Source: Xanthomonas sp.
Lineage (GTDB): Bacteria; Pseudomonadota; Gammaproteobacteria; Xanthomonadales; Xanthomonadaceae
Length of the DNA: 64,000 nucleotides
NCBI RefSeq assembly: GCF_017163755.1
Contig: NZ_JAFIWC010000011.1
Location: 62,001-126,000, forward strand
Direction of reading: 5' to 3'
The translations under genes and the position numbers were made by a program. How positions within the stretch are numbered: position 1 is the first letter of the stretch; the number at the start of each line of letters is the position of its first letter. The notes under the pieces were generated by a model. The model did not search any database. It had not been told where the DNA came from and worked only from the letters and a program-made list of their open reading frames with translations. Of this stretch, positions 1 to 64,000 are shown in pieces.

Positions 1-576
1 GAACAGCACGCGGCGGAACAGCAGTTCCTCGTACGCCGGGGCGATCAGCACCGCGAACACGAACAGGAACACCGGCATCTGCGCCATCGCCTCGCGCATC
101 AGCGGCAGGTTGGTCGGCACCGGCTTGATCCCGAACTGCGCGCACACCGCGCTGATCAGGCTGCTGCCGACGAACACCGCCGCGGCCACCAGCAACGTCC
201 ACGCCCACGTCGCCGGGCGCCCCGCGGCCTGCCACGATCCGCGGCGCTCGGCGGCGCTGGCCGGGCGGCGCAGGAAATACAGCAGCAGCGCCGCGGCCGA
301 GGTGCTGAACAGCGCGATCAACAGCTGCGCCAGCGCGCCCGGCTGCCCGACCTGCGCCATCAGCCCGCTCGGGGTCAGCCCCTGTTCGCGCGCCTGCATC
401 GCCAGCTGGAAGCCGCGCAGCACGCTCCAGGCCACGCCGCACAGCACGCTGACCACCACCAGCACCACGGCGGCCAGCACCAGGTCCAGCGCGAAACCGG
501 GAAGCGGCCGCCGCCACCAGGCCTGCGGGGCGAGCGGCGGCGGAACGGGAGAAGTGTGCGACGGCAGCGAGGTCAT
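1..576 (-). CDS. CPBP-family intramembrane protease, 3' end cut by window edge
   Basis: The minus-strand frame starts with ATG at 576 and runs off the window with no stop, so only the first 192 residues are present. They begin MTSLPSHTSPVPPP and contain several hydrophobic segments (about residues 30-50, 85-105, 120-145 and 165-185). The last visible residues include EELLFRR, the EExxxR motif of CAAX/CPBP (Abi) membrane proteases, in which the two glutamates take part in catalysis. The remaining His-containing motifs lie outside the window. It is downstream of gyrB on the same strand with a 75-base gap. Substrate unknown. Family members act in prenyl-protein processing, bacteriocin self-immunity or unknown roles. 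The family call is firm, the function is not. Confidence 0.8.
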   Translation of the reverse strand, partial: MTSLPSHTSPVPPPLAPQAWWRRPLPGFALDLVLAAVVLVVVSVLCGVAWSVLRGFQLAMQAREQGLTPSGLMAQVGQPGALAQLLIALFSTSAAALLLYFLRRPASAAERRGSWQAAGRPATWAWTLLVAAAVFVGSSLISAVCAQFGIKPVPTNLPLMREAMAQMPVFLFVFAVLIAPAYEELLFRRVLF

Positions 577-651
577 CGCGATCCTGGGCGAGAGCAGGCT
601 AGGGAAGGGTGGCGCCGCCCTGGCGCGAGCGCAGGGCGGGCGATACCGCGG

Positions 652-3177
<2,526 letters not shown>

Positions 3178-3211
3178 TTATAGCAGCCAGGGGCGACCGG
3201 CTGCCGGATGC

Positions 3212-4312
3212 TCAGGTCGCGGGCGCCAGCTGCCCATGTTCCACGTGGAACCGAGCGATCGGGAGCGAGCGGTCGGCGAGCGCCTGCGGGGTTTCGGTGG
3301 CGGTGATGAAGATCTGCGACCGGCCGCGCTGCAGGCGTTCCAGCACCCGGTGCTGATGGTGCTGGTCCAGTTCCGACGCTAGGTCATCGAGGGCGATCAC
3401 CGGCCACTCGCCGCGCTGTTCGGCATAGTCCTCGGCCTGGGCGAGCAGGCAGGCGAGCGCGGTGAGCTTGGCCTGGCCGCGCGACAGCGCGTCTCGCCCC
3501 GGGATCTGCGCGAAGCTCAGCGTCCAGTCGGCCCGGTGCGGTCCCACCGAGGTGTAGCCGTGCAGGCGGTCCCGCTCCCGGTTCAGCAGCAGGGCATCGG
3601 CCAGCGAGACCTCGTGGCGGCGCCAGCCAGGCACGAACTCCAGGTGCTGGATGCCCAGCGCGGGCGCAAGTTCCGGGCTGAGCGCCAGCAACCGCTCCAG
3701 CAGCCGCTCGAGATAGCGCTGGCGCCGCGAGGTCAGCGGCTCGCCGGCCTCGGCCAGTTCTATGTCCCATGCGTCGAGCGCCGCGCCGCCGCCACCACTC
3801 TTCAGCAGTGCGTTGCGCTGCTTGAGGGCCCGGGCGTAGCGGCGCCACAGCGCCAGGAAATCAGGTTCCACGTGGAACAACCCCCAGTCCACGAAGCGGC
3901 GCCGGGGCTCGCCGCTGCCGCTGACCAGCACGTGGCTGCCGGGCTCGAACGTCACGACGGCCAGTGCCGCGCAAAGGGTACCGAGGTAGGGCACGTCCTC
4001 GCCGTCCAGACGCCCGCGCCATTCCTGGCCGCTGTGGTGCAGCCCGGCACGGCGGCGGCGGGGCAACGCGGGGTCCGCGCCGCGCTCCTGCCATTCGACG
4101 AACACTTCCAGCGCCGCCTGGCCCTGGCTGACCAAGCCATCGCGTACCCGTCCGCGAAAGCTCCGCCCATAGGCCATCAGATGCATGGCCTCGAGCACCG
4201 TGGTCTTGCCGGCGCCATTGTCGCCGGTGATCAGGTTCAACCCTGGCGCGGGCGCCAGTTCGACCGAGGCGAAACGGCGCAGATGGTGAAGGTCTAGGCG
4301 GGTGACGTGCAT
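3212..4312 (-). CDS. recF: DNA replication and repair protein RecF
   Basis: RecF is an SMC-like ATPase that with RecO and RecR helps load RecA at single-strand gaps. The 366-residue protein has Walker A GDNGAGKTT near residue 30, the ABC-type signature LSRGQAKLTALACLLAQ, and Walker B with D-loop (IALDDLASELD). It starts at ATG 4312 (MHVTRLDLHHLRRF). It lies between dnaN and gyrB on the same strand, but the 638-base gap and a terminator after dnaN suggest its own promoter. Two parS-type 16-mers lie inside the coding sequence, at codons about 145-150 and 355-359, so the Phe-His-Val-Glu residues there are dictated by the DNA site. Confidence 0.97.
   Translation of the reverse strand: MHVTRLDLHHLRRFASVELAPAPGLNLITGDNGAGKTTVLEAMHLMAYGRSFRGRVRDGLVSQGQAALEVFVEWQERGADPALPRRRRAGLHHSGQEWRGRLDGEDVPYLGTLCAALAVVTFEPGSHVLVSGSGEPRRRFVDWGLFHVEPDFLALWRRYARALKQRNALLKSGGGGAALDAWDIELAEAGEPLTSRRQRYLERLLERLLALSPELAPALGIQHLEFVPGWRRHEVSLADALLLNRERDRLHGYTSVGPHRADWTLSFAQIPGRDALSRGQAKLTALACLLAQAEDYAEQRGEWPVIALDDLASELDQHHQHRVLERLQRGRSQIFITATETPQALADRSLPIARFHVEHGQLAPAT
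3237..3252. promoter_or_regulatory. parS-type site in the 3' end of recF
   Basis: The sequence TGTTCCACGTGGAACC matches the palindrome TGTTCCACGTGGAACA at 15 of 16 positions. ParB proteins of many bacteria bind such sites to organise the origin region with ParA and SMC. The site is embedded in recF codons for Phe-His-Val-Glu-His. parA and parB themselves are not in the window. Confidence 0.8.
3864..3879. promoter_or_regulatory. parS-type site inside recF
   Basis: GGTTCCACGTGGAACA matches the parS palindrome at 15 of 16 positions, with the mismatch at the first base. It is 627 bases from the first site and also coincides with Phe-His-Val-Glu codons of recF. Confidence 0.8.
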
Positions 4313-4569
4313 GCGGGGCCGGATCGCTGCGAAGGAGACTCGGCGCGTGCCGGCAGGTGGTCTGGAGGAGGGCGGAGCATACCCAATCGGAATGGTGGCG
4401 TCGCTGCCCGCGCGGGCTGCCCGTCAGCAACCGGGCGGAAAGCGACGGCCATCCGTCTCGCGAATGAGGCTAAGAAGATTCATGGCTACTACGTCGGCAC
4501 TTCAGGCGGAAATGCGGTGCGTCAGGCTATCGCTGGTCCTGATCGGCCGCTGGCGCCTACTCCCCACGT

Positions 4570-4585
4570 TGTTCCACGTGGAACA
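4570..4585. promoter_or_regulatory. parS site, perfect palindrome
   Basis: TGTTCCACGTGGAACA is a perfect 16-base palindrome identical to the Pseudomonas/Xanthomonas-type parS consensus. It is in the recF-dnaN spacer, about 1.7 kb from the predicted oriC, and is the best candidate for the strongest ParB nucleation site of the four. Confidence 0.9.
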
Positions 4586-4887
4586 ACGACTGTCGGAGCC
4601 GCAGAACCCTTCGAACAACGAATAGGGCAGCAACGGCCTCTAGTCACGGGTAGGCTTGCTGACAACGGCTACCGATCCTCGCTGACCGGCCTCGGACGGC
4701 CAATCCACGGCAAGCTAGTTGATGCAGCCCTCCGGCGCGTGGCCCAACCCACGAACCAAGGGCCGTTCGCAGTGCGCCGCACCGGCCTTTGGCCGACAGC
4801 CGTGCATAAACCACATGTGCCCAGAGCGCCCCGCTCGTTGGGTAGCAATCCGAAGCGTCCGCGTCCGTTAGTGGGAACGAAGACCTC

Positions 4888-4922
4888 CGAAAACGAGAAA
4901 ACCCGGCCTAAGCCGGGTTCTC
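4888..4922 (-). terminator. Rho-independent terminator of dnaN
   Basis: Read on the minus strand, an 8-base-pair stem (AACCCGGC and GCCGGGTT at 4900-4907 and 4912-4919, four-base loop) is followed by TTCTCGTTTT. It lies about 30 bases beyond the dnaN stop codon. It should separate dnaN from recF and abuts the parS site at 4925. Confidence 0.8.
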
Positions 4923-4924
4923 TA

Positions 4925-4940
4925 CGTTCCACGTGGAACA
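4925..4940. promoter_or_regulatory. parS-type site at the end of dnaN
   Basis: CGTTCCACGTGGAACA matches the parS palindrome at 15 of 16 positions. It sits between the dnaN stop codon at 4951 and the dnaN terminator hairpin, so it would be transcribed in the dnaN 3' UTR. Confidence 0.8.
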
Positions 4941-4950
4941 TGCGGAGCTG

Positions 4951-6051
4951 TCAGAGCCGCAGCGGCATCACCACGTGGCGCGACTTCGAGCTGCTGGCCT
5001 CGCGCACCAGCGCCGACGAATTCGCGTCGCGTAGCTGGATCACGATGAACTCCTCGCGCAACGCCGATAGGGCGTCGAGCAGGTAGTTCACGTTGAAGCC
5101 GATCGCCAGGTCGCTGACCTTGGTGTCCGCCTCGATCTCTTCCTGCGCCTCTTCCTGCTCCGGGTTGTGCGCGCTGATCTTCAGCTGGCCCGGCGAGACT
5201 TCCACGCGCACGCCGCGGTACTTCTCGTTGGACAGGATCGCCGCACGCTGCAGCGATGCGCGCAGCGCCTCGCGATCCAGCTTGACCTCGCGGTCTGCGC
5301 CGATCGGGATCACCGCTTCGTAATCGGGGAAACGGCCGTCGATCAGCTTGGAGGTGAAGGTGACATCGTCGCGCTTGACCCGCACGTGGCTGCGACCGAC
5401 CTCCAGCTCGACCTCGCGATCGCCGCCTTCCAGTAGCCGCTGCAACTCGGTGACGCCCTTGCGCGGCACGATGATCTGGCGCTTGGCGCCGCCGGCGTTC
5501 TCCAGCTCGGTCTCGCACAGCGCCAGGCGGTGGCCGTCGGTGGCCACGCAGCGCAGCGTCTGGTCGCGCAGGTCGAACAGCAGGCCGTTGAGGTAGTAGC
5601 GCACGTCCTGCTGCGCCATCGCGAACGCGGTGCGCTCGATCAGTTCCTTCAACGCCGCTTCCGGCACCGCGACGCGCTCGGTCGCTTCGACCTCGTCGAC
5701 CGACGGGAAGTCGTTGGCCGGCAGCGTGGCCAGGGTGAAACGGCTGCGCCCGGCCTGCACGGTGACCTTGTCGCCGGACTGCGAGACGGTGATCCTGCTG
5801 CCGTCGGGCAGGGCACGGATGATCTCGAACAGCTTGCGCGCCGGGATCGTGGTTTCGCCGTCCTGAGCATCCTCGACGGCGATGCGCGACACCATTTCCA
5901 CCTCGAGGTCGGTACCGGTCAGCGACAGCTGCCCGTTCTGGACCTGGACCAGGAAGTTGGCCAGAACCGGCAAGGTCTGGCGGCGTTCGACCACATTGAC
6001 GACTTGCGCCAACGGCTTGAGAAAGGCTTCGCGCTGCAGTGTGAAACGCAT
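4951..6051 (-). CDS. dnaN: DNA polymerase III beta sliding clamp
   Basis: DnaN is the ring-shaped processivity factor that tethers polymerase III to DNA; it also recruits mismatch-repair and other proteins. The 366-residue length is exactly typical. It begins MRFTLQREAFLKPL and contains RRQTLPVLANFLV, the NDFP stretch and the C-terminal MPLRL, which forms part of the peptide-binding pocket. The start ATG at 6051 faces the predicted oriC. A terminator and a parS site follow directly. Nothing unusual was seen in the coding sequence. Confidence 0.98.
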   Translation of the reverse strand: MRFTLQREAFLKPLAQVVNVVERRQTLPVLANFLVQVQNGQLSLTGTDLEVEMVSRIAVEDAQDGETTIPARKLFEIIRALPDGSRITVSQSGDKVTVQAGRSRFTLATLPANDFPSVDEVEATERVAVPEAALKELIERTAFAMAQQDVRYYLNGLLFDLRDQTLRCVATDGHRLALCETELENAGGAKRQIIVPRKGVTELQRLLEGGDREVELEVGRSHVRVKRDDVTFTSKLIDGRFPDYEAVIPIGADREVKLDREALRASLQRAAILSNEKYRGVRVEVSPGQLKISAHNPEQEEAQEEIEADTKVSDLAIGFNVNYLLDALSALREEFIVIQLRDANSSALVREASSSKSRHVVMPLRL

Positions 6052-6325
6052 GTGGTTCCGTGCCCCTATGCTTTAAAAGATGTGGAATAAATCAAAAGCT
6101 TGGTGGTGATGGTAGCGCCAAAAACGGTGCAAAGGTGACCTAACTCGTTGTATTGCCTTGGGAATTCGCCACCGCTAACCCATGTATTACTGCCCCTGGG
6201 GCGGTGGGAAAACCTGTGGATAGATTTGTGGCCTTCGCAGGACCGCTATTTATCCACAGTTTCTACAGGATTTGCCGAGAAATCATCCACCGATTTATCA
6301 AGCGGCCCCGCATGGCGGCGCGAAC
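6052..6325. other. Predicted chromosomal replication origin, oriC
   Basis: The 274-base gap between dnaN and dnaA has the features expected of oriC. A perfect DnaA box TTATCCACA is at 6250-6258 on the plus strand. An 8-of-9 box (CTATCCACA) is at 6215-6223 on the minus strand, and weaker 7-of-9 boxes are at 6081-6089 and 6283-6291. An AT-rich stretch at about 6069-6100 (CTTTAAAAGATGTGG then AATAAATC) could be the unwinding element. The parS cluster lies 1.1-3.1 kb away. The dnaA-rpmH gap also has DnaA-box-like sequences, so it is a second, weaker candidate. Confidence 0.85.
6250..6258 (+). promoter_or_regulatory. Consensus DnaA box
   Basis: TTATCCACA is an exact match to the DnaA R-box consensus and the only perfect copy in the dnaN-dnaA gap. 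A one-mismatch box in the opposite orientation lies 27 bases to the left. Confidence 0.85.
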
Positions 6326-7660
6326 TCACTCGCTGAGCTTGCGGATCAGCTTGTCCCAGTCCTCGCGCAGCTTGCCGTCGGTCTCCATCAGGTGCTTGAT
6401 CTGGCGGCAGGCGTGCAGCACGGTGGTGTGGTCGCGCCCGGCAAAGGCATCGCCGATCTCCGGCAGGCTGTGCTCGGTCAGTTCCTTGGTCAGCGCCATG
6501 GCCACCTGCCGCGGACGCGCCAGCGAGCGCGTGCGCCGCTTGGACAGCAGGTCCTTGATCTGCAGGCCGTAGTAGTCGGCCACGGTCTTCTGGATGTTGG
6601 GGATGCCGATCGCCTGCTGCTGCGCGCGCAACAGGTCGCGCAGGGTCTCCTGGGCGAACTCGGTGGTGATCGCGCGGCCGGTGAAGTTGGCGCGGGCGGC
6701 CAGCGTGTTGAGCGCGCCTTCCAGGTCGCGCACGTTCGAGCGCATCTTCTTGGCGATCAGGAACGCCACGTCGTCCGGGATCTCCGCGCCGCGCTCGCGC
6801 GCCTTGGCCAGCACGATCGCCGCGCGGGTCTCGAAGTCGGGCGGATCGATCGCCACCGACAGGCCCCAGGCCAGGCGCGACTTCAGCCGCGGCTCCAGGC
6901 CTTCGACCTCGCGCGGGTAGCGGTCGCAGGTCAGGATGATCTGCTGGCGGCCGTCGAACAGCGCGTTGAAGGTGTGGAAGAACTCCTCCTGCGTGCGGTC
7001 CTTGCCGGCGAAGAACTGGATGTCGTCGATCAGCAGCGCGTCCACCTGCTGGAACTGGCGCTTGAACTGGTCCATGGTCTTGTCCTGCAGCGCACGGATC
7101 ATCGCGCTGAAGAACTGTTCCGAGCGCAGGTACATCACCCGCGCGTGGGGGTTCTGCTCGCGCATCGCGTTGCCGGCGGCGAACATCAGGTGGGTCTTGC
7201 CCAGGCCGGTGCCGCCGTACAGCAGCAGTGGGTTGTGCGCGCGGTCGCCAGGCTTCTGCGCCGCCTGCACCGCCGCGGCCAGGCCGAGCTGGTTGCTGCG
7301 GCCTTCGACGAAGTTGGCGAAGGTGTAGTGCGAATCCAGGTTGCCGGCGAACGGTTCCAGCAACGGCGCCGGCGGCTTGGTCGCGCTGACCGGTTCGGCG
7401 ACGGGCGCCGGTTCCGGCGCGCGCGGGCGCGAGCCGACCTGCAGCGCCACCTCGCCGGAACCGGCGAAATAGGTCATCAGTTCGCGGATGCGCGCCAGGT
7501 AGCGATCGCGCACCTGTTCGACGATGAACGCGTTCGGGGCGTACAGGACCATGCTGTTGTCATGGCGCTGTTCGGCTTGCAGCGGTTTCAACCAGGTGTG
7601 AACGTCTTCGGCTGGAAATTCAGCTTCCAGACGTTCCAGGCAACGGGGCCAAGCATCCAT
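6326..7660 (-). CDS. dnaA: Chromosomal replication initiator protein DnaA
   Basis: DnaA is the AAA+ protein that binds DnaA boxes and melts oriC. The 444-residue protein has the N-terminal domain I ([20 protein letters not shown]), a Pro/Ala-rich linker near residues 78-105, Walker [10 protein letters not shown], Walker [10 protein letters not shown], and the domain IV DNA-binding signature [15 protein letters not shown]. The start ATG at 7660 is followed by a domain I typical of the family. It is divergent from rpmH across a 257-base gap. Confidence 0.98.
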
Positions 7661-7917
7661 CAGGTGTGATTCGTTGAGAGACCAGGCGTGAGGCGCGAAA
7701 AATCGCGGCGCACTCGGCCGGTGAAAGAGGAAAGCGGATGAACCAGACTACCATCGGGGGGCGGGGCCGGGAATGGTTTTCCCGCATCTATTCACAGATC
7801 CATCCACAGGCCGGCGCCGGCGCGGCCTTAAGCCCCTGATACAAGGCAGTTGACCGCAGCCCTGCCGACTCTATAGAATTTCCGGTTCTTTCCGCCTCAT
7901 TCATACAGAGCGCCCCG
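7661..7917. promoter_or_regulatory. dnaA-rpmH divergent control region
   Basis: This 257-base gap carries the start regions of dnaA (minus) and rpmH (plus). Two DnaA-box-like 9-mers with two mismatches each, CTATTCACA at 7788-7796 and CCATCCACA at 7800-7808, may serve dnaA autoregulation. The rpmH promoter is at its right end and is listed separately. No open frame here is convincing. Confidence 0.6.
7850..7877 (+). promoter_or_regulatory. Sigma-70 promoter of the rpmH operon
   Basis: A -35 element TTGACC (7850-7855) and a -10 element TATAGA (7872-7877) are separated by 16 bases, 40 bases upstream of the rpmH start codon. It probably drives rpmH, rnpA and yidC. Confidence 0.8.
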
Positions 7918-8058
7918 ATGGCCACCAAGCGCACCTTCCAGCCCAGCAACCTCAAGCGCAAGCGCGACCACGGCTTCCGTGCCCGTATGGCGACCGCCGA
8001 CGGCCGCAAGATCCTGGCCCGTCGCCGCGCCAAGGGTCGTAAGCGCCTTAGCGCTTGA
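7918..8058 (+). CDS. rpmH: 50S ribosomal protein L34
   Basis: L34 is a small, very basic protein of the large ribosomal subunit. The 46-residue product begins [20 protein letters not shown] and ends GRKRLSA, the highly conserved L34 pattern. It is first in the conserved rpmH-rnpA-yidC-mnmE order and is preceded by a strong promoter. Confidence 0.98.
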
Positions 8059-8096
8059 TTGCTTCGCCGCCCCAGGCGGCGCCTGCAATCCCGACC

Positions 8097-8531
8097 GTGA
8101 ATCTTCCCGACCCGCGTAGGCGATTTCCTCGCTCTGCGCGGGTTCGCACGTCTGCAGAATACCGCGTGGTGTTCGACGCGGCGCGGCGCTGCTCCGAACC
8201 GCTGATGAGCCTGCACTGGCGCAGCGCGGAGCATCCGGCGCGGCTGGGCCTTGCGGTGTCGCGCAAGGTGGACAAGCGCGCCGTCGTGCGCAACCGCATC
8301 AAGCGCGTGCTGCGCGAGGCCACGCGGCACGTGCTGCCGTGGCTGTCGCCCGGCGACTACGTGGTGGTGGCGCGCGCCGCCGCCGCCCAGGCCAGCGGCG
8401 AACAGCTGCGCCAGGCCTATCTGCGCCTGCTGCGCCGCGCCGGCGCATTGCCGGCTCCGGCCGCGGACGGCACAATGCCGCCGCCCATCACCCCTTCCTC
8501 CCCTTCCAAGCCAGAACCCCCTTCTGGCTGA
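8097..8531 (+). CDS. rnpA: Ribonuclease P protein component
   Basis: RnpA is the protein cofactor of RNase P, which removes 5' leaders from pre-tRNA. I chose GTG at 8097 ([18 protein letters not shown]), which gives 144 residues; the frame is open upstream to a TTG overlapping the rpmH stop, but the family match begins near [10 protein letters not shown]. The RNR motif region ([16 protein letters not shown]) is present. The C-terminal tail of about 25 residues is Pro/Ser-rich and longer than usual. A yidD gene often follows rnpA in other bacteria, but only 18 bases separate rnpA from yidC here. Confidence 0.93.
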
Positions 8532-8549
8532 GCCGAGCTTGCCTGTCCG

Positions 8550-10277
8550 ATGAACCAGACCCGCCTTTTCCTGATCTTTGCCTGGCTGATGGTCGCGGCC
8601 CTGTTGTGGATGGAGTGGAACAAGGAGCACTCGGCGCCCGCGCCGGATGCGGCCGCCCTCGCTGCCGCGACCACGGTGCCGCCGGCGCAGGACGCCGACG
8701 TGGCCGCCGCCGCCGCCGTGCCGCGCGCCGCGCCGGCCGGTGCCGCGGCGGTGCCGGGCACGGCGGTCGAGCCCAGTGTCGCGCCGGTCGCCGGCGCCGC
8801 GCCGCGGGTCAGCATCCGCACCGACGTGCTGCAGCTGACCCTGGACGGGCGCAGCGTGTTCGACGCCGACCTGCTGCTGTTCCCGCAGACCAAGCAGGAC
8901 GGCAGCCCGCCGGTGCAGCTGCTGACCGAGGACCCGGCGCATCCGTACACCGCCACCAGCGGCTGGGTCGGCGAGAACAACTCGCCGTCGCCGGGCCCGG
9001 GAGGTTTCCGTCCGGAACAGCCGGGCAACGAATTCGTGCTGGCCAAGGGCCAGGACACGCTGACGGTGCCGTTCGTCTGGAACGGCCCGGACGGCGTCAG
9101 CATCCGCCGCACCTACACCGTGCAGCGCGGCCATTACGCGATCCAGGTCAAGGACGAGATCGTCAACCAGGGCAGCAAGCCGTGGCAGGGCTATGTGTTC
9201 CGCAAGCTGAGCCGGGTGCCGACGGTGGTGAGCCGCGGCATGACCAACCCGGATTCGTTCAGCTTCAACGGCGCCACCTGGTTCAGCCCGCAGGAAGGCT
9301 ACGAGCGCCGCCCGTTCAGCGACTACCTGGACGACGGCCCGCTGAACCGGACCATCTCCGGCGGCTGGGTCGCGCTGCTGCAGCACCACTTCTTCACCAG
9401 CTGGATCCCGCAGGCCGACCAGTCGGCGCTGTACCTGCTGTCCAACGACGGCCCGCGGCATGTGATCGAAGCGCGCGGCCCCGGCTTCACCGTCGCGCCG
9501 GGCCAGCGCGCCAGCAGCGAGGCGCGGCTGTGGGTCGGCCCGAAGCTGGTCAACCAGATCGCCAAGGAGAACGTGCGCGGCCTGGACCGGGTGGTCGACT
9601 ACAGCCGCTTCTCGCTGATGGCGATCCTGGGCCAGGGCCTGTTCTGGGTGCTCAGCCACCTGCACACGCTGCTGGGCAACTGGGGCTGGTCGATCATCGG
9701 CCTGGTGGTCCTGCTCAAGCTGGTGCTGTATCCGCTGTCGGCGGCGCAGTACAAGAGCGGCGCCAAGATGCGCAAGTTCCAGCCGCGCATCGCGCAGCTG
9801 AAGGAGCGCTACGGCGACGACCGGCAGAAGTTCCAGACCGCGATGATGGAGCTGTACAAGAAGGAGAAGATCAACCCGATGGGCGGCTGCCTGCCGGTGC
9901 TGGTGCAGATGCCGATCTTCTTCGCCCTGTACTGGGTGCTGGTGGAGTCGGTGGAGCTGCGCCAGGCGCCGTGGTTCGCCTGGATCCAGGACCTGACCGC
10001 GCGCGATCCGTACTTCATCCTGCCGGTGATCAACGTGGCGGTGATGTGGCTGACGCAGAAGCTGACCCCCACCCCGGGCATGGACCCGATGCAGGCGCGG
10101 ATGATGCAGTTCATGCCGCTGGTGTTCGGCGTGATGATGGCCTTCGTGCCGTCCGGCCTGGTGCTGTACTGGGTCACCAACGGGTCGCTGGGCCTGCTGC
10201 AGCAGTGGTGGATGATCAAGCGCCACGGCGAGGAGCCCGCGGCGGCGCCCAAGCCGCCGGCCAAGGCCAAGAAGTAA
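8550..10277 (+). CDS. yidC: Membrane protein insertase YidC
   Basis: YidC inserts and folds inner-membrane proteins alone or with SecYEG. The 575-residue length fits Gram-negative YidC. One N-terminal membrane segment (about residues 5-21) is followed by an Ala/Pro-rich stretch, a large periplasmic domain (about 85-350) and the C-terminal five-helix core, recognisable from [33 protein letters not shown] and the Lys-rich end. It is in the rpmH-rnpA-yidC run. The ATG follows the rnpA stop closely, so co-transcription is likely. Confidence 0.97.
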
Positions 10278-10372
10278 CCCGCAACGCCCGCCGCCAGGCG
10301 GGCGTCGTCTTTGCGCCGGCCGCGCGTCGCGCGCCGTACGCATCCATCACCTCCAACCGAGCTGCCCCGGTC

Positions 10373-13081
10373 ATGGCCGACCTCCGCTTCGCCTGCCTGC
10401 TGTCCCGCGCCGCGGTGTGCCTGAGCCTGGCCGCGGCGCTTGCCACGTGCGGGCGCGCGCCGCCGGCAGCGGACGCGGCGGCGAACGCGCCGGCCGCCGC
10501 GGCGGACCTGGGTTCGGAGGCGGTCCGCGCGCAGGCCGGGCAGATCGGCGCGCAGTTGCGCGAGCAGCTGGCGACGCAACGCAAGATCGTCGTGCTGCTG
10601 GCCGACGAGGCGAAGCAGAGCGCCGACGACCGGCAGGTCTCCAGCAGCGTCGGCCAGCAACTGTTCCACGAGGGGCTGGAGCGGCGCGCGGCGCTGCTGG
10701 CGCGCTTCGACGCGCTGCTCGCCTTGCGCGAACCGGCGCGCTATCCGGCGATCGCCACGCTGCTGGACTACATCGAATCGGCGCCGGACCTGTACGACGC
10801 CGACCGCCTGGCCTTCCGCGAACTGCTCGCCGATCTGCACGAGCGCATCGGCAAGGACTCGTCGCTGCCGGCGATCAAGCTGCACCAGCGCATCGGCGAG
10901 GACCTGGAGGCGCTGGACGAGATCGAGCGCAACTACAACCGCGAGATCACCGCGATCTTCAGCCGTTTCGACCGCACCCGCGCGATCGCGCAGAAGCGCG
11001 AGAAGTGGGACGACTACGTCGCGCACCTGCGCACGCTGTACACGCGCGAGGGCATCCTGCGCGACTACGGGGTCATCACCCCGTACCCGATGTCGATGCG
11101 CGACAGCGACCGCGAGGTGTTCGGCCGCGACCTGCCGCCCAAGACCGTGGTGCTGAGCTTCGACGACGGCCCGCATCGCGCGTACACCGACGAGATCGTC
11201 GCCATCCTCAAACGCTACGACGTGCCGGCGACGTTCTTCGAGGTGGGCCGCAACCTGGGCAAGGTCGGCGCCGACGGCCAGGTCGAACTGGCGCCGCTGG
11301 CCCAGGTCAGCCGCGGGCTGATGGCGCAGGGCTACACGGTGGGCAACCACAGCCTGACCCACGCGCAGCTGTCCAAGGAAAGCGGCGCCGCGCTGCGCAG
11401 CCAGATCCTGGACACCGACCGCATGCTGCGCGCGGTCGACGCCAAGCGCGCGTCGCTGTTCCGTTTCCCGTACGGCGCGCGCAACGCCGAGGGCATGCAG
11501 ATCCTCGGCGAGGCCGGGCTGAAGTCGGTGATGTGGAACGTCGACTCGCTGGACTGGGCCGATCCGGTGCCCGAGTCGATCGTGCAGCGGGTGATCGAGC
11601 AGGTCGGGCGCGAACAGCGCGGCATCGTGCTGTTCCATGACATCCACGAACGCACGGTCAAGGCCTTGCCGCAGGTGCTGGACCGGCTCAGCGCCGACGG
11701 CTACCAGTTCGCGGCCTGGAACGGGCGCGACTTCAGCGTGGCGCGCCCGGCCGCCAACGCGGCGGCGCCGGCGGTGACCAGCGGCTACGACAAGTCGTGG
11801 GCGATCGTCATCGGCATCGACGACTACGCGCGCTGGCCGAAGCTGCAATACGCGGCCAACGACGCGCAGGCGATCGCGCAGACGCTGACCGGCAGCTTCG
11901 GCTTTCCGTCCTCGCAGGTGATCGTGCTGAAGAACCAGGACGCCACCCGCAACAACATCCTGGCCGCGTTCCACGATCGCCTCGCGCACGGCGGCATGGG
12001 CAAGAACGACCGCGTGTTCGTGTTCTTCGCCGGGCACGGCGCCACGCGCAGGCTGGCCTCCGGCCGCGACCTGGGCTACATCGTGCCGGCCGATTCGGAT
12101 CCGGCGCAGTTCGCCACCGACGCGATCCCGATGACCGAGATCCAGGACATCGCCGAAAGCCTGGAGGCCAAGCACGTGCTGTTCGTGATGGACGCGTGCT
12201 ACAGCGGCTTGGGCCTGACCCGCGGCGGCGGATCCACCGCCGCGTACCTGCGCGAGAACGGGCGGCGCATCGCGCGGCAGATGCTCACCGCCGGCGGCGC
12301 CGACCAGCAGGTCGCCGACAGCGGCCCGAACGGGCATTCGGTGTTCACCTGGGTGCTGCTGCAGGCGCTGTCGGGCAAGGGCGACTTGAACGGCGACGGG
12401 CTGATCACCGGCACCGAGCTGGCCGCCTACGTGGCGCCGGCGGTGTCGGGCATCTCGCCGCAGACGCCGGCGTTCGGCAGCCTGCCCGGTTCGCAGGGCG
12501 GCGAGTTCGTGCTGCAGGTGCCCGAGGGCGAGGAGTTCCTGACCGCCAGCACGCAGCAGCTGTCGTCCGCGGCGATCGCGATGAACGACCGCGTCGATGC
12601 GGCGGCGCTGCCGGCGGCGGCCGACCTGCCGGCGAACGCGGCGCCGCCGCCGGTGCTGGTGAAGGACCTGCAGGGCGGCGAGCGGCCGCTGGCGCTGCCC
12701 GCCGCGGCCGGACCGCTGTCGGACCGGCAGCGCGCCCAGCGCGCCAACGACCGCGGCCTGCAGCTGTACAAGGAAAAGCGCTACGACGAGGCCGAGGCGC
12801 AGTTCACCGAAGCGCTGAAGCTGCGGCCGGATTTCGCGCTGGCGGCCAACAACCTCGGTTTCATCTACTACCGCCAGGGCAAGTACGCGCAGGCGGCGCG
12901 CTGGCTGGAGAACACGCTGAAGATCGACCCCTCGCGCGCGGTGGCCTATCTGAACCTGGGCGATGCGTACCGCCGCCTCGGCGACGCGGACAAGGCCAGG
13001 CGGGCGTTCCAGACCTACCTGGAGCTGCAGCCGGCCGGCGCGTCGGCCGCGTATGCACGCGAACAACTGAAGACGCTGTAG
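10373..13081 (+). CDS. Fusion of polysaccharide deacetylase, caspase-like protease and TPR domains
   Basis: This 902-residue protein starts at ATG 10373 with a Cys-containing signal region (LAAALATCGRAPP), which could be a lipoprotein signal with an unusual Thr before the Cys. An alpha-helical region (about 35-230) precedes a NodB-type deacetylase: FDDGPH near residue 263, zinc-binding HSLTH near 325 and FRFPYG near 363. A caspase/metacaspase domain follows (about 475-715): WAIVIGIDDY, catalytic His in FFAGHGA near 553 and catalytic Cys in DACYSG near 606. The last 110 residues are TPRs. All catalytic motifs look intact. It sits between yidC and mnmE on the same strand. Likely periplasmic or outer-membrane anchored; substrate unknown. 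Family assignments are firm, biological role is not. Confidence 0.85.
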   Translation: MADLRFACLLSRAAVCLSLAAALATCGRAPPAADAAANAPAAAADLGSEAVRAQAGQIGAQLREQLATQRKIVVLLADEAKQSADDRQVSSSVGQQLFHEGLERRAALLARFDALLALREPARYPAIATLLDYIESAPDLYDADRLAFRELLADLHERIGKDSSLPAIKLHQRIGEDLEALDEIERNYNREITAIFSRFDRTRAIAQKREKWDDYVAHLRTLYTREGILRDYGVITPYPMSMRDSDREVFGRDLPPKTVVLSFDDGPHRAYTDEIVAILKRYDVPATFFEVGRNLGKVGADGQVELAPLAQVSRGLMAQGYTVGNHSLTHAQLSKESGAALRSQILDTDRMLRAVDAKRASLFRFPYGARNAEGMQILGEAGLKSVMWNVDSLDWADPVPESIVQRVIEQVGREQRGIVLFHDIHERTVKALPQVLDRLSADGYQFAAWNGRDFSVARPAANAAAPAVTSGYDKSWAIVIGIDDYARWPKLQYAANDAQAIAQTLTGSFGFPSSQVIVLKNQDATRNNILAAFHDRLAHGGMGKNDRVFVFFAGHGATRRLASGRDLGYIVPADSDPAQFATDAIPMTEIQDIAESLEAKHVLFVMDACYSGLGLTRGGGSTAAYLRENGRRIARQMLTAGGADQQVADSGPNGHSVFTWVLLQALSGKGDLNGDGLITGTELAAYVAPAVSGISPQTPAFGSLPGSQGGEFVLQVPEGEEFLTASTQQLSSAAIAMNDRVDAAALPAAADLPANAAPPPVLVKDLQGGERPLALPAAAGPLSDRQRAQRANDRGLQLYKEKRYDEAEAQFTEALKLRPDFALAANNLGFIYYRQGKYAQAARWLENTLKIDPSRAVAYLNLGDAYRRLGDADKARRAFQTYLELQPAGASAAYAREQLKTL

Positions 13082-13108
13082 CCTGCGCGGACCACAAGGA
13101 TGCCCGCC

Positions 13109-14452
13109 ATGCCGCAGACCGCTCCCGACACCATCGTCGCCATCGCCACCGGTCCGGCCGCCGGCGGCGTCGGCGTGATCCGCATCTCCGGCACCCTGGC
13201 CGCGCTGGTCGGGGTCGGCCTGGGCGTGGCCGAGCCGGTGCCGCGCCGCGCGCAGTACGCGCGCTTCCTCGACGCGCACGGCGAGACGCTCGACGACGGC
13301 CTGGCGCTATGGTTCCCGGCGCCGCGCAGCTTCACCGGCGAGGACGTGCTGGAACTGCAGGCGCACGGCAGCCCGGTGCTGCTGCGGCAGCTGGTGGCGC
13401 GCTGCTGCGAACTCGGCGCGCGCCCGGCGCGCCCGGGCGAGTTCAGCGAGCGCGCCTTCCTCAACCGCAAGCTCGACCTGGCCCAGGCCGAGGCGATCGC
13501 CGACCTGATCGCGGCCGGCGACCTGCGCGCGGCGCGCGCGGCGCGGCGTTCGCTGGACGGCGTGTTCTCGCGCCGCATCGATACCCTGGTCGAACAGCTG
13601 GCCCGGCTGCGGATCCACGTGGAGGCGACGATCGATTTCGCCGACGAGGCGCTGGACACGCTCGGCGGCGAGCAGCTGCGCGCCGGCCTGGCGCGCGCGC
13701 GGCAGGAACTGGCGCAACTGCTGGGCGAGGCCGAGCGCGGCCGGCGCCTGCGCGACGGGCTGCATGCGGTGCTGGTCGGCCCGCCCAACGCCGGCAAGAG
13801 CTCGCTGCTCAACGCGCTGGCCGGCAGCGAGCGCGCCATCGTCACCGACATCGCCGGCACCACCCGCGACACCCTGCACGAGACCGTGCGCCTGGACGGC
13901 CTGGAACTGACCCTGGTGGATACCGCCGGGCTGCGCGACGGCGGCGATGCGATCGAGCGCGAAGGCATGCGCCGCGCGCGCGAGGAGCTGCAGCGCGCCG
14001 ACCTGGCGCTGGTCGTGCTCGATGCGCGCGATCCGGCCGCCGGCCGCGCGGCGATCGCCGAGGCGGTGGCGCAGGTGCCGCAACGGCTATGGATCCACAA
14101 CAAGCGCGACCTGCTCGACACGGTGCCGGCCGGCGACGACGACAGCGTCCACGTGTCCGCCGCCACCGGCGAAGGGCTGGACGTCTTGCATGCGCGGCTG
14201 CGCGCGCTGGCCGGCGCCGCCGCCGGCGACGGGGCGGACGGCGAGTTCTCCGCGCGTGCGCGCCACGTGGAAGCGCTGCAGCGCGCGGGCGAGCACGCCG
14301 CCCATGCGGCGGCCGAGCTGGCGCACGAGCGGCTGGAACTGGTCGCCGAGGAGCTGCGCCTGGCGCACGCCGCGCTGGGCGAGATCGTCGGCCAGGTCAG
14401 CGCCGACGACCTGCTGGGCCGGATCTTCTCCAGCTTCTGCATCGGCAAGTAG
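13109..14452 (+). CDS. mnmE: tRNA modification GTPase MnmE
   Basis: MnmE with MnmG makes 5-carboxymethylaminomethyluridine at wobble position 34 of some tRNAs. The 447-residue protein has the N-terminal folate-binding domain ([22 protein letters not shown]), G1 [10 protein letters not shown]2/G3 region [10 protein letters not shown] and DTAGLRD, G4 as NKRD, and the C-terminal CIGK whose Cys is catalytic. I prefer ATG 13109 because AAGG lies nine bases before it; ATG 13100 is in frame but would almost touch the AAGG. The end converges with the oxidoreductase gene at 14483. Confidence 0.96.
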
Positions 14453-14482
14453 GCCGGTGCCAGGCCGCCGGCGCGCGCCCGT

Positions 14483-15391
14483 TCAGGGCGCCAGCGCGGC
14501 CAGCTGCGCGCGGTTGGCCTGCAGCCACTGCCCGAACGGCTGCGGCGCCTGACCGGTCAGCGCCTGGTAGTCGCCGCTGACGGCGGCCACGCGGCCGGCA
14601 GCGGTGTTGACGTCGAACGAGGCCAGCACGCGCGCAAGCGGTTCGGGAACGCCGGCCGCGGCCATGCCCTGGACCAACGCGTCGACCGGCACCGGCAGCA
14701 CCTGGATCGGCTTGCCGACGGCCTGCGCGACCCGCGCGGCGATCTCGGCGGTGGTGTAGGCCTGCGCGCCGCTGAGGGTCAAGGTGCGCTTGGCGTCGCC
14801 GTCGTCGGACAGCGCCACGGCAGCGGCGCGCGCCAGGTCGTCGCGGGCGATGTGCGCGATGCGGCCGTCGCCGGCGGCGCTGTACCAGTGGCCGGAGGCC
14901 AGGGTCGACGGCAGCTGCATGAACAGGTTCTCGAAGTACCAATGGTTGCGCAGCACGGTCCAGCCGGGCAGGGCGCTGGCGGCCAGCGCGTCCTCGGTGC
15001 CGGCGTGGTCGGGCGCGAGCAGCAGCGGCGAATCGTGCGGTTCGGGGCAGGAGGTGTAGACCACGTGGCGCACGCCGGCGCGCTCGGCCGCGGCGATCGC
15101 CGCGCGGTGCTGCTCGAGCCGGTGGCCGGGACGGTCCAGCGCATCGGTGCTGATCAGCAGCAGGCGTGCGACGCCGTGGAAGGCCGCGTCCAGCGACGCG
15201 GGGGCATCGAAGTCGCCGTGGCGCACGTCGACGCCGCGCGCCGCCCAGGCGGCCAGCGCGTCGGGGCGGCGGGTCAGGGCGACGACGCGCGCCGGCGGCA
15301 GCTGCAGCGTGTCGAGCAGATGGGCCAGCACGCGTTGGCCGAGCTGGCCACCGGCACCGGTGACGAGCAGCGAATCGGGACGATCGGACAT
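14483..15391 (-). CDS. NmrA-like NAD(P)H-dependent quinone oxidoreductase (QorB/YtfG type)
   Basis: The 302-residue protein has the Rossmann motif VTGAGGQLGQRVL near the N-terminus and the arrangement of atypical short-chain reductases of the NmrA/QOR2 group: RRPDALAAWAARGVDVRHGDFD, then HVVYTSC and LRNHWYFENL. In E. coli the similar YtfG (QorB) reduces quinones and is divergent from the HxlR regulator YtfH; the same arrangement occurs here with the gene at 15549. A promoter can be read in the shared gap. The reductase family is clear; the substrate is by analogy. Confidence 0.85.
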   Translation of the reverse strand: MSDRPDSLLVTGAGGQLGQRVLAHLLDTLQLPPARVVALTRRPDALAAWAARGVDVRHGDFDAPASLDAAFHGVARLLLISTDALDRPGHRLEQHRAAIAAAERAGVRHVVYTSCPEPHDSPLLLAPDHAGTEDALAASALPGWTVLRNHWYFENLFMQLPSTLASGHWYSAAGDGRIAHIARDDLARAAAVALSDDGDAKRTLTLSGAQAYTTAEIAARVAQAVGKPIQVLPVPVDALVQGMAAAGVPEPLARVLASFDVNTAAGRVAAVSGDYQALTGQAPQPFGQWLQANRAQLAALAP

Positions 15392-15478
15392 AGGGGGATT
15401 CCTGGTGGAGAGGGTACCGGCAGTGCCATCGAGGCCGCAGCGCGCCGGACGCCATGGTCTGAAAAAGGAACCTGGTGC

Positions 15479-15506
15479 ATAGTAGAGATCACCGCTGGCC
15501 TGTAAA
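15479..15506 (-). promoter_or_regulatory. Promoter of the QorB-type gene
   Basis: On the minus strand TTTACA (15501-15506) and TACTAT (15479-15484) are 16 bases apart, about 90 bases upstream of the oxidoreductase start codon. The neighbouring sequence TTACC-CCGA-GGTAA at 15530-15543 is an inverted repeat that could bind the divergent HxlR regulator. Confidence 0.6.
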
Positions 15507-15548
15507 TAAGGCAGTTTTTCCGCCCCTGATTACCCCGAGGTAACCACC

Positions 15549-15974
15549 ATGCCCGCCACCGACCCGCACGCCGCCGCGCTCGCCGACCCGCCGCTGAGCC
15601 AGAAGCTGCGCGGCTACCGGGACGAGGGCATGCAGATCGACCAGTGCCCGGTGCGCGACGTGCTGGCGCAGATCGGCGACAAGTGGAGCACCCTGTTCCT
15701 GATGCTGCTGGCCGAACGGCCGCACCGCTTCGGCGAGCTGCGCCGCGCGGTGCCGGACATCTCCCAGCGCATGCTGACCCAGACCCTGCGCGACCTGCAG
15801 CGCGAAGGCCTGGTCGCGCGGCAGGTACTGCCGCTGGTGCCGCCGGGCGTGGAATACCGGCTGACCCCGCTGGGGCAGTCGCTGAGCGCACCGCTGGCGC
15901 AACTGGTGCGCTGGGCCGAGGCCAACCATGCGGCGGTCCGCGCAGCGCGCAGCGAGTTCGCCGACGCGCACTGA
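15549..15974 (+). CDS. HxlR-family transcriptional regulator
   Basis: This 141-residue winged-helix protein shows the HxlR signature: [32 protein letters not shown], then [19 protein letters not shown]. The single conserved Cys33 in QCPVRDVL is the residue that senses quinones, aldehydes or oxidants in characterised members such as YodB, HypR and QorR. Divergent transcription from a QorB-type reductase strongly suggests it controls that gene. GAGG lies about eight bases before the ATG. The signal is unknown. Confidence 0.88.
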
Positions 15975-16477
15975 GCGGCGCGCCGCGGCGATGGCCGTGG
16001 CGCTGGGACTGCATGCATCCATGGCGGTCCGCGCGGAGCGCTGCGCATCGATTCGCCGGTTCGCGGCTAGCGCGCTATCCGTTGCACGTGGGCGCTTCGC
16101 GGCCTTCGCGGCGCACGCAGCGGAAGGTGGCTGCACGGCGCACCGTCCCCGGTAGCCCGCACACGCGCCGTCGCGTTCGGCGTCGGCGCATATCGCCACG
16201 CGGCAATGCGGAAAACCGCGTCAATCTTCCAATACGCGCACCGGCCCGCGGCGCAACATGCCTGCACCGACGACGCGCCGGCAACCGCGCGAGCGCGCCA
16301 GGCGCACGACCAGGCCGCAAGGCGTCGCCGCAGCGCAGGACAGGCGGCAGCGGCAGCCATGGGTGTGTGGTATGCGCCGCCGATCGTGGCGATGGCCTTG
16401 CGCATCCGCCCGGCTGCGTCCGTCGGCACGCTCATCGTCCAACCGCCTACGTCTTTCGTCGCGTTCAAGGATCTCCC
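15975..16477. other. 503-base gap without recognisable gene
   Basis: Between the HxlR gene and the VOC gene I found no gene with coding support. Short open frames on both strands are Arg/Ala-rich and without domains. The right end carries the ribosome site AAGGA for the VOC gene. Confidence 0.5.
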
Positions 16478-17383
16478 ATGCAACTGAAACGTTTCGTGCT
16501 CGCGCTGTCCCTGGCCGCGGCGGCCACGTGGAGCGTGCCGTCGGCATCGGCCCGCGCCGCCGCCGCCACGCCGCCGGTCGCGGTCGGGCCGCAATACGAC
16601 ACCACGCACGTGTACGTGGCGCCGGAGGATGTCGACGCTTTCGTCGCCAGCTTCCTGGCGACCTTCGGCGGCAAGAGCACGCCGCAGGTGGTGGCCACGG
16701 TGACGCCGACACCGAGCAGCACCACCTCGCAACTGCTGCAGACGCCGGTGGGCACGGTGTCGCTGTTCGGCTTCAAGACCCCGATCCCGTATCCGTTCGG
16801 CGCCGAGCGCACCGGCTACCTGGTCCAGGACATGGATGTGGCGATCCGGGCCGCGCGCGCCAGCGGCGCCGACGTGCTGGTGGCGCCGTTTCCCGACCCG
16901 ATCGGCCGCGATGCGGTGATCCAGTGGCCGGGTGGCGTCAACACGCAGCTCTACTGGCATACCCGCGCGCCGGCGTACCCGGCCCTGCGGACCGTGCCGG
17001 AAAACCGCGTCTACGTGTCGCCGGACCGCGCCGATGCGTTCGTGCGCAGCTTCGTCGCCTTCTCGCACGGCAAGGTGGTGGCGGACCAGGCGCATACGCC
17101 GGGCGTGGAGATCGGCCGTGCGGGCGGCCACTACCGCCGCATCCGCATCGAGTCCACCTTCGGCAAGCTGGCGGTGCTGGTCAGCGACGGACACCTGCCC
17201 TATCCGTACGGCCGCGAGCTGACCGGCTACGAAGTGGCCGACGTCGATGCCACACTGGCCAAGGCGGAGGCGTCCGGCGCGCAGGCGCTGGTGCGGCCGT
17301 TCGATGCGGACGGGCGGCGCGCGGCGATGCTGCGCTTTCCCGGCGGCTACGTCGCGGAGATCCACAGCGCGGGCACGCGTTGA
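16478..17383 (+). CDS. Secreted tandem-domain VOC (glyoxalase-like) protein
   Basis: The 301-residue product begins with a Sec signal peptide (MQLKRFVLALSLAAAATWSV, cleavage near SARA-AAA). Two related halves follow: each has a beta-rich VOC-type unit ending PYPFGAERTGYLVQDMD or PYPYGRELTGYEVADVD, then a helix and a strand ending in PGG. Thus it is an internal duplication within the glyoxalase/bleomycin-resistance/dioxygenase superfamily. AAGGA lies six bases before the ATG. Export to the periplasm is unusual for this superfamily. Metal ligands could not be assigned, so an enzymatic function is not claimed. Confidence 0.75.
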   Translation: MQLKRFVLALSLAAAATWSVPSASARAAAATPPVAVGPQYDTTHVYVAPEDVDAFVASFLATFGGKSTPQVVATVTPTPSSTTSQLLQTPVGTVSLFGFKTPIPYPFGAERTGYLVQDMDVAIRAARASGADVLVAPFPDPIGRDAVIQWPGGVNTQLYWHTRAPAYPALRTVPENRVYVSPDRADAFVRSFVAFSHGKVVADQAHTPGVEIGRAGGHYRRIRIESTFGKLAVLVSDGHLPYPYGRELTGYEVADVDATLAKAEASGAQALVRPFDADGRRAAMLRFPGGYVAEIHSAGTR

Positions 17384-17559
17384 CGGTGCCGCCACGCGCG
17401 CGAACACCGGTGGCGCCGCGGCGCGATCCGGGGCCATGGATCGCGCCGGGTGCGTGGCCACCGGACAACGCCACTGCAACGGCGCGGCCGCGGCGCGCAA
17501 GTGCGCCTGCGTCGCCGCGAGCGGTGCACGCTGCCGCCGGGGCGCAGCGCATCCTCCGC

Positions 17560-18984
17560 ATGCCGTGCCGCAGCGACGCGCGCGCGGCGCGCAAGGCGGC
17601 CGCGGTGTTGCTGGGCGTGCTGCCGTTCGCCGGCTCCACGTGCGCGCTGGCCGAGGACGCCGCCAGCCCGGCGCGGCCTGCGCTCGGGACCAACCGCTGG
17701 CAGGAAGACTGGTCGGCGCTGGCCGATCCGGCGCTGCGCAGCCAGGCGCTGGACAGGCTGAAGTACCTGTCGCTGCCGGACGGCGCTGCGCAGCGCTACG
17801 CCTCGTTCGGCCTGAACCTGCGCGAGCGCTTCGAGTCCAACGACGCGCCCGGCCTCGGCGCGGGCGGCAGCGGCGCCGACGCCTACCTGTTGCAGCGGTT
17901 GCAACTGCATGCCGATCTGCGCCTGGCCGCGCACTGGCAGGCGTTCGCGCAACTGGAAGACGTGCGCGCCTATGCCAAGCGGGCGCGTTCGGGCGCCGAC
18001 CAGAACCGGTTGGATCTGCGCCTGGCCTTCGTCGCCTACAGCCGCCGTTTCGATGCCGGGACGTTCAAGGCGCGGGTCGGGCGGCAGGACTTCGCGTTCG
18101 ACCTGCAGCGCTTCGTGTCCTCGCGCGATGGGCCGAACGTGCGCCAGTCCTTCGATGCGGTGTGGGCCGACTGGGAGACCGGCACCTGGCGCTTCATCGG
18201 CTTCGTCAGCCAGCCGGTGCAGTACGCCGACGGCGAAACCTTCGACGACGCTTCCAGCGGGCGCGTCCGCTTCGGCACGCTGCGCGCGGAGCGCCACGTG
18301 CTGGGCGACAACGAACTGTCGGGCTACTACGCGCGGTACGAGCGGGACCAGGCGCGCTACGCGGACGGCAGCGGCCGCGAGCGCCGCCACGTGTTCGACC
18401 TGCGCTTCGCCGGCCAGGCGGGCGCATGGGACTGGGACCTGGAGACGATGGCGCAGCGCGGCAGCGTTGGTGCGCAGCAGATCCGCGCGTGGGCGCTCGG
18501 CGCGCGCGGCGGTCACGCCTGGACGGCCGCGCCGTGGCAGCCGCGACTGGGCCTGCAGCTCGACGCCGCCTCCGGCGACGCACGTGCGGGCGACCGCACG
18601 CTCGGCACGTTCAACCCGCTGTTCCCCAACGGCTACTACTTCTCTCTCGCCGGCTACACCGGCTACAGCAACCTGATCCACGTCAAGCCGTCGTTGCGCG
18701 TGGCATGGGACGACAGCACCGAGGTGACCCTGGCGCTGGGCCTGCTGTGGCGGCAGACCACCGCCGATGCGGTGTATGCGCAGCCGAACGTGGCCATCGC
18801 CGGCACCGCCGGGCAGGGCGGGCGCCGGAGCGGACGCTACGCGCAGCTGCGCGTGGACAAGGCGTTCTCGCCGCAGCTGGATGGCGCGCTGGAAGCGGTG
18901 CGCTACCAGGTCGGCGATGCGCTGCGGACCGCGGGCGCGCACGACAGCGACTATCTCGGGATCGAGATGAAATACGGCTGGTGA
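17560..18984 (+). CDS. Outer-membrane channel, alginate-export (AlgE-like) family
   Basis: The 474-residue protein starts MPCRSDARAARKAAAV with a signal peptide ending near CALAEDA. The mature part is rich in alternating aromatic and polar residues typical of beta-barrel strands (RLQLHADLRLAAHWQAFAQL, FVAYSRRFDAGTFKARVGRQ) and ends in a terminal aromatic residue (YGW). The pattern QxxxDxxxxxxxGTFKARVGRQ matches the alginate_exp/DUF1302-like porins. It lies 176 bases after the VOC gene on the same strand. The channel call is good; the substrate is unknown. An in-frame GTG at 17524 is an alternative start. Confidence 0.75.
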   Translation: MPCRSDARAARKAAAVLLGVLPFAGSTCALAEDAASPARPALGTNRWQEDWSALADPALRSQALDRLKYLSLPDGAAQRYASFGLNLRERFESNDAPGLGAGGSGADAYLLQRLQLHADLRLAAHWQAFAQLEDVRAYAKRARSGADQNRLDLRLAFVAYSRRFDAGTFKARVGRQDFAFDLQRFVSSRDGPNVRQSFDAVWADWETGTWRFIGFVSQPVQYADGETFDDASSGRVRFGTLRAERHVLGDNELSGYYARYERDQARYADGSGRERRHVFDLRFAGQAGAWDWDLETMAQRGSVGAQQIRAWALGARGGHAWTAAPWQPRLGLQLDAASGDARAGDRTLGTFNPLFPNGYYFSLAGYTGYSNLIHVKPSLRVAWDDSTEVTLALGLLWRQTTADAVYAQPNVAIAGTAGQGGRRSGRYAQLRVDKAFSPQLDGALEAVRYQVGDALRTAGAHDSDYLGIEMKYGW

Positions 18985-19308
18985 CGCGGCCGTGGCGGGA
19001 ACGTCGCGGTCCTGCACGAGCGCCGTTGTCGTTTCGGGCTCCGGCTTTGACGAGCGGAGCACGAGCCGGTCCCGCGTCGAAGCGGTGCAAAACTGACGTC
19101 CACCAGGATGTACGCGGCCCGCCCGTGCAGGAGCGGCTTCAGCCGCGTGGGCGCCGCCGCCTTCCATGCACGCCATCGACCGCGGCAGCCGCGCGCGCCG
19201 CCGCCGTGCCATCCAGGCGGCGCGACAAGACCGCTCCAATCGTCCAAGACCGCGCCGCCGCGCGCGGCCATGCTGCAGGCCGATCCAGCACCCAGTCCAG
19301 GAACCCCG
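18985..19308. other. Spacer with one GCGGCTTCAGCCGC repeat
   Basis: No gene is supported in this 324-base gap. A palindromic core GCGGCTTCAGCCGC at about 19132-19145 belongs to the short repeat family that recurs at 53043-53284 and inside glyS. The start site of the isochorismatase-like gene at 19309 is preceded by AGGA. Confidence 0.6.
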
Positions 19309-19962
19309 ATGCCCCTCATCGCCACGCCCACCCCGGGCGCCAAGCTGCTGTCGCCGCACGACCACGCCCTGATCATGATCGACTTCCAGTCGCAGATGGC
19401 CTTCGCCACGCATTCGATCGACGCGGTCGCGCTGCGCACGAACGCGGCACTGGTGGCCAATGCCGCGGCCGGCTTCGGCGTGCCCACCATCCTCACCACC
19501 GTGGCCGAGAAGAGCTTCTCCGGGCCGATGTTCGACGAGGTGGTGGCGCCGTTCCCCGGCCAGGCATTGCTCGACCGCACCTCGATGAACACCTGGGAAG
19601 ACGCGGCGGTGATCGCGCGGGTCAACGCGATCGGCAAGTCGCGCATCGTGCTGGCCGGGCTGTGGACCAGCGTGTGCATCGTCGGCCCGGCGCTGTCGGC
19701 GCTGGACCAGGGCTTCGAGGTGTACGTGATCGCCGACGCCTGCGGCGACGTGTCCGCCGAGGCGCACAACCGCGCGATCGAGCGCATCGTGCAGGCCGGC
19801 GGCCAGCCGATGACGGCGGTGCAGTACCTGCTCGAGCTGCAGCGCGACTGGGCGCGCACCGACTCCTACGAAATGACCACCGGCATCGCGCGCAGGTACG
19901 CCGGCGCCTATGGCCTGGGCATCACCTACGCCAAGACGATGTTCAGCGCCCACGAGGGCTGA
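19309..19962 (+). CDS. Isochorismatase-superfamily hydrolase (YcaC-like)
   Basis: The 217-residue protein has the cysteine-hydrolase triad of the isochorismatase superfamily: Asp25 in LIMIDFQ, Lys68 in VAEKSF and nucleophile Cys123 in WTSVCIVG. The sequence around LAGLWTSVCIVGPALSALDQGFEVYVIADACGDVS is like E. coli YcaC. I chose ATG 19309 with AGGA upstream; longer starts add an Arg-rich extension. It is nine bases ahead of the XapX gene and begins a cluster with an amidohydrolase, DoxX and MFS genes. The substrate is not known. Confidence 0.88.
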   Translation: MPLIATPTPGAKLLSPHDHALIMIDFQSQMAFATHSIDAVALRTNAALVANAAAGFGVPTILTTVAEKSFSGPMFDEVVAPFPGQALLDRTSMNTWEDAAVIARVNAIGKSRIVLAGLWTSVCIVGPALSALDQGFEVYVIADACGDVSAEAHNRAIERIVQAGGQPMTAVQYLLELQRDWARTDSYEMTTGIARRYAGAYGLGITYAKTMFSAHEG

Positions 19963-19971
19963 GCGCGGGGG

Positions 19972-20268
19972 ATGAAAATGAAGACGTATCTGGTGTCGCT
20001 GGCGCTGGGCCTGCTGGTCGGGGTGATCTACGCGCTGTTCAAGGTGCGCTCGCCGGCGCCGCCGGTGGTCGCGCTGATCGGCCTGCTCGGCATCCTGCTC
20101 GGCGAGCAGATCCCGCCGTTGCTCAAGCGTCTGGGCAGCAGCGAGGCCAGGGCCACGTCGTGGTTCCACCACCAGGTGAAGCCGCACGTGTTCGGCGAAC
20201 TGCCGCAGCGCACGCCGGCGCCGCTGCCCGTCGCTGCACGCACCGACGCTGAGCGCCACGATGGCTGA
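19972..20268 (+). CDS. XapX domain (DUF1427) small membrane protein
   Basis: The 98-residue protein has two hydrophobic segments (about 5-23 and 31-48) with the motif LGLLVGVIYALFKVRSPAPPVVALIGLLGILLGEQ, which is the XapX domain. A polar tail of about 45 residues follows. The first ATG (19972) and ATG 19978 are both possible. Its last eight bases overlap the start of the amidohydrolase gene, so translation is probably coupled. XapX genes commonly neighbour isochorismatase-type hydrolases; their function is unknown. Confidence 0.85.
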   Translation: MKMKTYLVSLALGLLVGVIYALFKVRSPAPPVVALIGLLGILLGEQIPPLLKRLGSSEARATSWFHHQVKPHVFGELPQRTPAPLPVAARTDAERHDG

Positions 20269-22150
20269 CGCCGCCGCCGCGCCCGACCTGATCCTGTACC
20301 GCGGTCTGTTCACCACGCTGGACCGCCGGCGCCCCAGCGCCAGCGCGGTGGCGATCAAGGACGGCCGCTTCACCCACGTCGGCGACGAGCAGGACGTGCT
20401 GCCGCTGGCCGGCGCCGCCACGCGCGTGATCGACCTGGGCGGCCGGCGCGTGCTGCCCGGGCTGATCGACAACCACCTGCACCTCATCCGCGGCGGCCTC
20501 AACTACAACCTGGAGCTGCGCTGGGACGGCGTGCGCAGCCTGGCCGACGCGATGGACATGCTGCGCCGCCAGGTCGCCATCACCCCGGCGCCGCAATGGG
20601 TGCGCGTGGTCGGCGGCTTCAGCGAGCACCAGTTCGCCGAGAAGCGGCTGCCGACCATCGCCGAGCTCAACGCGGTGGCGCCGGACACGCCGGTGTTCCT
20701 GCTGCACCTGTACGACCGCGCGCTGCTCAACGCCGCGGCGCTGCGCGCGGTCGGCTACGGCAAGGACACGCCGGCACCGCCGGGCGGGGAGATCGTGCGC
20801 GACGGCGACGGCAACCCGAGCGGCCTGCTGCTGGCCAAGCCGAACGCGTCGATCCTGTACGCGACGCTGGCCAAGGGGCCGAAGCTGCCGTACGAATACC
20901 AGCTCAATTCCACGCGCCATTTCATGCGCGAGCTGAACCGGCTCGGCGTCACCGGCGCGATCGACGCCGGCGGCGGCTTCCAGAACTATCCGGACGACTA
21001 CCGGGTGATCCAGGAACTGGCCGATGCCGGCCAGCTGACCATTCGCCTGGCCTACAACCTGTTCACGCAGAAGCCCAAGCAGGAGAAGGACGACTTCCTC
21101 GCCTGGACCGCGACCTCGCGCTACCAGCAGGGCAGCGACTACTTCCGCCACAACGGCGCCGGCGAGATGCTGGTGTTCTCCGCGGCCGACTTCGAGGACT
21201 TCCGCCAGCCGCGCCCGGACATGGCGCCGGAGATGGAAGGCGAGCTCGAGGACGTGGTGCGCGTGCTCGCCCACAACCGCTGGCCGTGGCGCCTGCACGC
21301 CACCTACGACGAAACCATCAGCCGCGCGCTGGACGTGTTCGAACGGGTGGACCGGGACATCCCGCTGCAGGGACTGCACTGGTTCTTCGACCATGCCGAG
21401 ACCATCTCCGAACGGTCGATCGACCGCATCGCCGCGCTCGGCGGCGGCATCGCCGTGCAGCACCGCATGGCCTACCAGGGCGAGTATTTCGTCGAGCGCT
21501 ACGGTGCCGGCGCGGCGCAGGCCACGCCGCCGGTCAAGCGCATGCTCGACAAGGGCGTGCACGTGTCCGCCGGCACCGACGCCACGCGCGTGGCGTCGTA
21601 CAACCCGTGGGTGTCGCTGGCGTGGCTGGTCACCGGGCGCACCGTCGGCGGCCTGCGCCTGTACCCGCAGCGCAACTGCGTGGACCGCGAGACCGCGTTG
21701 CGCATGTGGACCGAGCACGTCACCTGGTTCTCCAACGAGGTCGGCAAGAAGGGCCGCATCGAAGCCGGGCAGTTCGCCGACCTGGTGGTGCCGGACCGCG
21801 ACTTCTTCGCCTGCGCCGAAGCCGAGATCGCCGACACCACGGCGTTGCTGACCGTGGTCGGCGGCAAGGTGGTGTGGGCCAGCGGCGACTTCGCCGCCTA
21901 CGACGAGGCGCCGCCGCCGCCGGCGATGCCGGACTGGTCGCCGGTACGCACCTTCAAGGGCTACGCGGGGTGGGGCGAGGCGGCGCCGGCGGCGGCGAGC
22001 GCGCCGGCGCAGGCCGCGGCCGCGTGCGGCTGCGCGCACGGTTGCGGCATCCACGGCCACCAGCACGCCACCGCGTGGAGCAGCCGGCTGCCGATCGCCG
22101 ACCTGAAGAGCTTCTGGGGCGCGCTGGGTTGCGCGTGCTGGGCGGTATGA
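20261..22150 (+). CDS. YtcJ-like metal-dependent amidohydrolase with Cys/His-rich tail
   Basis: The 629-residue protein has the amidohydrolase_3 layout: a beta-sandwich start (LILYRGLFTTLDRR), metal-binding HxH at His72 and His74 (LIDNHLHL), and later WRLHATYDETI, HWFFDHAE and SAGTDATRVASYNP, whose Asp should bind metal. ADLVV near the C-terminus closes the composite domain. Unusually, residues about 586-604 form a Cys/His-rich patch (CGCAHGCGIHGHQH), and the end is GCACWAV. Such a tail is not part of the catalytic fold and could bind metal. It overlaps the XapX gene by eight bases. Confidence 0.88.
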   Translation: MADAAAAPDLILYRGLFTTLDRRRPSASAVAIKDGRFTHVGDEQDVLPLAGAATRVIDLGGRRVLPGLIDNHLHLIRGGLNYNLELRWDGVRSLADAMDMLRRQVAITPAPQWVRVVGGFSEHQFAEKRLPTIAELNAVAPDTPVFLLHLYDRALLNAAALRAVGYGKDTPAPPGGEIVRDGDGNPSGLLLAKPNASILYATLAKGPKLPYEYQLNSTRHFMRELNRLGVTGAIDAGGGFQNYPDDYRVIQELADAGQLTIRLAYNLFTQKPKQEKDDFLAWTATSRYQQGSDYFRHNGAGEMLVFSAADFEDFRQPRPDMAPEMEGELEDVVRVLAHNRWPWRLHATYDETISRALDVFERVDRDIPLQGLHWFFDHAETISERSIDRIAALGGGIAVQHRMAYQGEYFVERYGAGAAQATPPVKRMLDKGVHVSAGTDATRVASYNPWVSLAWLVTGRTVGGLRLYPQRNCVDRETALRMWTEHVTWFSNEVGKKGRIEAGQFADLVVPDRDFFACAEAEIADTTALLTVVGGKVVWASGDFAAYDEAPPPPAMPDWSPVRTFKGYAGWGEAAPAAASAPAQAAAACGCAHGCGIHGHQHATAWSSRLPIADLKSFWGALGCACWAV

Positions 22151-22273
22151 GCATGCGCGCAGGCATTCCAGGCACCAACATGCGCGAAGCTCTGCCGGCA
22201 TGTGCATGCATAGCGATGGCCGCCGCCGCTGCGCCGCCCGGGCGTTGCCCGCCTCCTGGCCGGAGCCGCCGCG

Positions 22274-22696
22274 ATGGGTGAGTCCGCGCCCGCGATCCTG
22301 CGCCGCGGCCTGTCGTCGCGGTGGATCCGCTGGCTCGCGCTGCTCGGCCTGTGCGCGGCGTACCTGCAGGGCGGGCTGGTCAAGGCCTTCGCGTTCGACG
22401 GCGCGGTGGCCGAGATGGCGCATTTCGGGCTGTCGCCGCCGGGACCGTTGGCGTTGGCGGTGATCGTGCTGGAGCTGGCGGCTTCGCTGGCGATCCTGTG
22501 CGGAACGTATCGCTGGCTCGGCGCGCTGGCGCTGGCCGCGTTCACCCTGGCGGCCTCGTGCATGGCCAACCGCTATTGGACGCTGGACGGCGCGGCGCGG
22601 TTCGCGGCGATGAACAGCTTCTACGAACACCTCGGCCTGGTCGGCGGCTTCCTGCTCGTGGCCTGGCACGACCTGCGCGAGCGCGACGATGAATGA
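22274..22696 (+). CDS. DoxX-family integral membrane protein
   Basis: The 140-residue protein has four predicted membrane helices: about 20-38, 52-75, 78-97 and 115-133. The pattern YLQGGLVKAFAFDGAVAEMAHFGL followed by VIVLELAASLAILCG matches the DoxX family. It overlaps the following MFS gene by eight bases, so the two are probably translated together. A 123-base gap separates it from the amidohydrolase gene. Function unknown; some DoxX proteins are linked to thiosulfate oxidation or redox homeostasis. Confidence 0.82.
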   Translation: MGESAPAILRRGLSSRWIRWLALLGLCAAYLQGGLVKAFAFDGAVAEMAHFGLSPPGPLALAVIVLELAASLAILCGTYRWLGALALAAFTLAASCMANRYWTLDGAARFAAMNSFYEHLGLVGGFLLVAWHDLRERDDE

Positions 22697-24317
22697 GCTT
22701 CCCGCCAAGCCCGCCCCGGCGGGCAGTTTCGCACCGCTGAAGCACCGCGTGTTCGCCATCCTGTGGGCGGCCACGGTGCTCGGCAACGTCGGCAGCTTCA
22801 TGCGCGACGTGGCCAGTTCGTGGCTGGTGACCGACCTGTCCAGCAATCCGGCGGCGGTGGCGCTGATGCAGACCGCGGCGACGCTGCCGGTTTTCCTGCT
22901 GGCGATCCCGGCCGGCGTGCTGTCGGACATCCTCGACCGGCGCCGCTTCCTGATCTTCGTGCAGATCCTGCTGGCCTGCGTCAGCGGCAGCCTGCTGCTG
23001 CTGTCCAGGACCGGCGCGCTCACCGTCGAGTACCTGGTCGCGCTGACCTTCGTCGGCGGCATCGGCGCCGCGCTGATGGGGCCGACCTGGCAGGCGATCG
23101 TGCCGGAACTGGTGCCGCGCGCGGACCTGAAGAACGCGGTGGCGCTGAACTCGCTCGGCATCAACATCGCGCGCGCGATCGGCCCGGCGCTCGGCGGCGT
23201 GCTGCTGGCCGGCTTCGGCGCGGTCGCCGCCTATGCCGGCGACGTGCTGAGCTACGTGTTCGTGGTCGCCGCGCTGCTGTGGTGGCCGCGCGCCAAGGCC
23301 GCCGACAGCGGGCTGTCGGAACAGTTCTTCGGTGCCTTCCGCGCCGGGCTGCGCTATGCACGCGCCAGCGCCGAGCTGCATGTGGTGCTGCTGCGCGCGG
23401 CGGTGTTCTTCCTGTTCGCCAGCGCGGTGTGGGCGCTGCTGCCCTTGGTCGCGCGCAACCTGCTCGGCGGCAGCGCCGGCTTCTACGGCGTGTTGCTGGG
23501 CGCGGTCGGCGCCGGCGCGATCGTCGGCGCGGTCGCGTTGCCGTGGCTGCGCCAGCGCCTGGATGCCGACGGCCTGCTGCTGCTGGCCGCGGTGCTCGCC
23601 GCGGTGGTGATGAGCGCGCTGGCGGCGGCGCCGCCCAAGCCGGTCGCGGTGCTGCTGCTGCTGGTGCTGGGGGTGGGCTGGATCGTCGCGCTGACCACGC
23701 TCAACGGCGTGGCGCAGTCGGTGCTGCCGAACTGGGTGCGCGGGCGCGGCCTGGCGATCTACCTGACCGTGTTCAACGGCGCAATGGCCGCCGGCAGCCT
23801 GGGCTGGGGCCTGGTCGCCGCGCAGATCGGCGTGGCCGCGACGCTGCTGGTCGGTGCCGGCACGCTGCTGCTGGTCGCGATCGCCTTCCACCGCCTGCGC
23901 CTGCCCACCGGCGATGCCGACCTGCAGCCGTCCAACCACTGGCCCGAGCCGCTGCTCAACGCGCCGGTCGCGCACGACCGCGGGCCGGTGATGGTGCAGG
24001 TGGAATACCGCGTGCGCATCGCCGACCGCGCGCCGTTCCTGCACGCGCTGCGGCAGCTGTCGCGCGAGCGTCGCCGCGACGGCGCCTACGCCTGGGGCAT
24101 CACCGAGCACAGCAACGATCCGGAGCGGGTGATGGAGTGGTTCCTGGTCGAATCCTGGGCCGAACACCTGCGCCAGCACCAGCGCGTGTCGCACGCCGAC
24201 GCCGATCTGCAGGGCGTGGCGCTGCGCTACCACATCGGCCCGGAGCGGCCGGCGGTGCACCATTTCCTGGCGCTGGACCTGCGCCAGGCGTCGCCGCCGC
24301 CACCGCCACCGCCGTAG
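22689..24317 (+). CDS. MFS transporter with C-terminal soluble domain
   Basis: The 542-residue protein has about 11-12 membrane helices in residues 15-400, with FAILWAATVLGNVGSFMRDVASSWLV and the inter-helix motif GVLSDILDRRRFLIF, as in the MFS_3 (EntS/TMEM-type effector exporter) group. After residue about 420 comes a soluble ferredoxin-like domain (VMVQVEYRVRIADRAPFLHALRQLSRERRRDGAYAWGI to EHLRQHQRVSHADADL) that resembles an antibiotic-biosynthesis-monooxygenase/NIPSNAP-type fold. It ends with a Pro run. The cluster context suggests export of a small molecule; the substrate is unknown. Confidence 0.85.
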   Translation: MNELPAKPAPAGSFAPLKHRVFAILWAATVLGNVGSFMRDVASSWLVTDLSSNPAAVALMQTAATLPVFLLAIPAGVLSDILDRRRFLIFVQILLACVSGSLLLLSRTGALTVEYLVALTFVGGIGAALMGPTWQAIVPELVPRADLKNAVALNSLGINIARAIGPALGGVLLAGFGAVAAYAGDVLSYVFVVAALLWWPRAKAADSGLSEQFFGAFRAGLRYARASAELHVVLLRAAVFFLFASAVWALLPLVARNLLGGSAGFYGVLLGAVGAGAIVGAVALPWLRQRLDADGLLLLAAVLAAVVMSALAAAPPKPVAVLLLLVLGVGWIVALTTLNGVAQSVLPNWVRGRGLAIYLTVFNGAMAAGSLGWGLVAAQIGVAATLLVGAGTLLLVAIAFHRLRLPTGDADLQPSNHWPEPLLNAPVAHDRGPVMVQVEYRVRIADRAPFLHALRQLSRERRRDGAYAWGITEHSNDPERVMEWFLVESWAEHLRQHQRVSHADADLQGVALRYHIGPERPAVHHFLALDLRQASPPPPPPP

Positions 24318-24338
24318 CGGCGGCGCCTGCCGCGCAGG

Positions 24339-25178
24339 TCAGCCCGCGGCGACGCTGGCCACGTACTGCGCGCCTTCGCGCCGCACCCGCACCGGCCCGT
24401 CGAACACCGCCGACAGCGTCGCGTCGTTCAGCAGCTCCTCGCGCGTGCCGTCGGCGAACACGCGACCGCCGCGCAGCAGGATCAGCCGCTGGATTTCCGG
24501 CACGATCTCCTCGATGTGGTGGGTCACCAGCACCAGGGTGATGCCCTGGTGCGCGAGCTCGCGCATCGTGTCCAGCAGATGCTGGCGCGCGACCAGGTCC
24601 AGGCCGGTGCTCGGCTCGTCCAGCAGCAGGGCCTGCGGCCGGTTGACCAGCGCGCGCGCGATCAGCACGCGCCGGGTCTCGCCGGCCGACAGCTCGGCGT
24701 AGGCGCGGTGCAGCAGCGGCAGCGCCCGCGCCAGGCGCAGCGCTTCGCGCGCGCGTTCGCGCATCGCCGCGGTCACCTCGCGATGCGGCGGCACCACGTA
24801 GCTGGCGAAGAACCCGGACAGCACCGCGCTCTCCACGTCCAGGCCGGGCATGTCGGCGAGGTTGACGCTCAGGTCGCCGCTGACGATGCCCAGCTGGGTG
24901 CGCAGCCGGTCCACCCGCCAGCGGCTGTGCCCGAGCACCCGCACCGGCGGCTCCTCGCCGGCGCGCGCCAGCGGGTAGAGCTCGCGGGTGATCAACTTGA
25001 TGAACGAGGACTTGCCGCAGCCGTTGGGGCCGAGCAGCGCGGTGTGCTGGCCGAGCGCGATGCGCAGGCTCAGTTCGTGCAGCACCCGCACTTGGCCGCG
25101 CACCACGCTGGCGCGGTCCAGTTCGATCAGCGGGCTGCCCGCTGGCATGGGGGTTGCATCGCTTGGAACAACGGACAT
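24339..25178 (-). CDS. ABC transporter ATP-binding protein, stand-alone
   Basis: The 279-residue protein has Walker A GPNGCGKSS, Q-loop region, signature LSAGETRRVLIARAL, Walker B ALLLDEPS and the switch His in LVTHHIEEI. The similarity in layout is to YlmA/ModF-like single ATPases rather than importers. No permease or binding-protein gene is nearby; it is convergent with the MFS gene and divergent from the desaturase gene. It may pair with a distant membrane protein or act on ribosomes or DNA. Substrate unknown. Confidence 0.85.
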   Translation of the reverse strand: MSVVPSDATPMPAGSPLIELDRASVVRGQVRVLHELSLRIALGQHTALLGPNGCGKSSFIKLITRELYPLARAGEEPPVRVLGHSRWRVDRLRTQLGIVSGDLSVNLADMPGLDVESAVLSGFFASYVVPPHREVTAAMRERAREALRLARALPLLHRAYAELSAGETRRVLIARALVNRPQALLLDEPSTGLDLVARQHLLDTMRELAHQGITLVLVTHHIEEIVPEIQRLILLRGGRVFADGTREELLNDATLSAVFDGPVRVRREGAQYVASVAAG

Positions 25179-25317
25179 GGAGGGGAAACCGTTCTGTGAT
25201 AGGGAGCGCGCGGCGGCTGAACACCGTACGCGTGCGACGGGTGAAGTTTGCCGGCACAGACCCCATCATGTCTGCTCGAACACCATCACGCCGCATGCCG
25301 GCCTGGAGCGACTGCAC

Positions 25318-26514
25318 ATGTCCGACGCGATCCTCGACTTCCTCAGCGGCGGCCTGGCGGGACTGGGCTGGTGGGGCCTGCTGGCGGTGTTGCTGGTGGC
25401 GACCCAGCTGACCATCTTCTCGGTGACGCTGTACCTGCACCGCAGCCAGGCGCATCGCGGCGTGGACTTCCATCCGCTGCTGGCGCACGCGTTCCGCTTC
25501 TGGACCTGGTTCACCACCTCGATGATCACCAAGGAATGGGTGGCGATCCATCGCAAGCACCACGCCAAGGTCGAGACCGACGAAGACCCGCACAGCCCGC
25601 AGACCAAGGGCATCGGCATGGTGTTCTGGCGCGGCGTGGAGCTGTACCGCGAGGCGCGCGCGATGCGCGGGGACATCGAGCAGTACGGCAAGGGCGCGCC
25701 GGAGGACTGGATCGAGCGGCACCTCTATACCCCGCACGCGAACTGGGGGCCGGTCGCGTTGTTCGCGGTCAATTTCCTGCTGTTCGGCCTGCCGGGCATC
25801 GCGCTGTGGGCGCTGCAGATGGCGTGGATCCCGTTCTGGGCCGCCGGCGTGGTCAACGGCCTGGGCCACTGGTGGGGCTACCGCAACTTCGAGTCGGCCG
25901 ACACCTCGACCAACCTGACCCCGTGGGCGCTGTGGATCGGCGGCGAAGAGCTGCACAACAACCACCACGCCTTCCCGAGTTCGGCGCGCTTCTCGATGCG
26001 GCGCTGGGAGCTGGACATCGGCTGGATCGCGATCCGCGCGCTGGCCGCGCTGCGCCTGGCCAGGATCCTGCGCGTGGCGCCGACCCTCAACGTGCGCCCG
26101 AACATCGCCATGCCCGACGCCGACACCTTGCGCGCCCTGCTGTCGCACCGTTTCCAGGCCATGACCGACTACCAGCGCAACGTGTTCACCCCGGCGCTGA
26201 AGGAAGAAGCCGCGCTGGCCGGCGCCAAGTTGCGCAAGCTGCTGCCGCGGCGCCTGCGCAAGGGCCTGGTCGACGACGGCCGCTGGCTCAAGCCCGATGC
26301 GCGCGAGCAGCTGCAGCACTGGGTCGCGCAACGGCCGCGCATGCGCACGCTGGTCGAGCACCGCGCGCGCCTGGCGGCGCTGCTGGAGGCGCGCAGCCAC
26401 GACGCCAGCGAGCGGCTGAAGCAGCTGCAGGCGTGGTGCCACGAGGCCGAAGCCAGCGGCATCGCCGCGCTGCAGGCGTATGCGGCGCGCCTGAAGGGCT
26501 ACGCGCTGGCATGA
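25318..26514 (+). CDS. Acyl-CoA/fatty-acid desaturase
   Basis: This is a 398-residue membrane-bound di-iron desaturase. The three histidine boxes are HRSQAH at 41-46, HRKHH at 78-82 and HNNHH at 213-217. Four hydrophobic segments flank them, and LTPWALWIGGEELHNNHHAFP matches the delta-9 desaturase pattern of Pseudomonas DesA/DesB-like proteins. The last 110 residues form a soluble, Arg/Leu/Ala-rich helical extension (DYQRNVFTPALKEEAALAGAKLRKLLPRRL onward) that is longer than in a minimal desaturase. The stop codon overlaps the next start (ATGA). It probably introduces a double bond into membrane acyl chains. Confidence 0.92.
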   Translation: MSDAILDFLSGGLAGLGWWGLLAVLLVATQLTIFSVTLYLHRSQAHRGVDFHPLLAHAFRFWTWFTTSMITKEWVAIHRKHHAKVETDEDPHSPQTKGIGMVFWRGVELYREARAMRGDIEQYGKGAPEDWIERHLYTPHANWGPVALFAVNFLLFGLPGIALWALQMAWIPFWAAGVVNGLGHWWGYRNFESADTSTNLTPWALWIGGEELHNNHHAFPSSARFSMRRWELDIGWIAIRALAALRLARILRVAPTLNVRPNIAMPDADTLRALLSHRFQAMTDYQRNVFTPALKEEAALAGAKLRKLLPRRLRKGLVDDGRWLKPDAREQLQHWVAQRPRMRTLVEHRARLAALLEARSHDASERLKQLQAWCHEAEASGIAALQAYAARLKGYALA

Positions 26515-26888
26515 GCCCGGCACAATCTGCGCCCGGACGCGGTCGCCGCCTGCCGCGGCGCGCATCGTGGGCGCTGCTGGCGCTGGCCGCGACCGGCTTC
26601 GGCGCCGCCGCGCAGGTGAGCAGCACCGCCGACTACCTGCAGCGCATGGACCGCGACGGCGACGGCCGCATCGGCCTGGACGAATACCTGGCGTGGATGA
26701 GCTACGCCTTCGATGAGCGCGATAGCGATCGCGACGGGGTGCTGAGCGCCGCCGAGCTGCCCGGCGGACGCGGCCAGCCGCTCACCCGCGCGCAGCACCA
26801 GGCCACGCTGACCGCGCGCTTCCGCAAGCAGGACGCCGACGGCAACGGCTACCTGAGCGCGCGCGAACTGGCGGCGCCGCCGCGCTGA
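26511..26888 (+). CDS. Exported EF-hand calcium-binding protein
   Basis: The 125-residue product has an Arg-rich start and a hydrophobic signal (about 18-34, ending GAAAQ). Three EF-hand loops follow at residues 47-58 (DRDGDGRIGLDE), 71-82 (DSDRDGVLSAAE) and 108-119 (DADGNGYLSARE). All have acidic residues at positions 1, 3 and 12, so calcium binding is likely. The start overlaps the desaturase stop (ATGA), implying coupling, but a functional link is not obvious. It may be a periplasmic calcium buffer or sensor. Confidence 0.85.
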   Translation: MSPAQSAPGRGRRLPRRASWALLALAATGFGAAAQVSSTADYLQRMDRDGDGRIGLDEYLAWMSYAFDERDSDRDGVLSAAELPGGRGQPLTRAQHQATLTARFRKQDADGNGYLSARELAAPPR

Positions 26889-27058
26889 CGAGGCGCAGGT
26901 ATCGGCGGACGCAGGCGTCCGGACCAGGACAAGTGGCGCCGCCACCGCATCGCGCCGCCGCCGCACGCGTCGCCGTCAACGCCTGTCGCGGTCGAAGCCG
27001 CTCCCACGGGATCGGCCGCCTGAGAATGGACCACGCAAAACCGCTCTAGACTTCCCCC

Positions 27059-27871
27059 ATGCCCGAGCTACCCGAAGTAGAAACCACCCGCCGCGGCCTG
27101 GAGCCGCACCTGCGCGGGCGCCGCATCCACGGCGTGATCCTGCGCCGGCCCGACCTGCGCTGGCCAATTCCGCCGCAGGTGGCCGAGCGGCTGCCGGGCC
27201 AGCGCATCGCCGGCATCCGCCGCCGTGCCAAGTACCTGCTGCTGGACACCGAGGCCGGCAGCGCGCTGCTGCACCTGGGCATGTCCGGCAGCCTGCGCGT
27301 GCTGCCCGGCGACACCCCGCCGCGCGCCCACGACCATGTCGACATCAGCCTGGAAGACGGCCGCGTATTGCGCTTCAACGATCCGCGCCGCTTCGGCTGC
27401 CTGCTGTGGCAGGCGCCCGGCGACATCCATGAACTGCTGCGCGAGCTGGGGCCGGAGCCGCTGTCGGACGAATTCGACGGCGACTACCTGTTCCAGCGCA
27501 GCCGTGGCCGCCGCGCGCCGGTGAAGACGTTCTTGATGGACCAACGCATCGTGGTCGGAGTCGGGAACATCTATGCCGCCGAAAGCCTGTTCCAGGCCGG
27601 GATCAATCCGCTGCGCGAAGCCGGCCAGGTCTCGCGCGCCCGCTACGCGCGCCTGGCCGCCGCGGCCAAGGCGATCCTGGGCCATGCGATCGCCCGCGGC
27701 GGCACCACGCTGCGCGACTTCATCAGCCCGGACGGCGCGCCGGGCTATTTCGAGCAGGAGCTGGCGGTGTACGGCCGCGAAGGCGAGGCCTGCAAGCGCT
27801 GCGGGCGGCCGCTGCGCCACGCCAGCATCGGCCAGCGCGCCAGCGTCTGGTGCGGCAGCTGCCAGCGCTGA
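27059..27871 (+). CDS. mutM: Formamidopyrimidine-DNA glycosylase
   Basis: MutM (Fpg) excises 8-oxoguanine and ring-opened purines and cleaves the abasic site. The 270-residue protein begins [18 protein letters not shown], with the catalytic N-terminal Pro and adjacent Glu. The catalytic Lys region is RRRAKYLLL. The helix-two-turns-helix ([16 protein letters not shown]) and C-terminal zinc finger (CKRCGRPL with WCGSCQR) are complete. No ribosome site precedes the ATG. A -10-like TAGACT ends seven... six to seven bases before it, which suggests a leaderless mRNA. Confidence 0.97.
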
Positions 27872-27940
27872 CGGACGGCAGCTTTCCCGCGGTGGCGCGC
27901 GCTATAGTCCGCGCCATTCCCGGCCGGAGGAGAGACCGCC

Positions 27941-28516
27941 GTGGTAGAGGCCGTACCCGAGGTACCCGAGATCACCGTGTGGCTGGACGCCGCGCGCGGC
28001 GGCGACCGCGAGGCGCTGGACCGCGTGCTGAGCACGCTGTACCAGGAACTGCACAGCATGGCCCGGCGCCAGCTGGCCGGGCAGCAGGGCCAGACCCTGG
28101 ATGCGACCTCGCTGGTCCACGAGTCCTACCTGAAGCTGCTGGGCTCCAACGGCCTGGCCCGTTTCGACGGGCGCGCGCATTTCTTCGCCTATGCCGCCTC
28201 GGCGATGCGCAGCGTGGTGGTGGACTACGCGCGCAACCGGCTGACCCGCAAGCGCGGCGGCGACCTCAAGCGCGTGGCCGAGATCCCCGAGGACAGCGGC
28301 GGGGTGCGCCTGGACGAGGACCTGCTGGCGCTGGACGTGGCGCTGGACCGGCTGCAGGCGGTCGACGAGCGCCTGGCCAAGGTGGTGGAGCTGCGCTATT
28401 TCGCCGGCCTGTCCGAACAGGAGATCGCCGAGCTGATGCAGCGGTCCGAACGCAGCATCCGGCGCGACTGGCAGAAGGCACGCATGTTCCTGCTGGCGGC
28501 GATGCAGGACCACTGA
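27941..28516 (+). CDS. ECF-type sigma factor (TIGR02999/ECF43-like)
   Basis: The 191-residue protein starts at GTG 27941, with GGAGG about ten bases upstream. It carries sigma-70 regions 2 (ELHSMARRQL to FFAYAASAMRSVVVDYARN) and 4 (VVELRYFAGLSEQEIAELMQRSERSIRRDW). The pattern DATSLVHESYLKLLG is typical of ECF sigmas encoded beside Ser/Thr kinases. The next gene, 12 bases on, is such a kinase. In characterised ECF43 pairs the kinase activates the sigma by phosphorylating a Thr in region 2; Thr56 in DATSLVHE or Thr52 just before it is the natural candidate here. No anti-sigma gene is seen. Confidence 0.88.
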   Translation: MVEAVPEVPEITVWLDAARGGDREALDRVLSTLYQELHSMARRQLAGQQGQTLDATSLVHESYLKLLGSNGLARFDGRAHFFAYAASAMRSVVVDYARNRLTRKRGGDLKRVAEIPEDSGGVRLDEDLLALDVALDRLQAVDERLAKVVELRYFAGLSEQEIAELMQRSERSIRRDWQKARMFLLAAMQDH

Positions 28517-28528
28517 GCGGCCGCCGGC

Positions 28529-31375
28529 ATGGACGCGCTGCACTGGCAACGCCTGTCGCCGCTGCTCGATGAACTGCTGGAACTCGACCAGGCCGCGCGC
28601 GTCGCGCGCCTGGCGCAGCTGCGCGGCGACGATCCGGACGCGGCCGACGAACTGGCGCGGATGCTGGCGCTGGACGCCGACGGCACCGACCTGCTCAGCG
28701 AACCGTTGCTCGCCGCCGCAGCGGCGACGCTGCAGCCCGGCAGCCGGATCGGGCCGTACCAGCTGGAACGGCCGCTGGGCGAGGGCGGCATGGGCCAGGT
28801 ATGGCTGGCGCAGCGCGCCGACGGCCTGTACCAGCGCCAGGTCGCGCTGAAGCTGCTTCGCCCCGGCTATGCCGACGCCAACCTGCGCCTGCGCTTCACC
28901 CGCGAGCGCGAGATCCTGGCGCGGCTGGAGCATCCCAACCTGGCGCGCCTGCTCGACGCCGGCATCGCCGCCGACGGCCAGCCGTACCTGGCGCTGGCCT
29001 ATGTCGAAGGCGAGCCGCTGACCGACTACTGCCAGCGCCTGCGCCTGCCGGTGAGCGCGCGGCTGCAGTTGTTCCTGCAGGTGTGCAAGGTGGTCAGCCA
29101 CGCGCACGCCAACCTGATCGTGCACCGCGACCTGAAGCCGTCCAACATCCTGGTCAACGCCGACGGCGAGGTGCGCCTGCTCGACTTTGGCATCGCCAAG
29201 CTGCTCGACGCCGATGCCGACGCCGAGGCGCACCCGCGCACCGAGGTGCGCGCCTTCACCCTGCACTACGCCGCGCCCGAGCAGGTGCGCGGCGAGCCGA
29301 TCAGCACGCTGACCGACGTGTACTCGCTCGGGGTGGTGCTGTACGAACTGCTGACCGACCAGAAGCCCTACTACCTGCGCCGGCACAGCGACGCGGAGTG
29401 GGAGCGGGCGATCCTGGCGGTGGAGGCGCCGCGTCCGTCGCTGGCGGTGCAGCGCGCCGCGCAACAGGGCCGCTGCGAGGCGGCCGACGCGCGGCGGCTG
29501 GCGCGGCGCCTGAGCGGGGACCTGGACAACATCCTGCTCAAGGCGCTGCAGAAGCCGCCGGCGCAGCGCTACTCGTCGGCCGAGGCGCTGGCGCAGGACC
29601 TGTGCCGCTACCTGCAGGGACGGCCGGTGCAGGCGCGTCCGCAGCGCCTGCTGTACCGGTTGCAGAAATACCTGCAGCGGCATCGCTGGAGCGTGGCGCT
29701 GGGCAGCGCGGTGGTGGCGGCGCTGCTCGGCGCGGCGACCGTGGCGCTGTGGCAGGCGCGCGAGGCGCGGCGCGAGACCGCGCGCGCGCAGGCGATGCAG
29801 GATTTCGTGATCGGCCTGTTCGACCGCGCCGGCAACGCGCAGCGCGGCGACGGTTTCGACGTGCGCGGCCTGCTCAGCGCCGGCGAACAGCGCGGCGAGC
29901 GCGAACTGGCGCGGCAGCCGCTGGCGCGCGCCGAACTGCTCGGGGTGATCGGGCGCCTGCGCATCGGCCTGGGCGACTACCGCGAGGCGCTGGCGCTGCT
30001 GGAGCGGCAGCGCGCGCTGCTGGCCACGCTGGACGAGGTGCCGCTGGCGCTGCGCCTGGAATCGGCGACCCAGCACGGGCGCGCGCTGCGCCTGCTGAGC
30101 CGCTCGCGCGAGTGCGCCGCGGTGCTGGAGCCGTTGGCGACGCAGGCGCTGCAGCAGCAGGCGCAGCTGCCGCTGCAGGCGGCGGGCTTCTTCTCGCAGC
30201 TGGGCCGCTGCCGGCGCGTGCTCGGCGAGCGCGACGTGGCCCGCGCCTGGTTCGAGCGCTCGCTGGCGCTGCGCCGCGACGTGCTCAAGGACCCGGTCGG
30301 CGAGGTCGAGAACATGACCGACATCGCCGCGATGGACAGCGACGTCGGACGTACCGACGCGGCGATCGCCGGCTACCGGCAAGCGCTGGCGCTGCTCGAG
30401 CGCCAGGCCGGGCCGCGGCACCCGCTCGGCATCGCCCTGCGGCGCAGCCTGGGCGTGGCCTACCGCGACCGCGGCGACGTCGCCGAGGCCGAGCAGGTGG
30501 TGGCCGCGGCCCTGGCGCTGGCGCGCGCGCTGCACGGCGAGCGCCACCCGGACACGCTGACGGTGCGCCGGCTGCTGGCCGCGGTGATGGTCGACCAGGG
30601 CCGGCTGGACAGCGCAGAGCGCGAGCTGCGCGCGGCGCACGCGCTGACCGTCGAACGGCTGGGCCCGGCGCATCGCGACACCGGCATGAGCTGGAGTTCG
30701 CTGGCGATGCTGGCGATGGAGCAAGGCCAGGGCGAGCAGGCCGCACGCGACATGGCGCATGCGGTGGCGATCCTGCGCGCGCCCGACAGCCAGGCCATGC
30801 TGCCCTACGGCTTGATCAACCAGGGCCTGGCGCTGTCGGCGGCCGGCCGCCACCAGGACGCGCTGGCGCCGCTGTACGAGGCGCGGCAGCGCTGGATCGC
30901 GCAGCTGGGCCGCGACCACCCGGCGGTCGGCGACAGCGAACGGCTGATCGGCGAGGCGCGCGCGGCGCTGGGCGATCCGCGCCAGGCCGATGCGCTGCTG
31001 CAGCAGGCGCTGCGGCACACCGAGGCCGGCTACGGCCCGGCGCATCCACGCACCCGCGCCGCGCGCCTGGCGTGGGCGCACAACCTGGCCGCGCTCGGCC
31101 GCGAGCAGGACGCCCTGCGCGAACTGGAGGCGCAGGCGCGGGGGGACGACGACGGCGACGGCATCGAGAGCCGCAAGCTGCGCTGGCGCGCGCGCGCCTA
31201 CGCGGCGGACATCCGCTGCCGCGCGCCGGACGCCGCCGCTGCCGGTCGCCAGGCCTTGCGCACGCTGCAGGGCGAGCTGGCGCAGGCGCAGCCGCAAGGC
31301 GGCACGCTGTCGCGCGAGGTGGACAAGCTCAGCGCCGGCTGCGGCAATCCAGCGACGCTGACCGCGGCGCGCTAG
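28529..31375 (+). CDS. Transmembrane Ser/Thr protein kinase with TPR sensor region
   Basis: This 948-residue Hanks-type kinase has a glycine loop (LGEGGMGQVWLA, about 83-94), the Lys in VALKLL near 107, HRDLKPSN with catalytic Asp201, and DFG at about 219-221. APE appears as AAPEQVRG. A single membrane helix near 388-410 separates the cytoplasmic kinase from a periplasmic region of about 530 residues made of TPR-like helical repeats. It follows the ECF sigma gene by 12 bases and probably controls that sigma by phosphorylation. The last 30 codons are repeated downstream as non-coding DNA (31426-31557). Confidence 0.9.
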   Translation: MDALHWQRLSPLLDELLELDQAARVARLAQLRGDDPDAADELARMLALDADGTDLLSEPLLAAAAATLQPGSRIGPYQLERPLGEGGMGQVWLAQRADGLYQRQVALKLLRPGYADANLRLRFTREREILARLEHPNLARLLDAGIAADGQPYLALAYVEGEPLTDYCQRLRLPVSARLQLFLQVCKVVSHAHANLIVHRDLKPSNILVNADGEVRLLDFGIAKLLDADADAEAHPRTEVRAFTLHYAAPEQVRGEPISTLTDVYSLGVVLYELLTDQKPYYLRRHSDAEWERAILAVEAPRPSLAVQRAAQQGRCEAADARRLARRLSGDLDNILLKALQKPPAQRYSSAEALAQDLCRYLQGRPVQARPQRLLYRLQKYLQRHRWSVALGSAVVAALLGAATVALWQAREARRETARAQAMQDFVIGLFDRAGNAQRGDGFDVRGLLSAGEQRGERELARQPLARAELLGVIGRLRIGLGDYREALALLERQRALLATLDEVPLALRLESATQHGRALRLLSRSRECAAVLEPLATQALQQQAQLPLQAAGFFSQLGRCRRVLGERDVARAWFERSLALRRDVLKDPVGEVENMTDIAAMDSDVGRTDAAIAGYRQALALLERQAGPRHPLGIALRRSLGVAYRDRGDVAEAEQVVAAALALARALHGERHPDTLTVRRLLAAVMVDQGRLDSAERELRAAHALTVERLGPAHRDTGMSWSSLAMLAMEQGQGEQAARDMAHAVAILRAPDSQAMLPYGLINQGLALSAAGRHQDALAPLYEARQRWIAQLGRDHPAVGDSERLIGEARAALGDPRQADALLQQALRHTEAGYGPAHPRTRAARLAWAHNLAALGREQDALRELEAQARGDDDGDGIESRKLRWRARAYAADIRCRAPDAAAAGRQALRTLQGELAQAQPQGGTLSREVDKLSAGCGNPATLTAAR

Positions 31376-31418
31376 CCAGACGCTTTCGGCCCAGGCATGA
31401 CCGGCGAGACACCGTGGG
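31285..31418 (+). repeat. Tandem duplication of the kinase 3' end, copy 1
   Basis: This 134-base segment covers the last codons and stop of the kinase gene and the following 43 bases. A second copy begins eight bases after it ends. The two share the same order of motifs from GGCGCAGCCGCAAGGC to CACCGTGGG, with scattered base differences. Confidence 0.85.
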
Positions 31419-31886
31419 AGCGAGTGGCGCAGCCGCAAGGCGGCACGCTGTCGCGAGGTGGACAAACTCAGCGCCGGCTACGGCGATCCGGCGCCGCTGA
31501 CCGCGGCGCGCTAGCCAGGCACTTTCAGCCCAGGTAGGGCCGGCGAAGCACCGTGGGCGCGACTTCAGTCGCGACGGGCTCTATCGACGAACCTGTCGTC
31601 ACGCCGCCGAATCCACCACAACCGCGCCCCACAAGCGTTCGCCCGCAGAGGAGCAGACTGCTCCACGGACATCCATTCCCGCCGGTCCGACCCGAAAGGT
31701 CATGGTCCGCGCACCGCGTATCGCTCCGGCCTGGACGCGCGCGTTCACGTCCTCGCTCTTGCCTGCCTAGGCGTCGCACGGGCGGCGCGACCTGCCTGGA
31801 CCGAATACCAGCGGCCACGGGCCGGGCTGTCGCCGCCGCCGCGCAGCGGCCACAATCGCGCTTCCTTTCGCCGACCGCAGGCCGCC
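31376..31886. other. Spacer with kinase-end duplicate and a short palindrome
   Basis: This 511-base gap holds copy 2 of the kinase 3' end and then, at about 31552-31575, a GCGCGACTTCAGTCGCGAC palindrome of the genome repeat type. The rest (about 31580-31886) has no recognisable gene; open frames are short and lack domains. CACAAT about 30 bases before the DUF4380 start may be its -10 element. Confidence 0.55.
31426..31557 (+). repeat. Tandem duplication of the kinase 3' end, copy 2
   Basis: This 132-base segment is a diverged copy of 31285-31418. It lacks two bases (GTCGCGAGG in place of GTCGCGCGAGG), so it no longer follows the kinase reading frame throughout, and it has about a dozen substitutions. 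It retains the TAG stop position. Confidence 0.85.
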
Positions 31887-32984
31887 ATGCGCGCCGACAC
31901 GCAGAATCGATGGCCGCGCCCGTTCGCGGCGCTGCTCGCGCTACTGGGCGTAGCGCCCATGGCGGCGGCCGCGGCGGCGCAGGCCGATGCGCCGCCGCCC
32001 TGGGTGCTGGACAACGGCGTGCTGCGCCTGACCGTCACCCCCACGCTCGGCGGACGCGTGCTCGGCTTCCAGCGCGCCGGCGAGGCGAACCTGGTCAAGA
32101 TCGGCGAGGCGGTGCGCCAGCAGCCGCGGCCGCCGGTGCGCGCCGATGCGGGCGACATCGCGTACCTGGGCCACGACGTGTGGGTCGGGCCGCAGAGCCA
32201 GTGGTGGCTGCACCAGCAGGTGAATCCGGCGCGGCGCGCGGCACGCGCCAACTGGCCGCCGGACCCGTACCTGGGCTACGCCACCGCCACGGTGCTGCAG
32301 CGCACGCCGCAGCGCCTGCACCTGCGCGGCATCGACAGCCCGGTCAGCGGCGTGCGCCTGGACAAGCGTTTCGTCCTGTCCACGCAGCGCGCCGACACCG
32401 TGCGCGTGCAGGTGGACGCGCGCAACGTGCGCCAGACCGCGGTGGCCTGGGACCTGTGGTTCAACACGCGTACCGCGGCCAGCACCCGCGTGGTGGTGCC
32501 GGTGGCCGGCGCCGCCGATATCCGCACCCAGCCGCCGACCGATGCCGGCTTCGTCGCGCCCGGCTACGCGCTGCGGCACGGGCTGATGTTCCTGGCCGCC
32601 GCGCCGCCGGCGGGCAACGCCGGCCAGCGCGGCAAGCTGCTGCTGCAGCCGTCGGCCGGCTGGATCGCCGCGTTCGCCGGACGCCAGGCCTGGGTGATCC
32701 GCTTCGCGCACCAGCCGCGCGCGCGCATCCATCCCGAGCAGGGCCAGGTCGAGTTCTACCTGGATGCGCCGGCGCACGATCCGGGCAGCGGCCTGCTGGA
32801 GATGGAAGTGCACGCGCCGTACCGCACGCTGGCGCCCGGCCAGCGCATGCAGGCCGAAGAGCTGTGGACGCTGCTGCCCTACGCCGGCGGCGACGATCCC
32901 GAGCAGCAGCGCCGCTTCCTGTGCGAACACGCCGCGGCGCTGGCCCTGGCCGGCGCATGCGCCGGCGCCGCCGGCGCGCCGTAG
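31887..32984 (+). CDS. Exported DUF4380-type protein
   Basis: The 365-residue protein begins with a signal peptide (PFAALLALLGVAPMAAAAAAQA). The mature part looks like an all-beta sugar-binding or galactose-mutarotase-like fold: WVLDNGVLRLTVTPTLGGRVLGFQRAGEANLV is the characteristic opening of DUF4380 proteins. DVWVGPQSQWW and LDKRFVLS follow. No catalytic residues can be assigned. It lies 58 bases ahead of opgD on the same strand, so a role in envelope carbohydrate is conceivable but unproven. Confidence 0.78.
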   Translation: MRADTQNRWPRPFAALLALLGVAPMAAAAAAQADAPPPWVLDNGVLRLTVTPTLGGRVLGFQRAGEANLVKIGEAVRQQPRPPVRADAGDIAYLGHDVWVGPQSQWWLHQQVNPARRAARANWPPDPYLGYATATVLQRTPQRLHLRGIDSPVSGVRLDKRFVLSTQRADTVRVQVDARNVRQTAVAWDLWFNTRTAASTRVVVPVAGAADIRTQPPTDAGFVAPGYALRHGLMFLAAAPPAGNAGQRGKLLLQPSAGWIAAFAGRQAWVIRFAHQPRARIHPEQGQVEFYLDAPAHDPGSGLLEMEVHAPYRTLAPGQRMQAEELWTLLPYAGGDDPEQQRRFLCEHAAALALAGACAGAAGAP

Positions 32985-33042
32985 CTCTCGCGTTTAACGG
33001 CGCTTGTCTATCATGGGCTCCCCTTCCACTTCGATCCGGCCC

Positions 33043-34647
33043 ATGCAACGACGCGATTTCCTCAAGAACGCCGCCGCCGCCTTCGCCGCGATGGGCTTGC
33101 CCGCCCTGCCGATGCTGGGCCAGGCCGCGCCCGCGGTCGGCCTGCGCCGCCTGGGCAAGCCGCAGCCCTTCGACTACGCCTGGCTCAAGGGCCACGCCCG
33201 CGCCATGGCCGCCGCGCCGTACCAGAGCCACAAGCGGGTGTTGCCGGCGCCGGTGGAGGCGCTGAACTGGGACCAGTACCAGTCGATCCGCTACCGCCAG
33301 GACCACGCCCTGTGGGCGGTCGACCACGACTCCCGGTTCCAGGCCAAGTTCTTCCACTTGGGGCTGTACTTCAAGTCGCCGGTGCACATGTTCGACCTGG
33401 TCGACGGCCAGGCGCAGGAACTGGCCTACGACCCGGCCGCGTTCGACTACGGCAGCAGCGGCCTGAAGGGCAAGCACCTGCCCAAGGAACTGGGTTTCGC
33501 CGGTTTCCGCCTCAACACCAAGCAGGACACCGACCGCGATTTCGCCGCCTTCCTCGGCGCCAGCTATTTCCGCGCGGTGGGCAAGGAAGGCCAGTACGGC
33601 CAGTCCGCGCGCGGGCTGGCGATCGACACCGGCACCGGCGGGCCGGAGGAATTCCCCGACTTCATCGCCTACTGGCTGGAACAGCCCAAGGCCGGTTCGG
33701 ACACCGTGGTGGTCTACGCGCTGCTGGACTCGCCGAGCGTGGCCGGCGCCTACCGCTTCGCGATCACCAACGGCGACGTGCTGGTGATGGACATCGACAG
33801 CGCGCTGTACCCGCGCAAGTCCATCGAACGGCTGGGCCTGGGGCCGTGCACCAGCATGTACCAGGTCGGCGAGAACGACCGCCGCATGGACTGGGACTGG
33901 CGCCCGGAAATCCACGATACCGACGGCTTGGCGATGTGGACCGGCGGCGGCGAATGGATCTGGCGGCCGCTGTGCAACCCGCCACACCTGCGCTTCAACA
34001 TGTTCGTCGACGAAAACCCGCGCGGCTTCGGCCTGCTGCAGCGCGACCGCAACTTCGACCACTACCAGGACGACGGCGTGTTCTACGAGAAGCGCCCGTG
34101 CCTGTGGGTGGAGCCCAAGCAGGGCTGGGGCAAGGGTTCGGTGCAGCTGGTGGAGATCCCCACGGTCGACGAGACCTTCGACAACATCGTCGCGTTCTGG
34201 AACCCGCAGGACAAGCCGCAGCCGGGCCAGGAACTGCTGTTCGGCTACCGGCTGTACTGGGGCGCGCAGCCGCCGGCGGCCTCGCCGCTGGCCCATTGCG
34301 TGGCCACGCGCACCGGCCTGGGCGGCATCGTCGGGCAGAAGCGCAAGCACTTCTCGTGGCGCTTCGCGGTGGATTTCGCCGGCGGCGAGCTGGCGCGGCT
34401 GGCCCAGGACAAGGACGCCAAGGTCGAGGCGGTGCTGCAGCTCAGCCGCGGCAGCACCGAGATCGTCTCGGCGCGGCCGCTGCACGAGATCAAGGGCTAC
34501 CGCGCGATGTTCGACGTGGTGCCGCCGGACGAGGGCACGCAGCAGATCGACATCCGCCTGTTCCTGCGCGCCGGCGGCAAGCCGCTGACCGAGACCTGGC
34601 TGTACCAGTGGACGCCGCCGCCGGCGGCCGAGCGCACGCTGTACTGA
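33043..34647 (+). CDS. opgD: Periplasmic glucan biosynthesis protein OpgD
   Basis: OpgD (MdoD) shapes the backbone of osmoregulated periplasmic glucans. The 534-residue protein starts at ATG 33043 with a twin-arginine signal (MQRRDFLKNAAAAF), as in the family; an in-frame ATG at 33004 would place the RR motif too far inside. RYRQDHALW, FFHLGLYFKSPV, FLGASYFRAVG and DRNFDHYQDDGVFYEKRP are typical OpgG/OpgD sequences. It is preceded by the DUF4380 gene and followed by a strong hairpin. In Xanthomonas such glucans affect virulence and osmotic tolerance. Tat export fits the tatABC genes at 47287-48816. Confidence 0.95.
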   Translation: MQRRDFLKNAAAAFAAMGLPALPMLGQAAPAVGLRRLGKPQPFDYAWLKGHARAMAAAPYQSHKRVLPAPVEALNWDQYQSIRYRQDHALWAVDHDSRFQAKFFHLGLYFKSPVHMFDLVDGQAQELAYDPAAFDYGSSGLKGKHLPKELGFAGFRLNTKQDTDRDFAAFLGASYFRAVGKEGQYGQSARGLAIDTGTGGPEEFPDFIAYWLEQPKAGSDTVVVYALLDSPSVAGAYRFAITNGDVLVMDIDSALYPRKSIERLGLGPCTSMYQVGENDRRMDWDWRPEIHDTDGLAMWTGGGEWIWRPLCNPPHLRFNMFVDENPRGFGLLQRDRNFDHYQDDGVFYEKRPCLWVEPKQGWGKGSVQLVEIPTVDETFDNIVAFWNPQDKPQPGQELLFGYRLYWGAQPPAASPLAHCVATRTGLGGIVGQKRKHFSWRFAVDFAGGELARLAQDKDAKVEAVLQLSRGSTEIVSARPLHEIKGYRAMFDVVPPDEGTQQIDIRLFLRAGGKPLTETWLYQWTPPPAAERTLY

Positions 34648-34650
34648 CGG

Positions 34651-34687
34651 GGCTGGCGATCGTCCGCACAGCGGATGATCGCCAGCC
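34651..34687. terminator. Bidirectional hairpin between opgD and tdk
   Basis: A 17-base-pair inverted repeat (34651-34667 and 34671-34687, three-base loop, one G-T mismatch) starts with GGCTGGCGATC. It lies between two convergent genes, four bases after the opgD stop. There is no clear T-run on either side, so it may work as a barrier hairpin rather than a classical intrinsic terminator. Confidence 0.65.
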
Positions 34688-34719
34688 TTGGTCTCTGAAC
34701 GGCTATTGCCCCGGCAGGC

Positions 34720-35340
34720 TCAAAGCGGCAGCGCCGCCTGCAACGGATCGACGCGCCCTTCGCCGCGCATGATCTTCTTGAATTCGGCGCGGCTCACCGA
34801 CACGTAGCGCTCGTTGCCGCCGATCTCCACCTGCGGTCCGTCCTGGACCGCATGGCCGTCCTCGTTGACGCGCACGGTCATCGTCGCCTTGCTGCCGGTA
34901 TGGCAGATGGTCTTGATCTCCTGCAGCTCGTCGGCCCAGGCCAGCAGGTACTGGCTGCCTTCGAACAGCTCGCCGCGGAAGTCGGTGCGCAGGCCGTAGC
35001 ACAGCACCGGGATGCGCAGCCGGTCCACCACCTCGCTGAGCTGCCACACCTGCGCGCGGCTGAGGAACTGCGCCTCGTCCACCAGCACGCAGTTCAGCTC
35101 GCCCTGGCGGGCGATGTCGCGTTCGACCAGCTGCTGCAGGTCGGTATCCGGCACGAAGGTCTCGCCGTCGGCGCGCAGGCCGATGCGTGAGGCCACCACG
35201 CCGCTGCCGGCGCGGTGGTCCAGCTTCGGCGTCAGGATCAGCGTGCGCATGCCGCGCTCGCGGTAGTTGTGCGCCGATTGCAGCAGCGTCGTGGTCTTGC
35301 CGGCGTTCATCGCCGAATAGTAGAAGTAGAGCTTGGCCAT
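34720..35340 (-). CDS. tdk: Thymidine kinase, type II
   Basis: Tdk phosphorylates thymidine in the salvage pathway. The 206-residue protein has the P-loop SAMNAGKTT (9-17), catalytic Glu89 in VDEAQF and the lasso/thymidine-site sequence [13 protein letters not shown]. In E. coli Tdk and human TK1 a structural zinc is bound by two CxxC/CxxH pairs. Here only Cys146 remains: position 149 is Gly, position 183 Ser and position 186 Glu. The protein otherwise looks intact, so it may be a zinc-free variant. The start at 35340 fits the family. Confidence 0.95.
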
Positions 35341-35397
35341 AGGACAATTCTACTGTCGGCGACACACCCAGCGGACGTACCATTTACGTCCGGCCGG

Positions 35398-36138
35398 TCA
35401 TTCGCCGAGTTGCGGTACCTGCTCGATTGGCCCGATATCCACTCCGCCACGGAGCGCAGGGCTGTTCAATATTTCGTCTTGCCACCGCCAGTACGCCTCA
35501 GGCTGCCAGTAGCGCTCCTGGTAGTACCTTGCGCTGGGAATCGGCTCGCGGCACTGGCCCCTGAAAAATTCGCTCACGCAGACATGGGCTCGCGGAAGCC
35601 CGCCGACGCGGCTGCCCGTGGCGCGCTTCAGCGCAACGCGCAGTTCGCGCTCCAGACGGGGCTTGGCGAACTTGTCGGCGTATTCGGCATAGATCGCACT
35701 GCCTTCCCTTACGGCCCTTTCGCGTTCCTGCGTGCTCAGTTCAGCCCAGTAGCGTTCACGCTGGGCGATCAGCGCCGGAGTGCCGCGTTCGGCCGCGAGA
35801 TCCATCCAGGCATAGCCCAGCGCGCGGTCCGCGTCACCTCCCTTGCCGCGCCACAGCATTTCCGCCAGCGCGCCTTGCGACAATTTATCCGCATAGCGCG
35901 CGGCTTGCCGGAAATAGCCACGCGCCTGCGAGTTGCGCCCATCGGCCATGGCCTGGATACCAAGCTGGCGATAGTAATGGTCGGGATGGGAGCTCAAGAA
36001 GCCGCGCGAGGTGACGATGTCGGCGTCTTCGAAGGTGAATGGAGCCACAGGCTCCTGGGCGCGTGCGACTCCGGGCGCGCTGCCTAACACCGATGCAAGC
36101 GCCGCAATCGCGATATGAGCAGACCAGTTCCACGCCAT
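35398..36138 (-). CDS. Exported Sel1-repeat-like protein
   Basis: The 246-residue protein has a signal peptide (AHIAIAALASVLGSAPGVARAQ) and a short region with Sel1/TPR-like helices: GIQAMADGRNSQARGYFRQAARYADKLSQGALAEMLWRGKGGDADRALGYAWMDLAAERG (about residues 58-118). The C-terminal third contains two Cys (HVCVSEFFRGQC) that might form a disulfide in the periplasm. It is divergent from rep and lies 57 bases beyond the tdk start. The function is unknown; such proteins often act as scaffolds. Confidence 0.75.
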   Translation of the reverse strand: MAWNWSAHIAIAALASVLGSAPGVARAQEPVAPFTFEDADIVTSRGFLSSHPDHYYRQLGIQAMADGRNSQARGYFRQAARYADKLSQGALAEMLWRGKGGDADRALGYAWMDLAAERGTPALIAQRERYWAELSTQERERAVREGSAIYAEYADKFAKPRLERELRVALKRATGSRVGGLPRAHVCVSEFFRGQCREPIPSARYYQERYWQPEAYWRWQDEILNSPALRGGVDIGPIEQVPQLGE

Positions 36139-36251
36139 GGCACCGCCTTCCCTGCATGGTGAGACCCACGGTTCTACGTAATCGCTATCGCTACGTCAAC
36201 ATCGGAGCGGCCGCCGTGGGCCGCTACAATGCGCCGCCCAGGGAAGTCTTC

Positions 36252-38228
36252 ATGCACGGTCTCAATCCCCCCCAACGCGCCGCGGTGCTGCATTGCGAAG
36301 GTCCGCTGCTGGTGCTGGCCGGCGCCGGCAGCGGCAAGACCCGCGTGATCGTGGAAAAGATCGCGCACCTGATCGCCACCGGCCGCTACCCGGCCAAGCG
36401 CATCGCCGCGATCACCTTCACCAACAAGTCGGCCAAGGAAATGCGCGAGCGCGTGGCCAAGCGCATCCGCGGCGACGCCGCCGACGGGCTGACCATCTGC
36501 ACCTTCCATGCGCTGGGGCTGAAGTTCCTGCAGATCGAGCACGCCGCGGTGGGGCTGAAGCGCGGCTTCTCGATCTTCGATGCGGACGATTCGGCGGCGC
36601 AGTTCAAGGACCTGATGCACGGCGCCAAGCCGGACGTCATCGACGACGCGCGCAACCTGATCTCGCGCGCCAAGAACGCCGGCCTGTCGCCGGAGCAGGC
36701 GATGGCCGCCGCGCGCAGCACGCGCGAGAAGGAAGCGGCCAGCCTGTACGAGCGCTACCAGGCGCGGTTGACCACCTTCAACGCGGTGGATTTCGACGAC
36801 CTGATCCGGCTGCCGGTGCAGATCCTGGAACAGAACGAGGAGATCGCGCTGGGCTGGCGCGAACGCATCGGTTACCTGCTGGTGGACGAGAGCCAGGACA
36901 CCAACGACGCGCAGTACCGGCTGCTGAAGATACTGGCCGGCACCCGCGGCAACTTCACCTGCGTGGGCGACGACGACCAGAGCATCTACGCCTGGCGCGG
37001 CGCCAACCCGGAAAACCTGATGCAGATGGCGCGCGACTATCCGGCGTTGCAGGTGATCAAGCTCGAGCAGAACTACCGCTGCTCCAACCGCGTGCTGCGC
37101 GCGGCCAACGCGCTGATCGCGCACAACCCGCACGAGCACCTGAAGACGCTGTGGAGCGACCAGGCCGACGGCGAGCGCATCCGCGTGTGGGAATGCCGCG
37201 ACAGTGACCACGAGGCGGAGAAGGTCGCCGCGGAGATCTCCTACCTGGGCACCGCCAAGCAGGTGCCGTGGAGCGATTTCTGCATCCTGTTCCGCGGCAA
37301 CTTCCAGTCGCGGCCGCTGGAAAAGGCGCTGCAGCTGCTGCGCGTGCCGTACCACATCACCGGCGGCACCGCGTTCTTGGAGCGGCAGGAAGTCAAGGAC
37401 GTGCTGTCGTGGCTGCGGCTGCTGGTCAACCCCGACGACGATGCGGCGTTCCTGCGCGCGGTGCAGGCGCCCAAGCGCGAGGTGGGCGCGACGTCGCTGG
37501 CCAAGCTGGCCGAGCTGGCCGCGTCCAAGCACGTGCCGATGTCGCGCGCGGCCGAGTCGATGGGCGCGCTGCAGCTGCTGCCGCCGCGCGCGGCCAACGG
37601 CCTGAGCGCGTTCACCGACATCCTGCGCGACCTGCGCGCGCACGCCAGCGGCATGCCGGCCGGCGAACTGGTGCGGCGGCTGGCGGAAAAGTCCGGGCTG
37701 CTGACCGACCTGCGCAACCAGTGCAAGGACGAAGCCACGTTCCAGCGTCGCCGCGCCAACCTGGAGGAGCTCGCGCAGTGGTTCGAGGGCGGCCCGCGCG
37801 GCGCCAGCGCCGGCGACCTGGCCGCGCAGCTGGCGCTGCTGTCGCGCAACGACAAGGACGACGGCGGCAACCAGGTGCGGATGATGACGCTGCACGCGTC
37901 CAAGGGCCTGGAGTTCCGCTACGTGTTCATCGTCGGCTGCGAGGACGGCACCCTGCCGCACGAGGTGAGCCTGGACGAAGGCAACCTGCAGGAGGAGCGG
38001 CGGCTGCTGTACGTGGGCATCACCCGCGCCAAGGAGCAGCTGTGGATGAGCTACAGCAAGCTGACCCGCAAGTTCGGCGAACAGATCCGGCTCAAGCCCA
38101 GCCGCTTCTTCGACGAGATCCCGGCCGACGAGATGCAGCGCGACGGCGCCGACCCGGTGGCCGACGCCGAGCGCAAGAAGGATCGCGCCAATGCCGGGCT
38201 GGCGGCGATCCAGGCGTTGTTCGATTGA
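36252..38228 (+). CDS. rep: ATP-dependent DNA helicase Rep
   Basis: This is a superfamily 1A 3'-5' helicase that clears protein blocks at replication forks. The 658-residue protein begins MHGLNPPQRAAVLHCEGPLLV. Motifs: I LAGAGSGKT, Ia ITFTNKSA, II LLVDESQDTN, III GDDDQSIYAWRGA, IV region QNYRCSNRVLRAAN, V MTLHASKGLEF and VI LLYVGITRAKEQL. The match to Rep rather than UvrD comes from the N-terminus and the length. TACAAT at 36225-36230 is a likely -10 element. A minisatellite follows directly. Confidence 0.95.
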   Translation: MHGLNPPQRAAVLHCEGPLLVLAGAGSGKTRVIVEKIAHLIATGRYPAKRIAAITFTNKSAKEMRERVAKRIRGDAADGLTICTFHALGLKFLQIEHAAVGLKRGFSIFDADDSAAQFKDLMHGAKPDVIDDARNLISRAKNAGLSPEQAMAAARSTREKEAASLYERYQARLTTFNAVDFDDLIRLPVQILEQNEEIALGWRERIGYLLVDESQDTNDAQYRLLKILAGTRGNFTCVGDDDQSIYAWRGANPENLMQMARDYPALQVIKLEQNYRCSNRVLRAANALIAHNPHEHLKTLWSDQADGERIRVWECRDSDHEAEKVAAEISYLGTAKQVPWSDFCILFRGNFQSRPLEKALQLLRVPYHITGGTAFLERQEVKDVLSWLRLLVNPDDDAAFLRAVQAPKREVGATSLAKLAELAASKHVPMSRAAESMGALQLLPPRAANGLSAFTDILRDLRAHASGMPAGELVRRLAEKSGLLTDLRNQCKDEATFQRRRANLEELAQWFEGGPRGASAGDLAAQLALLSRNDKDDGGNQVRMMTLHASKGLEFRYVFIVGCEDGTLPHEVSLDEGNLQEERRLLYVGITRAKEQLWMSYSKLTRKFGEQIRLKPSRFFDEIPADEMQRDGADPVADAERKKDRANAGLAAIQALFD

Positions 38229-38233
38229 AGCGG

Positions 38234-39283
38234 GGATGGGGGATCCGGGATTGTGGGGATTCGCAACAGCGCTGCGCCGCGATGGCGGCCGCGCTCGACG
38301 CGCCGTCGGCCGGCAACGGTCGGACCTGCTGCAGTTCCCTTCTCCCTGCGGGAGAAGGTGCCCCGAAGTGGCGGATGAGGGTACGGGCGAAGCCCGGGCA
38401 GCTCGAGCGTGCGGGCTGTTGTTGCGCCGGCGTACCCTCACCCCAACCCCTCTCCCGGGGGGAGAGGGGCTCAATACGGGTGCTTGCATAGGAGCCGGGG
38501 AGTGGGATCCGAGATTGGGGATTGGGGATTGGCAAGGCGCCGCGATGGCGAGCGCGCTCGACGCGTCGTCGGCCGGCAACGGTCGGACCTTGTTGGCAGT
38601 TCCCTTCTCCCTGCGGGAGAAGGTGCCCCGAAGGGGCGGATGAGGGTACGGGGCGAAGCCCCGGGAAGCTTGAGCGCACCGGGCTGTGTTGCGCCGGCGT
38701 ACCCTCACCCCAACCCCTCCCCCGGGGGGAGAGGGGCTCAATGCGAGTGCTTGCATAGGAGCCGGGGAGTGGGATCCGGGATTGGGGATTGGCAACGGTG
38801 CCGCGCCGCGATGGCGGCCGCGTTCGACGTGTCGTCGGCCGGCAACGGTCGGACCCTGCTGCAGTTCCCTTCTCCCTGCGGGAGAAGGTGCCCCGAAGGG
38901 GCGGATGAGGGTACGGGCGAAGCCCGGGAAGTTCGAGCGCGCCGGGCTGTTGTTGCGCCGGCGTACCCTCACCCCAACCCTCTCCCGGGGGGAGAGGGGC
39001 TCAATACGGGTGCTTGCATAGGAGCCGGGGAGTGGGGATCCGGTATTGGGGATTGGCAACGGTGCCGCGTCGCGATGGCGAGCGTGCTCGACGCGTCGTC
39101 GGCCGGCAACGGTCGAACCTGCTGCAGTTCCCTTCTCCCTGCGGGAGAAGGTGCCCCGAAGGGGCGGATGAGGGTACGGGGCGAAGCCCGGGAAGTTCGA
39201 GCGTGCCGGGCTGTTGTTGCGCCGGCGTACCCTCACCCCAACCCCTCTCCCGGGGGGAGAGGGGCTCAATACGGGTGCTTGTA
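38234..39283. repeat. Four-unit minisatellite after rep
   Basis: Four units of about 265 bases stand in direct tandem. The anchor TTCCCTTCTCCCTGCGGGAG starts at 38335, 38600, 38865 and 39128, giving periods of 265, 265 and 263. Each unit contains the hairpins CTTCTCCC-TGC-GGGAGAAG and CTCTCCC-GG-GGGAGAG, and a pair GAGGGTACG/CGTACCCTC about 80-90 bases apart that can fold the element into one structure. Single-copy relatives lie at 41738-41872. Open frames through the array are artefacts of the repeat. The region 38229-39458 contains no gene. Confidence 0.93.
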
Positions 39284-39405
39284 TACGGCCGGCTGGGTGC
39301 ACTGTAGGAGGGGCTTCGGCCCCGACGCTTTTCAGTTGGCGGATGGAGATGGCCGACTTCGTTTGTCGCGACTGATGGCCCAAGGCCACCCAGAGTCGCT
39401 TCCAC

Positions 39406-39431
39406 AAAAAAAAGAGGCTGCTTTCGCAGCC
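39406..39431 (-). terminator. Rho-independent terminator of glyS
   Basis: On the minus strand GGCTGC-GAAA-GCAGCC (39416-39431) is followed by TCTTTTTTTT (A run 39406-39413 on the plus strand). It lies 28 bases beyond the glyS stop and is a textbook intrinsic terminator. Confidence 0.93.
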
Positions 39432-39458
39432 CCTGATATGTCTTCACCGCCGCGCGAC

Positions 39459-41717
39459 TTACGAGGACAAGTGTTCGATCGCCGCGACGCTGCCGAGGCG
39501 GTCGCCCAGGCGCTTGAGCAGGGCCAGGCGGTTGCCGCGGGTCGCCGGGTCGTCGACGTTGACCATCACCCCGTCGAAGAACGCATCCACCTGCGGGCGC
39601 AGCCGCGCCAGGAAGTTCAGCACGGTGACGTAGTCGTGCTGGTGCAGGGCCGCGTCGGTCTCGCCGATCGCCGCTTCCACCGCCTCGGCCAGCGCGCTTT
39701 CGGCCGGCTCGGTCAGCAGCGACGCGTCCACCTGCGCCGGGATCGCGCCGTCGGCCTTGCGCAGGATGTTGCGGATGCGCTTGTTGGCCGCGGCCAGTGC
39801 CTCGGCCTCGGGCAGCGTGGCGAAGGTGCCGATCGCGTCGATGCGGCGGTCGAAGTCGTACAACGATCCGAGCGCGGCGGTCGCGGCTGAAGCCGCTCCT
39901 ACAGAAGCCGCAGGAAAGGCGCCTGTCCCCTTCTCGGGATCAACCCCGACCGAGAACAAGGCCGCCACCGCGTTGAAATGCGTCGCCGGTACGCCCTTGT
40001 CGGCGTAGTAGCCGCGCAGGCGGTCGAGGACGAAGTCGAAGATCTCGTTCGCGACGTCACGGTCATCGACCATGTGCCCGCTCCCGACCTGCACCTCGGC
40101 GACCTTGACGCCCTTGCGCTCGGCGGCCTCGGCGTCGGCCTGCTGCTTGACCGCCTTGGCGAGCACGGTGGCAGTGCTGGAAGAATGGACGGCGGCGACC
40201 AGTGCCTCGCGCAGGTCCAAATCGAAACCCGACTCGATCACCGTCCGCGCCAATCCCAGCGCATTGCGCCGCAGCGCGAACGGGTCCTTGTTGCCGGTCG
40301 GCTTCAGGCCCGCGGCGAAGCCGCCGGCCAGCGTGTCCAGGCGCTCGGCGATGGCCAGCAGCTTGCCCAGCGGCGACAACGCGATGTCGTCGCCGGCGAA
40401 GCGCGGCTGGTAGGCCTCGTCGATGGCCAGGGCGATCTCGCCCGGCTCGCCGGCGGCGGTGGCGTAGTGCCGGCCGGCGATGCCCTGCAGTTCCGGGAAC
40501 TCGTTGACCATGCGCGACTGCAGGTCGTTCTTGCTCAACTCGGCGGCACGCCGCGCCTGCGCCGGGTCCACGCCCACCTGCGGCGCGATCGCCTCGGCCA
40601 GCGCGGCCACGCGCTGCACCTTGTCGGCGATGCTGCCGAGCTTGGCCTGGTAGGTCACGCTCGCCAACCCTGCGCCCATCGCCACCAGGCCCTGCTTGAG
40701 GTCCTCGTCGAAGAAGAATTTGGCGTCGGCGAAGCGCGGCCGGATCACCCGCTCGTAGCCCTTGGCCACTTCGGCCACGTCGCGCGAGACGATGTTGGCG
40801 ATGCCGATGAAGTGCTCGGTCAGCCGGCCGCCGGCGTCGAGCACCGGGAAGAACTTCTGGTTGCTCTCCATCGTCTCGATCAGCGCCTCCTGCGGCACCG
40901 CCAGGAACGCCGGCTCGAAGCGGCACCGCACCGCCGACGGCCATTCGACCAGATTCACCACCTGCTCCAGGTTGTCGTCGGCGATGCGCGCGCTGCCGCC
41001 GGCCTGGCGCGCGGCCTGCTCGACCTCGGCGACGATGCGCGCGCGCCGGGCGTCCGGATCGACCAGCACCTTGGCCGCTTCCAGCGCCGCCACGTAGTCG
41101 CCCGGCTGCGCCAGGCTCACCGGCGCATCGTGCAGGAAGCGGTGGCCGCGGCTGATGCGGCCGGCGCTGACGCCGAGCAGTTCGGTGGCCACGACCTCGC
41201 TGCCCAGCAGCAGCACCAGCCAGTGCACCGGCCGCGCGAAGCCGTAGTCGTGATCGCCCCACCGCATCGGCTTGGGGATCGGCATCGCCGCGATCGCTTC
41301 GCGCACGATCTCCGGCAGCAGCGCCGCAGTCTGCGCGCCCGGGGTCAGCGCGCGGTGCACGAAGCGCTCGCCCTTGGCGTCGCGGGTGCGTTCCAGCGCG
41401 GTCCAGTCGATGCCGGCCTTGGCGGCGAAACCGGCCAGCGCCTTGGTCGGCTGGCCTTCGGCGTCCAGCGCGATGTTGAGGTAGGGCCCGAGCACCTCCG
41501 AGCGCTGCTCGGGCTGCTCCAGCGCCACGCCCGGCAGCAGCACCGCCAGCCGCCGCGGCGTGGACAGCGGCTTGGCGTCGCCGCGCTCGACCGCGATGCC
41601 GCGCTTCTCCAGCCCGGCGAGTACGCCATCGAACAAGGCCTGCGCCAGCCCGGGCAGCGCTTTGACCGGCAGTTCCTCGGTGCCCAGTTCGATCAGGAGG
41701 GGACGTAGTGCGCTCAT
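39459..41717 (-). CDS. glyS: Glycyl-tRNA synthetase beta subunit
   Basis: GlyS is the tRNA-binding subunit of the alpha2-beta2 glycyl-tRNA synthetase. The 752-residue length exceeds the roughly 690 of E. coli GlyS. It begins [24 protein letters not shown] and ends with the anticodon-binding DALR-like domain ([15 protein letters not shown]). Two stretches look inserted compared with what I know of the family: about residues 527-575 (Ala/Lys/Glu-rich) and about 587-618. The second contains VGAASAAT, residues 606-613, encoded by an exact 23-base copy of the genome repeat at 53043. The gene follows glyQ with a 162-base spacer. Confidence 0.95.
39880..39902 (-). repeat. Genome repeat unit translated inside glyS
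   Basis: Read on the minus strand these 23 bases start GTAGGAGCGGCTTCAGCC and are identical to the core found at 53043, 53152 and 53262. They encode Val-Gly-Ala-Ala-Ser-Ala-Ala-Thr in the glyS frame. The stretch is placed just ahead of YDFDRR, where E. coli GlyS has a short link. Confidence 0.9.
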
Positions 41718-41737
41718 GTGTCAGACCTTGCTAGCGG

Positions 41738-41872
41738 TTCCCTTCTCCCTGCGGGAGAAGGTGCCCCGAAGGGGCGGATGAGGGTACGGGCGGAGCCTGG
41801 GAGGTTCAGGGCGGCGGGCTGTCCGTGCAGACGTACCCTCACCCCAACCCCTCTCCCGACGGGAGAGGGGGC
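41738..41872. repeat. Single-copy relative of the minisatellite unit, in the glyQ-glyS spacer
   Basis: This 135-base element runs from TTCCCTTCTCCCTGCGGGAG to the hairpin CTCTCCC-GAC-GGGAGAG. It has the same hairpins and GAGGGTACG/CGTACCCTC pair as the units at 38335-39260. It fills nearly the whole spacer between glyQ and glyS and would be transcribed with them. Confidence 0.9.
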
Positions 41873-41879
41873 TACAGCC

Positions 41880-42785
41880 TCAGCGTTTGACGCCGGGGAA
41901 GCCCAGCTTCTCGCGCTGCGCGTAATACGCCTTGGCCACCGCCTGCGCCAGCGCGCGCACGCGCAGGATGTAGCGCTGGCGTTCGGTCACCGAGATCGCG
42001 CGGCGCGCGTCGAGCAGGTTGAAGCTGTGGCTGGCCTTGCACACCTGCTCGTAGGCCGGCAGCGGCAGGCCCAGCTCGACCAGCTTCTGCGCCTCGCTCT
42101 CGCTGGCGTCGAAGCGGTGGAACAGCTCGGCCACGTCGGCGTGCTCGAAGTTGTACGCGCTCTGCTCCACTTCGTTCTGCAGGTAGACATCGCCGTAGGT
42201 GACGATGCCCTGCGGACCTTCGGTCCACACCAGGTCGTAGACGTTGTCGCAGTTCTGCAGGTACATGCACAGCCGTTCCAGGCCGTAGGTGATCTCGCCG
42301 AGCACCGGCCGGCACTCCAGGCCGCCGGCCTGCTGGAAATAGGTGAACTGGGTCACCTCCATGCCGTTGAGCCACACCTCCCAGCCCAGGCCCCAGGCGC
42401 CCAGCGTGGGCGATTCCCAGTTGTCCTCGACGAAGCGCAGGTCGTGCACCAGCGGGTCGATGCCCAGCGCCTTGAGCGAATCCAGGTACAGCTGCTGGAT
42501 GTTGTCCGGGTTCGGCTTCATCGCCACCTGGTACTGGTAGTAGCGCTGCAGGCGGTTGGGATTCTCGCCGTAGCGGCCGTCGGTGGGGCGGCGGCACGGT
42601 TGCACGTACGCCGCGTTCCACGGCTCGGGCCCGAGCGCGCGCAGGAACGTGGCCGGGTGGAAGGTGCCGGCGCCCACTTCCAGGTCCAACGGCTGGATCA
42701 GCACGCAGCCCTGCTGCGCCCAGTACTGGTTGAGGGTCTGGATCAGGCCCTGGAACGTGATCGGTACGGACCGGGAGACGGACAT
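41880..42785 (-). CDS. glyQ: Glycyl-tRNA synthetase alpha subunit
   Basis: GlyQ is the catalytic subunit that activates glycine. The 301-residue protein has the class II motifs: [53 protein letters not shown], then [22 protein letters not shown] and the C-terminal [23 protein letters not shown]. The start at 42785 fits. It is divergent from the GspE-type gene with a 75-base gap and precedes glyS. The pair forms the bacterial alpha2-beta2 synthetase. Confidence 0.97.
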
Positions 42786-42860
42786 CTAGCAAAGGCCGGC
42801 AAAAGGGGTGCGCTAGTATAACGACCGACTTGCGGGGACTTCCGCGCACCGGACCTGACC

Positions 42861-44684
<1,824 letters not shown>

Positions 44685-44691
44685 GCGGCGC

Positions 44692-45327
44692 CTATCCCGG
44701 GATCACCGCGGTCGCGAACGGCGCGCGCACCTGCCAGCCCAGCGCGCGGTAGAGCGCGCGGCCTTCGTCGGTGGCCACCAGGATCTGCGGATCCGGCGCG
44801 CGGCGCGTCGATCCCAGCGCCTGCATCAGGCAGCGGCCCAGGCCGCGGCGGCGGTGTGCCGGCGCGACGGCGATACGGTCGTAGACGAACACGCCCGCCG
44901 CGGCGATCGCGTAGCCGGTGGCGGCGACATCGTCGCCGCGCAGGATCGCCACGGTCCAGACCGGGCCGTGCGCCGACCGCTCCAGGCGATAGCCGGCCGG
45001 CAAGGCACAGGACGGCGGCGCCGACCGGCTCTGCATCACCCAGCGCATCGGTTGCAGTTGCCAGCGCGGCGGCAGGTGTTCGGCCAATCGCCGCGCGCTG
45101 CCGCACAACTTCAGCAACACGCGCGGCTGCTCGATCCGCGCGGCCAATGCGGCCAGCCCCGCCACCGGTTCGGCGAAGACGTAGCGCATGCGTTCCTGCG
45201 CCTGGCCGGTGTCCACCCGCAGCCCGCCATGATCGTGCACCGGCAGGGGCAGTCCGCGCCCTACCGAGCGCGCATGCAGCCAGGCCTGGACGAGCGGCAG
45301 GTCGATCGCAGGGGACGAAATGGCCAT
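44692..45327 (-). CDS. GNAT-family N-acetyltransferase
   Basis: The 211-residue protein, started at ATG 45327 (MAISSPAIDLPLV), has a C-terminal GNAT domain: VFVYDRIAVAPAHRRRGLGRCLMQAL includes the acetyl-CoA binding RRRGLGR, and ATDEGRALYRALGWQ is the typical final motif. An in-frame start 30 codons upstream would overlap the divergent amidotransferase gene and is Arg/Cys-rich, so I left it out. The N-terminal 70 residues are not assigned. The acceptor substrate is unknown. Confidence 0.85.
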   Translation of the reverse strand: MAISSPAIDLPLVQAWLHARSVGRGLPLPVHDHGGLRVDTGQAQERMRYVFAEPVAGLAALAARIEQPRVLLKLCGSARRLAEHLPPRWQLQPMRWVMQSRSAPPSCALPAGYRLERSAHGPVWTVAILRGDDVAATGYAIAAAGVFVYDRIAVAPAHRRRGLGRCLMQALGSTRRAPDPQILVATDEGRALYRALGWQVRAPFATAVIPG

Positions 45328-45415
45328 GGCGCCACAGGAGTCGATGCGCTCCGATGATAGCGCCGGACACCGGCGGCGCTTGAAAAGCGCCTGCCGATGC
45401 TGTCTAAATCGAGTC

Positions 45416-46186
45416 ATGCCGCTGGGATCCTACCGTCCGTCCGCCGCGCCCTTCCTGATCCTCGAAACCGGCGAACCGGTGGCGACGATGCGGCGCTATG
45501 GGCGGTTTCCGCACTGGATCCGCGTCGCCGCCGGCCTGGCCGAGCGCGACACGGTGGTCGCCAACGTCGCCGCCGGCGCCGCGTTGCCGGCGCGCGGCGG
45601 CTTCGCCGGGGTGATCGTGACCGGCTCGGCCGCCTTCGTCACCGACCGCGCCGAGTGGAGCGAACGCTCGGCCGACTGGTTGCGCGAGGCCGCGCATGCC
45701 GGCACCCCGCTGCTGGGCATCTGCTACGGCCACCAGCTGCTGGCGCATGCGCTGGGCGGCGAGGTTGCCTACAACCCGGCCGGGCGCGAATCGGGCACCG
45801 TGGCCATCGACCTGCATCCGCCGGCGTTCGACGACCCGCTGTTCGCCGGCCTGCCCGGGCGCTTCCCGGCGCATGCCACGCACCTGCAGACGGTGCTGCG
45901 CGCGCCCGACGGCGCCACCGTGCTGGCGCGCTCGGCGCAGGACCAGTGCCACGCCTTCCGCTGGGGCCAGGCGGCGTGGGGCGTGCAGTTCCACCCCGAG
46001 TTCGCCACCCACCACATGCGCGGCTACGTGCGCGCGCGCGCCGAGTGCCTGCGCAGCGCCGGCCGCTGCGCCCGGACCATCGCCCGCGACGTCAGCGCCG
46101 CGCCGCTGGCGCGCAAGCTGCTGCGGCGTTTCGTTCAGCACGCGCGCGGCCAGCAACCCGCTGGCGGCCACGCAAAACCGCGATAA
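45416..46186 (+). CDS. Class I glutamine amidotransferase-like protein
   Basis: The 256-residue protein shows a class I GATase fold: nucleophile Cys103 in GICYGHQLL, and a His-Glu pair in QFHPEF. VIVTGSAAFVTDR forms the oxyanion region. It resembles YfeJ/GuaA-like stand-alone amidotransferases often annotated as GMP synthase homologues. The acceptor domain is not in this protein. The ATG 45416 lies five bases after a -10-like TAAATC and has no ribosome site. TTGAAA at 45380-45385 may be its -35. Confidence 0.85.
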   Translation: MPLGSYRPSAAPFLILETGEPVATMRRYGRFPHWIRVAAGLAERDTVVANVAAGAALPARGGFAGVIVTGSAAFVTDRAEWSERSADWLREAAHAGTPLLGICYGHQLLAHALGGEVAYNPAGRESGTVAIDLHPPAFDDPLFAGLPGRFPAHATHLQTVLRAPDGATVLARSAQDQCHAFRWGQAAWGVQFHPEFATHHMRGYVRARAECLRSAGRCARTIARDVSAAPLARKLLRRFVQHARGQQPAGGHAKPR

Positions 46187-46233
46187 TCTGTGCAGGCGCC
46201 GCGGTGTCCGGCGCCCCCCACTTCGGATTGGCA

Positions 46234-47133
46234 ATGATCGAGATTCGCAAGCTGCCGGCCTCCGCCGGCGCGGAATGGCTGTTGACCGGGTTTTCGTTGC
46301 TGCGCCGTGCGCCGCTGGCGCTTGGCCTGCTGGGCGTGATCTGGGGCCTGTCGGCGCTGCTGGTGCTGTTCGCCGCGCTGCTCAGCCCGACCCTGGGGAT
46401 GCTGGCGCAGTTCCTGCTGGCGCTGGCCGGTCCGCTGTTCTTCGGCGGGCTGATCTGGGCGGTGCGCGAGGTCGACCAGGGCCGCGCCGCGCAGCCGGCG
46501 CACCTGTTGCAGGGGCTGCACGAGGGCCGTGCGCCGAACCTGCTGGCCGCGCTGCTGCCGCAGCTGATCGCCGGCTTGGCGCTGGGCATCCTGCTGCTGC
46601 TGCTGATCGGCCAGGACGGGCTGAAGCAACTGGGCGAGGTGATGGCCCAGCTCAACGCGCTGAGCCAGTCCACCACCCAGCCGGACCCGGCGCAGGTCGA
46701 GCAGCTGGTCGCCAGCCTGCCCGCCGGGCGCATCCTGCTGTGGCTGCTGCTGGTGTTCGCCGCGTTCGCGGTGCTGACCCTGACCCTGTTCGTGCTGCCG
46801 CCGCAGGTGATGTTCGACCGCAGCAACGGACTGGTGGCGATGCGCAACAGCCTGCGCGCGTGCCTGCACAACCTGCCGGCGATGCTGGTGTTCTTCGTGC
46901 TGGCGTTCATCGCGATGTTCGCGGTGTATTTCGCCGTGGTGCTGGTGATGCTGGTGGTGCAGCTGCTGGCCGGGCCGATGGTCGCCGCCTGGGTCGCCCA
47001 GCTGCTGCTGATGGCGGTGGCGATGCCGGCGCTGGCCGGCGCGGTCTACGCGGCGTGGAAGCAGATGTTCGTGCACGCGGACGACGCCGGCGCGGCGTCG
47101 CCGCCGCCGTCGGCCAACGTGTTTGCGGCGTGA
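46234..47133 (+). CDS. BPSS1780-type multi-pass membrane protein
   Basis: The 299-residue protein begins MIEIRKLPASAGAEWLLTGFSLLRRAPLALGLLG and has six predicted membrane helices: about 28-50, 58-75, 100-122, 165-190, 210-240 and 245-270. The opening and the pattern GPLFFGGLIWAVREVDQGRAAQPAHLL match the BPSS1780 family of unknown function (a glycerophosphoryl-diester-like membrane domain). The long linker around residues 125-160 is polar. It lies 47 bases after the amidotransferase gene. Confidence 0.8.
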   Translation: MIEIRKLPASAGAEWLLTGFSLLRRAPLALGLLGVIWGLSALLVLFAALLSPTLGMLAQFLLALAGPLFFGGLIWAVREVDQGRAAQPAHLLQGLHEGRAPNLLAALLPQLIAGLALGILLLLLIGQDGLKQLGEVMAQLNALSQSTTQPDPAQVEQLVASLPAGRILLWLLLVFAAFAVLTLTLFVLPPQVMFDRSNGLVAMRNSLRACLHNLPAMLVFFVLAFIAMFAVYFAVVLVMLVVQLLAGPMVAAWVAQLLLMAVAMPALAGAVYAAWKQMFVHADDAGAASPPPSANVFAA

Positions 47134-47286
47134 GCTGAAGGCGGAATCGGGGATTCGGGAGTCGGGATTCGTCGCGGCAACGGCGCTCCCGGGTGCTGCG
47201 TGGCGTCTCGCTTTAGGAGGCGTCGGCCCCGATGCTTTCGGCATCGCCTGTCGCGCAGGGCGGTTCCGGGCCGCTTCTGCGAATGC

Positions 47287-48033
47287 CTAATCCCGAATCT
47301 CCACTGCCGGCCTCGTCACCGCACGCGCGGCGATGATGCCGATCTCGTACAGCAGGCACATCGGGATCGCCAGCATCAGCTGCGACACCACGTCCGGCGG
47401 GGTCAGCACCGCGGCCAGCACGAAGATGCCGACCACCGCGTAGCCGCGGCCTTCGCTCAGCTGCTTCGGCGTGACCCAGCCGAGCAGCGCCAGGATCACC
47501 AGCGCCACCGGCAGTTCGAAGCTGGTGCCGAAGGCGAAGAAGATCACCAGCACGAAATCCAGGTACGAATTGGCGTCGGGGGTGATCGCGATCACGTCCG
47601 GCTTGAACGTGGTCAGGAAGTGGAACACCGCCGGCAGCACCAGGAAGTACGCGAACGCGCAGCCGACGTAGAACAGCAGCACCGCCGAGCCGAGCAGCGG
47701 CAGCGCCAGCTTCTTCTCGCGCTGGTAAAGGCCCGGGGCGACGAACGCCCAGGCCTGGTACAGCAGCCACGGCACGGCGATGAACACCGCGGTGAAGAAG
47801 GTCAGCTTCAGCGGCGCGAAGAACGCGCCGGCCGGATTCATCGCGATCATCGTCTGCCCGACCGGCAGCCGCGAGATCAGCGGCATCGCCAGCCACGAGT
47901 AGATCGGACGCGAGAACGGCAGCAGCGCCAGCAACACCACGCCCAGGCCGAGCAGCGCGCGCACCAGCCGCGCGCGCAGTTCGACCAGGTGCTCGATCAG
48001 GCTGCTCTCGGCTTCCGGATGCGCCGGGTTCAT
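47287..48033 (-). CDS. tatC: Sec-independent translocase subunit TatC
   Basis: TatC is the receptor for twin-arginine signal peptides. The 248-residue protein has six membrane helices and the conserved LIEHLVELRARLVRAL start, AFVAPGLYQREKK cytoplasmic loop, and FGTSFELPVALVIL. The order tatA-tatB-tatC on the minus strand is standard; tatC overlaps the tatB end by four bases. Cargo in this window includes OpgD. The region 47134-47286 beyond its stop holds only repeat-like GGGATTCGGGA sequence and a palindrome. Confidence 0.97.
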   Translation of the reverse strand: MNPAHPEAESSLIEHLVELRARLVRALLGLGVVLLALLPFSRPIYSWLAMPLISRLPVGQTMIAMNPAGAFFAPLKLTFFTAVFIAVPWLLYQAWAFVAPGLYQREKKLALPLLGSAVLLFYVGCAFAYFLVLPAVFHFLTTFKPDVIAITPDANSYLDFVLVIFFAFGTSFELPVALVILALLGWVTPKQLSEGRGYAVVGIFVLAAVLTPPDVVSQLMLAIPMCLLYEIGIIAARAVTRPAVEIRD

Positions 48034-48572
48034 CGCCGCGGCTCCGGGTCGGGCAGGGAGGTCGCGCGGTCGGGCGCAGGCGCCGGGCGCGGCGAGGGAT
48101 CGGCCGGCTGCGGGGTGTCGACGGCCGGCGCGGTGTCCGCCGGCACGCTGGGCACCGCCGCAGCGTCGTGCTCGATGGTCGGCGCCGCGCTGTCGGACGA
48201 CGCAGCGGATCCGGTTGCCGGGTCCGCTGCGACGGCCAGTGGATCGGCCGGATCAGTCGCCGGCGCAGGCGGCGGCCCGTTCGGGTCGATCTCGCGGCGC
48301 AGCGCGTCGGTCTCGCGCTGCAGCTGCTGGCCGCTGTCGCGCAGCTGCGATTCGGCCTGGCGCAGCGAGGCCTGCACGTCCTGCAGGCTGCGCTTGAGTT
48401 CCTCGGCTTCCAGTTCGCGCTCCAGTTCCTGTTTCACCGAATCCCACTGCGCGCGCGCGCGGCGCACCCACAGCCCGGCGAAACGCGCCGCCTTGGGCAG
48501 GCGTTCGGGGCCGAGCACCACCAGGGCCACCACCGCGATCACCAGCAGTTCGCTGAATCCGATATCGAACAC
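48030..48572 (-). CDS. tatB: Sec-independent translocase subunit TatB
   Basis: TatB forms with TatC the receptor complex. The 180-residue protein has the N-terminal membrane helix with MFDIGFSELLVIAVVALVVLGPERLP, then an amphipathic helix (KAARFAGLWVRRARAQW) and a coiled-coil region (about 50-95), and finally a Pro/Ala-rich low-complexity tail (about 98-180). The Glu8 and Gly-Pro hinge are the expected conserved residues. It follows tatA by 16 bases. Confidence 0.96.
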   Translation of the reverse strand: MFDIGFSELLVIAVVALVVLGPERLPKAARFAGLWVRRARAQWDSVKQELERELEAEELKRSLQDVQASLRQAESQLRDSGQQLQRETDALRREIDPNGPPPAPATDPADPLAVAADPATGSAASSDSAAPTIEHDAAAVPSVPADTAPAVDTPQPADPSPRPAPAPDRATSLPDPEPRR

Positions 48573-48588
48573 GCCGGCGCCTTCCTGG

Positions 48589-48816
48589 TCAGCGCGCGTC
48601 GCGGTCGCGTTCGGCCTGGCTCTCGCGGGAGGACTCGCTGCTGCGCGACTCGTCGCCGAGCTGGCTGGCCGGCTTGTCCTCGTCGCGCATGCCCTTCTTG
48701 AATTCCTTGACCGCGCCGCCCAGATCCTTGGCGCCGCTGGTCAGCCGCTTGGTGCCGAACACCAGCAGCACGATCACCAGCACGACGAGCCAGTGCCAGA
48801 TGCTGAAACTGCCCAT
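48589..48816 (-). CDS. tatA: Sec-independent translocase subunit TatA
   Basis: TatA polymerises to form the translocation path. The 75-residue protein has a membrane helix ([19 protein letters not shown]) followed by the FG hinge and the conserved amphipathic helix [16 protein letters not shown], then a charged Ser/Asp/Arg-rich tail. It is the first gene of the tatABC operon. Confidence 0.96.
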
Positions 48817-48891
48817 GATCTGCTCGCAGAAAAGTCGTTAGGGGACGTCGAGGATAACGCACCGCAGCGCAGCGCGTTTGACCGTGCGCGG

Positions 48892-49809
48892 TTATTGGTT
48901 GCCGTCCAGCGTCTCGGTGCGGATCTCGCCTTCGGACACCGGCTGGAAACCCTGCTGCTGCGGCGGCTGCGCCGGCGCCTGCAGCGGCGCGGTGCTGGCC
49001 GCGCCGGTCGCCGCGTCGGGCGCGCCGGCAGCAGCGGACGGCGGCGGCAGCGCCGCCGGCGGGGGTGCCATGCCCGACCCGTTGTCGGCCCGTGCGCCGC
49101 CGCTGTCGGTGCCGCGGTTCTGCCGCGCCGCGTAGGTGGCCTCTTCCAGCCGGTCGCGGAAGGCGACCACGTCGTTGCTCGGCAGGCCGCTGCTGCGGCC
49201 TTCGAAGATCATCCGCGGCGTGGTGTTGCTGCCGTACACGTTCAGGTTGGCCGCATCGTCGATCTGCAGCGCCGCGCCGTCCAGCGCGACGCCGGCGAAC
49301 AGCCCGCGCGCGCGCGACCACGACCAGATCTCGGCCTTGAGCTGGCCGTCGGTGGCCGCGGCGGCGTTGCGCCCGACCGGGCCGGCGGCCACGCCGGCAT
49401 CGGCGCCGAGGGTGAACTTGCCGTTGACGATGTTGTCCAGGCTGCGGTCGTTGCGGAACACCAGCACCACATCGGAGGACTGCACGCCGACCTGGAAGCC
49501 GATGCTGCCGCCGGTGAGCTTGACGAACACCGGGTTGGACCAGGTGCCGTCGGGCCGCTTGACCGACATCAGGCCGTGGCCGCGGCGCCCGCCGATGACG
49601 AAGCCGGCCTTGAGCGTGTCGGGGATCACCACGATCGCGCGGCCTTCGTCGAGCAGCTTGTCGGGGATGGACTGCTCCGGGATCTCCTGGATGTCGGTCA
49701 GCACGCGCAGCGCATTGCGTGCGCGCTCGTCCTCTTCGGGGCCGGCCACGGCGTGGCTGGCGAACAAGGTGGCACTCAACAACAGGGCGAGGCGCGGCAG
49801 GAGGGGCAT
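48892..49809 (-). CDS. Exported SYLF-domain lipid-binding protein
   Basis: The 305-residue protein starts at ATG 49809 (MPLLPRLALLLSATLFASHAVA-GPE), a clear signal peptide; an ATG 12 bases upstream is also in frame. The SYLF (DUF500/Ysc84) domain covers about residues 30-210: IPDKLLDEGRAIVVIPDTLKAGFVIGGRRGHGLM and WSRARGLFAGVALDGAAL are characteristic. The last 90 residues are Pro/Gln/Ala-rich. The domain binds lipid in other systems; the role in bacteria is unclear. It is upstream of tatABC on the same strand and divergent from hemH. Confidence 0.87.
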   Translation of the reverse strand: MPLLPRLALLLSATLFASHAVAGPEEDERARNALRVLTDIQEIPEQSIPDKLLDEGRAIVVIPDTLKAGFVIGGRRGHGLMSVKRPDGTWSNPVFVKLTGGSIGFQVGVQSSDVVLVFRNDRSLDNIVNGKFTLGADAGVAAGPVGRNAAAATDGQLKAEIWSWSRARGLFAGVALDGAALQIDDAANLNVYGSNTTPRMIFEGRSSGLPSNDVVAFRDRLEEATYAARQNRGTDSGGARADNGSGMAPPPAALPPPSAAAGAPDAATGAASTAPLQAPAQPPQQQGFQPVSEGEIRTETLDGNQ

Positions 49810-49974
49810 GGCGGGCTCCAAAGCAGGTCCGCAGAAAGATACTGCAAGTCGTTGAAGTTAGTCGCGCCGCAATGAATCGGCAGTGAGCGGCACCGGGCCG
49901 ACGACCGGCCGCGTCGATCGCGCCGATCGGTCGAAGTGAAGCCGGCGCAGCGGCGGCTCTGCCACAATGCGGGC

Positions 49975-50934
49975 ATGCTCGACGCACCCAAGACCGCCGT
50001 GCTGGTGGTGAACCTAGGCACCCCCGATGCGCCCACCGCGCCGGCGGTCAGTCGCTACCTGGCCGAATTCCTCGGCGATAGGCGGGTGGTCGCGATCCCG
50101 CGGCTGCTGTGGTGGCCGCTGCTGAACTGGGTGATCCTGCCGCGGCGTTCGCCGCGCTCGGCCGAGAAGTACGCGCTGGTGTGGCTGCCGGAAGGCTCGC
50201 CGCTGGCGGTCTACACCCGCCGCCTGGCCGAGGGCATGCAGCGCGAGTTGCCCGCGCACCGCGTGGCCTGGGCGATGCGCTACGGCCAGCCGGCGCTGGC
50301 GCCGGCGCTGGACGCGCTGCGCGATGCCGGCGTGGCGCGCATCGTGGTGCTGCCGCTGTATCCGCAGTATTCGACCACCACCACCGCGTCGATCGAGGAC
50401 GTGGTGCAGGGGTGGCAGGCGCGCAACCGGCAGTTGCCGGTGACGCTGATCGAGGACTACCCGACCGACCCGGCATGGGTCGAGGCGGTGGCCGACAGCG
50501 TGCGCGCGCACTGGGCGCAGCACGGGCGCGGCGAGACACTGTTCTTCTCCTTCCACGGCCTGCCGCAGCGCGTGGCCGACAACGGCGATCCCTACCCGCA
50601 GCGCTGCGTGGCCAGCGCGCAGGCGATCGCCGCCGCGCTGGGCCTGGCCGCGGACCAGTGGCAGCTGGGTTACCAGTCGCGCTTCGGCGCCGAGCGCTGG
50701 CTGCAGCCGTACGCCGAGCCGACGCTGTGGGCGCTGGCCGGGCAGGGCGTGAAACGGGTCGACGTGGTCTGTCCCGGCTTCGCCACCGATTGCCTGGAGA
50801 CGCTGGAGGAAGTGGCGATGGGCTTCGTCGAGACCTGTGCCGCGCGCGGCATGCAGGTGCGCTACATCCCCTGCCTCAACGACGCGCCGGCGCATGCCCG
50901 CGCGCTGGCGCAGCTGGCCGCGCGCGCCGCATGA
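49975..50934 (+). CDS. hemH: Ferrochelatase
   Basis: HemH inserts ferrous iron into protoporphyrin IX to make protoheme. The 319-residue protein begins [20 protein letters not shown]. The metal-binding His194 lies in [11 protein letters not shown], and the Glu of [14 protein letters not shown] matches the proton-accepting Glu. The upstream in-frame ATG at 49936 would add 13 residues without family support. CACAAT ends six bases before the start codon and no ribosome site is present, so the mRNA may be leaderless. The stop overlaps the next start (ATGA). Confidence 0.96.
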
Positions 50935-51770
50935 GCCTGCGCGAGTTCGCCTGCCCGTCGCGGGTGGGCACGCTGGCGGGGCTGCGCAGCGGCGATCCGC
51001 ACGGGCCCAAGGTGCTGGCGCTGCACGGCTGGCTGGACAACGCCGCCAGCTTCGTGCCGCTTAGCGCACACATGTCGCAGCTGGACCTGGTGATGCTGGA
51101 TCTGCCCGGCCACGGCCACAGCGCGGCGTTGCCGGCCGGCGCGGATTACCTGCTGACCGGCGCGCTGCATCCGTTGCTCGACACGGCCGATGCGCTGGGC
51201 TGGGAACGGTTCGGCGTGATCGGCCACTCGATGGGCGCGGCGATCGCCAGCACCCTGGCCGCGGCGGCGCCGCAGCGGGTCGAGCGGCTGGTGGCGATCG
51301 AGGCGCTGGGCGGGCTGGCCGAAACGGTCGAAGGCACGCTCGCGCGGCTGCGCGACAGCGTCGCCGCCGCGCGCACGCCGAGCCGGCCGCTGCGGGTGTT
51401 TCCGGAGCTGGCCGCGCCGGTGCGCGCGCGGATGCTGGCCAACCAGCTCAGCGAAGGCGCGGCGCGGTTGCTGGTCGAGCGCGGGGTCAGGGCGGTCGAG
51501 GGCGGCTACGTGTGGCGCAGCGACCAGCGCCTGACCCTGCCCACCGCGGTGCGCCTGACCGAGGCCCAGATCCAGGCGCTGCTGGCCGGCATCCAGTGCC
51601 CGGCGCGGGTCATCTACGCCGATCCGCCGCAGGCGTATTTCCCCGAGCCGCTGCGCCGAGAACGCGCCGCGCGGCTGCCGCACGGCCAGCTGCATGTGCT
51701 GCCCGGCACCCACCACCTGCACATGGAACAGCCGGCCGCGGTGGCGGCGCTGCTGGACGGTTTCTTCTGA
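50931..51770 (+). CDS. Alpha/beta-hydrolase fold protein
   Basis: The 279-residue protein has the alpha/beta-hydrolase nucleophile elbow GHSMGAA with the catalytic Ser, the oxyanion region [18 protein letters not shown] and the catalytic His near the C-terminus (TGTHHLHME region). Translation is coupled to hemH by ATGA. It resembles the hydrolases often annotated as MhpC-like. Its substrate is unknown. The possible sigma-28 promoter lies just beyond its stop. Confidence 0.87.
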
Positions 51771-51795
51771 GACTTGTGTCCCGGTAAAAACCCGC

Positions 51796-51822
51796 TAAAG
51801 TTCGCCGCGCGCCTGCCGACAT
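51796..51822 (+). promoter_or_regulatory. Possible sigma-28 (FliA) promoter
   Basis: TAAAGTTC, 11 bases, then GCCGACAT, against the FliA consensus TAAAGTTT-N11-GCCGATAA: 13 of 16 consensus positions match, with exact spacing. It lies 26 bases after the hydrolase stop and points to the 51829-52047 interval, which has no protein gene on that strand. Confidence 0.65.
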
Positions 51823-51828
51823 TAGGCG

Positions 51829-52000
51829 TAGACGCGAGACGTACTGCGTTCGCGGCTCCATCCCGGCGTCCTGACATGCCGGCGTAAAGCCGCCCCAGAT
51901 CGTTCGCTTCGCTGGCGCCGGAGGTCGCGCCAGGCTGGAGGTAGGCGGGGAGAGGGGGCCTGCCGGGCGCTGCGCATGGAGTTCTTCTACCGCAGCGCTG
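51829..52000 (+). ncRNA. Candidate RsmA/CsrA-binding small RNA
   Basis: Downstream of the sigma-28-type promoter the sequence can fold into three consecutive hairpins. Hairpin 1: CTGGCGC/GCGCCAG (51912-51918, 51927-51933) with loop CGGAGGTC. Hairpin 2: GGTAGGC/GCCTGCC (51940-51946, 51958-51964, one G-U pair) with loop GGGGAGAGGGG. Hairpin 3: GCGCTGCG/CGCAGCGC (51967-51974, 51991-51998) with a 16-base loop containing ATGGAG. Each loop shows GGA, and another GGA (51937-51939) lies between hairpins 1 and 2. That is the binding pattern of CsrA/RsmA. The 5' end and the 3' end are inferred, no T-run terminator was found. Transcription has to be tested. Confidence 0.5.
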
Positions 52001-52047
52001 AGGTCAAACGCGCGCCATGCGCCAAACCGCGCCGCCGATGCGCGCGC

Positions 52048-52827
52048 TCAGCCCAGCAACCGCCGCAACTGCGCCTTCAGGCGCCGTCCGTTCTCGTGGA
52101 AATAGTCGCGCTCGGCACGCCAGCCCGGGAAACGCGCTTCCACCTCGCGCCAGAACGCCGGCGAGTGGTTGGCCTGGATCAGGTGGCAGAGCTCGTGCAC
52201 CAGCACGTATTCGAACGCCGACGGCCGCCCCAGCACCAGCGCCAGGTCCAGCGCCATCGAGCCGTCCGGCGCCAGCGATCCCCATTGCGACGACATCACC
52301 TTCAGCCGCAGCCGCGCCGGCGCGCGCGGCAGCGAGGGCAGGTACTTCGGCAGCCAGCGGCCGACGTCGGCGCGCGCCTGCGCTTCGTAGAACTCGCGCA
52401 GCCCGCGCGCGATGGCCGCTTCGCCGGCGCGCGGCGGCAGCTGGAACTGGGCGCCTTCGGCATCCACCTGCAGGCGCGCGTAGCGGCCCTCGCTCCAGCG
52501 CAGCGGCAGGCGCTCGCCGCGCAACGGCAGCCAGCCGGGCACGCCGCGCTGCGGTGCCGGATCGGGGTCCTCGTCGTGGAAGCGCGACAGCTGTTCGCTG
52601 AGCCAGTGGCGATGCTCGAGCAGGAAGCGCTCGCCGGCCACCAGGCTGGCGCGCAGCGGCAGGGTCAGCCGCGCGCCGCGTTCGTCCACGCTGAGCTTGA
52701 TCCGCCGCGCGCGCGGATCGCGCACGCGCAGCACGTCGATGTCGCGCTCGTCCAACCGCAGGCGGACGAGGTCGCGTTCGACCACCGCGGCAGGCGGCGC
52801 GATCAGGCGACGGAGGAAGTCGGGCAT
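52048..52827 (-). CDS. YgjP-type M48-like metallohydrolase
   Basis: The 259-residue protein contains the zinc-protease motif HELCHL followed by NHSPAFWREVEARFPGW, as in the YgjP/SprT-like (DUF45) family. RRIKLSVDERGARLTLP and MSSQWGSLAPDGSMALDLAL are further family signatures. I chose ATG 52827 (MPDFLRRLIAPPA) because the upstream ATG adds only eight residues without support. It is convergent with the candidate small RNA. Substrate unknown. Confidence 0.88.
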   Translation of the reverse strand: MPDFLRRLIAPPAAVVERDLVRLRLDERDIDVLRVRDPRARRIKLSVDERGARLTLPLRASLVAGERFLLEHRHWLSEQLSRFHDEDPDPAPQRGVPGWLPLRGERLPLRWSEGRYARLQVDAEGAQFQLPPRAGEAAIARGLREFYEAQARADVGRWLPKYLPSLPRAPARLRLKVMSSQWGSLAPDGSMALDLALVLGRPSAFEYVLVHELCHLIQANHSPAFWREVEARFPGWRAERDYFHENGRRLKAQLRRLLG

Positions 52828-52851
52828 GCGCACAGCATACCGCCCATGCAT

Positions 52852-53363
52852 GTGCGCACGGCGACAGCGCGCACCGATCGCATCGCATGTTTCAGCTGAA
52901 TGTGTGGCGCCACGCGGAGCAGCCTCTTCAATGATGCACCTGCGTAGCGCGACGAGCGAAGCAGGGAAGCTGGTCGACTTCGCAAGCTGTCGGGACTGGA
53001 GCCCCTCCTACAGTGCACCCAGCCGGCACATCGGCCAACCTTGTAGGAGCGGCTTCAGCCGCGACGAGCGAAGCCGGGAAGCTGGCCGTTCGCAAGCTGT
53101 CGGGACTGGAGCCCTTCCTACAGTGCACCCAGCCGGTACATCGGCCGCCTTGTAGGAGCGGCTTCAGCCGCGACGAGCGAGCCGGGAAGCTGGCCGGTTT
53201 TGAAAGCTGTCGGGACTGAAGCCCCTCCTACAGTGTGCCCAGCCGGCACATCGGTCGCCTTGTAGGAGCGGCTTCAGCCGCGACGAGCGGAGTCGGGAAG
53301 CTGGTCGACTCGCACGCTGGTCGGTAGCGCATCCCGACGCGGCGGGAGCGCGCCCGGCCTCGC
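52852..53363. other. Gene-free stretch containing a repeat array
   Basis: This gap holds no supported gene. From 52942 to about 53320 it is filled by a tandem array; open frames there are produced by the repeat. The remaining bases at 52852-52941 have no recognisable feature. Confidence 0.75.
52942..53320. repeat. Tandem array of about 110-base units
   Basis: About three and a half units, each containing the core GTAGGAGCGGCTTCAGCC (continuing GCGAC) at 53043-53065, 53152-53174 and 53262-53284, spaced 109 and 110 bases. Each is followed by GAGCGAAGCCGGGAAGCTGG and then by an inverted partner (CCTCCTACAGTG or CCTTCCTACAGTG). The same core occurs once in glyS and, with changes, at 19132 and 31552. 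Confidence 0.9.
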
Positions 53364-54272
53364 TTAGGCCTCCGCCTTGCTCAGCTTCAACGCCTCTTCC
53401 AGCAGCAGGAACAGGCGCCGCACTTCGGCGCTCATCAGCGCGAAGCGCGCGTCCAGTTCGGCGCGCACGCCGTCCTGGTCGGCGTTCTCCAGCTGGTCCA
53501 GCGCGCCGTCGAGGAACTTCAGCTTGCGGATCACCAGGTCGTCGCCGAGCACGAAGGACACGTGGTCGTCCAGGATCAGCGCCAGCTTGGTGACCTGCTT
53601 GCCGGCTTCCAGGTGCTTGTCGATCTCGTCGCAACGCAGTTCCTGGTGCTGGCACTTGACCACCGCGCCGCCCTCGATCGGGTCCTTCATCTCGCATTCC
53701 TCGCCCAGGCTCAGGCCCTCGGGCAGCGGCTCGCCGGCGATCCAGCCGGTGAGGATCGAGCGCGGCGCCACTTCCGCGTTCAACGGCAGCGCCGGGAAGC
53801 TGCCCAGCGCGCCGCGGATCTCCGACATCACGTTCTCGCCGCTCTTGCGGCTGGAGGTGTCCACGGCGACGTAGCCGTGCTGCAGGTCGAGCATCGCGTC
53901 GGTGCGCGAAGTCTTGACGAAGGCGCGCGGCAGCAGCTCGTGGATCAGGTCGTCCTTGAGCCGCTTGCGCGCCTTGCCGCCAGGCTTGCGGCCTTCCTTC
54001 TCCTCGATCTCGGCCAGCTTGCGCGCCAGCAGGTCGTTGACCACCGAGCCGGGCAGGATCTTGTCCTCGCCGCCGACGGTCAGCCACAGGAAGTCGGCGA
54101 TGCGGTGCGAGAGCACTTCCTGCTCGTCGCGGCCGAACGGGGAGATGAAGCCGCGCGAGGTCATTTCCAGCGGGCCGACCGGCTTGAGCCGCACCTCCGG
54201 CAGCAGCGTGTCGATTTCGGAGAAGTCCAGGGTGGTGGGGAAGCGGAACAGGGTCAGGTTGCGAAAGAACAT
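53364..54272 (-). CDS. rdgC: Recombination-associated protein RdgC
   Basis: RdgC is a ring-forming DNA-binding protein that limits RecA activity. The 302-residue length fits the family. It begins MFFRNLTLFRFPTTLDF and contains SRGFISPFGRDEQEVLSH, LLPRAFVKTSRTDAMLDL and VVKCQHQELRCDEIDKHLEAGKQVTKLAL. It lies between the repeat array and ttcA on the same strand. Nothing unusual was seen. Confidence 0.95.
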   Translation of the reverse strand: MFFRNLTLFRFPTTLDFSEIDTLLPEVRLKPVGPLEMTSRGFISPFGRDEQEVLSHRIADFLWLTVGGEDKILPGSVVNDLLARKLAEIEEKEGRKPGGKARKRLKDDLIHELLPRAFVKTSRTDAMLDLQHGYVAVDTSSRKSGENVMSEIRGALGSFPALPLNAEVAPRSILTGWIAGEPLPEGLSLGEECEMKDPIEGGAVVKCQHQELRCDEIDKHLEAGKQVTKLALILDDHVSFVLGDDLVIRKLKFLDGALDQLENADQDGVRAELDARFALMSAEVRRLFLLLEEALKLSKAEA

Positions 54273-54714
54273 CGAGCATCCAGCAGAAGGAACAGGGACG
54301 GCCGGCGGCGGGCGCCGGGTCGGGGCGCGGCTATTGTCTCATCCGCCCAGCCGCCGCACCGCATCGCGATGCGCCTGCGTTCATGGCGGCGCGTGCGGAC
54401 CGGACGGACGCGTGGCCGTACCCGCGCCCGCCGGAAGGGCGCGGACGCCGGAGAACCAGGCAAACCTGGGGCCCGGTCATGGCCACATCGGCAGCGGCGT
54501 CCGCTGCGCACCAGCCGCCAGTGGCACCCGGACCGACCGAGGGGAGCGCGCGCCGCATCGACGAGTCCGCCCGTCTTCGCCACCCGCCAGCTGGCCAAGC
54601 GGCAGCCGACCTGGCTGCGCGGCGCACTCGACGCGCGCGGGTTCGGCCCGAGCGGGCGGCCGACCGGCGCGCATCGCAGAACCCGCCGCCGCGGCACGCG
54701 CCGCAGCGGCGGCG
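54273..54714. other. 442-base gap between rdgC and ttcA without recognisable gene
   Basis: Open frames here are short, Arg/Ala-rich and have no domains. A five-base-pair hairpin CCAGG-CAAA-CCTGG at about 54457 could attenuate transcripts, but has no T-run. The rdgC promoter should be near 54280-54340; none was assigned. Confidence 0.5.
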
Positions 54715-55572
54715 TCATGACTCGTCGCCGGCGCCCCAGCCGTCGGCCGGCGGCGGCGCCATGCCGTGCCGCCCCAGCGACAGGAAGTCGAACAGCTGCG
54801 GGTCGGCCAGCTGCGCCGGACGCACCTGCCCAAGCGCGCGCGCGATCTGCGCGACCCGCCCGGGGTGATCGCGCTCCCACTGCTGCAGCATCTGCTGCAC
54901 CTGGCGGCGCTGCAGGTTGTCCTGGCTGCCGCACAGCGTGCACGGGATGATCGGAAAGCCGCGCGCGTCGGCGTACTCGGCGATGTCGTGCTCGCGCAGG
55001 TAGGCCAGCGGGCGGATCACCACGTGGCGGCCGTCGTCGCTGAGCAGCTTCGGCGCCATCGCCGCGAGCTTGGCGTGGAAGAACAGGTTCAGGAAGAACG
55101 TGGCGACCAGGTCGTCGGCATGGTGGCCGAGCGCGATCTTGCTGAATCCGTGCTCGGCGGCGTACCGGTACAGCGCGCCGCGGCGCAGCCGCGAACACAG
55201 CGAGCACATCGTCGCCCCTTCCGGTACCACACGGCTGACCACCGAGTAGGTGTCCTGCTCGATCACGTGGTACGGCACGCCCAGTGCGCGCAGGTAGTCG
55301 GGCAGCACGTGTGCGGGAAAACCCGGCTGCTTCTGGTCCAGGTTCACCGCGACCAGCTCGAACGGCACCGGCGCCTTGCGCTGCAGCTGCAGCAGCAGGT
55401 CGAGCAGGGTGTGGCTGTCCTTGCCGCCGGACAGGCACACCATCACCTTGTCGCCGGCCTCGATCATGCCGAAATCGGCGATCGCCTGGCCCACCTGGCG
55501 GCGCAGGCGCTTGGCCAGGCGCAACGGTTCGCGGCGCGGGACGGGATCGACCAAGGGCAGGGCAGCGCTCAT
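54715..55572 (-). CDS. ttcA: tRNA 2-thiocytidine synthetase TtcA
   Basis: TtcA thiolates cytidine 32 of some tRNAs using an iron-sulfur cluster and ATP. The 285-residue protein starts at ATG 55572 ([16 protein letters not shown]). The PP-loop SGGKDS, the two CxxC pairs ([16 protein letters not shown] and [12 protein letters not shown]) and [16 protein letters not shown] are all present. The frame is open upstream, but that extension has no family support. Confidence 0.95.
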
Positions 55573-55772
55573 GGCGCCATTGTAGGCGGCCGCGCGCGGC
55601 GCGCTGCGGCGCGCGACGCAGTCCAGGGCGACACGCCTGCGCGCCCGGTTCTTTCGCAGCGCAGCAAGCGTTTTTTCCATCTGCTGGTAGAGTCCGAATC
55701 TCCGCGTACCGGGACCCGGCAAATGGCACCAGCAGCTTCCGCAGCCGACCAGGCTTTTTTTAGGCCGCAGTT

Positions 55773-55786
55773 TGGTAGCGCTAACA
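55773..55786. promoter_or_regulatory. xyl box upstream of xylB
   Basis: TGGTAGCGCTAACA is the 14-base motif described for XylR-controlled genes in Xanthomonas campestris. It is 32 bases ahead of the xylB start codon, where a bound LacI-type repressor would block transcription. The only other resemblance I saw (CGATAGCGTTGCTT near 60008, 8 of 14) is too weak to call. Confidence 0.85.
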
Positions 55787-55817
55787 TCACGTGGCCGGCG
55801 CGGGCGCGGGTGCCGGC

Positions 55818-57329
55818 ATGAGCGGCCTGGTCGCCGGGCTGGACGTCGGCACGCAGAGCGTCAAGCTGGTCGCCTACGATCCGCAGGCGCGCGCGGTGGT
55901 CGCCACCCACAGCTGCCCGCTGGAGCTGCTGGCCGGCGAGGACGGCAGCCGCGAGCAGCAGCCGTCGTGGTGGCTGGACGCGATACGCCACTGCTTCGCG
56001 CAGCTCGATGCCGGCACGCGCATGCGCATCGCCGCCATCGCCGTGTCCGGACAGCAGCACGGCTTCGTGCCGCTCGGCGCCGACGGCCGGGTGCTGGCGC
56101 CGGCCAAGCTGTGGTGCGACACCAGCACCCAGCGCGAATGCGAGGAGATCATGGCGGCGGTGGGCGGCAGCGCCGAAACGATCGCGCAGGCCGGCAACCC
56201 GATCCTGGCCGGCTATACCGCCTCCAAGCTGCCTTGGACGCGCAAGCATCGCCCGGACGCGTACGCCGCGCTCGCGCACATCCTGCTGCCGCACGACTAC
56301 GTGAACTTCTGGCTGACCGGCCAGCGCTGGATGGAGTACGGCGATGCGTCCGGCACCGGCTGGCTCGACGTGCGCACGCGGCGCTGGTCGCCGGCCCTGC
56401 TCCGGGCCACCGATCCGCAGCGCGACCTGTCCGCGTGCCTGCCGCCGCTGGTCGAGCCGGACGCGCTGTTCGCGCTGGCGCCGGCCATCGCCGACGAACT
56501 CGGCCTGCCGCGCGGCGCGATGGTCGCGGCCGGCGGCGGCGACAACATGATGGCGGCGATCGGCACCGGTTGCGTGGTGCCCGGCCGGCTGTCGATGAGC
56601 CTGGGCACCTCGGGCACGCTGTTCGCGTATTCGGACACGCCGGTGATCGACCCGGCCGGCGCCTGGGCCGCGTTCTGCTCGTCCAGCGGCGGCTGGCTGC
56701 CGCTGATCTGCACGATGAACTGCACCGTCGCCGTGGAGGCGATGGCCAGGCTGTTCGGCTTCGGCGCGCGCGACGGCGACGCGCGCATCCACGCCACCGC
56801 GCCCGGCGCCGGCGGCCTGACCCTGCTGCCGTTACTCAACGGCGAGCGCACGCCCGACCTGCCGCACGGCAAGGGCGTGCTGGCCGGCATGGACCTGCAC
56901 AACACCGAGCCGGCGCAGCTGTACCGCGCGGCGATGGAAGGGGCGACCTACAGCCTGCGCTACGGCTTCGATGCCTTCGTCGCCGCCGGCATGCGCTTCG
57001 ACAGCATCGTGCTGACCGGCGGCGGCGCCAACAGCGCGGCGTGGCGGCAGATGGTCGCCGACGTCTTCGACCTGCGCGTCGAGGTGCCCCGGCACAGCGA
57101 GGGCGCGGCGTTCGGCGCCGCGCTGCAGGCGTGGTGGTCGCTGCGCAAGGCGCAGGGCGAGATGACGACGCTGCAGGCGCTGGCGGCGCTGCACGTGGCC
57201 AGCGACGAGGCGTTGGGCGTCTCGCCGGTGCCCGCGCAGGTGGCGGCCTACCGCGAGCCGTACCGGAAATTCCTCGACCACCTCGACGCCGTGCGGCCGC
57301 TCTACGCCGCCCAGCCGACCTCCCCGTAG
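55818..57329 (+). CDS. xylB: Xylulokinase
   Basis: XylB phosphorylates D-xylulose to D-xylulose 5-phosphate. The 503-residue FGGY-family kinase begins [21 protein letters not shown]. Other signatures are [11 protein letters not shown]-like [10 protein letters not shown], the sugar-binding [27 protein letters not shown], and the C-terminal [29 protein letters not shown]. The GTG at 55791 is in frame, but the ATG 55818 fits the family better. The stop TAG at 57327-57329 falls inside the arm of a repeat palindrome. It is 98 bases ahead of xylA and preceded by the xyl box. Confidence 0.93.
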
Positions 57330-57391
57330 GAGCGCATCCGGACGCGACCGCAGTAGCCGGTACATGCCTTCGCGCCCAGGTGCGCTCCTAC
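57326..57391. repeat. Palindromic repeat between xylB and xylA
   Basis: The arms GTAGGAGCGCA (57326-57336) and TGCGCTCCTAC (57381-57391) are perfect inverted copies 44 bases apart. They belong to the GTAGGAGCG family seen elsewhere. The first arm overlaps and supplies the xylB stop codon. Confidence 0.85.
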
Positions 57392-57427
57392 GTTTCGCAT
57401 TCCCCCGCACGCAACCAGGACTTCGTC

Positions 57428-58768
57428 ATGAGCACTTCCGTTTTCATCGGCGCCCAGGAATATTTCCCCGGCATCGGCCGCATCCCGTTCGAAGGCAAGG
57501 CCTCGGACAACCCGCTGGCGTTCAAGGTCTACGACGCCGACAAGCGGATCGGCGACAAGACCATGGCCGAGCACCTGCGCTTTGCGGTGGCGTACTGGCA
57601 CAGCTTCTGCGGCAACGGCGCCGATCCGTTCGGGCCGGGCACGCGCGCCTATCCGTGGGATGCCGGCGGCGCGGCGCTGTCGCGCGCCGAGGCCAAGGCC
57701 GATGCGGCGTTCGAGTTCTTCACCAAGCTCGGGGTGCCGTACTACTGCTTCCACGACGTGGACCTGGCGCCGGACGCGGAGGACATCGGCGAGTACGAGG
57801 CCAACCTGCAGCACATGGTGGGCATCGCCAGGCAGCGCCAGGCCGACACCGGGATCAAGTTGCTGTGGGGCACGGCGAACCTGTTCAGCCACCCGCGCTA
57901 CATGAACGGCGCTTCGACCAACCCGGACTTCGACGTGGTGGCGCGCGCGGCGGTGCAGGTCAAGGCGGCGCTGGACGCCACGGTGGCGCTGGGCGGGGAG
58001 AACTACGTGTTCTGGGGCGGGCGCGAAGGCTATGCGTGCCTGCACAACACGCAGATGAAGCGCGAGCAGGCGCACATGGCGCGGTTCCTGACCGCCGCGC
58101 GCGACTACGGGCGCAGCATCGGCTTCACCGGCAACTTCCTGATCGAGCCCAAGCCGATGGAGCCGATGAAGCATCAGTACGACTTCGACAGCGCCACGGT
58201 GATCGGTTTCCTGCGCGAGCACGGGCTGGACAAGGACTTCAAGCTCAACATCGAGGCCAACCACGCCACGCTGTCCGGGCACAGCTTCGAGCACGACCTG
58301 CAGGTGGCTTCCGATGCGGGGCTGCTGGGCAGCATCGACGCCAACCGCGGCAACCCGCAGAACGGCTGGGACACCGACCAGTTCCCGACCGACCTGTACG
58401 ACACGGTGGGGGCGATGCTGGTGGTGCTGCGGCAGGGCGGTCTGGCGCCGGGCGGACTGAACTTCGACGCCAAGGTGCGGCGCGAGTCGTCCGACCCGCA
58501 GGACCTGTTCCTGGCGCACATCGGCGGCATGGACGCGTTCGCGCGCGGGCTGGAGGTGGCGCATGCGCTGCTGACGTCCTCGCCGCTGGAGCAGTGGCGG
58601 GCCGAGCGCTACGCCAGCTTCGACAGCGGCGCCGGCGCCGAGTTCGCCGCTGGCCGCAGCACCCTGGCGCAGCTGCACGCGCATGCGCTCAAGGTCGGCG
58701 CGCCGCAGCAGCGCAGCGGCCGCCAGGAAGCCTACGAGAACCTGATCAACCAGTACCTGCTGCGCTGA
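57428..58768 (+). CDS. xylA: Xylose isomerase
   Basis: XylA converts D-xylose to D-xylulose. The 446-residue class II isomerase begins [23 protein letters not shown]. The catalytic His lies in [11 protein letters not shown], the metal/substrate Lys and Glu in [10 protein letters not shown] and [18 protein letters not shown], and [19 protein letters not shown] carries the second metal site. AGGA lies eight bases before the ATG 57428. It forms an operon with xylB; the palindrome between them might make expression of the two genes unequal. Confidence 0.97.
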
Positions 58769-58790
58769 CGCGGCGGCCGCGCGGCCGCCG

Positions 58791-59864
58791 TCACCGCTTG
58801 GTCGCGCCGGCCGCCGCCGGCGCGGCCACCGAGTCCCGCTTCACCAGCAGATGAGCGAACACATGATCGACCCGCGTCAGCGCCACGCGTTCCCGGCTGC
58901 GGATACTGCGCAGCAGCAGGTCGATGGCCATGTCGGCCATCGCCGCGATCGGCTGGCGGATGGTGGTCAGCTCCGGCCACACCGCGGTCGCCGCGGAGGT
59001 GTCGTCGAAGCCCACCACCGACAGGTCGCGCGGCACGTCCAGGCCGCGCCGGTGCGCCACCGAGACCGCCGCGGCGGCCATGTCGTCGTTGCTGGCGAAG
59101 ATCGCGCTGGGCGCGCGCCGCCGCGCCAGCAGCTTCTCGGCCGCCTCCAGCCCGGAGCGGTAGGTGTAGTCGCCTTCCTGCACCAGGTGCCGGTCCAGCG
59201 CGATACCGGCCTCGTCGAGCGCGGCCTGGAAGCCTTCGAAGCGGCGCGCGCTGGCGGTGAGGTTGGAGCGGCCCTGGATGTAGCCGATGCGGGTATGGCC
59301 CTGCGCGATCAGGTGCTCGGTGATTTCCTTGCTGGCGCGGAAATCGTCGATGCGCACGCAGGAGATCTTGTCGCTGAAGCGGTCCGAGGCGATCGCCACC
59401 ACCGGGATGCCGGCGCGCACCAGTTCCTGCACCGCGGCCTTGGATTCGCACAGCGGCGGCGGCAGGATCACCCCGGACACGCTGCGCGCCAGCTTGCGCG
59501 CGGCCTTGCGCTCGGCCTCGGCGTCGAGGTCGTCCCAGCAGTCGATGACCAGCTGGATCGCGGTATGCGAGGCGACCTGCAGCACGCCGATCAGCAGTTC
59601 GCGCAGATACGCGCCGCTGGGGTCGCTGTAGATCAGCGCGATGCGCGTGCTCTGCGCGGCGGCCAGCGAGCTGGCGGCCAGGTTCGGCGTGTAGCCGAGC
59701 TTGTCGACCGCGCGCATGACCCGCTCGCGGGTCGCGTCGCGCACGTTGCTGTTGCCGTTGACCACGCGCGATACCGTCATCGGCGAGACCTTGGCCAGTG
59801 CGGCCACCTCGTCGATGGTGATCGCGCGGCTCTTGCGGCGGACCGATTTCCTGACCTTCTCCAA
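58791..59864 (-). CDS. xylR: LacI-family repressor XylR
   Basis: The protein has a LacI-type helix-turn-helix (TIDEVAALAKVSPMTVSRVVNGNSNVRDATRERVMRAVDKLGYTPNLAA) followed by the periplasmic-binding-like ligand domain. I chose TTG 59864 (357 residues) because AAGGGA lies six bases upstream and the HTH then begins at the normal distance from the start. An ATG at 59963 is in frame and gives 390 residues with an unusual N-terminal stretch. It is convergent with xylA and divergent from agu67A, and it is the natural candidate to bind the xyl box at 55773. Confidence 0.88.
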   Translation of the reverse strand: MEKVRKSVRRKSRAITIDEVAALAKVSPMTVSRVVNGNSNVRDATRERVMRAVDKLGYTPNLAASSLAAAQSTRIALIYSDPSGAYLRELLIGVLQVASHTAIQLVIDCWDDLDAEAERKAARKLARSVSGVILPPPLCESKAAVQELVRAGIPVVAIASDRFSDKISCVRIDDFRASKEITEHLIAQGHTRIGYIQGRSNLTASARRFEGFQAALDEAGIALDRHLVQEGDYTYRSGLEAAEKLLARRRAPSAIFASNDDMAAAAVSVAHRRGLDVPRDLSVVGFDDTSAATAVWPELTTIRQPIAAMADMAIDLLLRSIRSRERVALTRVDHVFAHLLVKRDSVAAPAAAGATKR

Positions 59865-60046
59865 GACTCGTCCCTTCAGATGGCGTGCGGCCGCAGCGAC
59901 CGAAGCGGCGGGATCCGGTGCGGATCCGGCACGCGGAGTCGTGCGATTCCGGTACAGCTGCACATGCGACTTTGCGCTTCATCGTACCGGGAACCCACCG
60001 GGCCGGCGATAGCGTTGCTTCACCGCCATGCCCGCGGAGCCGGCGC
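59865..60046. promoter_or_regulatory. xylR-agu67A divergent control region
   Basis: This 182-base gap carries both start regions. An inverted repeat CCGGTAC (59949-59955) and GTACCGG (59984-59990), 28 bases apart, straddles the alternative ATG of xylR and could be an operator. It has no similarity to the xyl box. Promoter hexamers could not be assigned safely. Confidence 0.45.
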
Positions 60047-62251
60047 ATGAGCGCCGGGTTCGCACGTTCGGCGGCCGCGCTGCGGCGCCTGGTAGTGGGT
60101 GCGGCGTGCACGCTGGCCGCGGCGCTGTGCGCGGCGCCGGCGCAGGCCGAAGACGGCTACGAGCTGTGGCTGCGCTATGCCGCAGCCGAGCCTGACTATG
60201 CGCAACAGGCGCGCGGCTTCGCCCGCCAGCTCGTCGCCGATGCCGACACGCCGACCCGCGCCGCGACGCGCGCCGAGCTGCTGCGCGGCCTGGGCGGGCT
60301 GCTCGGCGCCGCGCCGCCGCTGGCGGGCGCGGTGGACCGCGACGGCGCCATCGTCGTCGCCACGGCGGGCTCGCCGCTGCTGGCGCGGTTGCGCGTGGAC
60401 GCCCGCGGCCTGGGCCCGCAGGGTTACCTGATCCGCAGCGTCGTCGTCGACGGCCATGCCGCCACCGCGATCGTCGGCGGCGACGAGGTCGGCGCGCTGT
60501 ACGGCGCGTTCCATTTCCTGCGCCTGCTGCAGACGCGCCAACCGCTGGCCGGCCTGGACCTGCGCCAGTCGCCGCGGCTGCAGCTGCGCGTGCTCGACCA
60601 CTGGGACAACCTGGACGGCTTCGTCGAGCGCGGCTACGCCGGCGCGTCGATCTGGGACTGGCACAAGCTGCCTGGCTACGTGGACCCGCGCTACACCGAC
60701 TACGCGCGCGCCAACGCCTCGCTGGGGATCAACGGCGCGGTGCTGAACAACGTCAACGCCAGCGCGCTGAGCCTGACCGCCGTGTACCTGGACAAGGCCG
60801 CCGCGGTGGCCGCGGCGCTGCGCCCGTACGGCATCCGCGTCTACCTGAGCGCGCGCTTCAGCGCGCCGCTGGAGATCGGCGGACTGAAGACCGCCGATCC
60901 GCTCGATCCGCAGGTGCGGCGCTGGTGGCGCGACAAGGCCGACGAGATCTACCGGCGCATTCCCGACTTCGGCGGGTTCCTGGTCAAGGCCAATTCCGAA
61001 GGCCAGCCGGGCCCGCAGGACTACGGGCGCAGCCATGCCGACGGCGCCAACCTGCTGGCCGACGCGCTGGCGCCGCACGGCGGGGTGGTGATGTGGCGCG
61101 CCTTCGTCTACTCGCACGAGCAGCCGGACGACCGCGCCAAGCAGGCCTACACCGAGTTCGTACCGCTGGACGGCGCGTTCCGCGACAACGTGATCGTGCA
61201 GGTGAAGAACGGCGCGATCGACTTCCAGCCGCGCGAGCCGTTCCATCCGCTGTTCGGCGCGATGCGCAGGACGCCGCTGATGCTGGAATTCCAGATCACC
61301 AAGGAATACCTGGGCTTCGCCACCCACCTGGTGTACCTGGGCGCGCTGTACGAGGAAACGCTGCAGGCCGACACCCATGCCCGCGGCAAGGGCTCGACCG
61401 TGGCCAGGATCGTCGACGGCACGCTGCAGCACGGCGCTGGCCGCGCCGGGCGGCTGAGCGGCATCGCCGGGGTCGCCAACATCGGCGCCGACCGCAACTG
61501 GAGCGGCTCGGTGTTCGACCAGGCCAACTGGTACGCGTTCGGGCGCCTGGCGTGGGATCCGCAGCAGTCGGCGCGGACGATCGCGCAGGACTGGGTGCGC
61601 ATGACCTTCTCCAACGATCCGGTGTTCGTCGAACCGGTGGTCGGCATGATGATGGACTCGCGCGAGGCGGTGGTGGACTACATGACCCCGCTCGGCCTGC
61701 ACCACCTGATGGGCCGCGGCCACCACTACGGGCCGGCGCCCTGGGACGCGGGCAGCCAGCGCCCGGACTGGGACCCGGTGTACTACCACCGCGCCGACCG
61801 CGCCGGCGTCGGCTTCGACCGCAGCGCCAGCGGCAGCGATGCCGTGGCGCAGTACGCGCCGCCGGTGGCGCGCGAGTTCGGCGACGTGCGCCGCGTGCCC
61901 GAGCGCTACCTGCTGTGGTTCCACCACGTGCCGTGGGACCACCGCATGGCTTCCGGGCGCCCGCTGTGGGACGAGCTGGTGTGGCGCTACGACCACGGCG
62001 TGGACGCGGTCAGGCGCATGCGCGGCACCTGGGACGGCCTGGACTGCTACGTGGATGCGCAGCGCTACCGGCAGGTGGCCGATTTCCTGGCGATCCAGCA
62101 GCACGAAGCGCAGTGGTGGCGCGACGCCAGCATCGCCTACTTCCAGAGCGTCAACGGCCTTCCGCTGCCGCCGGGCGCCGCGCCGCCGCCGCATCCGCTG
62201 GCGTACTACCAGGGCCTGCAGTTCCCGTACGCGCCGGGGAATCCGAAATGA
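60047..62251 (+). CDS. agu67A: Alpha-glucuronidase, GH67 family
   Basis: GH67 enzymes release 4-O-methylglucuronic acid from the non-reducing end of xylo-oligosaccharides. The 734-residue protein has a signal peptide (about residues 12-33: AALRRLVVGAACTLAAALCAAPAQA). LRVLDHWDNLDGFVERGYAG, SIWDWHKLP, FGGFLVKANSEGQPGPQDYGR with the likely catalytic Glu, and PHGGVVMWRAFVYSHE are typical GH67 sequences. The ATG lies in CGGCGCATGAGC at 60047. The stop overlaps the next start (ATGA), so it is coupled to the esterase gene. Confidence 0.94.
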   Translation: MSAGFARSAAALRRLVVGAACTLAAALCAAPAQAEDGYELWLRYAAAEPDYAQQARGFARQLVADADTPTRAATRAELLRGLGGLLGAAPPLAGAVDRDGAIVVATAGSPLLARLRVDARGLGPQGYLIRSVVVDGHAATAIVGGDEVGALYGAFHFLRLLQTRQPLAGLDLRQSPRLQLRVLDHWDNLDGFVERGYAGASIWDWHKLPGYVDPRYTDYARANASLGINGAVLNNVNASALSLTAVYLDKAAAVAAALRPYGIRVYLSARFSAPLEIGGLKTADPLDPQVRRWWRDKADEIYRRIPDFGGFLVKANSEGQPGPQDYGRSHADGANLLADALAPHGGVVMWRAFVYSHEQPDDRAKQAYTEFVPLDGAFRDNVIVQVKNGAIDFQPREPFHPLFGAMRRTPLMLEFQITKEYLGFATHLVYLGALYEETLQADTHARGKGSTVARIVDGTLQHGAGRAGRLSGIAGVANIGADRNWSGSVFDQANWYAFGRLAWDPQQSARTIAQDWVRMTFSNDPVFVEPVVGMMMDSREAVVDYMTPLGLHHLMGRGHHYGPAPWDAGSQRPDWDPVYYHRADRAGVGFDRSASGSDAVAQYAPPVAREFGDVRRVPERYLLWFHHVPWDHRMASGRPLWDELVWRYDHGVDAVRRMRGTWDGLDCYVDAQRYRQVADFLAIQQHEAQWWRDASIAYFQSVNGLPLPPGAAPPPHPLAYYQGLQFPYAPGNPK

Positions 62252-64000
62252 CCCGGTCGTCGCGCCTGTGGGCCCGCGTGGCGTGGCTGGCGGCGGCCGG
62301 CGCGCCGTTCGCGCCAGCGCTGGCGCAGGCCGCCGATGCGCCGCTGCTGCATGCGCTGTTCCAGGACCACGCGGTGCTGCAGCGCGATGCGCCGATCCGC
62401 GTATGGGGCCAGGCCGCGCCCGGCGCGACGGTGAGCGTGGAACTGGCGCAACAGCGGGCCAGCGCGCGCGCCGACCGCCAGGGCCGCTGGCAGGCGCACT
62501 TACCGCCGCTGCCGGCCGGCGGGCCGTACACGCTGTCGGCACGCAGCGGCGCGGGCAGCACGCAGCGCGTGCAGGACGTGCTGATCGGCGATGTGTGGCT
62601 GTGCTCGGGCCAGTCGAACATGGAACTGCCGGTGCACCGTACGCTGGACTCGCGCAGCGAGATCGCCGACGCCGCGCATCCGGCGATCCGCCTGCTCAAG
62701 GTGCCGGCCCAGTCCAGCGCGACGCCGCAGGCGGGCTTCGGCGGCGCCGTGGCGTGGCAGCCGGCCACGCCGGACACGGTGCGCGACTTCTCCGCGGCCT
62801 GCTACTACTTCGCCCGCGAGCTGCGCAAGCACGTCGACGTGCCGATGGGGCTGATCAACGCCTCGTGGGGCGGTTCGCAGATGCAGGCGTGGATCGGCGC
62901 GCCGGCGCTGCGCCAGGCCGGCGACTACGGCGCGGCGCTGGACGTGCTGGCGCGCTATGCGCGCGATCCGCAGCAGGCCGCGCCGCGCTGGGCGCGGCTG
63001 TGGGAAGCGTGGTGGCGCGCGCGTGCCGACGACGCGCCCTGGCAGCCCGGCGCCGGCGGCGACTGGCGCGACGCGCCCGCCGCGCTTGGCGCGTGGGACG
63101 ACTGGGGCGTGCCGCAGCTGGTGAACTTCAACGGCATGGTCTGGTACCGCACCACCGTCACCCTGAGCGCTGCGCAGGCCGCGCAGGCGGCGACGCTGGC
63201 GCTGGGCCCGGTCGACGAACTGGACCAGACCTGGGTCAACGGCCAGGGCGTGGGCAGCAGCTACGGCGCCGACCAGCCGCGCCAGTACCGGCTGCCGCGC
63301 GGGCTGCTGCGCGCCGGCGACAACACCGTCGTGGTCAACGTGCTCAACACCTATCGCCGCGGCGGCCTGCTCGGCGCGGCCGACACGCGCGCGCTGCGCC
63401 TGGCCGACGGCAGCGCGGTGCCGCTGCGCGGCCCGTGGCAGTACCGCGTCGCGCCGCCGTCGCTGGGCACGCCGCCGCGCGCGCCGTGGTCGTCGGCCGC
63501 CGGGCTGAGCACGCTGTACAACGGCATGATCGCGCCGCTGGGCCAGCTCGGCCTGCGCGGGGTGCTGTGGTACCAGGGCGAATCCAATACCGGCGACGCC
63601 GCAGGCTACCCGGCGCTGCTCGACGCCTGGCAGCGTGACTGGCGCCAGCGCTTCGGCGCCGCGCTGCCGCTGCTGCTGGTGCAGCTGGCCAACTACGGCA
63701 CGCCGCCGACCGAGCCGGGCGAGAGCGGCTGGGCGCAACTGCGCGAGGCGCAGCGCCGTTTCGTCGCCGCCGATCCGCACGCGGCGCTGGCGGTGGCCAT
63801 CGACATCGGCGACCGCTACGACATCCATCCGGCCAACAAGCAGGAGCTGGGCCGGCGCCTGGCGCGCGCGGCGCGGCACGCGGCGTACGGCGAGGCGTTG
63901 CCCGCCTCCGGGCCGGTGCCCACCGCGGTGCGCCGCGACGGCGACGCGGTGACGGTCGAGTTCGGCGACGTCGACGGCGCGCTGGTGGCCTACGGCGCGG
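62248..64000 (+). CDS. Sialate/xylan O-acetylesterase-like protein, 3' end cut by window edge
   Basis: The frame starts at ATG 62248 and runs off the window after about 584 codons. A signal peptide (VAWLAAAGAPFAPALAQA) leads. SGNH-type hydrolase blocks are seen: WLCSGQSNMELPVH with the nucleophile Ser, MGLINASWGGSQMQAW, VLWYQGESNTGDAAGYPALL and HPANKQELGRRLARAA near the end. A jelly-roll domain (about residues 270-380) lies in the middle, as in SIAE/DUF303 proteins. Its place after agu67A suggests acetylxylan debranching, not sialic acid. Coupled by ATGA to agu67A. Confidence 0.88.
   Translation, partial: MTRSSRLWARVAWLAAAGAPFAPALAQAADAPLLHALFQDHAVLQRDAPIRVWGQAAPGATVSVELAQQRASARADRQGRWQAHLPPLPAGGPYTLSARSGAGSTQRVQDVLIGDVWLCSGQSNMELPVHRTLDSRSEIADAAHPAIRLLKVPAQSSATPQAGFGGAVAWQPATPDTVRDFSAACYYFARELRKHVDVPMGLINASWGGSQMQAWIGAPALRQAGDYGAALDVLARYARDPQQAAPRWARLWEAWWRARADDAPWQPGAGGDWRDAPAALGAWDDWGVPQLVNFNGMVWYRTTVTLSAAQAAQAATLALGPVDELDQTWVNGQGVGSSYGADQPRQYRLPRGLLRAGDNTVVVNVLNTYRRGGLLGAADTRALRLADGSAVPLRGPWQYRVAPPSLGTPPRAPWSSAAGLSTLYNGMIAPLGQLGLRGVLWYQGESNTGDAAGYPALLDAWQRDWRQRFGAALPLLLVQLANYGTPPTEPGESGWAQLREAQRRFVAADPHAALAVAIDIGDRYDIHPANKQELGRRLARAARHAAYGEALPASGPVPTAVRRDGDAVTVEFGDVDGALVAYGA

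Follow-up and report, generated by a model that had tools for sequence, protein, structure and literature searches.

A stretch of Xanthomonas DNA of 64,000 nucleotides (64 kb), referred to here in its entirety as the window, is predicted to carry a conserved non-coding RNA with a FliA-type promoter, and this much is well supported by comparison of 20 orthologous sequences. The best reading, which we hold at a probability of about one half, is that the element is a small RNA specific to one clade, driven by FliA and titrating RsmA. The sequestration of RsmA by the candidate RNA and its dependence on FliA are both plausible on the sequence data. From the same data we infer that the predicted GGA loops would bind RsmA, that the element is transcribed, where its transcript would begin and end, and in which direction titration would run. 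The features on which the following account relies are listed below.

50931..51770, + strand: alpha/beta hydrolase gene, the upstream neighbour (PF00561)
51769..51795, + strand: A/T-rich upstream element overlapping the hydrolase stop codon, with 81% mean pairwise identity among 20 sequences
51796..51822, + strand: predicted sigma-28 (FliA) promoter, -35 TAAAGTTC, 11-nt spacer, -10 GCCGACAT, matrix score 20.57
51823..52003, + strand: predicted conserved non-coding RNA, found in every one of the 20 genus genomes, with a probable start near 51829 judged from the -10
51836..51906, + strand: 5' domain of the RNA, made up of outer stem P1, P2 and stem-loop P3; P1 and P2 with one two-sided change each
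51863-51882, + strand: stem-loop P3, loop UCCUGACA in 16 of 20 sequences, stem invariant in all 20
51912..51933, + strand: hairpin H1, 7 pairs, loop CGGAGGTC, GGA at 51920-51922
51940..51964, + strand: hairpin H2, 7 pairs, loop GGGGAGAGGGG, GGA at 51949-51951
51966..51999, + strand: hairpin H3, 9 pairs, loop CATGGAGTTCTTCTAC with AUGGA, GGA at 51978-51980
52048..52851, - strand: YgjP-like metallopeptidase gene, the convergent downstream neighbour (PF01863), present in 20 of 20 loci

The locus and its FliA-type promoter

A preliminary description of this DNA had proposed a sigma-28 site of the form TAAAGTTC-N11-GCCGACAT, and the site is indeed present, 25 nt from the hydrolase stop. Its score was obtained with a matrix built from 11 hand-picked sites 5' of flagellar- or chemotaxis-looking genes of the same genome, with the window site left out. 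By Pfam, the genes behind these training sites include CheW, the MotA family, Cache/HAMP receptors, CheR, FliD, flagellin, FlgM and a response regulator, and a further one is of ParA/MinD type by Pfam and FleN-like by eye. Among 1,024,444 positions (the window and 80 related loci, both strands), a score of 20.57 is reached solely by the window site. When the training sites were left out in turn they scored 18.1-24.1, and because 9 of the 11 exceed 20.57 the site of the window counts as typical of the FliA set and is not the best of all. It has the TAAAGTTT-N11-GCCGATAA-type form by which the FliA regulon is recognised, as do the genome's own late flagellar genes.

A pattern scan of the window's own genome with up to three mismatches returned 73 places versus 50 with a reversed control, and the window site is the sole zero-mismatch match for a pattern that admits this site's letters. 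One-mismatch matches number two, both on contig C7. A one-mismatch site at G000:C7:20900 (L120) stands 5' of a 146-aa ORF that looks secreted by eye and has no Pfam match at 1e-5; this ORF is possibly an undescribed late flagellar gene.

Orthologous promoters are strong in 10 of the 20 loci (18.3-22.3) and moderate in 9 (12.96-13.87; eight with TTAAGTTG..GCCGTCAA and one with TACAGTTG..GCCGACAA). Scores of at least 12.9 occur at 14 of the 1,024,444 positions, which corresponds to a chance of about 0.0005 per 40 positions. In the remaining locus (L027 in G016) the motif is lost, scoring -5.7 in register, with the RNA and FliA both kept; FliA is above cut-off in all 20 genus genomes, that of the window included. 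G016 is the smallest genome among the 20, at 3.5 Mb. With a widened FliA pattern, the site in G018, which has the weaker form, is a two-mismatch match in a genome whose total equals the control (93 versus 93), and the total in G016 is under the control (113 versus 161).

Mean pairwise identity among the 20 sequences rises from 0.53 (53%) just upstream to 0.81 in the short upstream element and 0.83 in the promoter, reaches 0.88 and 0.86 in the two halves of the RNA and falls to 0.43 in the next 60 columns, so that conservation ends at the last hairpin. The upstream element, exemplified by GTGAAGCTTGTGTGTAGAAAAAATTTCGC in L012, has diverged in the window, where the copy is 57.5% identical to the rest, and in some species, such as that of L013, it lies within an ACACAC/GTGTGT inverted repeat. 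It lies just upstream of the -35 and is a possible UP element or activator site.

The gene 5' of the RNA is a chemotaxis receptor (MCPsignal, Pfam) in 11 of the 20 loci and the hydrolase in the other 9. Where receptor genes were fetched, three of four loci (L184, L186, L187) have a FliA site of their own with matrix scores of 25.1-26.3; the receptor gene of G018 (L185) has no FliA site of its own, and the RNA promoter is weaker there too. A FliA-like site (16.6-19.8) also lies about 40-100 nt past the hydrolase stop in six Stenotrophomonas loci (L045, L046, L063, L066, L068, L092), where it occupies the place taken by the receptor or the RNA in the window's genus.

The earlier statement that no protein gene follows the promoter on the + strand agrees with what is seen, as none is evident and the next gene is the convergent ygjP-like one. 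A protein gene on either strand is ruled out: among the 20 orthologues the frames are broken by indels of 1-2 nt within the RNA, and these frame-breaking indels argue against a coding role. A short + strand ORF at 51976 is likewise ruled out by an in-frame stop in the orthologue L025. Scanning of 51600-52300 found no terminator-like, T-tract or sigma-70-like site. Further downstream, at 52900-53250 of the window, the peptide RSGFSRDE is repeated in overlapping ORFs, as judged by eye, and this points to a dispersed repeat element of intergenic type.

Hairpins, GGA motifs and compensatory change

Three GGA-loop stems had been described at 51912-51998, and they were recovered at 51912-51999 with 7-9 pairs each. 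Stems of at least 7 pairs with GGA in the loop, three within 100 nt, form the sole such cluster in the 64 kb on both strands, and dinucleotide shuffles of 51822-52003 gave three stems of this kind in 1 of 2000 cases. With the threshold lowered to at least 6 pairs, 9 of 2000 shuffles did so, and one other cluster appeared in the 64 kb, on the minus strand at 7031-7128. The folding energy of 51823-52050 is no more stable than that of shuffled sequences (z = +1.07).

The structure, consisting of P1, P2, P3, H1, H2 and H3, was drawn from the same 20 sequences. In it 95.3% of helix cells are paired versus 28-44% when the partners are slid, a comparison that favours the drawn structure because it was derived from these sequences. 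By helix, the paired cells amount to 93.5% in H1, 98.6% in H2, 98.8% in H3 and 83% in P1. Stem-preserving changes, whose absence had been named beforehand as refuting, were found: across the 20 genomes six pairs are compensated by two-sided change, against a shuffled mean of 0.9 with none of 500 shuffles as high and 0-2 in the slid versions. Each of the six occurs in one sequence only, and they are distributed as two in H1, two in H2, one in P1 and one in P2, with none in H3 or P3. Nowhere in the RNA is a run of invariant columns longer than in P3, a stem-loop that could be a base-pairing seed or a protein site.

Within the drawn structure GGA is present in each of the three loops in all 20 sequences, which gives the several GGA loops by which an RsmA/CsrA-sequestering RNA is recognised. 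The GGAGA of H2 is invariant. Invariant columns make up 8 of 9 GGA positions versus 8 of 29 other loop positions (one-sided p 0.0018, which is only a guide because the columns were chosen after the alignment had been seen and the rows are related). In H3, a possible apical partner of GGAG breaks the pairing in 4 of 20 sequences, and GGA stays in all 20. In the window, the A that opens the A(N)GGA motif is missing from the loops of H1 and H2. A fourth, unpaired GGA had also been described; it is present in the window at 51937, but there is no GGA there in the other 19 orthologues. These 19 carry one in the 5' domain, at a place where the window has none.

In full-length ensembles the mean pair probability of H2 is at most 0.23 in 19 of 20 sequences, and in all 20 one base of the H3 GGA, the least exposed, has an unpaired probability of at most 0.08. 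When the 3' half is folded in isolation, H1 and H2 are both favoured (at least 0.87 and at least 0.69) in only 10 of 20, and the corresponding H3 value is at most 0.18 in 19 of 20. Of the drawn helices, RNAalifold retains H2 and H3 in its consensus and omits H1, P1, P2 and P3; 4 of the 46 consensus pairs have a two-sided change. Covariation backs H1 and H2; the structure as a whole is favoured neither by the thermodynamic folds nor by RNAalifold.

Distribution and relation to known RNAs

A homology search across the Xanthomonadaceae, as the preliminary description had advised, recovered the element in all 20 genus genomes and noise elsewhere. With blastn the other 19 genomes of the GTDB genus to which the window belongs all match the stretch (E <= 2.3e-20), a sequence model (R1) has one match in each of the 20, and the promoter region and the RNA occur together in 20 of 20. 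Among 149 family genomes drawn for the model search, the 6 of this genus exceed 145 bits; a further 38 genomes match at E <= 0.1 with 19 bits at most, the model reaches at most 13.4 bits against 79 named loci besides X. albilineans, and blastn outside the genus gives at most 45.5 bits over about 33 nt, all of which we take as noise. X. albilineans itself carries the RNA element, and the window's genus is presumably the X. albilineans-type split of Xanthomonas, for which we use the label clade 1.

In the other Xanthomonas branch, none of nine named genomes matches at E <= 0.001 (X. bromi, X. nasturtii, X. hortorum, X. hortorum pv. cynarae, X. euvesicatoria, X. sp. Leaf148, X. arboricola, X. cucurbitae and X. 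melonis). Their hydrolase-ygjP slot holds about 77-622 nt of other sequence, and no diverged copy was seen there. The earlier interpretation stands in part. The sigma-28 promoter and a conserved RNA with several GGA hairpins are supported across the 20 genus genomes; the element is no general trait of Xanthomonas, as it was found in one clade only and is lacking from all nine named genomes outside it.

The sponge RNAs CsrB, CsrC and RsmX/Y/Z are driven by GacA/UvrY-type response regulators. The flaA gene of C. jejuni is sigma-28-dependent, and FlgO of E. coli is a sigma-28-dependent small RNA. Like the Csr and Rsm sponges, which carry several GGA hairpins per short non-coding RNA (PMC5864184, in the part consulted), the predicted RNA has several such hairpins; it has no match to the Rfam CsrB, CsrC or RsmX/Y/Z families over 51000-53000, and Rfam as a whole gave three weak matches there at E <= 10 (CDKN2B-AS_2, twice, and COG2908), far below gathering scores. 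Homologues of Gac-type sponge RNAs are described as unreported in Xanthomonas in the searched text of PMC7694677. An RsmA-sequestering RNA, RsmU (sRX061), is already known in X. campestris pv. campestris, at another locus, and according to passages of the same report it binds RsmA by gel shift and co-immunoprecipitation (PMC7694677). Like the element of the window, RsmU is an RNA of Xanthomonas with several GGA motifs (three or four), but it is processed from the comEA 3'UTR, its long form has a terminator of its own, and it is reported in all sequenced Xanthomonas (passages of PMC7694677), whereas the RNA of the window has a FliA-type promoter, lies at another locus and was found in one clade only. 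Identity of the two is ruled out by the neighbours (hydrolase or receptor and ygjP) and by the absence of the element from 9 of 9 other-branch genomes.

Flagellar output is known to feed back on CsrA in C. jejuni, where the flaA transcript, encoding flagellin, titrates the protein (PMC4894983, in the part consulted); this is a coding mRNA, in contrast to a separate RNA gene. Sigma-28-dependent small RNAs have also been described, namely UhpU, MotR and FliX in E. coli and CjNC1 and CjNC4 in Campylobacter, but these act by base pairing (passages of PMC10578931; PMC4626219), and the word CsrA is absent from the searched text of PMC10578931. In the literature surveyed, with supplementary tables outside its scope, no stand-alone sigma-28-driven CsrA/RsmA sponge was met, nor was any description of the locus.

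Proposed function and competing explanations

The combination of a flagellar-type promoter with hairpins shaped like RsmA sites suggests that flagellum assembly may feed back on RsmA, for which the genome has a single CsrA/RsmA gene. In the proposed mechanism, FliA RNA polymerase would transcribe a stand-alone gene for a small RNA of about 175 nt after hook completion and FlgM export, and the three GGA hairpin loops in the 3' half of that RNA would bind RsmA dimers. Late flagellar expression would in this way leave less free RsmA, and the translation or stability of RsmA targets in motility, virulence and biofilm formation would shift. Were this so, the element might be the first stand-alone small RNA to combine transcription by the flagellar sigma factor with a dedicated role in RsmA/CsrA sequestration, with hook completion directly lowering free RsmA in a clade-specific manner, a tentative claim to which we give somewhat less than an even chance. 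In X. citri, RsmA did not bind the GGA-bearing hrpC or hrpE leaders and bound some other GGA leaders (passages of PMC3937308), and RsmU with every GGA motif changed was still bound by RsmA, in a smaller complex (passages of PMC7694677). Because the X. citri leaders differ and the altered RsmU still binds, motif count alone is no proof of binding.

An unlikely alternative is a FliA-driven RNA whose main mode of action is base pairing by the P3 loop, with the GGA hairpins structural or a minor second function. The loop sequence UCCUGACA, found in 16 of 20 loci, is complementary to ribosome binding sites that contain AGGA, the P3 stem is invariant and the longest invariant run falls in P3, and the sigma-28-dependent base-pairing RNAs of E. 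coli (PMC10578931) and Campylobacter (PMC4626219) offer precedents, as far as the consulted parts of these reports go. Exact matches to GTCAGGAC-N2-10-ATG in the genome, however, number 8 places versus 3 for a reversed control, one of the 8 is the RNA's own antisense, and no convincing target emerges; moreover, none of the three loops loses its GGA, whereas adjacent loop bases vary.

It is improbable, in our estimate, that the RNA is a structured molecule with another partner (the ribosome, Hfq or another protein) or a 3'UTR element of the receptor mRNA, to which the likeness to FliA sites and the GGA motifs would be secondary. Such a reading fits the 11 of 20 loci in which the receptor gene lies immediately upstream, and also the retention of the RNA where the promoter is moderate (9 loci) or lost (1), but the 9 loci with the hydrolase upstream keep the RNA, 8 of them with the promoter, and a score of 12.9 within 40 positions is, as noted, scarcely to be expected by chance. 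That there is no RNA function at all, and that a conserved DNA element or the terminator region of convergent genes has come to resemble an RNA gene by chance, we consider very improbable: in favour of this view, the site does lie between convergent genes in the window and a T-tract terminator was not found, and against it stand the compensatory changes, the borders of conservation, which run from promoter to hairpin, and the hydrolase-ygjP slot of nine other-branch genomes, which lacks the element.

A FliA-driven RNA that titrates RsmA would matter for a part of Xanthomonas biology in which the control of RsmA is largely open and in which the sole antagonist met in the literature, RsmU, is a processed mRNA tail. 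Screens for small RNAs exist for X. campestris and X. oryzae (PMC3744752, PMC2996969 and PMC3039613, each consulted in part); if the element is absent from X. campestris, X. oryzae and X. citri, as it is from nine relatives of the same branch, screens there could not have found it. If the proposed reading is true, such a sponge would tie the Rsm network to the flagellar checkpoint and would offer an easy way to test whether RsmA targets are retuned by late flagellar expression.
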